From NCBI RefSeq assembly GCF_019331695.1, contig NZ_JAHBBI010000006.1, positions 1 to 64,000 on the forward strand: 64,000 bases of DNA, written 5' to 3'. The notes under the pieces were generated by a model. It did not search any database and was not told where the DNA came from. It worked only from the letters and a program-made list of their open reading frames with translations. The translations under genes and the position numbers were made by a program. This stretch comes from Bifidobacterium pluvialisilvae. GTDB taxonomy: Bacteria; Actinomycetota; Actinomycetes; Actinomycetales; Bifidobacteriaceae. This document shows positions 1 through 64,000 of this stretch, one piece after another (within the stretch, counting starts at the first letter, position 1; every line of letters starts with the position of its first letter).

Positions 1-1
1 C

Positions 2-70
2 GCCACCGGCGTCGACGCCTACGAAAGCGGGTTCGGCATCAGAACCGGCTGGGCCGGACGCTCACACTAA
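2..70 (+). CDS. 3' end of an unidentified gene (partial)
   Basis: An open frame enters from the left edge and reads 22 codons to a TAA at 68-70, ending in a Gly/Arg-rich tail (GFGIRTGWAGRSH). Codon use is like the rest of the window. Too little is visible to name a family, so this is only a probable C-terminus. Confidence 0.4.
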   Translation, partial: ATGVDAYESGFGIRTGWAGRSH

Positions 71-324
71 CCTACCAACACGCCAACAACACGCGCGAAT
101 AAGACCCACGTTTTGACCCTTAGCCCGAATTAACGGAAAAATGGGGGCATAATCCCTTATCAGAGTAAGGGTAACAGCTAGGAACCGGGCCACGACCCGG
201 CAACCGATGCAATTGGGCCCGCACCACATATAGGGACGCCCCAAGCCGATCCTTCATGAACGGATTCGCCGACGTGGCCCACGGCGCGGATATTCATCAG
301 CCGCGAAATACAGCTGCGAAATAC
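71..324. other. Intergenic region, no gene seen
   Basis: No convincing coding frame. A short GC hairpin (CCGGG...CCCGG near 187-202) without a T-run could be a weak terminator for the gene ending at 70. Short frames here lack ribosome binding sites and family resemblance. Confidence 0.4.
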
Positions 325-350
325 AAAAAACCTCATCCGAAGATGAGGTC
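325..350 (-). terminator. Terminator of tRNA-Lys
   Basis: On the minus strand ACCTCATC/GATGAGGT form a hairpin with a TTCG loop, followed directly by six T residues. It sits just downstream of tRNA-Lys, which is the expected place for an intrinsic terminator. Confidence 0.8.
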
Positions 351-361
351 TTACTTGATGG

Positions 362-435
362 TGCCCCCTCAGGGATTCGAACCCTGGACACGCGGATTAA
401 GAGTCCGCTGCTCTAACCAACTGAGCTAAAGGGGC
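362..435 (-). tRNA. tRNA-Lys (anticodon CTT)
   Basis: Complete cloverleaf on the minus strand. The acceptor stem GCCCCTT pairs with AGGGGGC, the anticodon stem GCGGA/TCCGC closes the loop CTCTTAA (anticodon CTT), and the T-loop TTCGAAT is intact. The discriminator base is A. No CCA is encoded. Confidence 0.97.
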
Positions 436-537
436 AGTTCCTTGCTGCGGTGTCCGCCGCAACGAGAGATAACTATACTCATAAACTCGACTGGAGCAAA
501 TTACGGCGTGTCGCAAGGTTTTTCAACGGATTTCGAC

Positions 538-690
538 GCACTCTTTTTCGGTCATGGGAAAGAGTGCATCGGCTTGTGTGCACATGAACACGGTTTCCCT
601 GCCGAATACGTCAACAACCACACAACCATGATTGATAATGTCCGTTCGCAATTCACTCTTTTAGCACCCCGGAAAAGAGTGAATCGGCAA
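538..690. repeat. Pair of CACTCTTTT dyads upstream of pepC
   Basis: Two related hairpins, 538-567 and 652-683, each have arms of the word CACTCTTTT and its inverse. Each is followed by ATCGGC. The second has perfect 11-bp arms around a 10-nt loop. They fill most of the 308-bp gap between tRNA-Lys and pepC and may lie in the pepC leader. No gene is seen in the gap. Confidence 0.6.
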
Positions 691-743
691 GAGCTGTCCT
701 GGGCGTAACCGAAACGTCATCGGGGCGGGGTATTGACATTCCC

Positions 744-2330
744 ATGACAGAACAGAATTCCACACCGAACGACGCCAAACCGGCGGACACCGCAGCCGCC
801 CCGACGAACGCAACCACCGCACCAACCACCCTGCCGCAGAACGCCGAGCTGACGGCGAACCAATTGGGCGAATACTCCGCCCTGTTCAACGCCGACCGCG
901 CGAACATCGTGGCGGCGACGGCGGCCACCAGCAGCGGAGTGCTCAAGGCGGCCACCGACTACCGCGGCCTGCGCGCGCTGCCCCGCGAGTTCTCCATCGA
1001 ACTCAAGCAGGGGTCCATCACCTCGCAGCGTCATTCCGGCCGCTGCTGGATGTTCGCCAGCCTCAACGTGCTGCGTCAGGACGTCATGCGCCGCTGGAAC
1101 CTCGACGACTTCGAATTCTCGGAGACATACCTCTTCTTCTACGACAAACTCGAGAAATCCAACCACTATCTCGAGAAGGTGCTGGAGACGCTGGACGAGC
1201 CGACCGACTCGCGCCTGTTCCAGGCCATCAACGACTATCCGGCCGACGACGGCGGATGGTGGGCGATGTTCGCCGCGCTGGCCGCGAAGTACGGTCTCGT
1301 GCCGAAGTCCGCGTATCCGGAGAACGCGAACTCGCGCGATTCGGACGCGTTGACGCAGTATCTCAACGCCAAACTGCGCGAATTCGCGCTCGAACTGCGG
1401 TCGGCCCATGCGCGTGGGGAAGGCGCCGACGAGCTGCGCGGCCGCAAGAGCGCGATGATGAACGTCGTGTACCGCATCGTGGCCGTGGCGTTGGGCGAGC
1501 CGCCGCGGTCGTTCGACTGGGTCGTGCGCGGCAAGGACGACGATGACGCAGACACGAAGACCGGGGATGCGACGGCTGAAGGCAAGAGCGCCGACGCAGG
1601 AGCAACGGCCGGCGGCAAAGACTCCGGCGGCAACTCCGCCGACGCCAAGAAGTCCGACGCAAAGAAGCCTGACGATGGTTTCGTAAAGGGCAAGGTCATT
1701 GCCGAATACGGCATCACGCCGATGGCGTTCTATGCCAAGTATGTGAAGCAGGACCTCGACCGCTACGTCGGTCTGGTCAACGCGCCGATGAAGCGCACGC
1801 CGTTCGGCAGGCTGTATCGGCTCGCGCACGACGGCAACGTGGTCGGCGGCCAGCCAATCGAGTTTGCGAACGTGCCGCTCGACGTGTTCAAGAAGGCCAT
1901 CATCGACCAGTTGCGTGGCGGACGGCCGGTCTGGTTCGCCTGCGACTGCGACCAGTTCGCGCTGCGTGGCGAGGGCGTGTTCGACCGCGCGACAGTGCGC
2001 GTGGAGGACCTGTTCGGCATCGAATACACGATGGGCAAGGGCGACCGTCTGGAGTACGGCGTGAGCCCGTCGAACCATGCGATGACGCTGATCGGCGTGA
2101 ACCTCGACGCCGATGGCAAGCCGAACCGCTGGAAGATCGAGAACAGCTGGGGCAAGGACGCGGGCCGAGACGGCTACTTCACCGCGACCGACGCCTGGTT
2201 CGACGACTATGTGAACGAGGTGGCCATCCACGACGACGTGCTCGACGACGCGACGAAGGCGATTTTCGGCACGAAGCCGGTAATGGTGCAGCCGTGGGAG
2301 CCGATTTCACGCGCCACCCGGTGCATGTAG
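744..2330 (+). CDS. pepC: Aminopeptidase C (bleomycin hydrolase family, C1B)
   Basis: Cytoplasmic papain-fold aminopeptidase that trims N-terminal residues from peptides. The catalytic Cys lies in GRCWMFASLNV (about residue 98-108), the His in SNHAMTLIGV (about 446-455) and the Asn in ENSWG (about 470-474). The protein has 528 residues; the family is usually about 440-450. The surplus is mainly a hydrophilic Asp/Lys/Ala/Gly-rich insert at about residues 263-312, absent from ordinary PepC. The C-terminus ends PWEPISRATRCM instead of the usual PWDPMGALA-like tail that enters the active site in this family, so the last codons may be altered or frameshifted. No strong ribosome binding site precedes the ATG. 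The gene lies downstream of two dyad hairpins. Confidence 0.9.
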   Translation: MTEQNSTPNDAKPADTAAAPTNATTAPTTLPQNAELTANQLGEYSALFNADRANIVAATAATSSGVLKAATDYRGLRALPREFSIELKQGSITSQRHSGRCWMFASLNVLRQDVMRRWNLDDFEFSETYLFFYDKLEKSNHYLEKVLETLDEPTDSRLFQAINDYPADDGGWWAMFAALAAKYGLVPKSAYPENANSRDSDALTQYLNAKLREFALELRSAHARGEGADELRGRKSAMMNVVYRIVAVALGEPPRSFDWVVRGKDDDDADTKTGDATAEGKSADAGATAGGKDSGGNSADAKKSDAKKPDDGFVKGKVIAEYGITPMAFYAKYVKQDLDRYVGLVNAPMKRTPFGRLYRLAHDGNVVGGQPIEFANVPLDVFKKAIIDQLRGGRPVWFACDCDQFALRGEGVFDRATVRVEDLFGIEYTMGKGDRLEYGVSPSNHAMTLIGVNLDADGKPNRWKIENSWGKDAGRDGYFTATDAWFDDYVNEVAIHDDVLDDATKAIFGTKPVMVQPWEPISRATRCM

Positions 2331-2380
2331 GGAAGCCCGGGCCGCCCTCGCGCACGGCAGCCACCCGTTGTTGATGGCTA

Positions 2381-2521
2381 TCTTCATGTTCTGGGGTGAA
2401 ACGGCGGCTTTGCGAATAGCTATCCGCAACTTCTGGGGTAGCAATCACAGCAATTCGGGGTATGCCCGTTGGAATTCCAATGGACATACCCCGAAGTTTG
2501 CATTCATACACCCCAGAAGAT
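2381..2521. repeat. Class B dyad element (CTTCTGGGGTGA), copy 1
   Basis: Two direct copies of TTCTGGGGT (2389, 2431) precede a near-perfect 42-bp palindrome (2454-2495). That palindrome is centred on GTTGGAATTCCAAT with TTCGGGGTATG arms. The inverted word ACACCCCAGAAGA follows at 2508. It lies between the convergent pepC and fhs genes. Confidence 0.75.
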
Positions 2522-2549
2522 GGAGTTGGATGTCAGGCAGGGAGCCGGA

Positions 2550-4073
2550 TCACACGATCTTGGGCATGGGGGTGGTGAGGGACTTCGTGAGGTTCACCTG
2601 CACGATGCCGGAGCCGGCGCGCACCTCCACCTTCTTCAGCGTGACCGTGCGGTCCTCGGCGGCGGCGGTGTCGTCGTCGGTCATGGTGGCCGGGGACTTC
2701 ACGGCGCACACGGCGAAGTCGTTGAGGTCGCGGCCGAGGTTGGCGACGAGCTCGCGGGCGTCGGCCAACGACTCCTCGAAGCCGGGCTTGAACACCACAC
2801 GCTCGGCGGGCACGCCATACGCGTTCTCGGCGATCCAGCGCACGGTGTCGACCACGTCCTCGCCCTTGTGGCTGGCGGGCTGCGACGGGGTGTCGACGGC
2901 GTCGAGCGCGGTGATGAAGCCGTCGAGCTGGTCGAGCAGGCCATCGCCGCCGTCACGGAACAGGTTGCCGATGATCGGCTTGCGGAAGCCGAGTTCGGCG
3001 GCGGTTTCCTGCAGGGCTGGAATCTGGTCGTCCTCGCCCTCCCAGAGGTTCACGAGCGGGAAGGTCGGGATGCCGAGCTTCTCGAGACGGTTCACGTGGA
3101 ACGGGTAGCGCCACTGGCGGTCGGGGTCGTCGCGCCAGGTGGTGGCGCGGGTCACGACGAGCGCGGCGGACGGCCACTGCGCGCCGTATTCGCGCGAGGC
3201 GATGTCGAGCCACTTCTGCGCACCGGCGTCGGCGCCGTAGCCGGCCTCGACGATCACGACGTCGTGCAGGGCGCAGGCCATCTCCACGGAGACCAGAGTC
3301 GGGATGCCGACGGACACGTTGGCGAACGGGCCGCCGTGCACGTACACCGGGGAGCCGTTCACGGTCTCGGTGAGCGCCGGCTTGACGGCGTCGGTGAGGA
3401 TGTTGGTGATGCGCCACATGTCGGTCAGTTCGGCGAACGTCACCGGCTCGCCGTCGATCGTGCCGGCGATCATCTTGCCGACGCGTTCGGCGATCTCGTC
3501 CATGGAACGGGAGAACACGACGATCTGCATGAGCTCGCAGGTCGGGGTGAGGACCATCTTCTCGGCCACGTTGTTCTTGTTCTTGCCGTAGTCCACGGCG
3601 ATGGAGCGCAGCGAACGGCTCGGCACCTCGGAGACGCGCGGCACGAGCACGGTGTCGAGCTTGCCTTCGTCCACGGCCTTCTCGGCGAAGGAGACGAGCA
3701 GGTTCTGGGCCGCCTCGATGGCGCCCATCTCGCCGCACAGGCCCCAGTCGATGATCTCGGGGTGGGTCAGGGAGGCCTTGCCGCCGCCGGAGGCGCCGCC
3801 CTTGGAACCGGCCGCGGTGATGCCCATGCTCGGCTGGCGCAACACGGCGGTGGCGTCGATGCCGTGGTGGCGCAGCGCATCGATGAGCGCGATGGTGGTG
3901 GTGGTCTTGCCCTCGCCGCGGCTTGCCTTGAGCGGGGTGTCGGCGGTGACGAGCACGACCTTGCCGTGCTTGCGCGGAGCGTCGGGGTTGTTCTTCAGAT
4001 AGTCGAGGTAGCCGAAGGCGTCGATCTTCTTGACGATGCCGTACTGGCTGGTGAAATCATCGATATTGGTCAT
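2550..4073 (-). CDS. fhs: Formate-tetrahydrofolate ligase
   Basis: Makes 10-formyl-tetrahydrofolate from formate, THF and ATP in the cytoplasm, feeding purine synthesis and formylmethionine. The nucleotide-binding stretch TPLKASRGEGKTTTT lies near residues 46-60. The glycine-rich family signature GSKGGASGGGKAS is near 108-120, followed by the conserved HPEIIDWGLCGEMGAIEAAQN. At 507 residues it is shorter than the approximately 555-residue clostridial type, and its C-terminal third is divergent. A good ribosome binding site (AGGAGAA) precedes the ATG. The promoter region contains a 29-bp direct repeat. The formate channel gene at 46.6 kb in the same window handles the same substrate. Confidence 0.95.
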   Translation of the reverse strand: MTNIDDFTSQYGIVKKIDAFGYLDYLKNNPDAPRKHGKVVLVTADTPLKASRGEGKTTTTIALIDALRHHGIDATAVLRQPSMGITAAGSKGGASGGGKASLTHPEIIDWGLCGEMGAIEAAQNLLVSFAEKAVDEGKLDTVLVPRVSEVPSRSLRSIAVDYGKNKNNVAEKMVLTPTCELMQIVVFSRSMDEIAERVGKMIAGTIDGEPVTFAELTDMWRITNILTDAVKPALTETVNGSPVYVHGGPFANVSVGIPTLVSVEMACALHDVVIVEAGYGADAGAQKWLDIASREYGAQWPSAALVVTRATTWRDDPDRQWRYPFHVNRLEKLGIPTFPLVNLWEGEDDQIPALQETAAELGFRKPIIGNLFRDGGDGLLDQLDGFITALDAVDTPSQPASHKGEDVVDTVRWIAENAYGVPAERVVFKPGFEESLADARELVANLGRDLNDFAVCAVKSPATMTDDDTAAAEDRTVTLKKVEVRAGSGIVQVNLTKSLTTPMPKIV

Positions 4074-4178
4074 GATTCTCCTGTGGATATGCGAGGTTAT
4101 GCGGTTCGGTTCGCGATGCGGACCGTATGATTCGCAACGTTTCTAGCGTACAACACGAGTTGGTTCGACAGAATAGGG

Positions 4179-4269
4179 GATTCGCCCATCGGAACGCAGG
4201 AAGCGACAGGGCGGTGGACAGTCCGAGCAGGGCGGGAGCCGATTCGCCCATCGGAACGCAGGAAGCGAC
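4179..4269. repeat. 29-bp direct repeat upstream of fhs
   Basis: Identical 29-bp copies lie at 4179-4207 and 4241-4269, starting 62 bp apart and beginning GATTCGCCCATCGGAACGCA. They lie 106-196 bp upstream of the fhs start, so they could be paired binding sites or a small duplication. Confidence 0.8.
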
Positions 4270-4323
4270 CCCATACGGCAAAGCGCATCTTTAATGGCAC
4301 AGCGTATCCCGCTTCGTATCTCT

Positions 4324-4517
4324 ACGTGCTGGACTTCCTGTCACGTGACGGACCCTGCGTTACGTGCTGGACTTCCCCTCATGTGCTGGACTCTGCGTTA
4401 CGTGCTGGGACGGCAAAATCACGATTGGCGTGATTCCAACGTTTCTGTTCCCCTCACACAACGCCAAGTCCAGCACGCACAGCAAAGTCCAGCACGCACA
4501 GCAAAGTCCAGCACGCA
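4324..4517. repeat. Class C dyad array (CGTGCTGGACTT)
   Basis: Four copies of (A)CGTGCTGGACTT-like words run left to right (4324, 4362, 4382, 4400). Three inverted copies AAGTCCAGCACGC follow at about 4465, 4485 and 4505, spaced exactly 20 bp. The centre holds GATTGGCGTGATTCCAACG, a degenerate form of the common core. It lies between the 5' end of fhs and the 3' end of pepD. Confidence 0.75.
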
Positions 4518-4529
4518 AGGGGATTATCC

Positions 4530-4766
4530 TGTCTGCCAGCGGGGTGGATTCACGAGACCGGACGACGGGGACACAGCCGGACTACGGGGGGCGGATTCCC
4601 GAGACTAGACGACGGGAGGACACGGCAGGCCGGCAGGGAACACGGCCGGCAAGCGGGAGGACACGGCGCCCCGCCGCCAGCCGCCAGCGACGCTTACTTG
4701 AACGCCAGCGACGCTTAGCCGCCCGCGTCGCCCGCCCAGCCAGCCAGCCCGTCCGGCCCGCGCCGC
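4530..4766. other. Repeat-rich intergenic stretch, no gene
   Basis: Contains degenerate direct repeats (GATTCNCGAGACNRGACGACGG near 4548 and 4591, GCCAGCGACGCTTA near 4684 and 4703) and GC-rich low-complexity DNA. No supported coding frame. Confidence 0.5.
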
Positions 4767-6362
4767 CTAGTTGTCGCTGAGGTGGAAGTCGTTGCGCATG
4801 TTCATGCTGGCGGTGTAGAGCACACCGGAGAGCAGCGCGTCAGTCTCGGCCTTGAGCTGGTCGGCCATGGTCTGGTTGGCGGCGGCGAGCACCCCGCGCA
4901 CCTCGGGGTTGCGCGTGGCGGCGATGATGGCGTCGGCGTCGCGTTCCCCTTCCACGGCCTCCTCCTCGTCGGCGAGATCGTCCAAATCGACCGGGTTCTC
5001 GTCGAGGCGCGCCACCTGCTCGTCGGCGGCGGCCAGCATACGATGCCCGAGTCCGCCGGTCTTCTCCTGGTAGCGATCGATCAGCGACGACGTGGCCGCG
5101 AAGTTCGCGTCGGCGAGCGCGGCGATGAGACGGTTCGCCCAGTAGAAGTTGTCGGAGTCGACGTGGTCGGTCGTGTCGGCGAGGTATGCGGGCGTCACGT
5201 CCACGTTGGCGTAGAACGGCACGAGCGTGTTGAACGCGTTGGACCCGTACGCCATCCACTGGATGGACCGGCAGGATTCGGGCCGGTACGGGCGGATCTG
5301 CATGACGGCGAGCTGGCTCTGGCGGTTGATGCCGATCGGGCGCAGGCTGCCGCGCGTGTGCTCGTCGCCGAGCGTGCCGTACGGGTCGTACGGCGTGCCC
5401 TGATAGTGCGAGCTGAGCACGTACTTAACGTCCTCGATGGTGATCTTGCGCTCCGGCTGGCGCGCCCACGGGATGTCGTCGCTGTCGGGGCGGTGGGCGG
5501 CGTCGGGTCCATCCCACACTTCGTCGTACGGGTTGAGGAAGCGCTGCATGAACCATGCGCGCGGCGTGTTGTACACGTGGTCGCGGTCGGAATGCGATCC
5601 GAACGCGTCGCGCGGATTGAACGGGGAGACGCCTTCTACGGCGAGGTCGAGATGGTTCCGCGCGATGAATTCGCCCAGATCGGCGGAACACATGTGCTCC
5701 TCCTGGTCGCCGAGCGCGTCGTCGAGGTCGAATTCGTCGATGCCGAGCTGGTTCGGCATGGTCACGTAGGCGTCGTCGGGCACGCGCTTGGCGATCCAAT
5801 GGTGCCCGCCGACGGTCTCCAGCCACCAGATCTCGTTGACGTCGGAGAACGCGATGCCGTTCATCTCATACGTGCCGTACTGTTCGAGCAGCGCGCCGAG
5901 GCGTTCTACGCCCTCGCGCGCGGAACGGATGTACGGCAGCACGATGGTGAGCAGGTCCTCCTCACCGATACCACCGGGGACCTCCGGCTCATAACCGTCT
6001 TCGCCCTCCTTGCCGCGCGCTGGCACGAGCTCGACGAGCGGGTCGGCGCCGAGCACGCGCTCGTTGGTGGTGAGCGTTTCGGTGGCGCTCATCGCCACGT
6101 TGGCCTCGTTGACGCCGGCCTCGCCCCAAATGCCCTGCTTGTTGACGGCGTCGGGGACCGACGTGTATTGCATCGGATCGTCCGGCAGGTCGATTTCGAC
6201 GTGGCTGATGACGGAACGATAATGACGCGGCTGATCGTCGGGCTTGACGACGACGAACTTCTTCGACGTGAACTCGCCCTGCTGGGAGTCCTCGTTGCGG
6301 GCGATGATCGTCGACCCGTCGTAGCTGGCGTTCTTGCCTACCAGAATCGTGGTGCACGACAT
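4767..6362 (-). CDS. pepD: C69-family dipeptidase
   Basis: N-terminal-nucleophile hydrolase that cleaves dipeptides. The sequence begins [18 protein letters not shown]; Cys3 is the expected nucleophile after removal of the leading residues. The family motifs IIARNEDS and [19 protein letters not shown] follow in order. Its 531 residues match the family. An AAGGAG ribosome binding site lies 13 nt upstream of the ATG. It has no signal peptide, so a cytoplasmic enzyme is likely. It may be co-transcribed with the PEBP gene upstream (about 85 bp gap). Confidence 0.93.
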
Positions 6363-6447
6363 GGCTGTGGTATTGCTCCTTTGATTGGTGATTGCTCGTG
6401 ATGATTCGTGATATTGATACGTACGTAGGGAGGCCGGGAGGATGGGC

Positions 6448-7008
6448 TCACGCCTTGCCGGTGAGGAAGATGGCGTCCTGGTCGGGCACGTCGCCCGCCG
6501 CGTTGGCGTTGCGCAGCGCGTGGACGAGCTCGTTCATCCAGAATCCGCCGCTCAATCCGGGCAGCGGCTTCTTCGTGGCATAGACGTGCAGATAGTAGTC
6601 GTGGTCCTTGTCCGGCGGCTGCGGGCCGTTGTACCGCATGGTGGCGGCCGGATCGGTGCCGCCGACGAACGGCGACGCCTGCGACGTGCGTCCCTGCAGC
6701 GCCTCGGGAATCATGGCTACCATCTGCCGGGAGAAGTCCGGCGGAATCTGCAGCGCATGGGAGTCGTTGAAGTCATACATCAGCGCGGCGATCGGCAGGT
6801 TGGCGACCGTCCAATGGATCCATTCGAATCCGCAGACGGGGATGGAGTCGGGGTCGGTGAACGTCCAATGCAGGTATTGCGCATCGGGCGCGACGTCATC
6901 GACGTAGAACGGGAAGGAGACGACGGGCACGCCGGCGGCCTGGTATTCCGGGTCGGTATGCTTGGCGAACACGTCGGGAATCGTGGTGAAATCGGCGGAA
7001 ATCTTCAT
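6448..7008 (-). CDS. PEBP family protein (YbhB/YbcL type)
   Basis: Phosphatidylethanolamine-binding-protein fold of the bacterial YbhB/YbcL class. Their ligand and role in bacteria are mostly undefined. The [21 protein letters not shown] segment carries the conserved D-P-D and H-W motifs, and the later [14 protein letters not shown] matches the family C-terminal strand. The 186-residue start at ATG 7008 is preferred over an upstream GTG at 7026 that adds only six residues. No signal peptide. It reads in the same direction as pepD downstream and LacI upstream. Confidence 0.85.
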
Positions 7009-7058
7009 AACCCAAGCATAGAACACGAAGCGACGCCCGGTATGAACAAGTCCCCCGC

Positions 7059-8216
7059 TCAGCGCGGCGAGGAGGCGGGCCCCACGCTGCCGCGGACGAG
7101 CAGCGCCGTGGGCAGGGCGAGGACGTTGCCGCCAATCGTCGCATGGCCTTCCGGCAGCCTCAGCGTCGCCATGTCGTCGGCGCCGAACGTGTTCAACGCG
7201 TACAATCCCGATTCGCTCATACGCAGCAGCGCGCGCACGCCGACCGCACCGATCTGTGCGCGGGGTATGGTGATGGCCGTCAGCTGCGGGCGGACGACCG
7301 CCGCGATCGGCGAATCGTCGAACGCGATGACCGACAGATCATCGGGCACGCGGACGCCGGCCTGTTCCAGCCATGCCGTCATGCCCGCGGCGATGGTGTC
7401 GTTGTAGGCGATGACCGCGGTCGGCATGGACCCGTCGTCGCGAAGCCCATCGACGGAATGGCCGGCGGACCAGCCGTCATGCCGTCCGATGCCGTGGTCG
7501 AGCATCATGCGGGCGGCCTGTTCGCCACCCTGCGCCGACGAATCCACGGGGCCGATGCGACGCACCGTCAATCCCAAGGACCGGGCGGCGGCGCGGACGG
7601 CGTGCAATCGCGAACGGTCGGCCCACGATTCCGGCCCGGAGACGTAGACCACGGCCGCGTGCCGGTTCGAGGCCAGCAGCGACACCGCCTGGGCGGCGCC
7701 GGAGCACGCATCCGGCACGATGCTGGAGACGCCGTCCACGGGTCGGTTGAGCACCACGAGCGGCACGCGTCGCGCCAGATGGGCGAGCCGTTCGTCGTCC
7801 ATGCGGTCGGAGGCGATGAGGATGCCGCGCGATGTTTCCGCGACCTCCTCGACGAACGACACCTCCCATTGGCCGCCACGGTTCGATTCGATGACGCTGA
7901 TGGCGAGGCCCGACGCGTACGCCTCGTTCTGCGCGCCGCGCAGCAGGGCCGACGAGGCGGCCGCGTCCTTGACGACGAGGCTGATGATGCCCGAGTTCCT
8001 CATCGGGCGTTTGCGATACGGGCGGTAGACGTAGCCGAGCCGGTCGGCGGCCTGGCGGATCTGCGTCACGGTGGCGGGGTTGACCCGGTCGGGGTTCTTG
8101 AACGCGCGCGACACCGTGGACGGCGAGACGCCCGCCTCGGCGGCCACGTCCACAAGGCGCACGGGGCGGGAGGGAGCGCCCGAACCGGCGTCGACCGCAT
8201 CGGCCATGTCGCTCAT
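7059..8216 (-). CDS. LacI-family transcriptional regulator
   Basis: Sugar-responsive repressor. The N-terminal helix-turn-helix VRLVDVAAEAGVSPSTVSRAFKNP (about residues 19-42) and hinge helix are followed by a periplasmic-binding-like sensor domain ending near residue 370. The signature AVIAYNDTIAAGM and FDDSPIAAVVRPQLT motifs are present. It lies downstream of, and on the same strand as, the GH78 rhamnosidase, with a class B dyad between them. Control of rhamnoside use is a reasonable guess; the effector is not known from sequence. Confidence 0.93.
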   Translation of the reverse strand: MSDMADAVDAGSGAPSRPVRLVDVAAEAGVSPSTVSRAFKNPDRVNPATVTQIRQAADRLGYVYRPYRKRPMRNSGIISLVVKDAAASSALLRGAQNEAYASGLAISVIESNRGGQWEVSFVEEVAETSRGILIASDRMDDERLAHLARRVPLVVLNRPVDGVSSIVPDACSGAAQAVSLLASNRHAAVVYVSGPESWADRSRLHAVRAAARSLGLTVRRIGPVDSSAQGGEQAARMMLDHGIGRHDGWSAGHSVDGLRDDGSMPTAVIAYNDTIAAGMTAWLEQAGVRVPDDLSVIAFDDSPIAAVVRPQLTAITIPRAQIGAVGVRALLRMSESGLYALNTFGADDMATLRLPEGHATIGGNVLALPTALLVRGSVGPASSPR

Positions 8217-8322
8217 GCCATCTCCTCCCCCGGTGCCGCCTCACCGCCGCGCCGTGACGCTGTCTGAATCACCTCACATCTTAGCCGCGGGGCGTTCGGC
8301 AGCCGGCATCTGGCCGCAAACT

Positions 8323-8501
8323 CGATGTTCTGGGGTGGTGAAGACGGTCCGCGACCACCTATCCGCAACTTCTGGGGTGATTCCGGAGGATATTCAATCT
8401 ATGACGCCCCATATTCCAACGGCCCTACTTCGCATATCGACGTACGAGGCCCCAGAACATCGGGTTAGGTCCTCTCAATGCGGTCAATCACCCCAGAAGA
8501 C
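8323..8501. repeat. Class B dyad element (CTTCTGGGGTGA), copy 2
   Basis: Nested inverted words: CGATGTTCTGGGG (8323) pairs with CCCCAGAACATCG (about 8450), and CTTCTGGGGTGATT (about 8369) pairs with AATCACCCCAGAAG (8487). A half core ATATTCCAACGG lies near 8411. It fills the approximately 300-bp gap between LacI and the GH78 stop codon; no gene is seen there. Confidence 0.75.
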
Positions 8502-8517
8502 GGAGATTGGTCCGAGG

Positions 8518-11334
8518 TCACAGCACGAGTTCGTGATGACCGGCGGCGAGATGCTCGGTGGAGACCGTTCCCTCCGGGGTCAGCACCGTGGCCTCGGCGT
8601 GGTCGGGCACGTCGATGGTCACACGCACCGCGCCGGCGTCGGCACCGGCACCGGCCGCAGGAACCCCGGCCCCGCCAGCCGTCACGTGCTCGGCGCGCAC
8701 GGTGATGGGCCCGCGCACGGTGGGCACGGTGGCGGCCGCCGAATCCACGGCCCCGCGCTCGCCGGCCCCGCCCAACTGCGGACGCACCTCGAACGTGGCG
8801 TATCCGGGTGCGGTCGGGCGGATGCCGAGCAGTCCCTCGGGCAGCAGGTACGCGGGCGAGGCGGCCCACGGGTGCGAGTACGTGGTGTTCGGCTTGTTCG
8901 CCACGTCCCATGCCTCCATAGTGGCGCCGGCGCCCTTGTCCATCATGTTCGTCCACGTGCGCAGCCCGTCGCGCGCGGCGATCAGCGCCGTGGCGTCCGC
9001 GCCGAACCCCGCGGCGTACAGGCCGGCGAGATACACGCTGGCCGCATACACGCTGCACGCCATGCCCTTGCCGCGCAGGAACGCACCGACTGGCCCCCGC
9101 TGCTCGGCGGGCAGCTGCCCGAACGCAAGCGCGAACGCCGAGGCGTGCAGGGAGTGGTGGGCGATGCGCTCGCCTGAGGCGTCGTTCGTCAGCCCGTCCA
9201 CGTAGGCGCCGGCTTCGGCGTCGTAGAGGCGTTCGTGCATGGCGGCGCGCATACGGGCGGCGATGCGAGCGAATCGCGAAGCGTCATCGTCGTGTCCGAG
9301 CGCGGCGGCGATGTCGGCCATGTCGGCGAACGTCTGGGACGAGAGCGCGTTGATGACCGTGTTCACGCGGCCGAACACGAATCCGTCGCGTTCCACGGGC
9401 GGCCAGTCGATGAGGTCGCCGTCGGTGTGGCTGGATTCGCCCGGGTCTTTGACGATCAGCCCGGAGGCCTCGTCGAGGTGCTTGGCCGGCAGCAGGGCGA
9501 CGAGCCGGTCGTATTGGCCGGCGATCTGGCGTGTCGAACCGGTGCGCATCCATGCGTCGTGGGCGGCGAGGATGAGATACAGCGGCCATTCGGTGGGCCA
9601 CGTGCGGTTGGCGATCAGCCAGTCGACGGAGTATTCGGCGAGCGCGGGCGCGTCGTCGACGGCGAGGTGCGCGTGCTGCTGGAGCCATGCGTCGCCTTCG
9701 TATGGCGCGCGTTCGCGCGTCCATGAATCGGCGTAAATGTTGCCGTTGGTCGCTTCCATGGTGTTGCGGCAGAAGTTCCAGACGGCCTCCAATGTGGCGT
9801 TCGACGAGGTGAACGAGGCCGCGGACCGGTCGAACGGGTAAATGAGCGCGGCGGCCTCGACGCGGTCGTCGGCGTCGGCGGCCGCACCGTCGTTGCGGTC
9901 GCTGTCTGCGACGCCGTCCGCAAGCCGGCGCACCGCTTCGGCCGAGTCGACGGACGGGATGATCTCCACATATCGGAACACGCGCAGGCCCCATGTCTCC
10001 ATGGTCGTCGCCGTGGTGCCGTCGCCGAGATGCCAGGTGTCCTCGTAGTTGTTGAACGCGCTGAGATGCCATTTGACGGACCCGTCGGGGTTCAATACCT
10101 CGCCGTAACGAATCTTGAGGTCGGCGGGGCCGTGGCCTGCGGACAGCGTGATGCGCACGCCGCCTTCCCATGTGCGCCCGAAGTCGAGGATGAGATGGCC
10201 GTCGTCGGTCAGGCGGGATGATGCCGGGACGTGGTACTGCACGGTCGGCTTGTCGGTGGGCGTGGGCAGCAGCATGGCGAAGTCGCCGCGGACGGCGGCG
10301 GGCGTCCAGTCGGCGTCGTCGAATTCGGGCGTGGCGAATCCGAATGGATAGTTGCGCGCCTGCACGTTTTCGGCCGGGGCTTCGAAATACTGCGTGCCGA
10401 CGGATGCGGAGTCGGGGTAGACGGCGGTGCCGGGCAGGGCGCGCCAGTCGGGGCCGGTGCCGTAGTGGGCGGTCTCGCCGTCGGCGAATCGCACGTCGAG
10501 CTGGGCGATGAACCGCTGGTCCTCGACGGTGTAGGCGATGGCGCCGATGGCGTTGCTGCCGGCGTGTAGCAGGCCGGTCACGTCGTAGCCGTCGTAGCGG
10601 GCTTCGTCGCCGATGGGGAAGGTCGGCCCGTAGCCGACGAACGTGCCGTTGACCCAGATCCGATATACGAACTGGCGGGCGGCGCGCGTGCTGGAGGCGG
10701 TCACGTTGAGCGTGGCCCATGCGATGGGTTTGTCGGGCAGGGCGGCGAGGCCGCGCAGGAACGCCCAGCCACGGGAGTTGTGTTCGTCGGCGGCTTTCTT
10801 GTCGCCGACGAAGAACGAGTCGTCGGTGGCGACTTCGGTTTCCTCGGGCAGGTCGAATTCGGCGGTTTCGTCGACGTTGCCGGGGGCCGCCGCATCGTCG
10901 GGCACCCAGATGGGCGCGGCCCGCCAGTGTTCTCCGGCGCCCGTGCCGAACGTTACCGGTTCGGACCATGCGGAGACGCGGCCGTCGGCGTCCCAGACGC
11001 GCACGGCCAGCCAGTAGCGCGTGGACGCGGGCAGTTCCAGCCCGTCGAGGACGACGTTTGATTCGCCGGCGTAGTCGCGGCGGCCGGAATCCCATATGGT
11101 TTCGCCGGACAGCGGATGGTCGGTGACGATGATCTGGTACGAACGCCAGTCGACGACGTCGGCGTTGTCGTCGGCGACGTCGAACCACCACCGTACGCCG
11201 ACCGTCGATTCCGGTGCCAAGTCGACCGGCGCGATGCGATCATTGATGCGGATATGGACGGGGATGCCGGGAAGGTCCACCGCTTCGGACGACGTGCCGG
11301 ACGTCATGGCGTCGATTGCTGCATTGCTGTTCAC
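8518..11334 (-). CDS. Alpha-L-rhamnosidase, GH78
   Basis: Inverting glycosidase releasing terminal alpha-L-rhamnose, probably from plant glycosides or polysaccharides. Order: Fn3-like N-terminal domain (about 25-150), Bac_rhamnosid_N beta domain (about 190-370), a conserved concanavalin-like domain (about 375-470), the (alpha/alpha)6 barrel (about 490-820) and a C-terminal beta domain. The DSWTRERAPYEGDAWLQQ segment (about 541-558) holds the acidic catalytic residues of the family. No signal peptide, so cytoplasmic action on imported glycosides is likely. I prefer the GTG at 11334, which has an AAAGAG site six bases upstream; an ATG at 11358 adds eight residues but lacks a ribosome binding site and falls inside a possible operator. 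Confidence 0.9.
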   Translation of the reverse strand: MNSNAAIDAMTSGTSSEAVDLPGIPVHIRINDRIAPVDLAPESTVGVRWWFDVADDNADVVDWRSYQIIVTDHPLSGETIWDSGRRDYAGESNVVLDGLELPASTRYWLAVRVWDADGRVSAWSEPVTFGTGAGEHWRAAPIWVPDDAAAPGNVDETAEFDLPEETEVATDDSFFVGDKKAADEHNSRGWAFLRGLAALPDKPIAWATLNVTASSTRAARQFVYRIWVNGTFVGYGPTFPIGDEARYDGYDVTGLLHAGSNAIGAIAYTVEDQRFIAQLDVRFADGETAHYGTGPDWRALPGTAVYPDSASVGTQYFEAPAENVQARNYPFGFATPEFDDADWTPAAVRGDFAMLLPTPTDKPTVQYHVPASSRLTDDGHLILDFGRTWEGGVRITLSAGHGPADLKIRYGEVLNPDGSVKWHLSAFNNYEDTWHLGDGTTATTMETWGLRVFRYVEIIPSVDSAEAVRRLADGVADSDRNDGAAADADDRVEAAALIYPFDRSAASFTSSNATLEAVWNFCRNTMEATNGNIYADSWTRERAPYEGDAWLQQHAHLAVDDAPALAEYSVDWLIANRTWPTEWPLYLILAAHDAWMRTGSTRQIAGQYDRLVALLPAKHLDEASGLIVKDPGESSHTDGDLIDWPPVERDGFVFGRVNTVINALSSQTFADMADIAAALGHDDDASRFARIAARMRAAMHERLYDAEAGAYVDGLTNDASGERIAHHSLHASAFALAFGQLPAEQRGPVGAFLRGKGMACSVYAASVYLAGLYAAGFGADATALIAARDGLRTWTNMMDKGAGATMEAWDVANKPNTTYSHPWAASPAYLLPEGLLGIRPTAPGYATFEVRPQLGGAGERGAVDSAAATVPTVRGPITVRAEHVTAGGAGVPAAGAGADAGAVRVTIDVPDHAEATVLTPEGTVSTEHLAAGHHELVL

Positions 11335-11353
11335 GTTGCGCTCTTTTCTGAAC

Positions 11354-11379
11354 ATCATTGTTTACGATTTGCCAATGAT
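11354..11379. promoter_or_regulatory. Possible operator of the rhamnosidase gene
   Basis: Dyad ATCATTG-N12-CAATGAT with centre TTTACGATTTGC, 20 bp upstream of the preferred GH78 start. Spacing and position suit a repressor site, perhaps for the LacI protein at 7059-8216. Inference only. Confidence 0.35.
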
Positions 11380-11525
11380 GATAGGAACGTGAGCGCGCCC
11401 ATGACCCGTTTTGCACCCCGTTTGCATCTTTTGTCGGTTTTGCAGGCCCTTGATGGCGGATAATCATGCGGAGGCGCGCCTGCGACGGCATTCGCACGCG
11501 CGCACGGGAACCGACCGAGAATGGG

Positions 11526-12875
11526 TTAACGACGCGCGGGCGGTGCGGGCATGTACGGCGCCGGGCCCCTCATCGTGGGCCCCTGATTCGGATACGGCAT
11601 GGCGCCGCCCATCGGAACGGCGGGCATCGGCGGAGCGGCGGGGGTCTGGGGAACGGCGGACGAGGACGATGCCCGCACCGCCTTGGACACGCCGGCCAGC
11701 ATGACGATGGCCGTCACGAGGACCACCAGATAGAACAACGCGCCCAATATGGAACTGATGCTGTTGGCGGACGCCAGCCGCGAGGCATACTCCTCGGGAC
11801 CGATCTCCTGGCGCTGCATGCGGTATGTCGCCCACTGTCCCGTGATGGACATGCCGGCGCTTCCCACCTGCAGCAGGGCGCCGACCGCCAGTCCGACGAC
11901 CGGCATCACGTGCCAGCCGGAGCCGGTGATGGAACGGAGTCTGCCGCCGAGGGCCGTCAGCGGCAGGAATACGGCGAGCAGGAGCATCACCGCGTTCACG
12001 GCGGAATACAGGTTGGAGCTCACCACCCAGGCCGCCGAGACCCGTCCCGTGCCGTATGTCACGCCTTGGAACGTATAGACCAGCAGGCTCACGATGGAGG
12101 CGGCGAAGACAGTGAGCACCCTGCCCCGCACGCCGTGCCCGGTGTTGGCCGGGGCCGTCTTCGCGCGGGCGGATGCGGTGAGCAGCAGCGTCGTCATCAC
12201 GCACAGTCCCACCCCGAACAGGATGGTCATCGCCGCATACAGCCAATGCCGCGACGCGCCACGGCCCAGCGTCCTGACGACCATGCACACCACATACAGC
12301 GCCGTCAGCACGAGCGCCGGAGCCAGGCCGCCGCCCGCGCTCCTGGCCCGGCCGGTGCGCCCGGCACGTCCGTTCCCCGAGTCAGCCATCAACGGCATGA
12401 ACAGCGCCAATCCCATGTACAGCGTCAGCCCCGACGCGGCGCCGCCCACGACTCCGGACAGCATCGCCGCCGTCATGCCCGACGGACCGGGGAACAGCAT
12501 GAACGCGAGCGTCGTCAGCGGACTGTAGAGCAGACCGCACACCGCGCCCACGATCATGCCCGTCAGCGGCGCGCGCATGGCCCGCAGCGCGGGGACGGAC
12601 TCCGGACGGGTCGTTCGCCGGGCCGCTGCCCGTGGCACCGCCTGGACCGGGGCCGGCCGGACCGGCATCTGCTGGGCCGGAGCAGGCGCAGGCATGTGCG
12701 CGGACGGCCAAGGCCGAACCGCGGGACCGGCCGGCGGCGCGGCGGCTCCCGGCATCGGTCGTTGCATAGGCGACTGCGCCGCACGACCCGGCGCAACCGG
12801 CAACGGGCTTCCGCACCTCCTGCACAGTCGATCATCGTCGGCACATGGCGCGCCACACCGCGTACAGACTCTCAT
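11526..12875 (-). CDS. Zinc-ribbon polytopic membrane protein
   Basis: Begins MRVCTRCGAPCADDDRLCRRCG, a four-Cys zinc ribbon (Cys4, 7, 17, 20). A Pro/Ala-rich linker (about 24-95) and about seven to eight hydrophobic segments follow, and a Pro/Ala/Met-rich tail ends the protein. The start at 12875 is preceded by GGAAGGGG. Zinc-ribbon membrane proteins of this kind are common in bifidobacteria but their function is unknown. It stands alone between holB and GH78, all on the minus strand. Confidence 0.75.
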   Translation of the reverse strand: MRVCTRCGAPCADDDRLCRRCGSPLPVAPGRAAQSPMQRPMPGAAAPPAGPAVRPWPSAHMPAPAPAQQMPVRPAPVQAVPRAAARRTTRPESVPALRAMRAPLTGMIVGAVCGLLYSPLTTLAFMLFPGPSGMTAAMLSGVVGGAASGLTLYMGLALFMPLMADSGNGRAGRTGRARSAGGGLAPALVLTALYVVCMVVRTLGRGASRHWLYAAMTILFGVGLCVMTTLLLTASARAKTAPANTGHGVRGRVLTVFAASIVSLLVYTFQGVTYGTGRVSAAWVVSSNLYSAVNAVMLLLAVFLPLTALGGRLRSITGSGWHVMPVVGLAVGALLQVGSAGMSITGQWATYRMQRQEIGPEEYASRLASANSISSILGALFYLVVLVTAIVMLAGVSKAVRASSSSAVPQTPAAPPMPAVPMGGAMPYPNQGPTMRGPAPYMPAPPARR

Positions 12876-13030
12876 GCCCACCCCTTCCACTGGTGAATGC
12901 CGAAGAATCCCCATGCCGTCCCGCCATCCGCCACCGTCCAACCACATACGGCCCGGAGGCAGGCCCCCGCATCGGCCCTTCACCTCTTCATGCTACGCCG
13001 CGGCATCGCAACGGAGTCGGACGCCGCGCG

Positions 13031-14197
13031 TCACACGATCAGCGCGCAGAACAGGGCCTCGAACACGAGCAGCGGATTGCCGTTGCCGACGAGCCGACGG
13101 CGTGCGACGGCAACGGCCTCGGCACGCGCTATGGCGGCCTCGCGGCTTAATCGCGAAGCAAGGTTCGCGATCGCCGTCCGGTTCTCCTTGTTGATCAGCC
13201 CGACGGTGTCTTCGGCGCCGTTCTGCAATACGGCCACGTCACGGTACACGCTGGCGATGGAGTTCAACGCGCGGTCGAGCACGTCGCGGCTGCGGCGTGT
13301 GGTCCTGCGTTTGACCTCGTCCTTCTTGCCGATGGCGTTGTACATGCCGCGGATCTTCGGAGGAATACGGTCCTTCTCCCCCAATCCGTTGACGCGGCGG
13401 AACTCGACCTGGTCGCGTTTCACCTGACGTTCGATCTCCTCGGCGGCCTGTGCGTTGGCGTCGGATATCAGATGGTCGGCGAGCAGCACGGCGTCCGACG
13501 CCTTCGCCAGATTCAGCACACCGACGACGAGCGTGTCACGGTCGGTCATCACACGCTCGTTGGTGGCGTACAGCCGTGCGATGCCGATATGCCCTTCGGA
13601 CAGGCGCGCGGCGCGGGCGGCCACGTGTTCGGTGAACCGCCGCTTCTCCGGCAGCGTGGGATTCACCGTGGTCATGAGAAATTCGGCGACGGCCTGCGTC
13701 GACGGCACGGCGAGGTTGACGACCCGCGTGCGGGAGCGGATGGTGGGCAGCACGTCCTGCGCGCTCGGGGCGCACAGCAGCCAGATGGTGTGCTCGGCCG
13801 GCTCCTCGATCTCCTTGAGCAGCACGTTCGTGGTGCGTTCGAGCATGCGGTCCACGTCCTCGATGATGATGACGCGCCACGGCGCGGTGGCGGGCATCTG
13901 CTCGGACGTCTCGATGAGCCCGCGCACGGCGTCGATGCCTATCGTGACCTTGTCGGTGGCGAGCACGGTGACGTCGGGATGTGTGCCGGCGAGCACGTGG
14001 CGGCAGGTCGAGCATGCGCCGCAGCCGTGGTCCGGGCATTCGAGCGCTGCGGCGAACGCGCGCGCCACGTTCGACCGGCCCGATCCGGGAGGGCCGCAGA
14101 TCAGCCACGACTGGGCGATGTCCGCCGGGTCCTTCGCGATGCGGGACAGCAGTTCGACGGTGGGCCGCTGCCCGACGATGGCATCCCAGACGCTCAT
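13031..14197 (-). CDS. holB: DNA polymerase III delta' subunit
   Basis: Clamp-loader subunit working with gamma/tau (dnaX, 43.6-46.1 kb) to load the sliding clamp. AAA+ fold: Walker A-like [15 protein letters not shown] (about residues 34-48) with Arg in place of the catalytic Lys, a zinc module [12 protein letters not shown] (about 55-66), and IIIEDVDRM as Walker B. Delta' subunits commonly lack a working ATPase, so the substitution fits. The start at 14197 has GGGGAGG upstream and its ATGA overlaps the tmk stop, indicating translational coupling. 388 residues. Confidence 0.93.
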
Positions 14198-14835
14198 CGT
14201 GATGCCTCCCCGTAGCCGAACAGGTCGTCGATGTCCACGCGAATCTGCGTCCATACGGTTTCGATGGGCTGCGCGGCGTCGATGATGCGGAAGCGCTCCG
14301 GCTCGGCCTTCGCCAGGTCGAGGAACGCCCGGCGCGTACGGTTCTGGAAGTCGTCACCGGCCGATTCCATACGGTCCTCGTCGTGCTGAAGCCTGGCGTG
14401 CGACTCGGCCGGGTCCATGTCGAGCAGATACGTGCGTACGGGCAACAGGTCGTTCGTGGCCCACAGGCTCAGGTCGCGGATCTCCCTAGCAGTCAGTTCG
14501 CGGCCGCCGGCCTGGTAGGCCAGCGACGAGTCGAGATACCGGTCGGTGATGACGACCTCGTCGCGTTCGAGGGCCGGGAGGATGGTTTCGGCGACGTGCT
14601 GGGCGCGGTCGGCCGCGAAGATGAGCGCCTCGGCGCGCGGCGCGATGTCGGCGGCATCCTCGGCCACGTTCCGCAGCAGCAGTTGGCGCAAGGTGGCGCC
14701 GAGCGGCGTACCGCCCGGCTCGCGTGTGACGAGCACCGTGCGCCCGCGCGATTCGAGATACTGCCGCAGCCGTTCCACCTGCGTGGTCTTGCCGACGCCG
14801 TCGACGCCCTCAAACGAAATAAACAATCCAGCCAT
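14194..14835 (-). CDS. tmk: Thymidylate kinase
   Basis: Phosphorylates dTMP to dTDP. The P-loop [12 protein letters not shown] lies near residues 7-18, the DR motif in [12 protein letters not shown] near 94-105, and the LID region after. 213 residues is the usual length. ATG 14835 ([10 protein letters not shown]) is chosen; longer frames upstream run into a class B dyad and are not conserved. Its stop overlaps the holB start, a common actinobacterial arrangement. Confidence 0.95.
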
Positions 14836-14904
14836 GCCCCTACCGTATCGGCCGACGCCAACTTTTTCCGGTCCTGTCGCAGGACCTCGCAAGCCTATCT
14901 CCGA

Positions 14905-14994
14905 CTTCTGGGGTGAGATTCGATGGAACCCGGAGTATCGCCGTTGGAATATCAACGGTCATACTTCGGGTTCCGGATTTCATCACCCCAGAAG
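14905..14994. repeat. Class B dyad element (CTTCTGGGGTGA), copy 3
   Basis: A 90-bp nested palindrome. CTTCTGGGGTGA (14905) pairs with TCACCCCAGAAG (14983), GGAACCCGGAGTAT pairs with ATACTTCGGGTTCC, and the centre is CCGTTGGAATATCAACGG (14941-14958). A third word, AATCACCCCAGCAG, lies near 15022. It sits 70 bp upstream of tmk. Confidence 0.8.
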
Positions 14995-15145
14995 ATGGCG
15001 GTAGCCGTTCGACACGAGAAGAATCACCCCAGCAGACACGGATTGCAACAATCAGCCCCGGCGTTTGCCGCTGCTCAGCAATGCACGCGCCGGCTCCCGC
15101 ATGACGTAAGCCCAAAATCCAACAGTGGAGCTAACCCATCTCCCC

Positions 15146-15711
15146 ATGGGTTTGTGGGTCTGACCGGCCGTCCAAATGGGCTTGTGGGTCTAATAAGTCG
15201 CCCCAATGGGTTCGTGGGTCTATCCGTTCACGAGGAGCACGTTTTCGACGTCTTCATGTATGCCGCAGACCCACAAACCCCTTTATGAACGATTAGACCC
15301 ACGGTCCATACGGCGTGTAGACCCACAAAACCGATCCCAAAAACGGATAGACCCACAAAACCTATTCCGCTTGGCCGGACGCGGCCGCAGAACTCATTCC
15401 ACTTGAGCGCAGGCCCACAAATCCAGAAATCATCCGGCTTTGTGGGTCTGACCCGGCCGCCCAAATGGGCTTGTGGGTCTAACCGCTCGCTTCAACACGG
15501 GTTTGTGGGTCCAATGGGCCGCCCCAACGGACTTGTGGGTCTATGACATACGCGAGAAGCCGGTTTTGATGGTCCTCATGTATGCCGCAGACCCACAAAC
15601 CCCTTTATGAACGATTAGACCCACGGTCCATACGGCGTGTAGACCCACAAAACCGATCCCAAAAACGGATAGACCCACAAACCCGGTTGTCGCCGGGTTT
15701 GTGGGTCTAAA
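15146..15711. repeat. Class A arrays (TTGTGGGTCT), two tandem modules
   Basis: TTGTGGGTCT words at 15151, 15181 and 15211 (exact 30-bp steps) are followed by a central module (about 15254-15302) and inverted words AGACCCACAAA at about 15267, 15319 and 15349. The arrangement then repeats at 15439, 15470, 15502, 15532 and 15577-15709. The segment 15254-15360 is nearly identical to 15576-15682. No protein frame is conserved. Confidence 0.85.
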
Positions 15712-15960
15712 GTCAGCAAGCCCGAGCCAGTGGGTCCGAGTGGTCGAGGCCACGAAGGTGCCCCGTTGGATACGGTTGCCACCGGGCCAGTGGATCTGAG
15801 CTGGTAAGCCTAGATCCAGCGAGCCCGGGACCGGTGAGTCTGAGCCGTCTGACCTAGAGCCGGTGAATCTGAGCCGGCAGACCTAGAGCGAAAGGCTAGA
15901 ACCGATGGGCCCAGAACCAGTAAACCTAGAACCAGCGAGCCCGAGTCAGTAGGCCTGGGA
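15700..15960. repeat. Degenerate GAGCCAGTGGGTCTGAG array
   Basis: About ten loosely repeated words of the form GAGCCRGTGRRTCTGAG and CCTAGARCC run up to the topA stop codon. They look like a decayed array related to the neighbouring class A modules. No coding frame. Confidence 0.5.
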
Positions 15961-18900
15961 CTACTTGGATTTCTTTCTGGCGGCGGGGGCCTTGGCGACG
16001 ACGGCCGGGCGTTCGTAGCCCTCGTTCGCGACGAGCCATTCGATATCCGACTTGACCGTGGACGCGGTGGAGCCGATCTTCTCGGCGATGCGTGTATTGG
16101 CCCAGCCCTTGCTGGCGTACTTCTTCACCTCGGCGCGGCGTTCGGCGCGCTTGGCCTCCACGGCGCTGACCTTCGGCGCGGCCTTGGCCGACGACTTCGC
16201 CGACCGGCCCTTCGCACCGCCTCGGCCGCGCCCACGCCCTCGCGTGGAGGGGCCCGCGGCACGCTTCTCGGCGAGCAGGCGGAACGCGTCGGCCGGGTCG
16301 ATGGATTCGGGCGAATACTGCCTCGGCAGCGTACGGTTGGTCTCGCCGTCGGTGATGTACGCGCCGAAACGGCCGTCCTTGATGGTCACGGGCTTGCCGG
16401 TCTCCGGGTCGTTGCCGAGCTCGCGCAGCGGCGGCTTGGCGGCGCCACGTCCACGGCCGCGGCCGTACTTGGGCTGGTCGAACAGCTCCTTGGCCTTGGC
16501 GATGTCGACGGTGAAGATCTCGTCCTCCGAACCGAGCGAACGCGTCTCGGACTTGCCGTCCGCGCCGGTCTTGGTCAGGTACGGACCGTAGCGGCCGTTG
16601 TTGGCCAGCACCACGGCCTGCGTGACTTCGCCGGTCTCGGCATTGGTCTGCGGCAGCGTGCCGACCTCGCGCGGCAGCGACAGCAGCTTCAGCGCGTCGT
16701 CGAGCGTGAGCGCGTCGGGGTTCATGGTCTTGAACAGCGACGCCATCTTCGGCTTGGAGGCGGCGTCGGCGCCCGTGCGGCGCGAGGAACGCCGCTTCGG
16801 CGCGGGCTTGCCCTCCTTCGCGGCCTCCTCCTCGGCGGCCTTGGCGGCGGCGCGTTCGGCCTCGGCCTGCGCCTGCTGCTCCGGCGTGATGAGCGCCACG
16901 TACGGCCCGAACCGTCCCTTGCGCAGCTCCACGGTGCCGCCGGTCTTCGGGTCGGTGCCGAGCACGCGCGGCCCGCCGGAGTTCGTGGCGATGAGCTCGT
17001 GGCCCACTTCGGGCGTCAGCTCGTCGGGCGCCAGCGTGTCGGGCAGTGAGGCGTGCTTCGGGTTGCCGTCGGCGTCGAGGTTCTTCGTGTCTTCAAGGTA
17101 CGGGCCGTAGCGGCCCACGCGCACGTGCAGCCCGTCGCCGATGTCGATGGTGTTGATTTCTCGCGCGTCGATGTCGCCGAGCTGCGCCACCTGCTGCTGC
17201 AGGCCCTGATGCGCCTCCTCGGCGGAGCTCACCGTGCCCGCGCCGGTGCCGAAGTAGAAGTGCGTGAGCCAGTCCTTGCCGGTCTCCTTGCCACGGGCGA
17301 TCTGGTCGAGGCCGTTCTCCATCTGCGCGGTGAACTGGTAGTCCACGTACTGCGGGAAGTTCGTCTCCAGCAGTTTGATGACGGAGAACGCCAGCCATGA
17401 CGGAATCAGCGCGCGGCCCTTCTCGTACACGTATCCGCGGTCGATGATCGTGGAGATGATGCTCGCATACGTCGACGGACGGCCGATCTCCTTGGCCTCC
17501 AACGTCTTGACGAGCGTGGCCTCGGTGTATCGGGCCGGCGGCTGGGTCTCATGCCCGGCGGGTTCGACCCCGGCGGCGGCCAGTCGGTCGCCGACCTTCA
17601 TCGGCGGCAGCGAGGCGTTTTCGGTGCGGTCGGTCTTCCTGCCGTTCTTCCTGGCCGCGGCGCCGGCGCCGGCATCACCCCCGCCATTGCCGCCATTGCC
17701 ATTGCCGTGTCCCTTGCCGAACACACGCAGGAATCCAGGGAATTCGATGACCGTGCCGGAAGCCTGGAACAACGCCTCGCCGCGCGAACCCGCTTCGGCG
17801 CCGAGCCGCACGGTGGCGGTCGATCCGGTGGCGTCGGCCATCTGCGAGGCCAACGTCCGCTGCCAGATGAGCGTGTAGAGCTTCAGCTGGTCCGGCGGCA
17901 CGCGCGAGGCGAGTTCGTCGGGCGAACGGAACGTGGATCCGGCGGGACGGATGCATTCGTGCGCCTCCTGCGCGCCGGCCGTCTTGGTCACGTACTGCTT
18001 CGGTCCGTCGGACAGATATTCCCTGCCATACAGCGAGCCGACGGCGTCGCGCGCCGCGGCGATGGCCTCCTGCGAGAGCGTCACCGAATCGGTTCGCATA
18101 TACGTGATGTAGCCGTTCTCGTACAGGCCCTGCGCCGCACGCATCGTGGCGCGCGAGCTCATGCCGAGACGATTGCCGGCGGTCTGCTGCAGCGTGGATG
18201 TGGTGAACGGCGGCTGCGGACGACGGCGATACGGCTTCGTCTCCAGCGAACGCACCGTGAACGGCCGCTCGCGTACGACGGCGGCCACCTCGTTGGCCAG
18301 CGCCTCGTCCATGACGACCGGGGATTCCTTGGCGGCGGCCGCGGTCAGGTGCCCGTCGGCGCCGAAGTCCTTGGAGACGGCGAGACGATTGCCGCCCAAC
18401 GCCACGAGCCGCGCGTCGAATCCGGCGTCGGCGTCACCGGCGGCCGCGCCTTCCGCGGCGACCAGCGTCGCGATGACGTCCCAATACGCGGTGCGCACGA
18501 ACGCCATGCGTTCACGCTCGCGTTCGACGATCAGCCTCGTGGCCACGGACTGCACGCGGCCGGCGGAGAGTCCCGGCCCGACCTTGCGCCACAGCACCGG
18601 CGACAGCTCGTAGCCGTAGAGCCTGTCGAGCACGCGTCGCGTCTCCTGGGCGTCGACCATGTTGTCGTCGACGTCGCGCGTGGCGGTCAGCGATTTCTTG
18701 ATGGCCTCGGGCGTGATCTCATGGAAGACCATGCGCTTGACCGGCACCTTGGGCTTGAGCGTCTGCACGAGATGCCATGCGATGGCCTCGCCTTCGCGAT
18801 CCTCATCGGTTGCGAGATAGAGTTCGTCGGCCTTCTTCAATGCGGATTTGAGTTCGGCGACCGTCGACTTCTTGTTGTCGTTGACGATATAGTACGGCTC

Positions 18901-19092
18901 GAATCCGTCGTTCACGTCGACGCCGAACTTGCCGAACTTCTCCTTGCGGCTCGGCGGCACCTGCGAAGGCTGGGCGAGGTCGCGGATATGCCCCACGGAG
19001 GCCATGACCTTGTAGCCCTTGCCCAGGTATCCGCCGATCTTCTTCGCCTTGGTGGGCGACTCGACGATGACGAGCTTGGTACCGGTAGTCAT
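15961..19092 (-). CDS. topA: DNA topoisomerase I
   Basis: Type IA topoisomerase that relaxes negative supercoils. The Toprim domain (about residues 6-130) has TDEDREGEAIAWH. The active-site Tyr lies in GYITYMRTDSVTLS (about 325-338). C-terminal Toprim_CrpT-type repeats (GRYGPYL, GRFGPYV, GRFGAYI) replace zinc fingers, as in other actinobacteria. The last approximately 80 residues are basic and include RAEVKKYASKGW followed by a helix-turn-helix-like segment, SKGWANTRIAEKIGSTASTV. An AAGGAG site precedes the ATG. 1043 residues. Confidence 0.95.
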   Translation of the reverse strand: MTTGTKLVIVESPTKAKKIGGYLGKGYKVMASVGHIRDLAQPSQVPPSRKEKFGKFGVDVNDGFEPYYIVNDNKKSTVAELKSALKKADELYLATDEDREGEAIAWHLVQTLKPKVPVKRMVFHEITPEAIKKSLTATRDVDDNMVDAQETRRVLDRLYGYELSPVLWRKVGPGLSAGRVQSVATRLIVERERERMAFVRTAYWDVIATLVAAEGAAAGDADAGFDARLVALGGNRLAVSKDFGADGHLTAAAAKESPVVMDEALANEVAAVVRERPFTVRSLETKPYRRRPQPPFTTSTLQQTAGNRLGMSSRATMRAAQGLYENGYITYMRTDSVTLSQEAIAAARDAVGSLYGREYLSDGPKQYVTKTAGAQEAHECIRPAGSTFRSPDELASRVPPDQLKLYTLIWQRTLASQMADATGSTATVRLGAEAGSRGEALFQASGTVIEFPGFLRVFGKGHGNGNGGNGGGDAGAGAAARKNGRKTDRTENASLPPMKVGDRLAAAGVEPAGHETQPPARYTEATLVKTLEAKEIGRPSTYASIISTIIDRGYVYEKGRALIPSWLAFSVIKLLETNFPQYVDYQFTAQMENGLDQIARGKETGKDWLTHFYFGTGAGTVSSAEEAHQGLQQQVAQLGDIDAREINTIDIGDGLHVRVGRYGPYLEDTKNLDADGNPKHASLPDTLAPDELTPEVGHELIATNSGGPRVLGTDPKTGGTVELRKGRFGPYVALITPEQQAQAEAERAAAKAAEEEAAKEGKPAPKRRSSRRTGADAASKPKMASLFKTMNPDALTLDDALKLLSLPREVGTLPQTNAETGEVTQAVVLANNGRYGPYLTKTGADGKSETRSLGSEDEIFTVDIAKAKELFDQPKYGRGRGRGAAKPPLRELGNDPETGKPVTIKDGRFGAYITDGETNRTLPRQYSPESIDPADAFRLLAEKRAAGPSTRGRGRGRGGAKGRSAKSSAKAAPKVSAVEAKRAERRAEVKKYASKGWANTRIAEKIGSTASTVKSDIEWLVANEGYERPAVVAKAPAARKKSK

Positions 19093-19157
19093 GGGCCTCT
19101 CCTTCTTGTTCAGCCTGTAAGCCTGTCAGCTACAGAGCATCATAACCATGGTGGCGG

Positions 19158-20435
19158 TCAGCGTCGTTTCGGCGGCGCCGGCGGCGCGCCGACCAGACCG
19201 GCTTTCGACAACGGCGCGGCGGTGACGTGGCGCAGCGCGAGCACGGCGCCGAAGACGAGCGTGGCGACGGCGAAGATCAGCACCGTGCCGGAGACGCGCG
19301 CCCCGTTGGCGGCCCAGCGCGCGCTGTATTGCAGACCGGGGCCGAGCTGCCAGACGAGATACAGTCCGTAGACCGTGGCCATCAGGCCGCCGACGATCAT
19401 GACCGTGCCCACGATCTGCACGGTGGCGGACGACATGCGGGTGCCGAGCGGGTCCATGCCCGAGCCGCGCGTGCAGGCGAGCATGATGAGCGTCAGGCCG
19501 CCGACGAGCAGCACCGCCATGATGACGTCGGACGGACGGTGCGCGCCGATGACGACGACGGAGCAGCCGACGAGGACCGTGTACAGGGCGCCGAGGATGG
19601 CGAACAACGCCCGCAGGACGCGCGGCACGGCGCAGGCGAGCGCGACGGCGGCGACGGCGGCCATGGCCGTGTGCCCGGACGGCGCGGTGTTGCCGACGTT
19701 GAGCTGCGACATGTTGAGCAGAGGCCTTGGCAGCATGCCCTTGAGCAGTTCGGCCGCCGCGAACGCGACCACGGCGAGGACGAGCAGCTGGACGAGCAGC
19801 CGCCAGCGTTTGCGCGAGACGACGATGACGGCCGCCACGATGCCGATGATGACGTCGATGACGGCGGAGAACGCGATGTGCAGGCCGCCGAGCGACATCG
19901 ATTGCGCCAGGAGGCCGGCGGTTGCGGACAGCCAGCCGGGCAGGCTGGAGGCGAAGCCGGCGTAGGCGAGGTTGTCGTATTCCTGGCCGCCCATGGTCTG
20001 CACTGCCGTCCACCAGACGACGATGGCGGCGGCGACGCCGAATACGCCGAGTACGGCGGCGAGGACGATGCTCGATCCGCGCGGGCGGGTGTCAAGCGGG
20101 TCGGCGCCGGAGGCCACGTCGATGCGGGTCTCGGACGCCGGACGTCGGCGGGACGTGCGGGACGTGGGCCGTGCATCGGCCTCCGTGTCGTCGCCGTCCG
20201 TATTGGCGGGATTCGTATTGGCAAGGTCCGTGTCTTCCGCCCCCGGTCGTCGCGCCGGCCCCCCGATCGGCTCGAACGACACCGGCATCGGCGACCGTGA
20301 CGTCCCCGGCGCATCCGCCGGCGCCGCTCCCCCGGTCGACGACGTCGATGACGGTTCCGCGGGCGCGCCCGGCGTCGCCTCGGGCTCGCCATCCAACGGT
20401 TCGAGATACAGTTTCGTCCGCTTCTTGTCACTCAT
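19158..20435 (-). CDS. PAP2-family membrane phosphatase
   Basis: Integral-membrane lipid phosphatase-like protein. A Pro/Ser/Thr-rich cytoplasmic N-terminus (about 1-115) precedes several membrane spans. The PAP2 signature is complete: KGMLPRPLL, PSGHTA and GAHRPSDV. Candidate substrates are undecaprenyl diphosphate or other lipid phosphates of wall synthesis; the family does not settle which. Start ATG 20435. Ends 65 bp before topA, same strand. Confidence 0.88.
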   Translation of the reverse strand: MSDKKRTKLYLEPLDGEPEATPGAPAEPSSTSSTGGAAPADAPGTSRSPMPVSFEPIGGPARRPGAEDTDLANTNPANTDGDDTEADARPTSRTSRRRPASETRIDVASGADPLDTRPRGSSIVLAAVLGVFGVAAAIVVWWTAVQTMGGQEYDNLAYAGFASSLPGWLSATAGLLAQSMSLGGLHIAFSAVIDVIIGIVAAVIVVSRKRWRLLVQLLVLAVVAFAAAELLKGMLPRPLLNMSQLNVGNTAPSGHTAMAAVAAVALACAVPRVLRALFAILGALYTVLVGCSVVVIGAHRPSDVIMAVLLVGGLTLIMLACTRGSGMDPLGTRMSSATVQIVGTVMIVGGLMATVYGLYLVWQLGPGLQYSARWAANGARVSGTVLIFAVATLVFGAVLALRHVTAAPLSKAGLVGAPPAPPKRR

Positions 20436-20546
20436 AGTCACGACTTTACGGCCGGAGGCGGCGAAACGATCCCGCCCGACCCGAACCATCCCGTTTTGTT
20501 CACCAGACCCGCGAATTTTCAAACCATGGAACATGGCCGATGGACG

Positions 20547-20790
20547 GGGATAGATCCTTCGACTCCGGCCTGCGGCCTCCGCTCAGGATGACAGCGGTGC
20601 CCGGCACCCCCTCCGCCCAGGATGACAGACCGTTCCACCTGGGCGAGCAAACTATCTCCATCACTCTGAGCAAGCAAAATCTCTCTATCACTCCAAACGA
20701 GCAAAATTTCTCTGTCGCTCCGAGCAAGCAAAATTTCTCTGTCATTGTCATTCTGAGCGAGCGAAGCGAGTCGAAGAATCTACCCAGCCC
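20547..20790. repeat. Class G repeats (GTCATCCTGAGCGA)
   Basis: GATCCTTCGACTCCGGCC...GCTCAGGATGACAG on the left is inverted at 20745-20780 as GTCATTCTGAGCGAGCGAAG. In between are four degenerate tandem units of about 25-30 bp (TCACTCTGAGCAAGCAAAAT and variants, 20660-20745). The motif resembles a repeat I recall seeing across many bacterial phyla. No gene in this approximately 400-bp gap. Confidence 0.7.
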
Positions 20791-20800
20791 GAAAATTGGA

Positions 20801-20832
20801 AAGGCCTCGGACACTATTGTTTCCGAGGCCTT
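20801..20832 (-). terminator. Terminator of tRNA-Arg
   Basis: AAGGCCTCGGA and TCCGAGGCCTT form an 11-bp stem just past the 3' end of tRNA-Arg on the minus strand. Confidence 0.7.
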
Positions 20833-20835
20833 GAG

Positions 20836-20909
20836 TGCGCCAGACAGGATTCGAACCTGCAACCTTCTGATCCGTAGTCAGATGCTCTAATCCATTGGGC
20901 TACTGGCGC
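20836..20909 (-). tRNA. tRNA-Arg (anticodon ACG)
   Basis: Acceptor GCGCCAG pairs with CTGGCGC. The anticodon stem TCTGA/TCAGA closes the loop CTACGGA (anticodon ACG, read as ICG after deamination). T-loop TTCGAAT is intact and the discriminator is A. No encoded CCA. Confidence 0.97.
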
Positions 20910-21090
20910 ATGTTCCGCATTGGAACCGGGGTTCCAACCGAACGACTCGAATACAATAAGCCAGTGATGAATTCTGCGCAAATTCGACGTTACATACGGC
21001 GTGTCGCCAATAATCGCAATGAAACGCAATGACCGGCATGCCGGGTCGCCAAAGAACCCCGGCACGCCGGTCACAATTTCTTCACAGACG

Positions 21091-22050
21091 TCAGCCGATG
21101 GCCTTGATGGCGTCGATGATGAGGTTCCAGAACCCGTCGAAGTCGAGCTTGACGGCGACCTGCGTATGGCATTCGTCGGCGCTCGGCTCCGGTCCGCGCA
21201 GGTCGGCCACGGTCATGCCGAGCGTCAGGTCGCCGTGGATCTCCACGTCGAGCGGGCAGCGGCGCGTGGCGACCACGTCGGGGTCGATGAGGTAGGCCAC
21301 GGTGCACGGGTCGTGCACGGGCGGGTCGACGAAGTCCTGGTTGCCCCGGTACGCCTCGCGGAAGAAGTCCATGAGACCGCTGGCGAAATGCGCGAGGTCG
21401 GTGCCGATGGCGTCGATGCGCCCCTGCACCTCGGGCGTGCACAGCGCCTGATGCGTCAGGTCGAGGCCGACCATGGTCAGACGATGCCACGGCTCGTTGA
21501 ACACGATGTGCGCGGCCTCGGGGTCGGTGGCCACGTTGAATTCGGCCACGGCGCTGCAGTTGCCGACGTGGTAGCCGCCGCCCATGAGCACGACCTCCTT
21601 GACGCGGTCGACGATCCTCGGTTCGAGACGCACGGCCATGGCGATGTTGGTGAGCGGGCCGGTCGGCACGAGGGTGATGGTGCCCGGCTCGTTGTTCATG
21701 ATGGTGTCGATGATCCAGTTGACGGCATGGCCCTCGTCGAGCGGGCGGCTCGGCTCCGGCAGCTCCACGCCGTCGAGGCCGCTTTCGCCGTGCACGGCGG
21801 CGGCCACCTTCAGCGGGCGCAGGATCGGACGGTCGCAGCCGGCGCGCACCGGCACGTCCGTGGCGTGCGCGGCCTCCAATGTGGCACGCGCGTTGTACGT
21901 CACCTTGTCGAGGCTCTGGTTGCCGCCCACGGTGGTGACGCCGATGAGGTCGATCTTCGGGTTGCCGACGGCGAGCAGGATCGCCATCGCATCGTCATGT
22001 CCGGGATCGCAGTCGAGGATGATCTTCGTCGCATCCGCCGTATTCGTCAT
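21091..22050 (-). CDS. Inosine/uridine-preferring nucleoside hydrolase
   Basis: Hydrolyses ribonucleosides to base and ribose for salvage. The N-terminal calcium-binding signature ILDCDPGHDDAMA (about residues 11-23) is exact. The central VPTGPLTNIA and VVLMGGGYHVGN motifs and the FNVATDPEAA segment follow. 319 residues is usual. ATG 22050 has AGGAG six bases upstream. No signal peptide. Substrate preference cannot be read from sequence. Confidence 0.93.
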   Translation of the reverse strand: MTNTADATKIILDCDPGHDDAMAILLAVGNPKIDLIGVTTVGGNQSLDKVTYNARATLEAAHATDVPVRAGCDRPILRPLKVAAAVHGESGLDGVELPEPSRPLDEGHAVNWIIDTIMNNEPGTITLVPTGPLTNIAMAVRLEPRIVDRVKEVVLMGGGYHVGNCSAVAEFNVATDPEAAHIVFNEPWHRLTMVGLDLTHQALCTPEVQGRIDAIGTDLAHFASGLMDFFREAYRGNQDFVDPPVHDPCTVAYLIDPDVVATRRCPLDVEIHGDLTLGMTVADLRGPEPSADECHTQVAVKLDFDGFWNLIIDAIKAIG

Positions 22051-22404
22051 GTTCGCTCCTTTACGAATCCTCATTGCCCGTTGCATGCCGTTGCGCGATA
22101 TGCGCATCGGCGATATCACCCTCGGCGGCGATGAATCGATATCGTCAGTAGTCGATGTCGCTGGCAGTCGATGATGATAAAACGCTACACCAGCATTGTA
22201 GGCCACGGCGGGAACTCCCCGACGGCATTGCGCCGCACGATTATGACGCCGCCGGCAAATTGAACGGATGCAAGGGCGCGGCGCCGACCGGAGTGAACAC
22301 ATGTCAACATCCGCATAGGCTCATGGCATGCGCGTATAGGCCATCAAGGCGCAATGGCAAGGAATCGAAAAACGATGATCGAGAAGCAATAATCGAGAAG
22401 AAAA
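22051..22404. other. Upstream region of the nucleoside hydrolase
   Basis: Between the SRP RNA and the hydrolase. Contains paired AGTCGATG words near 22149 and 22166, and GATATC-containing repeats around 22110-22145, which could be operator sites. No coding frame is supported. Confidence 0.35.
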
Positions 22405-22494
22405 AGACCCCTACGCACCCGCCAGAGACCGCTTACCCTTGCTGCATTCCTGCCCTGGGGGGATTGGGCGGCGTAACGCCGCGTAGGAGCCGAG
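22405..22494 (-). ncRNA. ffs: Signal recognition particle RNA (4.5S type)
   Basis: On the minus strand the sequence contains the hallmark bacterial SRP domain IV: CAGGGCAGGAATGCAGCAAG closed by GGTAAG. An outer helix pairs CTCCTACGC with GCGTAGGGG, and the 3' end runs into TTTTT. About 90 nt, the short Alu-less form. It binds Ffh for membrane-protein targeting. Confidence 0.9.
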
Positions 22495-22551
22495 TAGTCA
22501 CTATACAGCAAGACCGACGACAATACAACCACGCGCCCCGGTGCGGACCAA

Positions 22552-22749
22552 CCGCGTGACCCGGCGCAGGCCAACCGCGTGACCCGGCGCAAGCCACGTG
22601 ACCCGGTGCGGGCGCACCCGGTCACGGCCATCCACAACCGTTGCGATTTCAACGATTGCTGAATCACGTGACCGGGCATAGGTGCACCCGGTCACGCATA
22701 ACACGCACCCGGTCACGACCGACGGTCATAACGCGCACTTGGTGACGCC
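22552..22749. repeat. Class D dyad array (GTGACCCGGT), copy 1
   Basis: GTGACCCGG words in plus orientation near 22556, 22579 and 22598 lead to a centre CCGTTGCGATTTCAACG (22638-22654). Inverted CACCCGGTCAC words follow near 22685 and 22707. It lies between the divergent 5' ends of the SRP RNA and glf. Confidence 0.75.
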
Positions 22750-22836
22750 CAGCGCCCGGGTGTGCACCCGTCCGGCCGGAGCCGGCATGTACCATGGAAC
22801 AGCAACCGAACCATGTGAGAAAAGTCGAGGAAATCC

Positions 22837-24015
22837 ATGGAATCCAACTTCAGCAACACCGATCTCGTGATCGTCGGCGCGGGCCTGTTCGGCCTGACCG
22901 TCGCGCAGCAGGCGGTCGAGCATGCCGGCGCCCGCGTGCACATCATCGACGTGCGCGACCACATCGGCGGCAACGCCTACTCGTATTTCGACGACGAGAC
23001 CGGCATCGAGATCCACAAGTACGGCGCCCACCTGTTCCACACGTCGAACGCGCGCGTGTGGGAGTACGTCAACCGCTTCACCGAGTTCACCGACTACGTG
23101 CACCGCGTGTACACGACGCACAACGGCGAGGTGTTCCCGCTGCCCATCAACCTGGGCACCATCAACCAGTTCTTCCACGCCGCCTACACGCCGGCCGAGG
23201 CGAAGAGGCTCATCGAGGAGCAGGCGGGCGAATACGCCGACATCACGCCGAAGAACCTTGACGAGCAGGGCAAGAAGCTCATCGGCAAGCCGCTCTACGA
23301 GGCGTTCATCAAGAACTACACGGGCAAGCAGTGGCAGACCGACCCGGCCGAGCTGCCGGCGAGCATCATCCGCCGCCTGCCGGTGCGGTTCAACTACAAC
23401 AACCGGTATTTCAAGGACACGTGGGAGGGCCTGCCGAAGGACGGCTACACCGCATGGTTCGAGAAGATGATCGCCGACCCGCGCATCGAGGTGTCGCTCG
23501 GCGTGGACTTCTTCGACGAATCGCAGCCGCTGAACAAGAAGGCCATCCAGGAGGCCGGCATCCCGGTGGTCTACACCGGCCCCATCGACCGGTACTTCGA
23601 CTACGAGCTCGGCGAGCTCAAGTGGCGCACGGTCGACTTCAAGGAACGCCGCTACGACGAGGACGACCACTTCGGCTGCCCGGTGATGAACTACGCCGAC
23701 GCCGACGTGCCGTTCACCCGCGCCATCGAATTCAAGAACTTCAACCCCGAACGCGCGGACTCGTACAAGCCCGGCAGGACGGTCGTGTGGGAGGAGTACT
23801 CGCGCTTCGCCCGCCGCGGCGACGAGCCCTACTACCCCATCAACACCGAGGACGACAAGACCATCTACGCGCAGTACCAGGCGAAGGCCGCGCTGGAGCC
23901 GAACACCGTGTTCGGCGGCCGTCTCGGCACCTACAAGTACTACGACATGCATCAGGTGATCGACACCGCCCTGACCGCCTATGACGAGCAGGTCGCCCCG
24001 CTGCTGCGCAAGTAG
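22837..24015 (+). CDS. glf: UDP-galactopyranose mutase
   Basis: FAD enzyme converting UDP-galactopyranose to UDP-galactofuranose for envelope glycans. The Rossmann FAD site VIVGAGLFGLTVAQQ (about residues 11-25) is followed by RDHIGGNAYSY, KYGAHLFHT and, later, YTGPIDRYFDY and EYSRFARRGDEPYYP, all typical. 392 residues. GAGGAAA lies just upstream of the ATG. It stands alone; no adjacent galactofuranosyltransferase is visible. Confidence 0.96.
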   Translation: MESNFSNTDLVIVGAGLFGLTVAQQAVEHAGARVHIIDVRDHIGGNAYSYFDDETGIEIHKYGAHLFHTSNARVWEYVNRFTEFTDYVHRVYTTHNGEVFPLPINLGTINQFFHAAYTPAEAKRLIEEQAGEYADITPKNLDEQGKKLIGKPLYEAFIKNYTGKQWQTDPAELPASIIRRLPVRFNYNNRYFKDTWEGLPKDGYTAWFEKMIADPRIEVSLGVDFFDESQPLNKKAIQEAGIPVVYTGPIDRYFDYELGELKWRTVDFKERRYDEDDHFGCPVMNYADADVPFTRAIEFKNFNPERADSYKPGRTVVWEEYSRFARRGDEPYYPINTEDDKTIYAQYQAKAALEPNTVFGGRLGTYKYYDMHQVIDTALTAYDEQVAPLLRK

Positions 24016-24041
24016 GTTTTCGGCGTCCGGGCCGTACCGGA

Positions 24042-24262
24042 CGTGGCACGGAATGAAATAATGCGAATTGTCTGCGTTCCGTGCCGAAATTTCGTGGCAC
24101 GGAACATCCGGAGAGGAAATCCGTGAGTTCCGTGCCGCGATTCTCAGCCGTCACCATCAGAGCTTCATTGCGATTCCAACGATGTTCAAACCGCATCGGC
24201 GCATATTCCCGGCAGGGGACAGCCAATGGTAAAAGGATTGCGTTCCGTACCACGGGATTCAG
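24042..24262. repeat. Class E dyad array (GTGGCACGGAA)
   Basis: CGTGGCACGGAA (24041, 24089) and inverse TTCCGTGCC (24077, 24128) alternate. The core half CATTGCGATTCCAACGATG lies at 24167-24185 and a final GCGTTCCGTACCACGGG near 24239. It fills the gap between glf and the convergent zinc-ribbon gene; no gene seen. Confidence 0.65.
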
Positions 24263-24351
24263 TCAGGGAACGCCAAGACGGCATCAATACGCAACTCCCT
24301 GCCACCAAATCACGACGCGCAAGGCGAGTCACGGCCGAAAAGCCGCCACTC

Positions 24352-25767
24352 CTACTCCAGGTTCACGGGGAGGCAGTCCTCCTCGCCGTAGCCGTTGGCG
24401 TCGCACCATGACTGTGCCGCGTCCACGGTGCCGAAGCCCTCGCCGGAGAGGATCACATAGTATTTCGTCGTGTTGGCGTCGTATGTGGGCCAGTCGCCGG
24501 ACCAGATGAGCAGTGTGTTCGGATGCTTGTCCTTGAGCGAGATGTACTGGGCGAGGATGTCGCGGTACGTCCACGTCTTGCCTTCCACGTGCACGCCCTT
24601 GAGTTTGCTGGACAGCTGCGTGGTGTAGGTGGAATAGAATCGCTGCGCCTCGGGCTTGTCGTGCTTGATCTGCCATTCGAGGGCCTTGCGCGCGTTCTCC
24701 TCGGCCTCGTCGTCGACGGTGCTGTCGCCGCCGACCGTGCCGGACTGGTCGGAGGGGCCGTCGTATGTGGACGAACCGTTGCCGCTTTTCGCGGCGTAGA
24801 CGTACTTGATGATGAGTTCGGACGGGTCATCCGCCAGTTCGCTGGCCGGACGGTAGAACTGCGTGGGCGCGTATGAGAGTTTGATCTGCGTGCCCGAGCC
24901 GGTGACGGATTGGGAGTTGCCGCCGGAGAAGTCGAAGATGGCGTCGGCCACGGTATTGCCGTCGGAGTCGCGCAGGGTGATGCGCGTGTCGGCGTCGTCA
25001 AGCGTGGCCGGGGCGTCGTCGGGGCAGTTCGACGTGACGAGGACGGTGACGACCAGGTCGTTGCCCACGCTTTCGACCGATACGACCTTCATGTCCGGTT
25101 CGGTGCCGCAGGATTGCGACGACGAGCCGTCCGATGATGAGGACGAGCCTGACGCCGACGCCGCCGAGGTGGCGCCTGTGCCGTCATGGCTGGCGAATGG
25201 TCCTATGGACAGCATGCTCATCGTCCCGAGGACGAACATCGCGACGAGGAGGACGACGGCGACCGCCAGCCCTCCGGCGAATCCCGCGTTGCGATTGCCG
25301 TTGACGGCGGCGGCACCTGTGCCGGTGCCGGTGCCGCCGCCCGCCGATGCGACGTCGGCGCGGGCGCCCTCCGACGCCGGCAGGGTGCCTTCGGCGGCCA
25401 TGGGACCGGAGGCCGATGCCAGCGGTTCGGCGGCCAGCGGCCGTCCGGATTGCGGGTCCACCTGGGATGCCCGCGACACCGGCACCGCGGCAATCGGCGA
25501 CACCGCGGAAGCCGGAGCCGCGGCAGAGACCGGTACGGACGTCGCCGCATCCGGGGCCGCCGCATCACCCGCGACCGCCGCCCCGCATTGCGTGCAGAAC
25601 CTGTTGCCCTCCGGCACCGTCGCATGGCAGCGCGGGCAGAGGGTCGGCTGCACGAAGGGGACCGCCGGCAGGACGCCGCCCGGGTCACCCGCCGGCAACG
25701 GCGCCCCGCAGTTCTGGCAGAACCTGTCGCCCTCGACGATGTTCGCGTGGCATTTGGGACAATTCAT
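24352..25767 (-). CDS. Double zinc-ribbon membrane-anchored protein
   Basis: Starts with two four-Cys ribbons, CPKCHANIVEGDRFCQNCG (about residues 3-21) and CPRCHATVPEGNRFCTQCG (about 41-59). A Pro/Ala/Ser linker, one membrane span near AVAVVLLVAMFVLGTMSML (about 173-191) and an extracytoplasmic domain follow. The latter has a paired Cys near 227/257 and near the C-terminus (SWCDANGYGEEDC). GGGGGAT precedes ATG 25767. Function unknown; the layout suggests a cytoplasmic sensor ribbon coupled to a surface domain. Confidence 0.75.
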   Translation of the reverse strand: MNCPKCHANIVEGDRFCQNCGAPLPAGDPGGVLPAVPFVQPTLCPRCHATVPEGNRFCTQCGAAVAGDAAAPDAATSVPVSAAAPASAVSPIAAVPVSRASQVDPQSGRPLAAEPLASASGPMAAEGTLPASEGARADVASAGGGTGTGTGAAAVNGNRNAGFAGGLAVAVVLLVAMFVLGTMSMLSIGPFASHDGTGATSAASASGSSSSSDGSSSQSCGTEPDMKVVSVESVGNDLVVTVLVTSNCPDDAPATLDDADTRITLRDSDGNTVADAIFDFSGGNSQSVTGSGTQIKLSYAPTQFYRPASELADDPSELIIKYVYAAKSGNGSSTYDGPSDQSGTVGGDSTVDDEAEENARKALEWQIKHDKPEAQRFYSTYTTQLSSKLKGVHVEGKTWTYRDILAQYISLKDKHPNTLLIWSGDWPTYDANTTKYYVILSGEGFGTVDAAQSWCDANGYGEEDCLPVNLE

Positions 25768-25849
25768 GATATCCCCCTTCGCTCTCATGCCTACTTCCGT
25801 AGTGTAGGACGACGAAGCGAGGAGAGGAACCGCCGGCGGCGGACCTCGC

Positions 25850-28204
25850 TCAGTGCTCCTTTCTGGCGGGCGACGGCGTGGCGGCGGCGGACTTCGTCGA
25901 AGACTCAGCCGAAGCCGAAGAGGACGACGAAGACGACGGCGTCGCCTTCGCGTTCTTGCGGTCGTCGCTGTCGTGGTCGCTGAACTCGGTGGGCGCGATG
26001 GTCGGGTCGGGCACGCCGGCCGCGTTCTTGGTGCCTTCGGGCATCTCGCTTTCCGCCTCGAGTTGGCTGACCGACCGGTTCTCGCGCGGCAGCGACATGA
26101 ACGCCGTGTCCCTGAGGTATCCCTCGCCGGCGGTGATGTCGTACTGGATGAGCTTGTAGTCCTCCAGCAGCTCCTGCGTGGCGGCGTCGGCCTTGCTGAT
26201 GTCCACGCGGTTGCCGTTCTTGTCGAGGTAGAGCGCCTGCCCGTCGGGGATGCGCGACCAGCTCTGGATCTTGTTCACCACGGGCGGTTCCATCGCGGGC
26301 ACCTTGTCGTGCAGTTCGGTGAGGAACGCGAGGTAGGGGCTTACCTTCGCGTTCATGTGTTCGGCCGCCTGCGCCATGAAGTAGTTCGGCGACGTGATGG
26401 ACGATGTGCCGGCCGGCAGCTTCGTGCCGTGCGACTGCGACGCCTTGTTCGACCAGATGAAGTAGTCGGTCTCGTGCAGCGCCACGGAGTTGTTCGAATC
26501 CGACGATGCGGACGCGTAGATGCCGGGCAGATGGTCGCCGTAGAAGATCACGGTGATCGGCTTGCTGATGTTGTCAAGCTGGTCGAGGAAGCTCTTGGTG
26601 GCCTGATCGGTGTATTCCACGCCCTTGGCGTACGTCTGGATCTGCGTGGTCTCGTCGAGGCCGAGCGGCGAGTCGGTGGTGCTGGTGGCCTTGAACTCGT
26701 TGTCGTTGTACCAGTTGTCGTAGTTCATGTGGTTCTGCATGGTCAGCACCGAGAGGAACTGGCTCTTGTCGGTGTCTATTTTCTCGAGCAGGCTCTGGTA
26801 GGCGTCGGAGTCGCGCACGTACGGCGAGCTGTCGATACGGTCCTGGTGGGCGATCACGTCGGGCTCGTTCAGCGTCCAGAAGTGCGCGAACCCGAACTTC
26901 TTGTAGTTCTCCCGTCGGGAGTACATGGAGGATTCGTAGGGGTGGAACGCCTGGGAGTCCTTGCCGCCGTTCCACAGCTGGTTGTAGGTGGGCGTCCATT
27001 TGAGCTTGGGGATGAGCTGCTGATAGGGCGAGCTGAGGGAGGCGTCGAAGTTGGCCATGGAAAGGCCGGTCATCGACATGAACTCCATGTTGGCGGTGCC
27101 ACCGCCGTAGCCTGCCGACAGCATCCTGCCGGACGTCGTGGTCGTTTTGATCCTGCGGATGTTCGGCATCGGATCCTTGTTGAGGCTGAGTCCGGGCACA
27201 CGCGTCGGGTCGGAGAACGATTCCGACAGCACCATGATGACGGTGCTGTCCTGCATGTTGGATTCGCGGTCCTTGTTGATGGTCTCCGCCTCGGCCGCGT
27301 ATTTCTTGGCGATCCTCTTCATCGTGGCCTGCGAGTAGTCCGCCGGCTCGTCCATGACCTTGGGGTTGACGAACCGTGCGAAGCCCATGAGCGTGCCGTT
27401 CGCCTGGGCGTCCTGCACGGAATCCCAGAGCTTCGGCGAATCGCCGAACGACTGGGCGAACGAATTGGACCACGATCCGGTCGTGCCGAGGCCGGCGGCG
27501 AACAGGCCGACGAACAGCGACGGCAGCATGACCAGGACCACGCGCGTGGTGATGGAGAGCCGGCGGTCGTCGAAGTCGACGAACCGCCGCCGTCCGTCGC
27601 GATGCCGCAGCGAATAGCAGATCACGATCATGGCGAGGAAGAATATGGCGGCGTTCATGAATATTCGTCCCGATCCGGTCGGGATGAACTCGGTCATGTT
27701 GCCGGCGTCGCTTTTGAGGAAGCTCAGGTCGGACGGTTTGATGGTCTCGTAGCGGGCGCCCACCTTGAACCGTTCCGCCACGGCGCAGAACCCCACGATG
27801 GAGAGGAACACGGGCGTGGCCGTCCAGAACCGGTTGATGACCATCAGCAGCGCGAGATACACCATGCCGAGCAGCAGCATGTTCAGCAGGAACTGGAACT
27901 CGCCGCTCGTCCACATCTTGGAGATGAACCCGCCGAAGCCGCGCAGCGGCTCGACCGTCCACGCGCTCCACTGCAGCAGACCCACGGCCACGGTATCGAC
28001 GACGAGGAACGCGATCACGTAGAACCACCACGGCAGCGGCTTGTGTTCGATCAGCCGCACACGGCCGTCGGCGACGCCGGCGTCCGACGCGGCGTCGTCA
28101 TGCGCGCCGGCGTCGTCATGCGCGCCGGCGGCGTCATGCATGTCGACGTCCGTGCCGTCGTCCGGCAGTTTTCCGTCATCGCGCACGTTCTGGTCCACGG
28201 TCAC
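25850..28204 (-). CDS. LtaS-like sulfatase-fold membrane enzyme
   Basis: Lipoteichoic-acid-synthase/phosphoglycerol-transferase family: several N-terminal membrane spans (about residues 40-260) then an extracellular sulfatase fold. Catalytic features: MVLSESFSDP, the GGGTANMEF segment with the presumed nucleophilic Thr, and FYGDHLPG near the second metal site. The C-terminus is a Ser/Ala-rich tail. The start is probably GTG 28204: AGAAGGAG sits seven bases before it, whereas the upstream ATG at 28225 lacks such a site. It probably transfers glycerophosphate to a surface glycan or lipid; the acceptor is uncertain. Confidence 0.88.
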   Translation of the reverse strand: MTVDQNVRDDGKLPDDGTDVDMHDAAGAHDDAGAHDDAASDAGVADGRVRLIEHKPLPWWFYVIAFLVVDTVAVGLLQWSAWTVEPLRGFGGFISKMWTSGEFQFLLNMLLLGMVYLALLMVINRFWTATPVFLSIVGFCAVAERFKVGARYETIKPSDLSFLKSDAGNMTEFIPTGSGRIFMNAAIFFLAMIVICYSLRHRDGRRRFVDFDDRRLSITTRVVLVMLPSLFVGLFAAGLGTTGSWSNSFAQSFGDSPKLWDSVQDAQANGTLMGFARFVNPKVMDEPADYSQATMKRIAKKYAAEAETINKDRESNMQDSTVIMVLSESFSDPTRVPGLSLNKDPMPNIRRIKTTTTSGRMLSAGYGGGTANMEFMSMTGLSMANFDASLSSPYQQLIPKLKWTPTYNQLWNGGKDSQAFHPYESSMYSRRENYKKFGFAHFWTLNEPDVIAHQDRIDSSPYVRDSDAYQSLLEKIDTDKSQFLSVLTMQNHMNYDNWYNDNEFKATSTTDSPLGLDETTQIQTYAKGVEYTDQATKSFLDQLDNISKPITVIFYGDHLPGIYASASSDSNNSVALHETDYFIWSNKASQSHGTKLPAGTSSITSPNYFMAQAAEHMNAKVSPYLAFLTELHDKVPAMEPPVVNKIQSWSRIPDGQALYLDKNGNRVDISKADAATQELLEDYKLIQYDITAGEGYLRDTAFMSLPRENRSVSQLEAESEMPEGTKNAAGVPDPTIAPTEFSDHDSDDRKNAKATPSSSSSSSASAESSTKSAAATPSPARKEH

Positions 28205-28518
28205 GCGCAGTCTCCTTCTGATCATCGTGATATCGCGTCCATCGTGATATCGTCAACACCCATCGACGACCGGCATCGGGGATATCGGGTCACAGTCAAT
28301 CACAGTCAATGTATTCCGCCAAGCGGTCAGTGTAACCAACGAACCTGAAAAAAGCGGAGAATATACACCTTTCCATGGGTTTCGCGTAACGCGTACGGTA
28401 GACGGACGGTGAAATATCAACGATATTTCAGCGTTTACGGCCGGTAATCGTACGAATCCTATGAACGTTTGACAACGACGGCGAACATCCCGAAGATTTG
28501 CGGGGTAGCCTGAAAGTT
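28205..28518. other. Divergent upstream region of the LtaS-like and PBP genes
   Basis: Carries direct repeats CATCGTGATATCG (about 28223 and 28239) and CACAGTCAAT (28291, 28301) near the LtaS-like start. A hairpin GAAATATC-AAC-GATATTTC lies at about 28411-28429. These may be regulator sites for either gene. No coding frame. Confidence 0.45.
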
Positions 28519-30882
28519 ATGGCTTCCCAGACTCGTCGATCAATCAGATCAGCCGCTTCCTCCCCCAGAATGGCGGGAAGCACGGTGAACAGGCCGGCAT
28601 CGCATACGCCGAACGCCGGTGGGTCGCATCGACCTCCGAAGAGGAAGAAGAAGCATAGGATCCTCAAGGGCATCCTGCTGTTCTTCCTGCTGTGCATCGC
28701 GATGGGTGCCGGCACGTTCGCGTATCTCTACGCGACGACGGAGGTGCCCGACCCCGAGAAGATCGCCATGGCAGAAAAGACCACCGTCTACTACAACGAC
28801 GGCAAGACGGAGATCGGCAGCTTCGCCGAGCAGAACCGCGAGATCATCGACTGCTCCGCCCTGCCCGACTACGTGGGCAACGCCATCGTGGCGTCGGAGA
28901 ACCGCACGTTCTGGTCCGACAGCGGCATCGACCTGCGCGGCATCGGACGAGCGCTCGTGAACAACGTGACCAAAGGCACGCGCCAGGGCGGTTCGACCAT
29001 CACCCAGCAGTATGCGGAACGCTATTACCTCGGCGAGACCACCACCTACAAGGGCAAGGTCAAGGAGGCGTTCCTCGCACTGAAGATCGCCCAGTCGCAG
29101 GACAAGGACAAGGTCCTGTGCAACTACATGAACACCATCTACCTCGGCCGCAACGCGTACGGCATCCAGGCGGCGTCGAAGGCGTACTTCAACAAGGAGG
29201 CCAAGGACCTCACGCTCTCCGAGGCGGCCACGCTGGCCGGCATCATCCCCTCGCCGAACAACTGGGACCCGGCCAAGAACAAGACCATGGCCGAACAGCG
29301 GTTCAAACGCGTGCTCAACATCATGCGCGAGGACGGCTACATCACGGCCAAGGAGAAGAGCGAGGCCAAGCTGCCGAACACGGTGAAGCAGAAGACCAAC
29401 AACATCTACCAGGGCACCAAGGGCTACCTGCTCATGATGGTGCGCAACGAGCTCGTGAACTCCAAGGCGTTCACGGAGACCGACATCGACACCGGCGGCT
29501 ACAAGATCATCACCACCATCGACAAGGCCAAACAGGACCTCATGTACAAGACGGCCACGCCGACCGACCAGTCCAAGGGCATACCGTCCGGCGTGCAGGT
29601 GGGCAGCATCTCGGTGAACCCGAAGAACGGCTCCATCATCTCCATCTACGGCGGCGAGGACTTCCTGACCCACCAGCTCAACAACGCCACGCAGGCCACC
29701 TACGAGGTCGGCTCCACGATGAAGCCGTTCGTGCTGCTCTCGACGGTGCAGAAGGGCGTGAGCCTCAACACCGTGTTCAACGGCAACTCGCCGCGCACGT
29801 TCCCCGGCATCACCACGCCGATGAGCAACTCCGGCGGGGCGAGCTACGGCTACATCAACCTGTACCAGGCGACGGCCAACTCGGTGAACACCGTGTACAT
29901 GGACCTCGCGCAGCATCTCGGCTCGCAGACCATCATCGACACGGCGCACACGGCCGGCATCAAGGGCAAGATCGCCAACGACGCCTACACGGCGCTCGGC
30001 AACTCCGGCCTGAGCGTGATGGACATGGCCCGCGGATTCTCCACCATCGCGAACCAGGGGCAGAAGCCCACCGTGCACATCGTGCAGCAGGTGAACAATT
30101 CGTCGAACAAGGAGCTGTACAAGGGGCCGACGAGCGCGGAACGCGTGTTCGACGCAAACGACGTCGGACTCGTGGTCAAGGCCATGGAGGGCGTGATCCA
30201 GTACGGCACCGGTTCGGAGGCGAGCTCCATCGGCAAGACCATGGCCGGCAAGTCCGGCACCGCAAACGACGCCAAGGCCGTGAGCTTCGTGGGCTTCACG
30301 CCCAGCACGCTCACGATCTTCGCCATGTGGAACCCGGCGAAGGACGGCTCCGCGCAGGAGATGCCGACGTTCGACGGATACCAGAGCGGCATGGGATACC
30401 CGGCGCACCTGTTCACGCTGTATATGTCGCAGGCGCTCGAGGGCGTGGCCGACGAGCAGTTCCCCGAGGCCACGGACGACGGCACGGTCGGCGGCCCGGA
30501 CGGCACGTGGGGCACGGGCACCGGCTCCTCGTACACGGGCGGCGGCAGCTCGAACTCGAACTCCGACAACTCGGGCAACGGCTCGGAATCCGGGTCGGGC
30601 ACCGAATCCGGCAGCGGCTCCGACACGTCGGGCGAATCCGGCAACAGCCAGCAGGGGCAGGGGTCGGGGTCCGGCTCGGGCTCCGGAACCGAATCCGGCG
30701 GCGGATCGTCGAGCACGCAGCAGGGCGGCAGTAGCAGCGGTGGTAGCTCCACGCAGACGGGCGGCAGTTCGGGCGGCACCGGCGGCGGCACCACGGGCGG
30801 CGGCTCAAGCACCGGCGGCACCGCCACCGAGGGCGGCAGCACCTCCCAGCAGCAGGGCCAGACCAACAACAACTCCCAGTGA
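28519..30882 (+). CDS. Class A penicillin-binding protein
   Basis: Bifunctional peptidoglycan synthase: a single N-terminal membrane span (about residues 54-74), GT51 glycosyltransferase with ENRTFWSDSGIDLRG and RQGGSTITQQY, then transpeptidase with GSTMKPF (SxxK), NSVNTVY (SxN) and GKSGTAN (KSG). The last approximately 125 residues are an extracellular Gly/Ser/Thr tail made of short repeats, unusually long. ATG 28519 (MASQTRRS) is preferred to a start seven codons upstream. Confidence 0.95.
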   Translation: MASQTRRSIRSAASSPRMAGSTVNRPASHTPNAGGSHRPPKRKKKHRILKGILLFFLLCIAMGAGTFAYLYATTEVPDPEKIAMAEKTTVYYNDGKTEIGSFAEQNREIIDCSALPDYVGNAIVASENRTFWSDSGIDLRGIGRALVNNVTKGTRQGGSTITQQYAERYYLGETTTYKGKVKEAFLALKIAQSQDKDKVLCNYMNTIYLGRNAYGIQAASKAYFNKEAKDLTLSEAATLAGIIPSPNNWDPAKNKTMAEQRFKRVLNIMREDGYITAKEKSEAKLPNTVKQKTNNIYQGTKGYLLMMVRNELVNSKAFTETDIDTGGYKIITTIDKAKQDLMYKTATPTDQSKGIPSGVQVGSISVNPKNGSIISIYGGEDFLTHQLNNATQATYEVGSTMKPFVLLSTVQKGVSLNTVFNGNSPRTFPGITTPMSNSGGASYGYINLYQATANSVNTVYMDLAQHLGSQTIIDTAHTAGIKGKIANDAYTALGNSGLSVMDMARGFSTIANQGQKPTVHIVQQVNNSSNKELYKGPTSAERVFDANDVGLVVKAMEGVIQYGTGSEASSIGKTMAGKSGTANDAKAVSFVGFTPSTLTIFAMWNPAKDGSAQEMPTFDGYQSGMGYPAHLFTLYMSQALEGVADEQFPEATDDGTVGGPDGTWGTGTGSSYTGGGSSNSNSDNSGNGSESGSGTESGSGSDTSGESGNSQQGQGSGSGSGSGTESGGGSSSTQQGGSSSGGSSTQTGGSSGGTGGGTTGGGSSTGGTATEGGSTSQQQGQTNNNSQ

Positions 30883-30910
30883 CGCCAGTGCCGCGTGGGC
30901 GTGCATTCCC

Positions 30911-30990
30911 ACACACGTCCACACACGTCCACACACGTCCACACACGTCCACACACGTCCACACACGTCCACACACGTCCACACACGTCC
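30911..30990. repeat. Eight perfect copies of a 10-bp unit
   Basis: ACACACGTCC is repeated eight times without variation, starting about 28 bp past the PBP stop. The unit matches one helical turn. Perfect copies suggest a young, length-variable tract. Confidence 0.98.
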
Positions 30991-31010
30991 ACGCAAGGAT
31001 TGAATAGATT

Positions 31011-31712
31011 GGATTTGTGGGTCTGGCAGGTCGTCCCAACACGGGCTTGTGGGTCTGATGGGCCGTCTCAACGGGTTTGTGGGTCCAACGGTTCATAAGT
31101 AAACGTTTTCCGACGTCCTTATGTATGCTCTGGACCCACAAACCTCCTTATGAACGATTAGACCCACGGTTAATGAATGGGCTGGACCCACTGATGGGTT
31201 TGGGTCCGCTGTAAACCCGGCCGGATAACGGCCTAGACCCACAGACCGGCTCCCACTTGAACGGACGGACCCACAAATCCGGCAATCATCCGGTTTTGTG
31301 GGTCTGGCAGGTCGCCAGCATGGAGTTTGTGGGCTTGGAAGGTCGTCCCGATAGGTTTGTGGGTCTATGACATACGTGAGGAACCGGTTTTGATGGTCCC
31401 TGTGTATGCTGTAGACCCACAAACCTCTTTATGAACGATTAGGCCCACGGTTAATGAATGGGCTGGACCCACAAAACCGGTCGGACGATAGGTTGGACCC
31501 ACAAAGTAACGGTCTAGACCCACAGAACCGATTCCACCTGATTGGCTAGGCCTACAAAACCGATTCCATTTGACCAGATAGACCCACAAAACCGGTCAGG
31601 CAACGGGTTGGACCCACAAAACCGATTAATAGACCCACAAAACCGATTCCATCTGATTGGTTAGACCCACAGACCGGCTCCCACTTGAACGGACGGACCC
31701 ACAAATCCAATG
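31011..31712. repeat. Class A arrays (TTGTGGGTCT), two modules
   Basis: TTTGTGGGTCT words at about 31014, 31046 and 31076 lead to a central module (31119-31171) and many AGACCCACAAA-type inverted words. A second module has left words at 31294, 31327 and 31356, a centre at about 31402-31455, and inverted words to 31705. Both centres contain TGAACGATTAGRCCCACGGT as at 15.3 kb. Lies between the PBP and leuA 3' ends. Confidence 0.85.
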
Positions 31713-31743
31713 ACCTGATGTAAATGACCTGCCTGTTTACGAC

Positions 31744-31792
31744 GAGAGGGGTCGGACCACTTCCTCGAAATGGAAATGGTCCGACCCCTCTC
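31744..31792. terminator. Strong hairpin downstream of leuA
   Basis: GAGAGGGGTCGGACCA (31744-31759) pairs perfectly with 31777-31792, a 16-bp stem around a 17-nt loop. It lies 54 bp past the leuA stop on the minus strand. No long T-run follows, so it may be Rho-aided or an mRNA-stabilising structure. Confidence 0.65.
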
Positions 31793-31845
31793 AGCTGTAT
31801 CGGCCTCTATACGGCTAGTGGTCTACCGGTGCCGTTCGGCTCGGC

Positions 31846-34002
<2,157 letters not shown>

Positions 34003-34713
34003 CTACACGATGCGACGGTGGGCGGCCCAGCGGGTGAGCTCGCCGCGGTTGGAGAGCTGGAGCTTGCGCAGCACCTTGGAGACGTGGGTCTCGACGGTCT
34101 TGATGGAGATGAACAGTTCGGCGGCGACCTCCTTGTAGGAGTAGCCGCGGGCTATGAGCCGCATGACCTCCTGCTCGCGGGGGCTGAGCACGTCGATGTC
34201 GATGTCGTCGTCCAGGTCGCCGTCGAGGTCGGGGGACGGTGCTGCGGCCTGCGACGCCGTCGACTGCGGCTGGCCGGGGCCGAGCGCGTTGAGCACGAAT
34301 CCCGCCAGTTTCGGGCTGAACACCGCATAGCCCTCCGCCACCTGGCGGATGGAGGCGATGAGGTCGTCGGCGGTGATGGTCTTGGTCACGTAGCCGCGGG
34401 CGCCGGCGCGGATCACCGCGCCCACGTCCGCCGGCGCGTCGGAGACCGACAGCGCCAGATACAACGTGCGCGGCGCATGCGGCACGCTGCGCAGGATGAT
34501 CTCCGAACCGCCGCCACCCTCGCCGCCGGGCACGTGCACGTCGAGCAGCACCACATCCGGCTTGGTTTCGGCGATCATCCGCACCGACGACTCCACGTCG
34601 CCGGCCTGCCCCACAATTTCGATGTCGTCGGCCGATGCCGTGATCGCCGAGATCACGCCCGCACGGAACAGGTCATGGTCGTCGACCACGCCGATACGTA
34701 TCTTCCTGCCCAT
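34003..34713 (-). CDS. NarL/LuxR-type response regulator
   Basis: Receiver domain (about residues 1-120) with VVDDHD acidic pocket, phosphoacceptor Asp in VVLLDVHVP and the Lys in YVTKTI. An Asp-rich linker and a LuxR helix-turn-helix follow: LSPREQEVMRLIARGYSYKE then ISIKTVETHVSKVLRKL. ATG 34713 has AGGAG eight bases upstream. Its partner kinase is immediately upstream at 34873-36147, but a class F dyad of about 107 bp lies between them. Probably controls envelope-stress genes, by analogy with PspC-linked pairs. Confidence 0.93.
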   Translation of the reverse strand: MGRKIRIGVVDDHDLFRAGVISAITASADDIEIVGQAGDVESSVRMIAETKPDVVLLDVHVPGGEGGGGSEIILRSVPHAPRTLYLALSVSDAPADVGAVIRAGARGYVTKTITADDLIASIRQVAEGYAVFSPKLAGFVLNALGPGQPQSTASQAAAPSPDLDGDLDDDIDIDVLSPREQEVMRLIARGYSYKEVAAELFISIKTVETHVSKVLRKLQLSNRGELTRWAAHRRIV

Positions 34714-34760
34714 CGTCGCCACTCCTTTCCGCTCCCATTATGGCCATGATGGCCGAACCT

Positions 34761-34867
34761 CGAGTTGTGGGTGTTTGTTTTCCGATCCGAGCGTTCACGC
34801 CTACGGAATTTCAACGTTTTCACATCGCCGAACCACTGTTTCGCCAAATAGAAACACCCACAACTCG
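34761..34867. repeat. Class F dyad (CGAGTTGTGGGTGTTT), copy 1
   Basis: CGAGTTGTGGGTGTTT (34761) is exactly inverted at 34852-34867. The centre holds GGAATTTCAACGTTTTC (34805-34821), a form of the shared core. It occupies nearly all of the intercistronic gap between kinase and response regulator, so it is likely transcribed as a 16-bp stem. Confidence 0.8.
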
Positions 34868-34872
34868 CCCAT

Positions 34873-36147
34873 TCAGCTTCTCAACGGCTGGGTGAGCCGC
34901 ACCTCGGTGCCCCAGCCGGGGCGGGAGACGATTTCCGCGGTGCCGCCGGAACGCTTCATGCGGCCGAGAATCGACTCCTTCACGCCGAGATGCCCGGCCG
35001 GCAGACGGTTCACGTCGAATCCACCGCCATGGTCGCGCACGAACACCTGCACGCGTCCGCCACCGGCCTCCATATACACGGAGATCGGCGCGGCACCGTG
35101 TTTGGCCGCGTTGTTCATGGCCTCGACGGTCGCATACAGCAACGCCTCCAGATTCGGCGTGTAGGCGCACTCCCCCACCACGACCACCTCGATGGGTTTC
35201 TCCATTGCGTCCTCCACGCCGGCTGCCGCACGTTTGACCACGCGCGACAACGGCTCCTGGGCGTCGGGAGGCGGCACGACGCCGGGTCCTGCCATCGGCG
35301 AACCGGCGGATACGGTCTGGCCCGCAGATCCCTGACCCGCCACGGCCGACGGTCCCATCGCCGCCACGCCCGTCGGCGCCGGCCCGCACGCTCCCGCAGG
35401 GCGCCCGGTCATGCCCATCGAGGAGGCCGCCGCCTCCGGGTCGCCGTACAGCCATTCGCGCAGTTCACGCTCCTGGGCGCGCGCGAGCGCCGCCACCTTG
35501 GTGGCGTCCCCGGATTGCATCTGGATCAGCGCCAGCGTCTGCAGCACGGAGTCGTGGAGCCGGGAGGCGATGTCGGCGCGCAGTTCCTCGCGGGCGGTGC
35601 GTGCCCGCTGCATCCCCAGGTCGGAGACCAGGTTGATCCACCATGGCGCGATGATCACGCCGATCGCGACGATCATGACCAGCCCGGCCGCCGCACCCTG
35701 GATCAGCGCCACCAGATGCAGCACCGTGCTGAACATGACCAGCACCCCGGCGATGGTCGTCACCATGCTGGCCACCGTCACGACGATGGTGATGCGGCTG
35801 GTATGCGTCTCCGGATGCAGCTGGTCGTCCATGACGAAGCTCATTTGCGCCCACCCGATGGTCACGCCGATGAACACCATGGCCAGCCCCACCACGACAC
35901 GGTCCGGGAGCCCCGCCATCACGCCCCAGACCGCCAGCCCAACGGCGAGCACGCCCACCAACGCCGTTACCACGCCGACGGTCGCCGGCCTGACGTTGCG
36001 CTGGGATTCACGCAAACGGCTCGCGGCGTCCACCAGCGAACTCAGCGTGGTGCGACGCAGCGGCGAATCGTAGGAGGGCTCGGGCGCGGCGGGGCCTCCT
36101 ACACCGTTTTCCTTTGTGGAACGGTTGGTCCGGACGGGCTCATCCAT
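34873..36147 (-). CDS. Sensor histidine kinase (NarL-partner, PspC-associated)
   Basis: About four to five membrane spans (residues 50-175), then a HisKA_3-type dimerisation helix with SRLHDSVLQTLALIQ as phosphoacceptor His. An Ala/Gly/Pro linker (about 240-295) and a HATPase domain with EAMNNAAKHG, VFVRDHGGGFD and GHLGVKESI follow. 424 residues. AGGAGAG lies upstream of the ATG. It is divergent from a PspC-domain gene at 36382, an arrangement seen across actinobacteria for membrane-stress sensing. No extracellular sensor domain is visible. Confidence 0.92.
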   Translation of the reverse strand: MDEPVRTNRSTKENGVGGPAAPEPSYDSPLRRTTLSSLVDAASRLRESQRNVRPATVGVVTALVGVLAVGLAVWGVMAGLPDRVVVGLAMVFIGVTIGWAQMSFVMDDQLHPETHTSRITIVVTVASMVTTIAGVLVMFSTVLHLVALIQGAAAGLVMIVAIGVIIAPWWINLVSDLGMQRARTAREELRADIASRLHDSVLQTLALIQMQSGDATKVAALARAQERELREWLYGDPEAAASSMGMTGRPAGACGPAPTGVAAMGPSAVAGQGSAGQTVSAGSPMAGPGVVPPPDAQEPLSRVVKRAAAGVEDAMEKPIEVVVVGECAYTPNLEALLYATVEAMNNAAKHGAAPISVYMEAGGGRVQVFVRDHGGGFDVNRLPAGHLGVKESILGRMKRSGGTAEIVSRPGWGTEVRLTQPLRS

Positions 36148-36381
36148 GACGCTGTCAGCTCTCCTTACCGGGTACGGGATCCTTCGACTACGGCCTACGG
36201 TCTTCCCCCAACTCTAACAATCCGCGCATCGCCCGCCGACGTCGTTTCGGGGTTTCCTCCCCTGAATCAGGGAACGTTCAGGGTGTTCCCCCATAGCCGT
36301 GGATGTGGTTTTGCGGTGGAATGGAACCAACGACGTAATCGATTGCCATGCGAAGCGCCATCCGAAGAGATTGGAAACGAG

Positions 36382-37842
36382 ATGACCTCCTATAATCAGC
36401 AGCCTTCCGGCGGTCCGAAGGCGCCGCCGTACCAGCCCCAGCAGCCGAACATGGGCGCCGGCCCGAACGGCGCAGGCCCAGACGGCACCGGCACCGGCCC
36501 GAACAACGGCTACCGTCCCGACCGTCCGCTCGGCGGCGGGTTCTTCAGCTGGATCCGCACGCTGGGCTTCAACCGCAGCTCCGAGCGCTGGCTCGGCGGC
36601 GTCTCCGGCGCCATCGCCGGCCGTCTTGGCTGGGATCCCATCATCATCCGCATCATCTGGTTCGCGTTCTTCTGCGCGGCCGGGTTCGGCGCACTGCTCT
36701 ACGGCCTGGCCTGGCTGCTGCTGCCGGACGAACGCGACGGCACGATTCTTCTGGAGGAGGCGCTGGTCGGCGCGAAGTTCCCGGCGTCGTTCTGGATCGC
36801 CATCGTGATGATGATCATCGGCTGCCCCGGCAGTCTGTTCGCCATACCGTTCATCTCCATCCCCGTGTTCATCATCCTCGTCATCGTGGCCGCTGTGCTG
36901 TACAACCGCGACAAAAGCAGGAACGGGACGGCGGGGAACGGATGGGCCGGCGGCAACTCCCGGGCCACGAATACGACAGGAGCCGCCATGCCCAAGGCGC
37001 AGAAGCCATATGCCACGTATGCCAATGCCTCTCCCGCCGGCGTCGGACCATCCGGCGCCCCCCGGCAGCCGTTCACGGCGCCGCAATCGCCCGCCCCGCA
37101 GTTCCGTCCCGCCCCTGCGATGCGGCCGGTGCCGCCGGTCGTATACCGTCGCAAGCCGGCCGGCCCGGTCGTGGTCGGCGTGACCTCGGGACTACTGATC
37201 CTGTCGCTGGCCGCATTGCTGTGGTTCCTGTTCTTCGGCGGCTTCGCCGACATGCCGTCGCCGGTGATGATGATCTGCCTGTGGATCCTCGGCGCCACGT
37301 TCGTACTCGGCATCGTCACCATCATCGTCGGCTTCTCCGGACGTAAGTCGGGCGGCCTGATTCCCATCACCATCCTCGCGCTGATCGCTTCGATGTGCGC
37401 GTACGGAGCGATGCCGGCGTACACCGCCGTGGCGAACCATGTGAGTGGACGGTACGGCGAGTCGGCGATCCGTACGACCGCGCACTATTCGTCGTCGGAT
37501 TTCTACCAGCTGCGCAGCAATGGCCTGCAGGCGGTGTCGTCGAATGTGACCGTCGACCTGTCGGATTGGCGCACCGTCTACCCCGAGTCGTCGGACTGCC
37601 CGGCCGGAGACTTCCCCATCGACGCGATGTCGAGCACGGTGCGCGTCATCATACCGAACAACTGCCAGGCCCGCTCGAACATGAACCTGATGTTCGGCAC
37701 CGCCAGCACATACAACGTGTCGGGCGCGTCGGACGTCAGCAACGATCTGGTGCTGGTCGGCGACGCCGCGTTCTCCAGCGTCAGCGTCACCAACACGGAA
37801 TCGGCTTCGAACGACGCCTACACCGATCCGTACGAATACTGA
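36382..37842 (+). CDS. PspC-domain membrane protein
   Basis: Pro/Gly-rich N-terminus (about 1-55), then a PspC domain (LGGVSGAIAGRLGWDPIIIR, about residues 72-91, and GLAWLLLPDE near 110). Further membrane spans and a C-terminal extracellular region follow, probably a beta-rich LiaF-like domain (VTVDLSDWRT, STVRVIIPNN). ATG 36382 is near GAAACGAG. Divergent from the histidine kinase, with a 234-bp shared promoter region. Probably the membrane partner or modulator of that kinase. 486 residues. Confidence 0.85.
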   Translation: MTSYNQQPSGGPKAPPYQPQQPNMGAGPNGAGPDGTGTGPNNGYRPDRPLGGGFFSWIRTLGFNRSSERWLGGVSGAIAGRLGWDPIIIRIIWFAFFCAAGFGALLYGLAWLLLPDERDGTILLEEALVGAKFPASFWIAIVMMIIGCPGSLFAIPFISIPVFIILVIVAAVLYNRDKSRNGTAGNGWAGGNSRATNTTGAAMPKAQKPYATYANASPAGVGPSGAPRQPFTAPQSPAPQFRPAPAMRPVPPVVYRRKPAGPVVVGVTSGLLILSLAALLWFLFFGGFADMPSPVMMICLWILGATFVLGIVTIIVGFSGRKSGGLIPITILALIASMCAYGAMPAYTAVANHVSGRYGESAIRTTAHYSSSDFYQLRSNGLQAVSSNVTVDLSDWRTVYPESSDCPAGDFPIDAMSSTVRVIIPNNCQARSNMNLMFGTASTYNVSGASDVSNDLVLVGDAAFSSVSVTNTESASNDAYTDPYEY

Positions 37843-37916
37843 CTCCATGAACCGGACCGTACGAATTCCGATATTACGAAATACCGACGAATCATCAATC
37901 ATGAATCGAGACCATC

Positions 37917-38996
37917 ATGACCATGCAGCGTTTTCCCCGTGGATTTTCCAATGAACCGACGATGATCATCAAACAGTCGGATGACGGCGGCGACGTCACG
38001 GCGAACGCCGCCGCGTCCGCCGCCGACACGACGCCATCTGCCAGCGGCGCGACGACACTGGCCAGCGGCGCGACGACACAGACGTTCCCGGCGACGGTCG
38101 ATCGTCGCGCGGCGTCGGAGGCGCCGACGCAGGCGATCGACCTGGACCGTGTCCGCGCGCAGTCGGCCGACACGGAGGCGATGCCTCCGGTCGCCGAGAC
38201 GCAGGCGATTGCGACGGATTCGGCGGTGACGGAACGGACGGCGTCGGAGCAGACCTTGACGAAACCAATCGCCCCGACGCCGATCATCGACACGACGATC
38301 AACGAACGTATCAGCACCACGGAACCGTTGGATGTCCAACTTGCCAGCGTGGCACAGCCGGAATCGGAATCCGATGATGCCGCGACGAACGACAACAACA
38401 CGACGGACGGCAACCGTACGACGGACGCTGCCGCCGCATCCGGCGGAAACGATGACCTGCCGACGCAGCCGATGATCGGCAAGCCGGCGGTGAATCTCGC
38501 CGGCACCGGTCAGGCTTCCGATGATGCGAACACCGGCACCGGTGCGACCGGCGGGCCCGCGTCCGGGCCGCAGGCGGCGTGGCGGCAGCAGGCGGCGGCC
38601 GCGCAGGGCTATGCCGATGAGGCGCAACGCAACGGGTACCCGGGATCGGGCGAGACGGCACAGGCCACGGCCGGGCCGCAGTACGTGAACTATCCCGGCT
38701 GGAACCAGTACGCCGGCAATCCGAGCGCGCCGTATACGCCTCGTGTGGAGTACAAGAAGGGACCGAGCACGGCGACCGTCGTGTGGGGCACACTGCTCGC
38801 GCTGTTCGCGTTCGGCGGGCTGGCCAGCACGTGGCTGTTCGGTTTCACGATGTCGCCGACCGTCTGGACGATGCTGGCCATCGCGGCGCTCGTGGTGATT
38901 GGTCTGGCGCTGGTCATCGGCGGCGTGGCCTCGGCCATTCGTCGCAGGAAAGCGACGAATGCGGCCGACGGCGCGGCGGGACCGCGGAAGGCGTAG
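37917..38996 (+). CDS. Thr/Ala-rich protein with two C-terminal membrane spans
   Basis: 359 residues. The N-terminal 270 are hydrophilic and rich in Thr, Ala, Asp and Gln without a recognised domain. Two membrane spans follow (VVWGTLLALFAFGGLASTWL and WTMLAIAALVVIGLALVIGG) and a basic end. It reads in the same direction 75 bp after the PspC-domain gene and may be co-transcribed. Function unknown. A second in-frame ATG two codons later is an alternative start. Confidence 0.75.
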   Translation: MTMQRFPRGFSNEPTMIIKQSDDGGDVTANAAASAADTTPSASGATTLASGATTQTFPATVDRRAASEAPTQAIDLDRVRAQSADTEAMPPVAETQAIATDSAVTERTASEQTLTKPIAPTPIIDTTINERISTTEPLDVQLASVAQPESESDDAATNDNNTTDGNRTTDAAAASGGNDDLPTQPMIGKPAVNLAGTGQASDDANTGTGATGGPASGPQAAWRQQAAAAQGYADEAQRNGYPGSGETAQATAGPQYVNYPGWNQYAGNPSAPYTPRVEYKKGPSTATVVWGTLLALFAFGGLASTWLFGFTMSPTVWTMLAIAALVVIGLALVIGGVASAIRRRKATNAADGAAGPRKA

Positions 38997-39030
38997 TACG
39001 CGACGGATGCGGTCTGCATCAACGCATACG

Positions 39031-39132
39031 ACGACATCCGGTCATTCGTGAACGCCATGGTGGCTCACGAATGACCGGATGTCGTATTGAATCGGACGAT
39101 GAATCGGATGCCGATACGAATATCGGCATCCG
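39031..39132. terminator. Bidirectional hairpin pair between convergent genes
   Basis: A 21-bp perfect stem (39031-39051 with 39065-39085, beginning ACGACATCCGGTCATTCG) is followed by a second hairpin, CGGATGCCGATA-CGAA-TATCGGCATCCG (39105-39132). The word CATCCGGTCA recurs in both. It sits exactly between two convergent genes. No T-runs. Confidence 0.65.
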
Positions 39133-39133
39133 G

Positions 39134-39760
39134 TCACTGGTAGTGGAACAGCGAGACGCCGAGACGTGACATGCAGTATGCGTTGCCCAGCCATGTGTGC
39201 TTGCTCGTCGGCCATACGGCGCCGAGACGTGGCGCGTTCTGGCTCATCCAGATGCTGGGGACGCGTCCGTCGTTGCTGCGCGAGCCGAGCAGGTTGAACC
39301 CGTTCTTGTGCACGAGCCAGTCGGGATGCTGGGTGGCGATGGCGAGGCCCTCCTCGAGGGTCAGCGGCAGACGGCCGTCGGATTCGACGAGCTTGCGGGC
39401 GATGTCGGGCTCACGGTTCGTGTATTTGGTGCCGGTGTGCGGGTCCACGACGATGTAGAACGGGCCTTCCGGCGGTTCGAAACCGTCCTGCGGCATGAAG
39501 CTGGCGATGTCGCGCGGCGGCATGGTGGTGAAGCCCGCCATGCGGTTGATGCTGGTTCGCGCGATCAGTGATTCCGGGGAGACCAGCTCGCGCGTGGGGA
39601 CGAGCAGGATGTTGGCGCCGAGGTCGCTTTTCGACAACGCGTTGATGATCGGCGTTGCCAGCGAACGGAACGCGGCCGCCGTCATGTCGGCCACGTCGGG
39701 GTAGCCGAGGGCCACGATGCGATCCAGCTGCTTTTGCGCTTCGACAGATGCTTCAGACAT
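39134..39760 (-). CDS. Conserved hypothetical protein (DUF5701-like)
   Basis: 208 residues, no signal peptide or membrane span. Conserved-looking stretches are PFYIVVDPHTGTKYTNREP and PDWLVHKNGFNLLGSRSNDGRVPSIWMSQ; the C-terminus is aromatic (SRLGVSLFHYQ). I recall this as a family common in bifidobacteria (DUF5701) but of unknown function; the name is tentative. ATG 39760 has GGGGAT upstream. The 3' end abuts the hairpin pair shared with the convergent gene. Confidence 0.75.
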   Translation of the reverse strand: MSEASVEAQKQLDRIVALGYPDVADMTAAAFRSLATPIINALSKSDLGANILLVPTRELVSPESLIARTSINRMAGFTTMPPRDIASFMPQDGFEPPEGPFYIVVDPHTGTKYTNREPDIARKLVESDGRLPLTLEEGLAIATQHPDWLVHKNGFNLLGSRSNDGRVPSIWMSQNAPRLGAVWPTSKHTWLGNAYCMSRLGVSLFHYQ

Positions 39761-40135
39761 GTCTACAGTATCCCCAGCGATAGTGACATATGTGGCATCT
39801 GCCGTCATCCTGAGTGAGGGCCCCCGCCGGCGGGGGCTGGCTCGGCGAAGCCGAGACTGGGGGTGGTCGGATGGCTGAATGCGGCAACCGACCACCCCGA
39901 GCGAGCGGCGTCTCTGCCGTAATCCTGAGCGAACGGCGTCTTCTGTGTCATCCTGAGCGAACGCAGCCCTGTCTGCCGTCGCCTTGAGTGAGCCATATTG
40001 TCATCCTGAGCGAGCCATACCTTTTGTCATCCTGAGCGAGCGCAGCGAGTCGAAGGATCTTTCCCGCACAATGGCGAGTTCAAGATCCTTCGACTACGGC
40101 CTGACGGCCTCCGCTCAGGATGACAGAGGACAGCT
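39761..40135. repeat. Class G repeats (GTCATCCTGAGCGA), second locus
   Basis: GTCATCCTGAGTGAG at 39804 and four or five further plus-oriented variants (about 39919, 39948, 40009, 40027) lead to GCGAGTCGAAGGATCTTT. That is inverted at 40085-40127 as AAGATCCTTCGAC...GCTCAGGATGACAG. The region also has a CCCCCGCCGGCGGGGG hairpin (39820) and GGTGGTCGG/CCGACCACC arms (39862, 39888). No gene in this approximately 410-bp gap. Confidence 0.75.
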
Positions 40136-40173
40136 GATCACAGCTGATTGGCACAGTGCTAATCGTTCGCAGA

Positions 40174-41244
40174 TCAGATTTGATCTGCGAAGTGCTTCTT
40201 CGCGACGACCTCGGCGAGTTCGATGGCGTTGAGGGCGGCGCCCTTGCGCAGGTTGTCGTTGGTGATGAACATCGACAGGCCCTTCTTGCCGTCGACGGCC
40301 TGATCCTGGCGGATGCGGCCGACGAAGCTCGGGTCCTTGCCGGCGGCGAGCTGCGGCGTGGGGATGTCGTCGAGCACGACGCCCGGGGCCTTGGCGAGCA
40401 CGGCGCGGGCCTCGTCCGGGGTGACGTCCTTCTCGAATTCGGCGTTGATGCTCATGCCGTGGGCGGTGAACACGCCGATACGCACGCAGGTGCAGCTGGC
40501 CTTGAGCTCCGGCAGGTGCAGGATCTTGCGGCTCTCGTTGCGCAGCTTCTGCTCCTCGTCGGTCTCCTCGCTGCCGTCGTCCACGATGGCGCCGATGAAC
40601 GGCACGGCGTTGAAGGCGATGGTGCGCACGACCTTGGTGGGCTCGGGGAAGTCGATGGCGGAACCGTCGAACACGAGCTTGTCGGCGCCCTGGTCGATGG
40701 CGGCCTTGGCCTCGTTCATGAGCTGCAGCACGCCGGCGCGGCCCGCGCCGGAGACGGCCTGGTAGGAGCTGACGATCAGTCGCTTGAGGCCGAACGCGTC
40801 GGACAGGGCCTTCATGGCCGGCATGCAGGCCATGGTGGTGCAGTTCGGGTTGGCGATGATGCGGTCCGGCACCTCGTCCAGGTCCTCGGGGTTGACTTCG
40901 GCCACGACCAGCGGCACGTTGTCGTGCATACGCCACTGGGAGGAGTTGTCAATCACGTAGGCGCCGGCCTCGGCGAACTTCGGGGCCCACACCTTGGAGG
41001 TGCCGCCGCCGGCGGAGAACACGGCGATGTCGATGCCGGAGAGGTCGGCCTTGGCGACGTCCTCCACCACGATGTCGTGGCCGCGCCAGTTGAGCACGGT
41101 GCCGGCGGAGTGCGCGGACGCCATGAAGCGCAGATCCTTCACGGGGAAGTCGCGCTCGTCGAGGATGCGACGCATCACCATGCCGACCTGGCCGGTGGCG
41201 CCGAGCACCGCTACGTTTACACCTTTGTCATTGATCTGAACCAT
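40174..41244 (-). CDS. asd: Aspartate-semialdehyde dehydrogenase
   Basis: Reduces aspartyl phosphate in the lysine/threonine/methionine pathway, and supplies diaminopimelate precursors where that is used. NADP site AVLGATGQVGMVMRRIL (about residues 9-25), catalytic Cys in NPNCTTMACMPA (about 131-142), and active-site His in RIGVFTAHGMSIN. 356 residues. AAGGGAA precedes the ATG. Third gene of an apparent ask-ACT-asd unit, 59 bp after the ACT subunit. Confidence 0.95.
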   Translation of the reverse strand: MVQINDKGVNVAVLGATGQVGMVMRRILDERDFPVKDLRFMASAHSAGTVLNWRGHDIVVEDVAKADLSGIDIAVFSAGGGTSKVWAPKFAEAGAYVIDNSSQWRMHDNVPLVVAEVNPEDLDEVPDRIIANPNCTTMACMPAMKALSDAFGLKRLIVSSYQAVSGAGRAGVLQLMNEAKAAIDQGADKLVFDGSAIDFPEPTKVVRTIAFNAVPFIGAIVDDGSEETDEEQKLRNESRKILHLPELKASCTCVRIGVFTAHGMSINAEFEKDVTPDEARAVLAKAPGVVLDDIPTPQLAAGKDPSFVGRIRQDQAVDGKKGLSMFITNDNLRKGAALNAIELAEVVAKKHFADQI

Positions 41245-41303
41245 GGTTCGTTCCCTTCTGCCCTACTGGTTCCTACACGATTCCTATGCGACGTGTCGCC
41301 GTA

Positions 41304-41867
41304 TCAGCGGCCGGTGCCGCCGTACACCACGGCCTCCACCTGGTCGGAGTCGAGGTTGAACTTGGTGTGGATGGCGCGCACGGCGTCCTCGAGGTCGGCG
41401 AGCGGCACCATGGCGGAGATGCGGATCTCGGAGGTGGAGATCATCAGCACGTTGATGTTCTTCTCGCTCAGCGCGCGGAAGAACGTGGCGGCGATGCCGG
41501 AGTGGGTCTTCATGCCCACGCCCACGAGCGCGACCTTGCCGACTTCCTTGTTGATGTCGACGGATTCGTACTTGAGCTCGTCGCGCTTCTCGTCAAGGAC
41601 CTGCTCGATCTGGCGCAGCTGGGATTCGGAGGCGGTGAAGGAGATGTCTGCAGTGCCGGTGGAGGCGGCGGCCTGCACGATCATGTCGACGTTCACGCCG
41701 GCTTCGGCCAGGCTGGTGAACACGGAGGCGCTCACGCCGGGCACGTCGGGGATGCGGCGCAGCGTGATCTGCGCTTCGCTCTTGTCGTGCGCGATGCCGG
41801 AGACGACCGGGTCTTCGGGGCCGAGGTCGGGGAACAGGTCGCCCATGGACTGGTTATCGTTGGTCAT
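41304..41867 (-). CDS. Aspartokinase regulatory (ACT) subunit
   Basis: 187 residues with two ACT domains (ITLRRIPDVPGVSASVFTSLAEAGVNVDMI and VALVGVGMKTHSGIAATFFRALSEKNINV) and no kinase domain. It corresponds to the C-terminal half of ordinary LysC. The start at ATG 41867 leaves 62 bp to the end of the catalytic gene, so this is a truly separate cistron with its own start rather than an in-frame internal start. Probably binds Lys/Thr and pairs with the catalytic subunit. Confidence 0.88.
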   Translation of the reverse strand: MTNDNQSMGDLFPDLGPEDPVVSGIAHDKSEAQITLRRIPDVPGVSASVFTSLAEAGVNVDMIVQAAASTGTADISFTASESQLRQIEQVLDEKRDELKYESVDINKEVGKVALVGVGMKTHSGIAATFFRALSEKNINVLMISTSEIRISAMVPLADLEDAVRAIHTKFNLDSDQVEAVVYGGTGR

Positions 41868-41929
41868 GATTACTACTTTCGCGTGTTGTACGGATGTGTT
41901 TGCTAACGGATTGTTCGGATCGCCGTGGA

Positions 41930-42694
41930 TCACTGCAGGTTCGGGATGCTGCGCGGATCGGCTCCCTCGGGCAGGATCAGCGTGCCCGGACGGTGCGAGA
42001 AGGAGCTGCGCACGTGCAGCGGCATCTTGAACCGTTCCGCGTATTCGACGCAGCGCAGGGCCAGCACCTTGGAGCCGCAGGCGGCCATTTCGAGAATCGC
42101 CTCATAGGAGATGGCGGGGATGCGCCGGGCTGTCGGCACGATGCGGGGATCGGCCGTGAACACGCCGTCGACGTCGGTGTAGATCTCGCACACGTCGGCG
42201 CCGAGGGCCACGGCCAATGCCACGGCGGAGGTGTCGGAGCCGCCACGACCGAGCGTGGTGGCATCGCCCTTGACGTTGATGCCCTGGAATCCGGCCACGA
42301 TGGCGACGTCGCCCTGGTTGAGCACCTCGGCCACGCGCTTCGGCTTGACGGCGCGGATATGCGCGGCGCCGTAGCGGGCGTCGGTGAGGAATCCGGCCTG
42401 CTGGCCGGTGAAGGAGTGGGCGCGCACGCCCTGCGCGTGGATGGCCATGGCGAGCAGGCTCATGGAGATGCGCTCGCCGGCGGTCATGAGCATGTCCATC
42501 TCGCGCTCCGGCGGCTTGGCGTCGATGTCGAGCGCCTGGTCGATCAGATCGTCGGTGGTGTCTCCCATCGCCGAGACCACGACCGCCACATCGTTGCCCT
42601 TCTTCTTGGTTTCGATGATGCGCCTGGCCACACGTTTGATCGAGTCGGTGTCGGCTACCGACGAGCCGCCATACTTCTGAACGATAAGTGCCAC
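41930..42694 (-). CDS. Aspartokinase catalytic subunit
   Basis: Phosphorylates aspartate. Amino-acid-kinase fold begins [15 protein letters not shown] (K and GGSS catalytic), with [29 protein letters not shown] and [13 protein letters not shown]. 254 residues: the fold stops where LysC's ACT region would begin. GTG 42694 is chosen because homology starts there. The long gap to recR (253 bp) suggests its own promoter. Confidence 0.9.
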
Positions 42695-42947
42695 GTCAAT
42701 CCAATCTCGTGAAAAATCTGCGCCAGTTCTGGCCGTTGCCGCTGCGCGCACAAGTACGCAACAGTGTACGCAAACGGCAAGATTATAGGGCTTGTGTAAC
42801 GAATCGACGACTGGATTCTCCACATTGTGAGCGGACCGTATGACCGGTTGCGTCAAACGCACCGCATCAATCGTTTAATGCGGCATTCCGATGGACCCCG
42901 ATACGACGGCGACGGCGTTTCCCGACGAGGGTCGGTGATGCCCGGGC

Positions 42948-43550
42948 CTATGCCTCGCGCCGTCCGGCGAGCGCGCGGCCGAGCGTGACCTCGTCGGCGT
43001 ATTCGAGATCGCCGCCGACGGGCAGTCCGCTGGCCAGCCGCGTGACCTTGACGTCCAGGGGGCCGAGCAGCCGTGCGATGTAGGTGGTGGTGGCCTCGCC
43101 CTCGATGTTGGGGTTCAGCGCCATGATGACCTCGGTGACCTCGCCGGATTCGAGGCGTTTGAGCAGCTGGGGGATGCGCAGGTCGGCGGGACCGACGTTG
43201 GCCATGGGGTTGATGGCGCCGCCGAGCACGTGGTAGAGGCCGCGGAATTCCCGCGTGCGTTCGATGCTCATCACGTCCTTGGGCTCCTGGACCACGCAGA
43301 TGATGCCGCGGTCGCGGCGCGGGTCCACGCAAATGGAGCAGGGGCTGGTCTCGCACACGTTGCCGCAGATCTCGCAGAACCGCACCTTGGCCTTGACCTC
43401 CTGGATGGCGTCGGCGAGCTCCTGGGCCTCATGGTCGTCGGAGCCGAGCAGGTAGAAGGCGATGCGCTGCGCGCCTTTCGGCCCGATGCCCGGCAGTTTG
43501 GCGAATGCGTCGATGAGGTTCTGGATTGCGCCGTCATAGGCCAATGCCAT
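42948..43550 (-). CDS. recR: Recombination protein RecR
   Basis: Partner of RecF/RecO in gap repair. Helix-hairpin-helix [17 protein letters not shown] (about residues 18-34), four-Cys zinc finger [16 protein letters not shown] (about 57-72), then a Toprim domain ([16 protein letters not shown]). 200 residues, standard. GGAAGGA precedes the ATG. It follows dnaX by 29 bp in the classic dnaX-recR order. Confidence 0.96.
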
Positions 43551-43579
43551 GGTCGTTCCTTCCGTTGGTTATCGTGCCG

Positions 43580-46141
43580 TCATTCGTCGCCGTCGGCGTC
43601 GGTCTTGCGCTTGGCGGCGATGTTCCGCGGGTTTCTTGGGTCGTCGGGGGCGAGGTCCTCCACGGTCTTGACCTCGAACATCTGCTTGAGCGCATCAAGG
43701 CTCATGGCGTTCGAGGAGCCGAGCGAGGCGTCGGTCATGGAGTATTCGTCCTCGTCCGGGTCCACGGCGGGTGCTGCGGGCTGTGGGGCGGACGCCGGCG
43801 TGGGGCCTCCCGGTGCCGGGCGGGGCGGGGCGGCGGCCGTCCGCTGAGCGTTCGGGTGGAAGTGCTGCATCTGCTGCGGCTGTGCGGGTGGCTGCTGGGC
43901 CGGGGACGATTGCTGCGGAGCCGTCGCGGCCTGCTGCGGGGCGTCACCGGCCGTGGGCATGGCCCAGGGGTCGGTGTCGTCGCTCAGGTCGGGGACGGCC
44001 ACATGTTTGGTGTGCGTCTGGCCTTGGGGAGTGCCACGGTGCGGCTCCGTATGCGACAGGTCCTCATACGACGATGCCGGATGGGCGGACACGGCCCAGG
44101 GGTCGTCGGACGCGGCCGGCATGGCCGCATCGGCCGGGGAGGACGGAGCATCCGGGGATGACGGGGATTTCTCCGGCGTCGTGGCGGGAGCGGGTGCGGC
44201 CCAAGGGTCGTCGTCGGGCAACGGGGCTGGCGCCTGCGAGGCGGCGGCGCGGCCGACCCGGTGAACGTCAGCGTCGTCGGACGCCGCAGAGGCGTCGGCG
44301 GTCGCGGCGTCATGCTCGCGAGGCTGTGACGCGGCCGAGGTCCCGGTGCCGGAGACCGCGGCGGCGCTCATCCGTTCCTGCAGCAACTGAGCCTTGATCT
44401 GCTGTTGCTGCTGGGGGCTGAGGCTCTTCCACGGCGCGGATTCCTGACCGTCCGCCATCTTCTTGGTCGGAGCCAGTCCCACGGTGGGGCCAAACATCTT
44501 GCGGGTCTCGGCGCGGAGGATGTCCGTCACCTTGGTGGTACCGTCCACGCTCTCCTCAGCCATGGCAAGCGCGAAGGCGTATTTGTCCAGCGGCTTGTTG
44601 AATTTGATCCACAGATACACCTTGCCGGTCTTGGGATGCGGGGCGAGCTTGACGCGCGGCACCTTGGTGCGGTCCACGTATTGGCGCACGTCCTGCGGCA
44701 GGGCGGCGACAAGGGCGTCCCATTTCTCATCGGGGGTTCGCGTATCGTCGGCCGGGTGTTGTTCGGCGTCCGGGGACGGGGTGGTCTTGTCAGCCTGCGT
44801 CGGGGCCTGCTGTTCCGTCGGGGCCTGCGCGGCCGGGGCCGGAGCGACCGGGGCGTGCGCGGACGCCGGTGCAGCCGGTTTGGATGCGGCGGGGGATTCG
44901 GCGCCGGGCTGCGGGGCCTGCTGCGTGCGGCGACGACCGATGAAGCCTCCGCGCGCGGCACCGGACTGTTGGGGTGCGGCGGCAGGCGCCACCGGTGTTT
45001 CCGCGGATGCGGCCGGCGTAGTGGTCGTCTGCGATGACCGGAACGGCACCAGCAGTCGTGCGGCAAGCAATTCGAGCCGCATGCGCGGCGACGTGGCACC
45101 GCTCATCGAGCCGAGCGTCGAGTTGATGACGTCGGCGATCGACGTCAGCCGCTCCAGACCGAGGGCCTTGGACTGACGGCGCAGATCGTCGATGTCCTCG
45201 GCCTCGGCGTCGTCGCTGAGCACGGATTCGGCACGTTCCCCGGCAATGGTGAGCACCAGCAGGTCACGCACGCGCGAGAGCAGGTCCTCGACGAACCGCC
45301 GCGGATCGAATCCACCGACCACGACCTTCTGCACGACGCCGTAGAGCTTCTCGCCGTCCGCGTCGATCACGGCGTCCACGGCTTCGGAGATCAGCGCATC
45401 CGGCGTGAAGCCGAGCAGGGCGATGGCGGCATCATGGGTGATGACGTTGTCGACGGCGCCGACCATAAGCTGGTCGAGCACGGACAGCGTGTCTCGCATG
45501 GATCCGCCACCGGCGCGCATGGCGAGCCTGAGCACGCCCGGTTCCGGCTTGATGCCCTCCTTGCCGCAGATCTCCTCCAGATACGGGCCCATGACCTCGG
45601 GCGGCACCAGACGGAACGGGTAGTGGTGGGTGCGAGAACGGATGGTGCCGATGACCTTCTCCGGCTCGGTGGTGGCGAAGATGAACATCACATGCTCGGG
45701 CGGCTCCTCCACGATCTTCAGCAGCGCATTGAACCCCTGCTGCGTAACCATGTGGGCCTCGTCGAGGATGAAGATCTTGTAGCGGTCGCGCGCGGGCGCG
45801 AAGCCGGCGCGTTCACGCAATTCACGGGCATCGTCCACGCCGTTATGGCTGGCCGCGTCAATCTCCACCACGTCGATGGAGCCCGGGCCGCCGGTGGCAA
45901 GGTCCCTGCAGGATTCGCATTCGCCGCACGGATGCGAGGTCGGCCCCTTCGCGCAGTTGACGCAGCGGGCGAGGATGCGCGCCGAACTGGTCTTGCCGCA
46001 GCCTCGCGGCCCGGAGAACAGATAGGCATGCGTGAGCTTGCCCTCGTCCAGGGCGCGGGACAAAGGAATGGTGACTTGGTCCTGCCCTATGACGCCGTCG
46101 AAGGTGTCGGGGCGGTAACGCCTATACAATGCCAAAGCCAT
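43580..46141 (-). CDS. dnaX: DNA polymerase III gamma/tau subunit
   Basis: Clamp-loader ATPase. Walker A SGPRGCGKTSSARIL (about residues 43-57), zinc module with CAKGPTSHPCGECESC, Walker B/DExx FILDEAHMV, and SRC-like TIRSRTHHYPF. A long Pro/Ala/Gln-rich tau extension (about 370-800) ends in an acidic tail. 853 residues. The 5' coding region is part of a tandem duplication: codons 20-24 have an inverted copy in the 5' untranslated region, and a second copy of the start region lies 211 bp upstream. Confidence 0.95.
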   Translation of the reverse strand: MALALYRRYRPDTFDGVIGQDQVTIPLSRALDEGKLTHAYLFSGPRGCGKTSSARILARCVNCAKGPTSHPCGECESCRDLATGGPGSIDVVEIDAASHNGVDDARELRERAGFAPARDRYKIFILDEAHMVTQQGFNALLKIVEEPPEHVMFIFATTEPEKVIGTIRSRTHHYPFRLVPPEVMGPYLEEICGKEGIKPEPGVLRLAMRAGGGSMRDTLSVLDQLMVGAVDNVITHDAAIALLGFTPDALISEAVDAVIDADGEKLYGVVQKVVVGGFDPRRFVEDLLSRVRDLLVLTIAGERAESVLSDDAEAEDIDDLRRQSKALGLERLTSIADVINSTLGSMSGATSPRMRLELLAARLLVPFRSSQTTTTPAASAETPVAPAAAPQQSGAARGGFIGRRRTQQAPQPGAESPAASKPAAPASAHAPVAPAPAAQAPTEQQAPTQADKTTPSPDAEQHPADDTRTPDEKWDALVAALPQDVRQYVDRTKVPRVKLAPHPKTGKVYLWIKFNKPLDKYAFALAMAEESVDGTTKVTDILRAETRKMFGPTVGLAPTKKMADGQESAPWKSLSPQQQQQIKAQLLQERMSAAAVSGTGTSAASQPREHDAATADASAASDDADVHRVGRAAASQAPAPLPDDDPWAAPAPATTPEKSPSSPDAPSSPADAAMPAASDDPWAVSAHPASSYEDLSHTEPHRGTPQGQTHTKHVAVPDLSDDTDPWAMPTAGDAPQQAATAPQQSSPAQQPPAQPQQMQHFHPNAQRTAAAPPRPAPGGPTPASAPQPAAPAVDPDEDEYSMTDASLGSSNAMSLDALKQMFEVKTVEDLAPDDPRNPRNIAAKRKTDADGDE

Positions 46142-46510
46142 AATGCAAACCCAATCTTTCCTAAATCCAATCCACTGTCAACGGTGGACCAAGTCACCAT
46201 GCCATCTCGTCCAGGCCTCGCGCTCGATGAATCGCGCTCGCATCGCCTACAGACAGTCCACCGGACTGTCTGCCTAACGGCTCAGCTTGGTCCTGCCCTA
46301 TGACGCCGTCGAAGGTGTCGGGGCGGTAACGCCTATACAATGCCAAAGCCATAATGCAAACCCAATCTTTCCTAAATCCAATCCACTGTCAACGGTGGAC
46401 CAAGTCACCATGCCATCTCGCCCAAGCCTCGCGCTCGACGCATCGCGCTCGCATCGCCTACAGACAGTCCACCGGACTGTTTGCTTAACGGCTCAGCAAG
46501 TCACCATACT
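46075..46510. repeat. 211-bp tandem duplication with REP-like hairpin at dnaX 5' end
   Basis: Units 46075-46285 and 46286-46496 are nearly identical. Each holds the dnaX start region, a GGACCAAGTCACCAT word inverted to dnaX codons 20-24, and an element with direct TCGCGCTCG repeats and the hairpin CAGACAGTCC-ACC-GGACTGTCTG. A third fragment, CAAGTCACCAT, follows the second hairpin. The approximately 495-bp gap to the FNT gene holds no other gene. Confidence 0.9.
46286..46352 (-). pseudogene. Duplicated 5' fragment of dnaX
   Basis: Second copy of the dnaX ribosome binding site, start codon (46352) and first 22 codons (MALALYRRYRPDTFDGVIGQDQ without its downstream part). The frame then runs into the hairpin element. 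It could start a short decoy peptide in the leader but cannot make a DnaX domain. Confidence 0.7.
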
Positions 46511-46636
46511 ACTTTGCAGGGTCCGCCCGACGCATAAGCCGGAGTCGGCAAACGACGGGAACAGGCGCGGCTGCGTCAACCGTGTGCGCGAATATGGTGT
46601 GCGGTTCATCGAAGACTCCAGAGAAGGGATCTCACC

Positions 46637-47569
46637 ATGCCGCACAACGGCAATCCAGCAACCGACGCCGACAACGCACCGACCATCAAGACGACGCAGT
46701 CCATACTCACCCCGCAGATCAACGTCAACGCCCTGACCCCCGCGGAAACCGAGGAGGCCGTGGAGAAGGCCGGCGTCGGCAAGACGCATCTCACCGGAGG
46801 CAAGGCCTTCGTCTCCGCCATGTTCGCCGGCGCGTTCATCGGCTTCGGCGCACTGTTCTTCCTCATCGTCACCTGCGACCCGGCCATGACCTGGGGCCCG
46901 AAGCGGTTCGTCGGCGGCCTCGCCTTCTGCATGGGACTCGTGCTCGTGCTCTGCTGCGGCGCCGAACTGTTCACCGGCAACTCGCTGATGGCCTCCGACA
47001 TCGCCGCCCGCAAGATCAGCTGGGGCGCGCTCGCCAAGAACTGGGTCATCGTCTGGTTCGGCAACCTCGCCGGAGCCCTGCTGCTGGTCACGCTCATCGT
47101 GTTCGCCGGCACCATGGGCCTCAACGACGGCGCCGTAGGCAATACCGCCGTGGCCACCGCCGCCTCGAAGATCACCCCGGACTGGGTCACGCTGTTCTTC
47201 CGCGGCATCCTGTGCAACATCCTCGTCTGCCTGGCCGTGCGCATCGGTTTCTCCGCACGCTCCGTCGGCGACAAGGTCCTCGGCATCCTGCTGCCCATCG
47301 CCGGCTTCGTGGCCATGGGCTTCGAGCACTGTGTGGCGAACATGTTCTTCCTTCCCGTCGGTCTCGCGGCCAAGCTCATGGGCTTCGGCGCCTCGGCTGC
47401 GGGAGCCGGGGCCGTGACCGTGCCCGGCATCCTGTACAACCTTTCGGCGGCCACGCTGGGCAACATCGTCGGCGGCGCCATCTTCGTGGCGCTCGCCTAC
47501 TGGTTCGTCAACGCCCGACGCGCCAACGCCCCGGCGACGGCCGACGACACCGCCACATCAGCCAAGTAG
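46637..47569 (+). CDS. Formate/nitrite family channel
   Basis: FNT-family pentameric anion channel, FocA/NirC-like. 310 residues, about six membrane spans; the pattern AGAFIGFGALFFLIV, ELFTGNSLM, WVIVWFGNLAGALLL and FEHCVANMFF is characteristic (the last includes the central His). A hydrophilic N-terminus of about 50 residues precedes span 1. GAAGGGA precedes the ATG. In bifidobacteria formate is a fermentation product, so export, or re-uptake for Fhs, is likely. Confidence 0.92.
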   Translation: MPHNGNPATDADNAPTIKTTQSILTPQINVNALTPAETEEAVEKAGVGKTHLTGGKAFVSAMFAGAFIGFGALFFLIVTCDPAMTWGPKRFVGGLAFCMGLVLVLCCGAELFTGNSLMASDIAARKISWGALAKNWVIVWFGNLAGALLLVTLIVFAGTMGLNDGAVGNTAVATAASKITPDWVTLFFRGILCNILVCLAVRIGFSARSVGDKVLGILLPIAGFVAMGFEHCVANMFFLPVGLAAKLMGFGASAAGAGAVTVPGILYNLSAATLGNIVGGAIFVALAYWFVNARRANAPATADDTATSAK

Positions 47570-47670
47570 CGGAAGCCAGACGACAATCCATCGACGGGGC
47601 CGGCCATGCCGTGGCACCGCGGCCGAGCCCGGCACGATGAGGCGACGCGTCGCGGCCCGTCGCAGGCGCA

Positions 47671-48051
47671 TCAGCCACAGTCCTTCGGTCCGGCCCTGGC
47701 CCGCGCCGAGGCGTCGACGACGAACGGCACACGGGTCGGCACCGCGGCCGTGACCGTCACATCCTCGCCGGTAATCGCGCAGCCGGTCAGGCGGGCGCGG
47801 TTGGCGGCCGCCGTGGAGCCGCCCTCCGCACAGGGGTCGCCACTGGATTCGTAGAGCGCGGTGGCCGCCGCGAGCGCCGCATGGTCCGCCGCGGTCTGCG
47901 CCACGGACCGGCAGTACAGCACGTTGCCCACGGCCAGGATCGTGGACAGCAGCATGGCGGCGGCCATCACCAGTCCGACGCCGACGACGGTACCGGACCC
48001 CTTGTCGGCACGCATCCATGCGCCGACGCCCCCGCATCCCACGCTATTCAT
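47671..48051 (-). CDS. TadE-like / Rv3654c-type pseudopilin
   Basis: 126 residues. Lys/Gly stretch KGSGTVVGVGLVMAAAMLLSTILAVG resembles a prepilin-type cleavage site and hydrophobic helix; the QTAADHAALAAATAL segment is typical of the Rv3654c/TadE-like family. Starts at ATG 48051, overlapping the upstream TadE gene by eight bases. Last gene of the second Tad unit, convergent with the FNT gene. Confidence 0.85.
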   Translation of the reverse strand: MNSVGCGGVGAWMRADKGSGTVVGVGLVMAAAMLLSTILAVGNVLYCRSVAQTAADHAALAAATALYESSGDPCAEGGSTAAANRARLTGCAITGEDVTVTAAVPTRVPFVVDASARARAGPKDCG

Positions 48052-48478
48052 GCCGGATTCCCGCGGCCTCGCCCCTGCCTTCCGGCAGGACCACGCCCAA
48101 CGGCCCAGGCAGCACGGGGCATCGCGTCGTCACGATGACCATGCCTCCATTCACCGTCGTCGTGGCACTTGCGCCGTTCCCTGCGATTCGAGCCACGACC
48201 CCGGCGACGTCGGCGGACCCATCGCCGGCCACGACCAGTTCCCTGGCGGCGGCACGGGCGGCGTCCTGACAGTTCATGTTGACGATCACCGCCCGTGCGG
48301 ATGAGAACAGCATCAACGCGACCACCATCACCGTCGGCAGCACCACGGCGAACTCCGCGGTGACGGTCCCCCGGTCCGAGCGTGCCAGCCCGCGTCGGAC
48401 CGGGTGCCATCGTCGTGCGATGCCATTGCGCGCCATGCCATTGCGTACCATGTCATCCCGTCGTGCGGCGTTCGTCAT
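48044..48478 (-). CDS. TadE-family pseudopilin
   Basis: 144 residues. A basic N-terminus (about 1-33), then DRGTVTAEFAVVLPTVMVVALMLFSSARAVIV: the Gly-Thr-Val-Thr-Ala-Glu site with Glu+5 and hydrophobic helix defines TadE. GGCAGGGA precedes ATG 48478. Sits 17 bp after the pilin gene and overlaps the next one. Minor pseudopilin of the Tad apparatus. Confidence 0.88.
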   Translation of the reverse strand: MTNAARRDDMVRNGMARNGIARRWHPVRRGLARSDRGTVTAEFAVVLPTVMVVALMLFSSARAVIVNMNCQDAARAAARELVVAGDGSADVAGVVARIAGNGASATTTVNGGMVIVTTRCPVLPGPLGVVLPEGRGEAAGIRHE

Positions 48479-48495
48479 CGTCCCTGCCTTTCGCG

Positions 48496-48771
48496 TCAGA
48501 CGCTCAGGGCCTGTTTGACCAGATTGGTCAGCAGCGTCCTCACGGTTCCGGATTTCAGAATCGCCACGAGCAGTCCGGCGAAGCCGGTCGCGGCGATCAT
48601 GACGACGGCGTATTCGGCCGTGGCCAGTCCTTTCTCCGGTTCCGCGGTCAACGTGCGCAGCCGCGCATCCCAGAGACATATCGTCGTTCTCACCCGCCGG
48701 GTCAGGTCTCCCGGCCGGCCGCTTATATCGGGTCCATGATTCAGCCCGTCTGATCGCAGTCGTTCCATCAT
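48496..48771 (-). CDS. DUF4244 Flp-type major pilin candidate
   Basis: 91 residues. A long polar leader (about 1-46) is followed by EKGLATAEYAVVMIAATGFAGLLVAILKSG: Gly-Leu-Ala-Thr-Ala-Glu-Tyr is the prepilin cleavage motif with Glu5/Tyr6. The C-terminal VRTLLTNLVKQAL is typical of actinobacterial DUF4244 pilins. First gene of its unit; a 203-bp upstream region holds the conserved Tad motif and a DnaA-box-like site. Confidence 0.88.
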   Translation of the reverse strand: MMERLRSDGLNHGPDISGRPGDLTRRVRTTICLWDARLRTLTAEPEKGLATAEYAVVMIAATGFAGLLVAILKSGTVRTLLTNLVKQALSV

Positions 48772-48876
48772 GTCCGTCCTTTCCGGCGGTCAATCGTCCG
48801 CCTTTCTTGCATCGGTCTGTGTGTTCCGGCTTCGAAGCTGATTCCAGTGTGCCGTATTCCGCGCCGCCTCCCCATG

Positions 48877-48943
48877 GTTTTCCGACAATGTTGACGAACG
48901 TGGATAAGCCCTACTGCCGCTTGGAAAACCAGACTGTGGATAA
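48877..48943 (-). promoter_or_regulatory. Shared Tad motif and DnaA-box-like site upstream of the pilin gene
   Basis: A 22-bp motif at 48877-48898 containing CAATGTTGACG matches 19 of 22 bases at 52576-52597 upstream of the other Tad unit. A perfect TTATCCACA (minus, 48935-48943) and a one-mismatch version (48898-48906) follow. Position fits a regulator site about 106 bp upstream of the pilin start. Confidence 0.6.
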
Positions 48944-48973
48944 CCGTACGGCCATCCACATCGGATGGTTCCG

Positions 48974-49546
48974 TCACCCTCCGGCGAACGACACGATGGA
49001 GGGGACGACTCCGATGAGTATGAACGCCGGCAGGAAGCACAGCCCCATGGGCACCAGCACCCGCACCGACAGTCTGGCGGCGTTCTCCTCGATCGAGCGC
49101 CGTTCGTCCCTGTCGATCTGCTCGATGGTCGTTTCGATGCGCAGCAGCGGCGAGATGCCATGCTTCCACGATGGCGCCAAAGCCTCGCGTATGGTGTCCA
49201 ACGCCCTGCGGTGGCGACTGTCGGGCACGACCACGCCCCAGGCGTTGCCCCAGTCCGCACCACGGTTCAACGCGTCCGCGATGGCGATCAGATGCGCGCC
49301 CAACACGTCATCATCCGGCGCGGCCGACGCATCGTCGTCGCACAGGACGCCGCCGATGACCTCCAATGCCCGGGGGATGGACGCCCCCTGACGCACCGCC
49401 ACGGCGATCATCTCCAGCAGCAGCGGCACCGACGGGCCCCCATCGCACGACGACCGCGCCAACGCGACGGCGCGATGTCCTCCGACATGCAGATACGCCG
49501 CCATGCCGGCCATGCCGGCCGCCAGCAGTTGCCAGACCATTCCCAT
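48974..49546 (-). CDS. TadC-like (GspF domain) inner-membrane platform protein
   Basis: 190 residues: N-terminal hydrophobic helix, T2SSF cytoplasmic domain (GPSVPLLLEMIAVAVRQGASIPRALEVIG), then ISPLLRIETTIEQIDRDERRSIEENAARLSVRVLVPMG and a final membrane span. GGGGGAT lies five bases before ATG 49546. Last gene of the ssd-tadA-tadB-tadC unit. Shorter than proteobacterial TadC, as is usual in actinobacteria. Confidence 0.87.
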   Translation of the reverse strand: MGMVWQLLAAGMAGMAAYLHVGGHRAVALARSSCDGGPSVPLLLEMIAVAVRQGASIPRALEVIGGVLCDDDASAAPDDDVLGAHLIAIADALNRGADWGNAWGVVVPDSRHRRALDTIREALAPSWKHGISPLLRIETTIEQIDRDERRSIEENAARLSVRVLVPMGLCFLPAFILIGVVPSIVSFAGG

Positions 49547-49565
49547 ACGAATCCCCCTTACCGCA

Positions 49566-50267
49566 TCATGACGCCCCGCGAGCGCCCCGCGACGACCGAC
49601 CATCCGCTCCACCGCCGGAGCGCCCGCCGACATCGTCGTGCAGACGACGCATCAGCGCCCCCACCCACGCCAATCCCACGGCATAGCACAACGCACCCAG
49701 CGACAGGCACAACAGCCCCGGCATGGTGCCGAACAGGAACGCCAACGGCCGGGCGCCCAGCATCTCGCCGAGCAGGACGGTCACCGCCGGCAACGCGGAC
49801 AGCAGCCTCACCGTGGACCGGGGCATGGCCATCGCCTTCGCCTCCAGATCCTCCACAAGCCGCGAGCGCGCATACGATGACGCGACGGCAGACAGGCACC
49901 GCACCGTCTCGCATCCGAGCCGCTCACTCACCCGGCATGCCACGAACACGTCGCGGGCGACGCGACGGGCCTGCTCCGGGGTCTCGTCATCGCCGCGCCG
50001 ATGCTCGAACACCTCCACGGCACGCTCCTCGGTGACGGCTGCCGTGGCGAACCGACGGCCGGCAAGCTCCTCAAGCGCCCCGGACGCGGTGCCGCCATTG
50101 CGGATGAACGCGCTCATCGACGACAGCGCGGCCGCCAACCCCATGCGACTCACCGACCGCACGGCGACGTCGCCCAGGCCGCACAGTCTGCGCCACGGCG
50201 ACGTCACATCCCATAGCGAACACCCCACAGCCAGGCCCGAGGCCACCGCGGCCAACACCGCCATCAT
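49566..50267 (-). CDS. TadB-like (GspF domain) platform protein
   Basis: 233 residues, two to three membrane spans with a GspF-type domain in between (LSSMSAFIRNGGTASGALEELAGR, then ARDVFVACRVSERLGCETVRCLSAVASSYARSRLVEDLEAKAM). The start ATG 50267 overlaps the tadA stop (ATGATG), so translation is coupled. Anchors the assembly ATPase at the membrane. Confidence 0.87.
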   Translation of the reverse strand: MMAVLAAVASGLAVGCSLWDVTSPWRRLCGLGDVAVRSVSRMGLAAALSSMSAFIRNGGTASGALEELAGRRFATAAVTEERAVEVFEHRRGDDETPEQARRVARDVFVACRVSERLGCETVRCLSAVASSYARSRLVEDLEAKAMAMPRSTVRLLSALPAVTVLLGEMLGARPLAFLFGTMPGLLCLSLGALCYAVGLAWVGALMRRLHDDVGGRSGGGADGRSSRGARGAS

Positions 50268-51355
50268 CGGCGACGCTCCGGCAGACAGGGCGCCGGGGAG
50301 ACGCCCCCGCCGGCCAATGGCACATCCCACCGCTCGGCGAACGCAGGCCATCCGGCATGGTATGCCGCCGGCCCCACACCGTCCCATTCACACAACGCGC
50401 GCCCCACCAGACGGCCGTCATCATCCACCTCCAGCACACCGATCTGGGCCAGACGGCGCATGCCGTGCGGCCGTTCCAGATGCAGCACCGCATCGAACGC
50501 ACCCCATGCCAGCATCGCCAACGCCTCCGGGCGCAACCCGGCCAGCAGACCCAACGTGGTCAGCCGGGCCGGCACCCGGTCCACACCATCGGCATGCAAC
50601 GTGGCCATGCCGCCGTGATGGCCGGAGTTCAACGCGCGCAACAGGTCCGCGATCTCCTCGCCACGGCATTCCCCCAGCACCACACGATCGGGCCTCATGC
50701 GCAGCGTGGCCTTGACCAGATCGGGCAGTCCCACGGCGCCGGCGCCCTCCACGTTCGCCTCCCGCGCCACAAGTGACACATGATTGCCGTGGTCGATAGC
50801 ACCGAGCTCGCGAATCTCCTCCACGCTGACGATGCGTTCGCCGGCGTCGCACGCGGAGAGCAGCGCCTTGAGCAGTGTGGTCTTGCCGGTGCCGGTGCCG
50901 CCGGTGATGAGCATCGTCGCCCGTGCATCCACCAGCCGTCGGAGCAGCGTCATCCACGTCTCGGGGAACATGCCGGAGCCGCACAGCGTCGGCAGGTCGG
51001 ATGGCACACGGTCCGGGAATCGGATGGACAACGCCGCTCCCTGCTCCACCAACGGCTCGATGACGGCGTGCACACGGATGCCATCCGGGGTGGCGGCGTC
51101 GGCTATCGGCCGTGAATCGTCGAGCCGGCGCCCAAGCTGGGCACACAGCTGCACGGCGTAGTCGCGCACGATGCGGGGTGAGCGGAACCCTATCGGCATG
51201 GCGCGCTCCTCCATGCCGTCGCCGCGGTCCACCCATATGCGTCCTTCGCAGGTCACCGCCACGTCGGTGATGCCCGGCTCGCGCAGCACTTCGTCGAGCG
51301 GCCCGAACACCACGGTCGCGCGTCGGCCGCCGCCGGCGTCAAGGCCGGCGGCCAT
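50264..51355 (-). CDS. TadA/CpaF-type pilus assembly ATPase
   Basis: Secretion ATPase powering Tad pilin assembly. 363 residues. Walker A ITGGTGTGKTTLLKALL (about residues 149-165), Asp box IVSVEEIRELG, Walker B RPDRVVLGECRGEE, His box NSGHHGGMATLHAD. The N-terminal domain of longer CpaF proteins is largely missing, as in other actinobacteria. GGAGAGG precedes ATG 51355, which overlaps the end of the preceding gene by 17 bases. Confidence 0.93.
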   Translation of the reverse strand: MAAGLDAGGGRRATVVFGPLDEVLREPGITDVAVTCEGRIWVDRGDGMEERAMPIGFRSPRIVRDYAVQLCAQLGRRLDDSRPIADAATPDGIRVHAVIEPLVEQGAALSIRFPDRVPSDLPTLCGSGMFPETWMTLLRRLVDARATMLITGGTGTGKTTLLKALLSACDAGERIVSVEEIRELGAIDHGNHVSLVAREANVEGAGAVGLPDLVKATLRMRPDRVVLGECRGEEIADLLRALNSGHHGGMATLHADGVDRVPARLTTLGLLAGLRPEALAMLAWGAFDAVLHLERPHGMRRLAQIGVLEVDDDGRLVGRALCEWDGVGPAAYHAGWPAFAERWDVPLAGGGVSPAPCLPERRR

Positions 51356-52538
51356 CGCAACACCTCTCCTCCACCCGGTCGCATATGTCATCCAGCAGCC
51401 TGCGATACCGTCGAGGAATCCTGGAGATGCCCAGCCCGGCCAGCAGTCCCTTGCCCAGACTGCCTTTCCGCCGTATCACTCCGGCCAGAGGCACCTTGAG
51501 ATAGTCCTTGGCGTCGCGTTCCGTCACCACGCCGCCACGGCCCGCCCCGAACGGCCGGACGCCAACGAGCAGCAGCGGCGCATCCGCCGACGGCATGACG
51601 GCCGCGCCCTCCTCGTCATGCGCGCCCGCGTCCCTCATCCGTGCCAAAGCTCCCCGGGCGCGCGCCAGTCCGAGCACGCTGAGCTCCACCAGCATCACGT
51701 GCAGGGCGATGGGCACCTTCCGCCAGTCCGTCGCATGGCCGGCGTCCACCATGACGACGTCCCGGCATTGGGTCAGCGCGTCCACGGCCGCCTCCACCTC
51801 CCACCAGTCCGGGTGACCGTCGTTCCAAGGGTCCGAGGCCAGCATGGGCAACCCCTCCCATTGGGGAAGCTCATGCAGCAGCGACTCGGGCTCGATCCTG
51901 CCCAGCGGCGCGCTGACGCCGCTCCAGCGGAGTCCTCCCTCGGATTCCTGCCCCAGCAGCACATCGATTCCGCCCGCGGAGAAGTCCATGTCGACGACCA
52001 CACATGTCCGGTCGCGTTTCATCAGGGTCCGTGCGCACATGGCCGCGAACGTGCTGACGCCGATGCCACCGCTCGCCGATGAGAACACCACCATGCCCGG
52101 CCCGCCAATCCGTCCGGAACCCGGCCCACCGTCGAACGTGTGTCCCGATGGAGCCGCCGCTCCCCGATCCGCTCCGCCGCGATCACGGCCACGGCTGCGG
52201 CTGCGGCTGCGGCTGCGGCAGCTCCCGTGCGCGAGACCGTCCTCGCGCCCACGGCCATCCCCGAGCCCACGGCCGTGTTCCGTCCGACGCGGCACCGCCC
52301 CCGGCGGGGAGGAGCGCGCATAGAACCGCTTCGGCCGCGGTGTCGGCAACGAATCCATCCCCGCCGGCAGCGGGATGCCGCCGACGGAGACGCCCGCCCC
52401 GCGGATGTCGCGGCCGCCTCCGGAAACCCCGCGATTCCCGCCACCGGTAGCGCCAATGCCCGCATCCGCATCGGCGCCCGCGACCCGTCCCGCCGGTCGC
52501 ACAGCATCGTTGATCATCCCGATATGCACAGCATTCAT
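51339..52538 (-). CDS. Ssd/CpaE-like MinD-family protein of the Tad locus
   Basis: 399 residues. A Gly/Arg/Ser-rich N-terminal 145 residues of low complexity (runs of alternating Arg-Ser) precede a MinD/ParA-type domain: FSSASGGIGVSTFAAMCA, a Walker A variant without the usual first Lys and with Val for the second, then VVVDMDFSAGGIDVLLG. Related proteins (Ssd, CpaE, TadZ) localise the pilus machine; ATP hydrolysis may be lost here. ATG 52538 is chosen; an upstream GTG at 52625 would place the conserved Tad motif inside the coding region. Confidence 0.82.
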   Translation of the reverse strand: MNAVHIGMINDAVRPAGRVAGADADAGIGATGGGNRGVSGGGRDIRGAGVSVGGIPLPAGMDSLPTPRPKRFYARSSPPGAVPRRTEHGRGLGDGRGREDGLAHGSCRSRSRSRSRGRDRGGADRGAAAPSGHTFDGGPGSGRIGGPGMVVFSSASGGIGVSTFAAMCARTLMKRDRTCVVVDMDFSAGGIDVLLGQESEGGLRWSGVSAPLGRIEPESLLHELPQWEGLPMLASDPWNDGHPDWWEVEAAVDALTQCRDVVMVDAGHATDWRKVPIALHVMLVELSVLGLARARGALARMRDAGAHDEEGAAVMPSADAPLLLVGVRPFGAGRGGVVTERDAKDYLKVPLAGVIRRKGSLGKGLLAGLGISRIPRRYRRLLDDICDRVEERCCDGRRP

Positions 52539-53088
52539 GGTCCGATTGTCGCAATGCCGGTCATGCCGGCACCGGGTTTTTCGGCAATGTTGACGGATGG
52601 ACCACCCTCGACCCGAGTTATCCACATTCCGGAGCCGTCCTCATCCACAATCGTCCAGTCCACGACCACTCATGACCATCCAGAACCGCCCACCGTCGGC
52701 GGCACTCACCCACGCCCGGCCATGCCCCCATCCACATTGTGAACGCTCCATCCACCATTCGCGCGTCGGACGTCAACGACAAATCGACGACGATCCCCGC
52801 CATCGGACATCAATCATCCATCAAACGCACAGAACATATCGCGACGACCATGCCGAACGCATCGAATCCGCCCACATCGAAACAAAACCGAACGCCGCAT
52901 CTCCCCTCACGCCACGGAACCCCCGCAACACCTCCGCACAACGGCGGACCCACAAAAAAACCATGGAAAAACCGATGCCCACGGCTTGCGAAACACCGCA
53001 TCGGGTGGATAATAGAACTACAAGCAAAACAGAACAGCGCGGAGCCCACAAGAGTAGATGATCACCAAGGTCAATGATGTTGGGCGGA
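52539..53088. other. Upstream region of the Tad operon
   Basis: Holds the shared Tad motif (52576-52597) and a perfect TTATCCACA nonamer (52618-52626). Repeated ATCCACA-like words follow near 52650 and 52730. Beyond 52740 the composition becomes AT-richer than the surroundings (to about 53100), with no credible coding frame. Confidence 0.5.
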
Positions 53089-53192
53089 TTATATAAGACT
53101 TACCGCCACGACGACGATGTTGTGTAGAGATTCCGCATGTACGTGATGCTTGTACATAAAGCCGGTTCCCATTCGGGGGCCGGCTTTTGCAT
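53089..53192 (+). ncRNA. Candidate small RNA or pmt leader with terminator
   Basis: A TTATATAAG box (53089-53097), suited to a -10 element, precedes about 95 nt. That stretch contains an ATGTAC...GTACAT hairpin and ends in AAAGCCGG...CCGGCTTTT (53158-53187), a terminator-like structure. The transcript would end about 170 bp before pmt. No family was recognised. Confidence 0.35.
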
Positions 53193-53360
53193 ATCCGCAC
53201 GCCGTTCCTTCCCATGCCCTTCCTTCCCACCCCGCGCGCCGTCCCACCCCGCGCGCCGCTTCCGCACCCACCCCGCGTGCCTCTCCCGCGCGCCCCTACC
53301 GCACCATCGCCCCGCGCACACCCATCGCATGTCCACAACTCAGCCGCTACCCTTGGAAGG

Positions 53361-55187
53361 GTGAACACGGATACGACAACGCAGAAGGCACGGCGGCACC
53401 GGACATCCCCGCACGCACGCCCATTCGCGCATACGCGGCGCGGCGCAACGTCCCTGTCACGCGGAGAATCCGCTGCACAGTCACAGCCCCTGTCCACCCT
53501 GCCCAGGGCCATCGGCAGCCCCACCGTGCTGGGCTGGGCGCTGCCCATCCTGATGGCGGTCTTCGGCGGACTGCTGCGCTTCATCCGTCTCGGCTCGCCA
53601 CGCGCCGTGGTGTTCGACGAAACCTATTACGTCAAGGACGCGTGGACGATGATCATGACCGGCGAGCCGCGCAACTGGCCGGAGAAAATCAACGGCACCG
53701 CCATCGACACGCTGTTCGCCAGCGGCCAGCATCTCAACGGATGGCTGGCCAGCGCCGAATACGTCGTGCATCCCCCGTTCGGCAAATGGTGCATCGCGCT
53801 CGGCATGCAGCTGTTCGGAGGGGCGTCGAACCCGTTCGCATGGCGCGCGTCCACGGCCATCGCCGGCACCATCGCCATACTCATCCTCTGCCGCGTCATC
53901 CTGCGGTTGTTCCGTTCGCTGCCCATGGCCCTGCTCGGCGGCTTCCTCATGGCGATCGACGGCATGGGCATCACGCTGAGCCGCACCGGCCTGCTCGACA
54001 ACTTCATCATGGTGCTGGCGCTCGGCGCCTTCGCCTGCATGCTCGCCCACCGCGACTGGGCACGCGACCGCCTCCGCAAGGCCTACGAGCGGGAATCGCG
54101 ACGATACCAAGCCAAATGGATTCCCCGCACCACACTGTTCGCCCGCCCGTCCGGCAGCGGCAGCCCACGACGCCGCAACGCCCATCGACACGGCTCCCAC
54201 CATTCCGCCCCCGGCCCCGACGCCGGCATCGACGCAGATTCACGCCCCGCTCCCGACTTCCTCCTCGACTCCACCGGGCCGGTCGTCGCGTTCTCGTGGT
54301 GGCGTCTCGCCGCGGCGGTGCTGCTGGGCCTCGCCACCGGCGTGAAATGGTCGGGAACGTACTTCTTCGCCGTCTTCTGCGTCATCAGCGTGCTGTGGGA
54401 CGCATGGGAACGCCACCGGGCCGGATTCCGCGGCTGGCTCGCCACCGGCATCTGGAAGGACGGCATCCTCGCCGCCGTCTACATGGTGCCCGTGTACGCG
54501 CTCACCTATCTGACCACATGGGCCGGCTGGTTCGCCCACCCCGACTCGTACATGCACGACTGGGCCGCGACCAACCCCGGCAAAGGCATCACCTGGTTGC
54601 CGGAATCATGGCGGTCGTTCGTCGAATACCACGTGCAGATGTGGCAGTTCCACACCACGCTCGACGCGCCGCACAACTACAAGGCCAATCCGCTGACCTG
54701 GCCCATCCAATGGCGGCCGACCAGCTTCTACTGGCAGGAGCTCGCCGGCCATCCCGGCCTGTGCTCGCTCAGCCCCGATTCGAAATGCGTGGCCGCCGTC
54801 ACCTCCCTTGGCAATCCGCTGATCTGGTGGCTTGGCTCACTGTGCGTGATCATCGGCATCGTCATCGCGATCGTCAACCGCGGGGATTGGAAAATCTGGG
54901 CCGTATTGGCCGGCTTCCTCGGCGGATGGCTGCCATGGGCGCAGTATCTCAATCGCACCACGTTCACGTTCTACGCCATCGTCATCCTGCCGTGGATCAT
55001 CCTCGGATTCGTATACGTGGCCGACTGGCTGCACCGGTCGCTCGACGCGTTCTCGTTCTGGTGGATCATGGGCGGCGTATTGTTCATCATCACATTGATA
55101 TCGGCGTTCTTCTACCCCATATGGACGGCGATTCCCGTACCGTATGAATTCTGGTTGTCGCATATGTGGTTTGAGAGTTGGATCTGA
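53361..55187 (+). CDS. pmt: Protein O-mannosyltransferase (GT39)
   Basis: Multi-span membrane glycosyltransferase that moves mannose from polyprenyl phosphate to exported proteins. The FDETYYVKDAWTM motif with the catalytic Asp-Glu pair lies near residues 84-96. HPPFGKWCIALGMQLFG and SRTGLLDNFIMVLALG follow, and the C-terminus SHMWFESWI is typical of actinobacterial PMTs. 608 residues if started at GTG 53361; this start has GGAAGG directly adjacent and is uncertain. A Ser/Arg/His-rich loop (about 245-300) is unusual. The last codons are copied in the tandem repeat downstream. Confidence 0.9.
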   Translation: MNTDTTTQKARRHRTSPHARPFAHTRRGATSLSRGESAAQSQPLSTLPRAIGSPTVLGWALPILMAVFGGLLRFIRLGSPRAVVFDETYYVKDAWTMIMTGEPRNWPEKINGTAIDTLFASGQHLNGWLASAEYVVHPPFGKWCIALGMQLFGGASNPFAWRASTAIAGTIAILILCRVILRLFRSLPMALLGGFLMAIDGMGITLSRTGLLDNFIMVLALGAFACMLAHRDWARDRLRKAYERESRRYQAKWIPRTTLFARPSGSGSPRRRNAHRHGSHHSAPGPDAGIDADSRPAPDFLLDSTGPVVAFSWWRLAAAVLLGLATGVKWSGTYFFAVFCVISVLWDAWERHRAGFRGWLATGIWKDGILAAVYMVPVYALTYLTTWAGWFAHPDSYMHDWAATNPGKGITWLPESWRSFVEYHVQMWQFHTTLDAPHNYKANPLTWPIQWRPTSFYWQELAGHPGLCSLSPDSKCVAAVTSLGNPLIWWLGSLCVIIGIVIAIVNRGDWKIWAVLAGFLGGWLPWAQYLNRTTFTFYAIVILPWIILGFVYVADWLHRSLDAFSFWWIMGGVLFIITLISAFFYPIWTAIPVPYEFWLSHMWFESWI

Positions 55188-55518
55188 TGATGACTGTTAT
55201 CGCATTGCAAACCACATACGCGACCAGCGCGCTCGATACATCGCGCGCCCCTCGCCTACAGACAGCCCACCGGGCTGTCTGCTGCACGGCTCGGCTTATG
55301 TGGTTTGAAAGTTGGATCTGATGACGACTGTCATCGCATTGCAAACCACATATGCGACCGGCACGCTCGATACATCGCGCGCCCCTCGCCTACAGACAGC
55401 CCACCGGGCTGTCTGCTGCACGGCTCGGCTTATGTGGTTTGAGAGTTGGATCTGATGATGGCCGTCATCGCATTGCAAACCACATATGCGACCGGCACGC
55501 TCGACACATCGCGCGCCG
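55157..55518. repeat. 134-bp tandem repeat with REP-like hairpin at pmt 3' end
   Basis: Copies start at 55163, 55297 and 55431; the last is truncated near 55518. Each has the pmt tail TATGTGGTTTG, its inverse CAAACCACATA about 45 bp on, and the hairpin CAGACAGCCC-ACC-GGGCTGTCTG with ACGGCTCGG. Including flanks, the inverted match to pmt coding sequence is 17 bp. The hairpin element is clearly the same one found at dnaX. No gene in the 433-bp gap. Confidence 0.92.
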
Positions 55519-55620
55519 AATTTTCTAAACTGGGTATCAGGACGGCCACCGACCGCCGCGGAACAACGATCAGGCACCGGTCGGCATGACCAGACACGAC
55601 AATCGGGGAAAGACATCATC

Positions 55621-56736
55621 ATGGGACTTGGCAATGTTTCGGAACGACGCGCCCAACCGCCGCAGGTCGGTGTTTCCGTCGTAATCCTCGCGCTCGGCGA
55701 CCCCACGGCCGCAGCGGACGGCGAACCCGCCGCCGGCCGCCGGACCGCCGCCAAGTCCGCCACAGCCGGCGGGGACCCCCATCCCCGGCTGTGGCTGCCG
55801 CTGGTCCGCCGCATACACCAGCCGTTCAAAGGCATGTGGGCGCTGCCCGGCGGCGGACTGCGCGCCGACCGCTCACTCGAACAGGCCGCCTACGCCGCCC
55901 TCGAATCCACCACCGACCTGCATCCGCGATATCTCGAACAGCTCTACACGTTCGGAGACCCGTCGCGGTCACATGGCGGACTGCCCATGGTGTCCATCAC
56001 GTATTGGGCGCTGGTCGAGCATGCGCAGACCCGCGACCTGACGACGGCGGACAACGTCGCATGGTTCCCCGAGGACGCCCTGCCCGAGCTCGCCTTCGAC
56101 CATCGCACCATCATCGACTACGCGTTGTGGCGGCTGCGCAACCGCATCGAATACCCTCAAATCGCCACACGGCTGGTCGGCGAGACGTTCACACTCGCCC
56201 AGCTGCACGACGTCTACGAGGCCATCGCGGGCGAGCCGATAGACCTGCCGAACTTCCGTCGCAAGATGCTCGCCTCCAAGCAAATCGAGCCGACCGGGGA
56301 GAAACTGCGTATCGGCAGGCACCGCCCCGCATCCGTATACCGCTATGTGGACGCCGTTCCGACATCACGTTCCACGACGTCGCCGGACCTGTTCGCCATC
56401 GGCGGACCGGATGCCGTCGCCACGCCGCGTGCCCCCGAGGCAAAATGTGGCAAAATAGGGCAGGCGGTTCATTCCAATGCTACGGAAGACGCCGCGGAAA
56501 CCGGCGATTCGGGGGCAGACGACATGACGCAGCAGATACATGACGGCACTATGGCATACGGCACGACGACGCATGACGGCGTCGACCAATCCCAGTCGTC
56601 CGACGCGGCCTGGACCGACGCCGACCGCATGAACCTGCGCCCGATATACGCATACAGCAACGACGCCACCAGCAAGGCGGCACGGCTGGAGGCGCTCGCC
56701 GCGCTGATTCCCTCCGGAGATCGCTCGGTCTCCTGA
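55621..56736 (+). CDS. NrtR-like Nudix/winged-helix protein
   Basis: N-terminal Nudix domain (about residues 15-180): the Nudix box position reads GGGLRADRSLEQAAYAALE, lacking the REUxEE glutamates, so hydrolysis is probably lost. The winged helix follows (IEYPQIATRLVGETFTLAQLHDVYEAIAG, then NFRRKMLASKQIEPTGEK). This matches NrtR, which senses ADP-ribose and represses NAD-related genes. A 130-residue hydrophilic tail after about residue 240 is extra. No nad gene is adjacent. GGGGAAAG precedes ATG 55621. Confidence 0.82.
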   Translation: MGLGNVSERRAQPPQVGVSVVILALGDPTAAADGEPAAGRRTAAKSATAGGDPHPRLWLPLVRRIHQPFKGMWALPGGGLRADRSLEQAAYAALESTTDLHPRYLEQLYTFGDPSRSHGGLPMVSITYWALVEHAQTRDLTTADNVAWFPEDALPELAFDHRTIIDYALWRLRNRIEYPQIATRLVGETFTLAQLHDVYEAIAGEPIDLPNFRRKMLASKQIEPTGEKLRIGRHRPASVYRYVDAVPTSRSTTSPDLFAIGGPDAVATPRAPEAKCGKIGQAVHSNATEDAAETGDSGADDMTQQIHDGTMAYGTTTHDGVDQSQSSDAAWTDADRMNLRPIYAYSNDATSKAARLEALAALIPSGDRSVS

Positions 56737-56962
56737 CGTCTTTCGGCAAGGACTCCAGTCGGCATTATGGGCCCCTCCCCCGCCGAGCACTCCCCCGCCG
56801 GCCGCGTTCCGCCGCCATTCCAACGTCCCGGATTTTGTAAGGATTTGGGCGGCAGTTCCGGCGCGGCATGGCGAAAACCCCGCACGATGCTAGGGTGGTT
56901 CACGATTACGGACATTGTTCGACATACCATCCAAAGACTTAAGGGGCTTATCAGGGATCGTC

Positions 56963-57715
56963 ATGGGTTTCGTCAATTTCATTCTTGAACTGCTGAAGGA
57001 TCCGCGCGCCGCCATCGCCGGCTGGATCGCCATGGGACCGGGCGTGGCCTGCGGATTCATCTTCCTCATCGTGTTCATCGAGACGGGCGTGGTGTTCTTT
57101 CCGTTCCTGCCCGGCGACTCGCTGCTGTTCGCCGCCGGCGTGTTCGCGGCGCCCGACGCCGCCACCGGCCAGTCCGCGCTGCCGCTGCACATCCTGCTGC
57201 CGGTCGTGTGGCTTGCCCCGATCATCGGCGACCAGTGCAACTACTTCATCGGCCACTTCTTCGGCCGGCGCATCATCAAGTCGGGCAAGGTCAAGGCCAT
57301 GACGCCCGAACGCATCGAGAAGACCGAGAAGATGATCGACAAGTGGGGCCCGCTCGCCGTGTTCCTCGGCCGCTTCTTCCCGTTCATCCGCACGTTCATG
57401 CCGTTCATCTCCGGCATCTCCGGCATGCGCTGGAGCCGCTTCACGCCGTTCTCGGTGCTCGGCGGCCTCACCTGGTCGTCGTTGTTCACGTTCCTCGGCT
57501 ACTTCTTCGGCAACATCCCCGCCGTGCAGAAGCACTTCGAGCTGGTGATCGTGCTGATTCTCGCCGTCTCGCTGCTGCCGACCATCATCGGACTGCTCAA
57601 GGCGAAGTTCGGCAAGAACAAGAAGCCGGCCACGGCTGGTGCGGCCGGCGTCGAAGCCATCGAGACCGTGGATGCCACCGGCTTCAGCGACTCCACCCCG
57701 CGCCACGCCGCCTGA
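56963..57715 (+). CDS. DedA-family membrane protein
   Basis: 250 residues. DedA/SNARE-associated hallmarks: FIETGVVFFPFLPGDSLLFAAG and FLGRFFPFIRTFMPFISGISGM with the conserved acidic and Arg residues, plus the re-entrant Gly-rich segment. DedA proteins take part in envelope homeostasis and lipid-carrier flipping. ATG 56963 follows AGGGAT. Ends in a Lys/Ala-rich tail, then a terminator at 57788. Confidence 0.93.
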   Translation: MGFVNFILELLKDPRAAIAGWIAMGPGVACGFIFLIVFIETGVVFFPFLPGDSLLFAAGVFAAPDAATGQSALPLHILLPVVWLAPIIGDQCNYFIGHFFGRRIIKSGKVKAMTPERIEKTEKMIDKWGPLAVFLGRFFPFIRTFMPFISGISGMRWSRFTPFSVLGGLTWSSLFTFLGYFFGNIPAVQKHFELVIVLILAVSLLPTIIGLLKAKFGKNKKPATAGAAGVEAIETVDATGFSDSTPRHAA

Positions 57716-57787
57716 GCGTCACCCAAGTCGGGCCAATGCGACCGTTACAGCCGTAACGGCCACCGATGGTTGCTGGTCCGAGCGCAC

Positions 57788-57820
57788 AACCCGTCCGGAA
57801 TCTCCCGCCGGACGGGTTTT
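57788..57820 (+). terminator. Terminator of dedA
   Basis: CCCGTCCGG pairs with CCGGACGGG (57790-57816) and is followed by TTTT. Well placed 70 bp after the dedA stop. Confidence 0.8.
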
Positions 57821-57831
57821 CATGTCCAAAG

Positions 57832-57945
57832 CCCGAGTTGTGGGTGTTCCATTTCCGAAATACAACGTCACCACCACGCAATTGCGCCATTTCCCGGCAC
57901 CGCCCATGGCATTCCCCTCAATGCAAACACCCACAACCCGAGTTT
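57832..57945. repeat. Class F dyad (CGAGTTGTGGGTGTT), copy 2
   Basis: CCCGAGTTGTGGGTGTT (57833) is inverted as AACACCCACAACCCG (57926-57940). The arms match the copy between the kinase and regulator genes at 34.8 kb, but the approximately 75-bp interior differs. Confidence 0.75.
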
Positions 57946-57989
57946 TCGCAATGAAAACGAAGAATATGGAGGAAGCACAGCCCCAAAAT

Positions 57990-58106
57990 CCGAGTTATGA
58001 GGCTTTCTTCGGCGAAACCGCGCATCGTCGCCCAGCGATTCCGCCATGTTCCAACGTCGCCTCCCACGCTTTCCACCCGGTAAGCCTCACAACTCGAGTT
58101 TTCGCG
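57990..58106. repeat. Related dyad (CCGAGTTATGAGGCTT)
   Basis: CCGAGTTATGAGGCTT (57990) is inverted as AAGCCTCACAACTCGAG (58082). The interior contains GTTCCAACGTCG. It immediately follows the class F dyad and has a diverged arm word, as if one element gave rise to the other. Confidence 0.7.
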
Positions 58107-58261
58107 GAATGGAAGGCGCTTGAACCTCATGAAATCCGTGTAGCAGCGTCCAGATGCCCGCAATGTGGAAGAATCGTGGACCTCCGGCCGACACGAATTG
58201 CACGATTCCCATTTGCGTATTAAAGTAGGGCAAGTTGTCGCGTAAAGCACAACAAACCCTT

Positions 58262-58334
58262 GGGGCTATAGCTCAGTTGGTAGAGCGCTTCGTTCGCATC
58301 GAAGAGGTCGGGGTTTCGACTACCCTTAGCTCCA
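58262..58334 (+). tRNA. tRNA-Ala (anticodon CGC)
   Basis: Acceptor GGGGCTA pairs with TAGCTCC (one G-T pair). D-arm GCTC...GAGC. Anticodon stem CTTCG/CGAAG closes the loop TTCGCAT (anticodon CGC). The T-stem GGGGT/ACCCT is weak but complete. Discriminator A. Confidence 0.95.
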
Positions 58335-58336
58335 CG

Positions 58337-58377
58337 AAGGCCTTCTGCATTCATTCCACCGCGGAAGGCCTTTTTTT
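58337..58377 (+). terminator. Terminator of tRNA-Ala
   Basis: AAGGCCTTC and GGAAGGCCTT form the stem, followed by TTTTTTT. Directly downstream of the tRNA. Confidence 0.88.
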
Positions 58378-58383
58378 CATATT

Positions 58384-58401
58384 CCGTTGAAATTCCAACG
58401 G
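58384..58401. repeat. Isolated common core palindrome
   Basis: CCGTTGAAATTCCAACGG is a near-perfect 18-bp palindrome, essentially the central core of the dyad elements, here without obvious arms. It lies just after the tRNA-Ala terminator. Confidence 0.65.
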
Positions 58402-58502
58402 TTTCGGCACCTTTGCCACGCGAGCGGCAATTATCGTCTTCCTACCTCATCCACATCCGCAAGGCGGATTCAATGGTTTTGGCCTATAACCCTATAACCC
58501 AT

Positions 58503-58847
58503 GATTTGTGGGCCTATCCGCTCGCGAAAATCGGAAAGTGGGTCGAATCGTTCGCGTAGAAAGGATTTTGGGGCCCTTCATGTATACCCCAGACCCACAA
58601 GTCTCTTAATGAACGGATTGACCCACGGTTAATGAATGTAGTAGACCCACTAATCCGCATTGCGAACGGTTAGACCCACAAAACCCAAGCCGATAGACCC
58701 ACAAAACCTAGGTGATCGGCTCCGCACACTTCATCACAAACGGTTAGACCCACAAACCTCGTAATGTGAACGGTTAGACCCACAAACCCTGTAAGAACGG
58801 ATTGATCCACAGGCCCTCAGCCACAAACCTCCAGACCCACAAAACCG
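58503..58847. repeat. Class A array (TTGTGGGTCT), single module
   Basis: Left words TTTGTGGGCCT (58505) and AGTGGGTC (58538), a central module at about 58577-58634 (ATGTATACCCCAGACCCACA, then TGAACGGATTGACCCACGG), and at least six inverted AGACCCACAAA words to 58845. No conserved frame. Part of the 775-bp gap between tRNA-Ala and the LacI gene. Confidence 0.82.
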
Positions 58848-58905
58848 CCATGGTTTCTTCAGGGAAATCCCAGAGTTCCACATCGTTACGCCAAGAGTCA
58901 CGCGG

Positions 58906-59067
58906 TTATATAAGAACTGTCAACGGAAACGCCACAACGGCAACGCGAGGCGCGGACGTTGATGGGATTCTTCTCCTCTGGAATCCGATAACAATAATTG
59001 AACCCCTCTTTCTTCTCTCTTCCTCTCTCGACCCCGGTGCCCAACCCACCGGGGTTTCTTTTTGCCC
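58906..59067 (+). ncRNA. Candidate small RNA with strong terminator
   Basis: Begins with TTATATAAG (58906-58914), as at 53089. It ends in CCCCGGTG...CACCGGGG followed by TTTCTTTTT (about 59033-59066), a textbook intrinsic terminator. It terminates transcription coming from the left, where no protein gene on the plus strand lies nearby. A free-standing RNA of about 150 nt is the simplest reading; no family recognised. Confidence 0.45.
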
Positions 59068-59109
59068 GGCGCACGACCGACCGCACGCACGACCGCGCGC
59101 CCCGCCTAC

Positions 59110-60132
59110 CTACACCCGCGTGGCGGTGGCGCGCAGGATCAGCGACGCCTGCAGCATGGAATGGGGGTCGGCGAGCGTCTTGCCCTGCATGAGCGTCACG
59201 AGCTTCTCGGCCGACATGCGCCCCATGAGCTGCGGATCCTGATGCAGCGTGGTGAGTTCGGCCATCGACGAGAGCGCGTTGTCGTCGAAGCCCACGATCG
59301 CCAGGTCCTCTGGCACGCGCAGCCCGACCTTGCGCAGCGCATACATGAGCGCGATGGCGAAGTCGTCGGTCTCCACGCATACGGCGGTGGGCCGCTCCCG
59401 CTTGGAGATGATGCGGTTGGCGGCCTCGGAGACGGCGTCCTGGAAACTGCGGAACTTGCCGAAGTCGCGGCCCTCGAACAGGCTCAGGTCGTCCTCCTCG
59501 TAGCCCATGGACCGCGCGGCGTCGAGGAACGCGCCGGAACGGAGTTTGGCGCTGAATTGGAAGTCGGGGTTGTCAGGCATCTCCACGAATCCGATGCGCT
59601 TGTGGCCGAGCGAGTTGAGCAGTTGCACGGCCTGGCGCATGGCATTCATGTCGTCGACGCGCACGGTGGCGCTGTATCCGCCGACGGCGCGTGCGTCCAG
59701 TCCGACCGAGGGGATGGTGAGGTCCTCGAGGATGCCGACCTGCTGCTGGTCGAGCATGATGGAGACGACGATCATGCCGTCGGCGTTGCGGTTGCCGGGC
59801 AGCTGGTCGAAGAACCGGCGCAGGTCGGCCTGCGTGCGCACGATGAGGGGCACGAGGTCGTAGCCGGCGTCGGACAGCACCTCGTAGGCGCCTTGCATGG
59901 CCGCCGAGTTGAACCAGGTGTTGAGCGAATCGGTGAACACCATGGTCACGCGCATGGTCTTGCCGCTGGCCAGTGACGAGGCGCTGCGCGAAAGCGTGAA
60001 ATGCAGCCGGTCGGCGACCTCCTGCACGCGCGCCCTGGTCGCCGCGCTGACGCGTCCGGTGCCCCGCAGCGCACGCGACACCGTGGATTCGGACACCCCC
60101 GCGGCCTGTGCCACATCCTTCAGACTCGTCAC
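59110..60132 (-). CDS. LacI-family transcriptional regulator
   Basis: 340 residues. Helix-turn-helix TSLKDVAQAAGVSESTVSRALRG (about residues 2-24), hinge ADRLHFTLSRSASSLASGK, then sensor domain with VCVETDDFAIALMYAL and GFDDNALSSMAELTTL. GTG 60132 with AAGGAG six bases upstream is the start. Divergent from the GH31 gene with several LacI-type operator palindromes between them, so it very probably represses GH31 and itself. Confidence 0.93.
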   Translation of the reverse strand: MTSLKDVAQAAGVSESTVSRALRGTGRVSAATRARVQEVADRLHFTLSRSASSLASGKTMRVTMVFTDSLNTWFNSAAMQGAYEVLSDAGYDLVPLIVRTQADLRRFFDQLPGNRNADGMIVVSIMLDQQQVGILEDLTIPSVGLDARAVGGYSATVRVDDMNAMRQAVQLLNSLGHKRIGFVEMPDNPDFQFSAKLRSGAFLDAARSMGYEEDDLSLFEGRDFGKFRSFQDAVSEAANRIISKRERPTAVCVETDDFAIALMYALRKVGLRVPEDLAIVGFDDNALSSMAELTTLHQDPQLMGRMSAEKLVTLMQGKTLADPHSMLQASLILRATATRV

Positions 60133-60218
60133 GACGTTCTCCTTCTTCGTTCGCCATTCCCCTGGCGGTGTCATGGACGAAATCCGCCAATGTCCCCGAC
60201 TCCGCCATTTCGTTTGTC

Positions 60219-60235
60219 TGCGCAAGATTTGCGCA
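60219..60235. promoter_or_regulatory. Palindrome near the LacI gene start
   Basis: TGCGCAA-GAT-TTGCGCA, perfect 7-bp arms, 87 bp upstream of the LacI GTG. A candidate autoregulatory site. Confidence 0.45.
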
Positions 60236-60287
60236 ATCCCTCCTCTTTTTACCGCAATCATCGTCGGACATGCAAATGCCGGGACCA

Positions 60288-60304
60288 TGGCAAGCGTTTG
60301 CTCA
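60288..60304. promoter_or_regulatory. LacI-type operator
   Basis: GCAAGCGTTTGC inside TGGCAAGCGTTTGCTCA follows the usual LacI-family pattern with a central CG. A half-similar site, AAAACGTTTGCAG, lies at about 60416-60428. Confidence 0.55.
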
Positions 60305-60456
60305 TCGCCCGTTCCGCGCCGGCATGCGTCCCGACGGTCCGTGCATGCCCGCGCGGCCGTCATGGCGCCGTCGCCGGCATCCGACCGGCGCACGGCCACC
60401 GTCATCGATATCAGAAAAACGTTTGCAGTATTATATTTCGTAATTTTCATCATGAT

Positions 60457-60485
60457 TTGCATGACAATTGCGCAAGCGCTATCAT
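60457..60485 (+). promoter_or_regulatory. Predicted GH31 promoter with operator in the spacer
   Basis: TTGCAT (60457-60462) and TATCAT (60480-60485) are separated by 17 bp. The spacer carries TTGCGCAAGCGC, a LacI-operator-like word, so repressor binding there would block polymerase. The leader to the ATG is about 100 nt. Confidence 0.45.
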
Positions 60486-60585
60486 TATTAGCGTATCCAC
60501 AGTGATACGACCACAATCTACGACCATACGATTCACCGATTTTCCCCATTCCGAAATCCGAATCCAGCGACGAAGGAGTCCATAC

Positions 60586-63186
60586 ATGGTAGATGCATCC
60601 CTCTTTTCGATGGCCGCGCTGAACGCGCACCCGGCCGCGAATCCCGATGCCGTGCTCAGCGGCGACCACTGGCGCATCAGTCTGATCACCGATGCGCTCA
60701 TCCGTTTCGAATGGTCCGATTCGGGCCGGTTCGTCGATTCGCCGACGCAGATGGCGTTCAACCGTGACTTCACGGCGGCGCATGGCGACGACGCCCCGCG
60801 TTTCACGGTGGTCGAACGCGACGGGTGGCTGGAAATCGATACGCCGAGCCTGCATATCTCGTACAACCGGAAGCCGTTCACCAAGGAGGGGCTGTACGCC
60901 ACGGTCAAGGGCGTCGCCACCATCGACAACACGTGGCATTACGGCGACGAGCAGCTGCGTAATCTCGGCGGCACGTACCGCACGCTTGACTGGGCGAACG
61001 GCCGCATCCCCGTGGACGACGGCGTGAACAGCACCGACGGATGGGCGGTCATCGACGATTCCGATTCCAACATCATCATCGAGGCCGATGAAGTGGGCGG
61101 CCACGCCAATCCGTTCGGCACGTGGGTCGTGCCGAAGCCGGAGCCGACGACCGACCTGTATCTGTTCGGCTACGGCCACCGCTATCGCGAGGCCGTGCAC
61201 GACTTCATCAAGCTCACCGGCCCGACGCCGCTGCTGCCCCGCTTCGTGCTGGGCAACTGGTGGAGCCGGTATCATCGCTACACCGAGACCGAATACCGCG
61301 AATTGGTGGGCCGGTTCGAGGCCGAGGGGCTGCCGTTCACGACGGCCGTCATCGACATGGACTGGCATCTGGTGGACGACGTCGACCCGAAGTACGGCTC
61401 CGGTTGGACCGGTTACACGTGGAACAGGGATTTCTTCCCCGACCCCGAACGATTCCTGCATTGGCTGCATGACCATGGCATGAAGACCACGCTGAACGTG
61501 CATCCGCGCGATGGCGTGCGCGCGTTCGAGGACGCCTACACGGCCATGGCCGAGGCGACGGGCGTCGACCCGGAGACCGGCGAGGCCGTACAGTTCGACC
61601 TGACCGATCCGACGTTCATGGCCGCGTATTTCGACAGGCTGCATCATCCGATGGAGGACGAGGGCGTCGACTTCTGGTGGCTGGACTGGCAACAGGGCGG
61701 CGTGACGCGTCAGCGCGGCCTCGATCCGTTGTGGATGCTCAACCATCTGCATTATCTGGATTCGGCGCGTGGCGACGCGGCGCGTTCGGGCGAGGATGAC
61801 GACCCGGCGCAGCGGATGGACGCCCGCCCGCTCACGTTCTCACGGTATGCGGGGCCGGGTTCGCACCGTTACCCCATCGGGTTCTCCGGCGACACCGTGG
61901 TGACGTGGGAGTCGCTGAAGTTCCAGCCCGAGTTCACGGCCACGGCGTCGAACATCGGCTATGGATGGTGGAGCCACGACATCGGCGGCCACATGTTCGG
62001 CTACCGAGACGAGGAGCTGGAGGCGCGCTGGTACCAGCTGGGCACGTTCAGCCCCATCAACCGCCTGCATTCCACCGATTCGCCGTTCAACGGCAAGGAG
62101 CCGTGGAACTTCCACACCGAGGTGCGCGACGCCATGGACGCCACGCTGCGGCTGCGTCATGCGCTGATCCCGTACCTGTATACGATGAACTGGCGTGCGG
62201 CCCGCGAGGCGGAGCCGCTGGTGCAGCCGTTGTATTGGGATTACCCGGAGATCCGCGACGCCTACAAGCTCACCGACGAGTTCCTCTTCGGCACCGAGCT
62301 GCTGGTCTCGCCGATCGTCACGCCGATTGACCGCGACGTGCAGATGGCGAAGGCCGATGCGTGGCTGCCGCAGGGCGCATGGTTCGACTTCTTCGACGGA
62401 CGGCATTACGTGTCGAAGCCCGTTGATGGACGGCGCATCGAGGCGTGGCGCGGGCTCGATCGCATGCCCGTGTTCGCCAAGGCCGGTGCGATCGTGCCGC
62501 TGCAGGAGCTGCCGGAGGCCGGTGGCGCGGATGGCGGGCGTGCCGGACTGAATTCGGTGGCCAATCCGGAGGCGCTGCGCGTGCTGGTGTTCCCCGGTGC
62601 CGACGGCGAGTTCACCATGGTCGAGGACGACGGCGCCGCGGAATCCGCCGTGCGCACGGCGACCACGCGTTTCACGTGGAACATCGCCGGCGGCACCGGC
62701 GCGGGCAGTGCGTCGTTCGTCATCGGCGCGGCCTCGGGTGAGGCGGCCGGCGACCCGTCGGCCATCCCCGCCGAACGCTCGTGGACCGTGGTGTTCCGCG
62801 GTATGAAGGAGTCCGCCGTCACGGTGTCGGCAAACGGCAGCGCGGCGGTCGAGGCTGAAACCGTCTATGACGAGGAGACGCTGAGTCTCATCGTCGAGAT
62901 CCCACCGACCCCGACCGACGAGACCGTCACGCTCACACTGACCGACGGTGCGTCGGTCGCCGAGAACCCGACGTCCGCCGACGTGTTCCAAGTGCTCAAG
63001 GACGCGCAGATGTACTACCTGACCAAGGAGAAGGCCAAGGCGATGGTCGACGACCTCGGTGTCGCCGCCCTGCCGGGGCTGGCCACCCTCGAGGACCTGC
63101 ATGGCGTGGACGAGAGCCGCTACAACGACTCGCACATGCCCCAGTCCGTAATCCAGGCCCTCACCGAGGTGCTCACGCGGGAATAG
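60586..63186 (+). CDS. GH31-family alpha-glycosidase
   Basis: Retaining alpha-glucosidase/xylosidase-type enzyme, 866 residues, no signal peptide. N-terminal beta domain (about 1-215), then the catalytic barrel with PRFVLGNWWSRYHRYTE, the nucleophile Asp in DFWWLDWQQGG (about 359-369) and the acid/base region GFSGDTVVTWESL (about 429-441) followed by WWSHDIGGHMFG. The nucleophile motif WLDWQQG departs from the usual WxDMNE, pointing to a distinct subgroup, so the substrate is open. AAGGAG precedes ATG 60586. Confidence 0.92.
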   Translation: MVDASLFSMAALNAHPAANPDAVLSGDHWRISLITDALIRFEWSDSGRFVDSPTQMAFNRDFTAAHGDDAPRFTVVERDGWLEIDTPSLHISYNRKPFTKEGLYATVKGVATIDNTWHYGDEQLRNLGGTYRTLDWANGRIPVDDGVNSTDGWAVIDDSDSNIIIEADEVGGHANPFGTWVVPKPEPTTDLYLFGYGHRYREAVHDFIKLTGPTPLLPRFVLGNWWSRYHRYTETEYRELVGRFEAEGLPFTTAVIDMDWHLVDDVDPKYGSGWTGYTWNRDFFPDPERFLHWLHDHGMKTTLNVHPRDGVRAFEDAYTAMAEATGVDPETGEAVQFDLTDPTFMAAYFDRLHHPMEDEGVDFWWLDWQQGGVTRQRGLDPLWMLNHLHYLDSARGDAARSGEDDDPAQRMDARPLTFSRYAGPGSHRYPIGFSGDTVVTWESLKFQPEFTATASNIGYGWWSHDIGGHMFGYRDEELEARWYQLGTFSPINRLHSTDSPFNGKEPWNFHTEVRDAMDATLRLRHALIPYLYTMNWRAAREAEPLVQPLYWDYPEIRDAYKLTDEFLFGTELLVSPIVTPIDRDVQMAKADAWLPQGAWFDFFDGRHYVSKPVDGRRIEAWRGLDRMPVFAKAGAIVPLQELPEAGGADGGRAGLNSVANPEALRVLVFPGADGEFTMVEDDGAAESAVRTATTRFTWNIAGGTGAGSASFVIGAASGEAAGDPSAIPAERSWTVVFRGMKESAVTVSANGSAAVEAETVYDEETLSLIVEIPPTPTDETVTLTLTDGASVAENPTSADVFQVLKDAQMYYLTKEKAKAMVDDLGVAALPGLATLEDLHGVDESRYNDSHMPQSVIQALTEVLTRE

Positions 63187-63197
63187 CGGAACACATA

Positions 63198-63336
63198 CGT
63201 CACTCGGCACGAGAGGCGTGACCGGGTACACCCACGCCGAGTGACGACACGTCGAAATCGTTGGAATTGCAACGTTTTATAAACAATGTGACCGGGCATA
63301 CCCGTGCCCGGTCACATTGCACGACCCCGGTCACAC
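63198..63336. repeat. Class D dyad array (GTGACCGGGT), copy 2
   Basis: CGTCACTCGGC (63199) is inverted as GCCGAGTGACG, GTGACCGGG (63219) precedes a core TCGTTGGAATTGCAACG (63258-63274), then GTGACCGGGCATA and inverted GCCCGGTCAC and CCCGGTCACAC follow. Lies between the convergent GH31 and HAD genes. Confidence 0.78.
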
Positions 63337-63347
63337 GGCATGCACAC

Positions 63348-64000
63348 CTACTGCGCGGACTCCCCGGCCAAACGCCGCTTCACGAAATCGCCGAGCAGCT
63401 GCGGGGTCACGCCGTCCCAGGTCTCGATGCACGCGAACTGCGGGCCGTTCTTCGACGGCGGGTTGTCGGAACGGATGTAGCCGGTCAATGCGATGGTGGT
63501 CGCGCCGGCCGCGGCCGCCGACTGCAGCCCGACCAGGGAATCCTCCAACGCCACGCATTGCTCGATCTCACCGGGCACGGCGATGCCGAGCTTGGCGGCC
63601 GCGGCCAGATACGGCGCGGGATTCGGCTTCTTCTCCTTCACGTCGTCGCCGCACACATACGTGGTGAACACGCCTTCGGGCGCCTGTGCGATGGCCGACT
63701 CCGCCATGGCGCGCGGCGACGCCGTGACCAGCACGTTCGGCACGCCGGCCGCATGCAACGCCGACACCACGTCGAGGGCGCCGGGAATCCACGGCATATG
63801 CTCCATCTCACGCTTGGCGACATACGCGATGATGCCTTCGGTGAGCTCCTCCACACCGAGCTTCGTGCCGCGCTCGATCATCTTGCGCGCCACGTTCGGC
63901 ACCGGCGTGCCGGTGACCGCCCAGCCCATCTCCTCGCTCCAGTCGCCGCCATACTGCTCGGCATACCACAGCTCGGCCTCATGCCAGATCGGCTCCGAAT
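63348..64000 (-). CDS. HAD-family hydrolase (partial, N-terminus outside window)
   Basis: The frame is open to the right edge (reading inward SEPIWHEAELWYAEQYGGDWSE), so the N-terminal DxD motif is not visible. Visible: VLVTASPRAMAESAI (motif II Thr/Ser), KEKKPNPAPYLAAAAKLGI (motif III Lys) and CVALEDSLVGLQSAAAAGA (motif IV Glu-Asp). This is the beta-phosphoglucomutase/phosphatase-like subgroup. At least 217 residues. Substrate unknown. Confidence 0.88.
   Translation of the reverse strand, partial: SEPIWHEAELWYAEQYGGDWSEEMGWAVTGTPVPNVARKMIERGTKLGVEELTEGIIAYVAKREMEHMPWIPGALDVVSALHAAGVPNVLVTASPRAMAESAIAQAPEGVFTTYVCGDDVKEKKPNPAPYLAAAAKLGIAVPGEIEQCVALEDSLVGLQSAAAAGATTIALTGYIRSDNPPSKNGPQFACIETWDGVTPQLLGDFVKRRLAGESAQ

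Follow-up and report, generated by a model that had tools for sequence, protein, structure and literature searches.

Downstream of a dolichyl-phosphate-mannose-protein mannosyltransferase-like gene (pmt) in the window (the whole 64,000-nucleotide stretch of Bifidobacterium pluvialisilvae DNA analysed here), the last codons of the gene recur around a small hairpin element, first inverted and then in direct orientation, and the unit so formed is repeated in tandem. How does a gene come to be followed by its own end in both orientations, and what part does the hairpin element play in this? An earlier note on this DNA had seen the same logic at dnaX, and had proposed a recurring mechanism akin to that of REP sequences moved by Y1 (RAYT) transposases.

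Arrangement of the pmt and dnaX loci

The features of both loci are given below, where E is the hairpin element, A' the inverted host copy and p the insertion point, defined as the first base of the direct host copy after E.

53187-55187, plus strand: pmt coding sequence, taken from the list of open reading frames and ending in ...LSHMWFESWI and a stop
55157-55187, plus strand: inner copy of the pmt end, of which 55157-55173 is the 5' arm pairing with A'
55208-55224, plus strand: A', the inverted pmt codons, covering -5 to +12 relative to p
55227-55248, plus strand: first hairpin of E copy 1 (GCGCGC...GCGCGC), with a stem sequence that varies from locus to locus
55251-55295, plus strand: long imperfect hairpin of E copy 1, with a 45-nt core, an inner stem at 55259-55281 and the right end GGCTCGGC
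55296-55429, plus strand: second unit, with the pmt end in direct orientation, A' at 55342-55358 and E copy 2 up to 55429
55430-55517, plus strand: third and outermost unit, with the pmt end in direct orientation, A' at 55476-55492 and an E truncated to its first hairpin
43580-46141, minus strand: dnaX coding sequence, which contributes its 5' end as host DNA to the second locus
46068-46082, plus strand: dnaX codons copied in inverse at 46186-46200 (GGACCAAGTCACCAT)
46219-46286, plus strand: E copy 1 at dnaX, with the right junction GGCTCAGC/TTGGTCC
46430-46497, plus strand: E copy 2 at dnaX, in a 211-bp repeat

Each 134-bp unit at pmt runs from the pmt 3' end through a loop to A' and a two-hairpin E of ~70 nt, and the period was recovered by TRF over 55163-55517 (2.6 copies, 95% matches, score 647), in agreement with the nearly three repeats described before. 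Likewise, the reported inversion of codons beside the gene end was recovered: the codons GTCGCATATGTGGTTTG (55157-55173) are matched by the first A' at 16/17 positions and by the second and third without mismatch. The point p at pmt is presumed to lie at ~55162, right after GTCGC. The hairpin CAGACAGCCCACCGGGCTGTCTG occurs at 55259-55281 and 55393-55415, and one unit folds into three hairpins on either strand (z = -4.6 on the plus and -5.4 on the minus strand). Orthologues of pmt were found in 54 of 111 family genomes.

At dnaX the 211-bp repeat (46075-46497) includes the 5' end of the gene and carries the same E as pmt. The proposed likeness of the two loci holds for the element and its amplification, but is weaker for the inverted stretch, which at dnaX does not abut E (E lies ~15 nt further on) and which has a shorter, pre-existing form, the complement of ATGGTGAC, in two species whose dnaX site is without E (G004 and G007). 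In this respect dnaX is in part an exception to the empty-site pattern given below. By comparison its left junction shows the microhomology CCTCGC, and its right junction is common to five species, including this one, up to one added base.

The element family and the signature at its junctions

E consists of a first hairpin with a locus-specific stem, a short linker and a long imperfect hairpin, and in many copies the first hairpin is preceded by CGTC, CTTC or CCTC. The earlier note's expectation of further copies in this genome is borne out by about 20 full or partial ones. A consensus search found E in 45 of 131 Bifidobacteriaceae genomes and across this genome, and a covariance model found it in 62 of 132, with 19 matches in this genome and from 1 to at least 47 in each carrier. 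A strict pattern gave 105 contig stretches and, among the matches listed (80 of 105 loci), all were Bifidobacterium. In the longer hairpin 12 of 16 pairs were changed on both sides among 47 distinct cores, none of 500 shuffles was as good, and the signal was lost when the pairing was slid; column 1 pairs with column 43 across two mismatches. E is thus a Bifidobacterium-wide family whose longer hairpin is backed by covariation. It had no Rfam match at an E-value of 1 or below in 45900-55800 and no match in plasmid and phage collections, and no earlier description in Bifidobacterium was found in a search of open-access papers.

Other repeats were seen in its neighborhood. At five loci (L070, L107, L134, L085, L014) the GGCTC of E continues into a further conserved module, which lies around TGCAATTANGGAC and has a hairpin of its own, so that E may belong as one component to a larger, modular family of repeats. 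A different hairpin motif, roughly GACTCGACGTAC...GTACGCCTTCG, recurs close to several copies of E (L003, L010, L012, L051, L073) and looks like a separate dispersed repeat. The window also holds arrays based on TTTGTGGGTCT or its complement at 15146-15543 and 31014-31705, with periods of about 30 bp and 115 bp, and a perfect 10-bp tandem repeat of CCACACACGT (8.4 copies) at 30909-30992.

The arrangement at pmt proved to be general. A direct copy of upstream host DNA follows E in 57% of 150 copies vs 2.7% of random control positions, and it starts 0-2 nt from the end of E in 71/85 and varies in length from about 10 to >100 nt. Upstream of E, an inverted copy of the target was present at 79% of 78 direct-copy junctions, vs 2.3% in a locus-swapped control in which target and region were drawn from different loci. 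These differences exclude chance, and they uphold over many copies of E the recurring logic that had been proposed from two loci. The right end of E joins the host after a C, the base before p (-1) being C in 33 of 40 distinct targets (P = 2.5e-11), and the direct copy, where present, is host DNA from p onwards. The inverted copy usually covers about -5 to +12..+40 and mostly abuts the first hairpin; its start is variable (mostly +12 to +40), and its end is most often -5 or -6 (35 of 62 junctions). G is weakly enriched at -5 (20/40 targets, P = 0.009), so that the staggered cut considered below would rest mainly on the regular -5 boundary.

The remaining 43% of E copies have no direct copy. 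Five of the loci without the usual direct host copy (L018, L043, L048, L050, L054) have E inside a larger inverted repeat with arms of 19-31 nt, a second architecture in which E sits within larger palindromes.

Occupied sites, empty sites and gene ends

We compared empty sites between species, with one genome per species. Of 30 species compared at the typA 3' end, 12 carry both A' and E, 15 carry neither and three retain remnants. The empty site of G112 reads ...cgtcgtcagaacaaccagactaagtgaCCCATGAAACCTTGG, and the outer copy in the occupied G115, AGAATAACCAGACTAAGTAAGGTGAGATGAAACCTTGG, is colinear with it, such that all sequence from p up to the outer copy is extra in G115. Two other empty typA sites (G105 and G096) have a weak native inverted repeat, in G105 AACAACGC/GCGTTGTT, which has grown at one side to give CCGACAGAACAACG/CGTTGTTCTGTCGG in the occupied G082, where it leads into E; here too the outer copy is colinear with the empty sites, as it is at dnaX (G004 vs G005). 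At pmt, three species (G001, G007, G008) have neither A' nor E and seven (G004, G005, G006, G085, G089, G093, G099) have both, and in each carrier A' and the outer copy fit the carrier's own gene end, which differs between species. At typA and pmt, therefore, the inverted segment is missing together with E, and the observation that the earlier note had named as fatal to its reading, an inverted segment in strains without the hairpin, was not made there. It is the outer copy that lines up with empty sites, while the gene is kept whole by the inner one. A pre-existing terminator hairpin as the target was discarded for typA and pmt, where the empty sites have no inverted arm, although some short native seeds exist. 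Tested over 62 junctions, the idea of such a seed holds for part of them, and several loci have filler sequence between the shared host DNA and A', which argues that a fold-back seed is not universal.

These comparisons bear on whether E moves at all. It could be immobile and vertically inherited, with tandem duplication and quasipalindrome correction by host replication making and keeping the copies. A, A' and the outer copy do co-vary across species, the inner and outer copies of dnaX appear patchily homogenised, and the dnaX right junction shared among five species would also fit. However, vertical descent would have to accommodate 40 different target contexts, the empty sites at typA and pmt, and a fixed -5/-6 offset that is unexpected under later correction, and we regard it as unlikely, while according it some weight. 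An account at the RNA level, in which the gene-specific hairpin and E form a selected structure at the transcript 3' end (a terminator or stability element) with its pairing kept by selection, appears distinctly improbable to us: many loci do lie directly 3' of stop codons, folding is strong (z = -12.7 at typA) and changes are compensatory, but at the dnaX and gpsA-like loci E lies by the 5' end of the gene and on its opposite strand, many relatives lack both E and A', and the direct copies of coding sequence and the offset to p are left unexplained.

How the inner and outer copies have diverged was examined at 45 gene 3'-end junctions (ORFs of at least 600 nt ending within the copy), which are partly non-independent, as some represent one gene in related species. 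Between the copies 44 codon differences were synonymous and 21 nonsynonymous, against an expected synonymous share of 19.5%, and 55 of 77 base changes fell at third positions (P about 1e-11 vs one third). Since the differences are mainly synonymous, the genes remain intact. By our estimate, about a third would be synonymous even with only silent changes in the inner copy and no constraint on the outer; the excess over this estimate suggests that for much of the divergence the outer copy served as a working gene end, or that it has been homogenised with the inner. The same synonymous excess would be accommodated if cassettes of gene end, A' and E moved between strains by homologous recombination, the inner end being a foreign allele and the outer the host's own, and at dnaX of the occupied G005 it is indeed the outer and not the inner copy that matches the allele of the empty G004. 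Yet in many cases a species has the same sequence in its inner and outer copies, and it is between species that they differ, and the first formation of a cassette would still need explaining, for which reasons we judge such transfer to be improbable as the source of the arrangement.

The arrays have a layered appearance, the outermost E often being truncated. In G020 typA a unit with tail NNQTK is stacked on one with tail NNQNK, and their insertion points are separated by about 7 nt. By species TypA ends in NNQTK, NNQNK or NNQSK, and the alternatives are found stacked in E arrays (typA 3' ends L215, L216, L217, L222, L223, L224). Because of this stacking, E insertions may drive turnover of protein ends, and could explain species differences in last residues such as the NNQTK and NNQNK of one array.

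Possible modes of insertion and known systems

The link to REP elements put forward in the earlier note supposes that E is a REP/BIME-type repeat moved, now or recently, by a RAYT, a Y1 HUH transposase. The dispersed hairpin repeats beside genes, the imperfect hairpin, the minus-strand GTAG and the presence of Y1 transposases in a few Bifidobacteriaceae speak for it. However, a profile search found no Y1_Tnp (PF01797) in this genome, so that the transposase the note had suggested looking for is missing here; among 101 family genomes the domain occurred in 6, just two of which, G064 and G003 (3 weak matches), are E carriers, and it is absent in 60 of 62 E carriers, the genome samples for Y1 and for E not being identical. 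Moreover, the GTAG is not an unpaired end tag but part of a conserved internal loop within the longer hairpin, overlapping helix positions beside the loop, and we know of no REPs that come with inverted copies of their target. We consider a RAYT origin very improbable, and with no explanatory transposase found E may mark an unfamiliar mode of insertion.

Other candidates were set aside. Of 132 genomes, 8 had the reverse transcriptase RVT_1 (PF00078), and E was present in three of these (G093, G100, G109); a retroelement with a resident enzyme was rejected because the enzyme is missing here and from nearly all carriers. A MITE of a DDE transposon was rejected on the grounds that no terminal inverted repeats were seen in E and that the direct copies vary in length rather than forming a fixed target duplication. 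RNA-guided homing with A' as guide was dropped because a perfectly matching site is still present at the occupied locus, and an integron attC because its core motif would be wrongly oriented, the latter by reasoning only.

Our preferred reading, on which we are evenly divided, is that E is a non-autonomous mobile hairpin element (~70 nt, two hairpins) inserted with fold-back copying of its target, for which both the enzyme and the steps are inferred; insertion was never seen to happen and the enzyme was not found. The copies lacking a direct copy, those within larger palindromes, the filler at several loci and the inverted bases already present at dnaX weigh against it. If the DNA were cut around p with a stagger of about 5 nt, the broken end would have a 3' end at -5 on one strand and a 5' end at p on the other, and a single-stranded E hairpin would bridge the two strands, such that A', E and the outer copy together would form a hairpin-capped end. 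The cap would then be replicated, and switching of template away from the intact strand, in some cases where a short native inverted repeat or microhomology is available, would restore the chromosome and yield gene end, A', E and gene end in that order. In some loci fold-back may begin at short native inverted repeats, and arrays might arise by repeated events or unequal recombination. That this amounts to a new class of DNA insertion, in which a single-stranded hairpin bridging a staggered broken end leaves inverted and direct copies of the target, we put forward tentatively, and on balance we doubt it. If true, E can insert at essential gene ends while providing an intact one. Mobile DNA would be tolerated where housekeeping genes end (typA, metK, pmt, dnaX and others) because it brings a gene end with it. 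Small hairpin repeats lacking a transposase are common in bacteria; as geometry is preserved in E junctions from 40 target contexts, the chemistry of insertion can be put to the test.

Quasipalindrome or microhomology-mediated template switching produces inverted copies of nearby sequence by fold-back synthesis, and in the reading preferred here E is alike. In contrast to E, we know of no case where it inserts a defined element or leaves a fixed junction. Similar to REP, REPIN and BIME sequences with their RAYTs (PMC3116915, PMC2817692, PMC3733652), E is a short extragenic hairpin repeat, dispersed in many copies and often beside gene ends, but it differs in that nearly all carriers have no RAYT/Y1 gene, in its lack of an unpaired GTAG end tag and in the inverted and direct target copies beside it. 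CGTC REPs, which have a CGTC tag, stems of 8-9 bp with AT first and second pairs, loops of 4-5 nt and CCA tails, resemble E in being without a dedicated transposase (PMC3733652). In E, however, the tag is present in some copies only, the stems start with GC pairs and no CCA tail is seen, and E is set apart further by its two hairpins, its composition and the target copies. Fungal mitochondrial double-hairpin elements (Paquin et al. 2000, cited in PMC10085805) are small, non-coding and potentially mobile, with two hairpins and an unknown mechanism, and are not, to our knowledge, described with inverted target copies at a fixed offset. They are the nearest analogue of E in form, those elements being mitochondrial and E bacterial.
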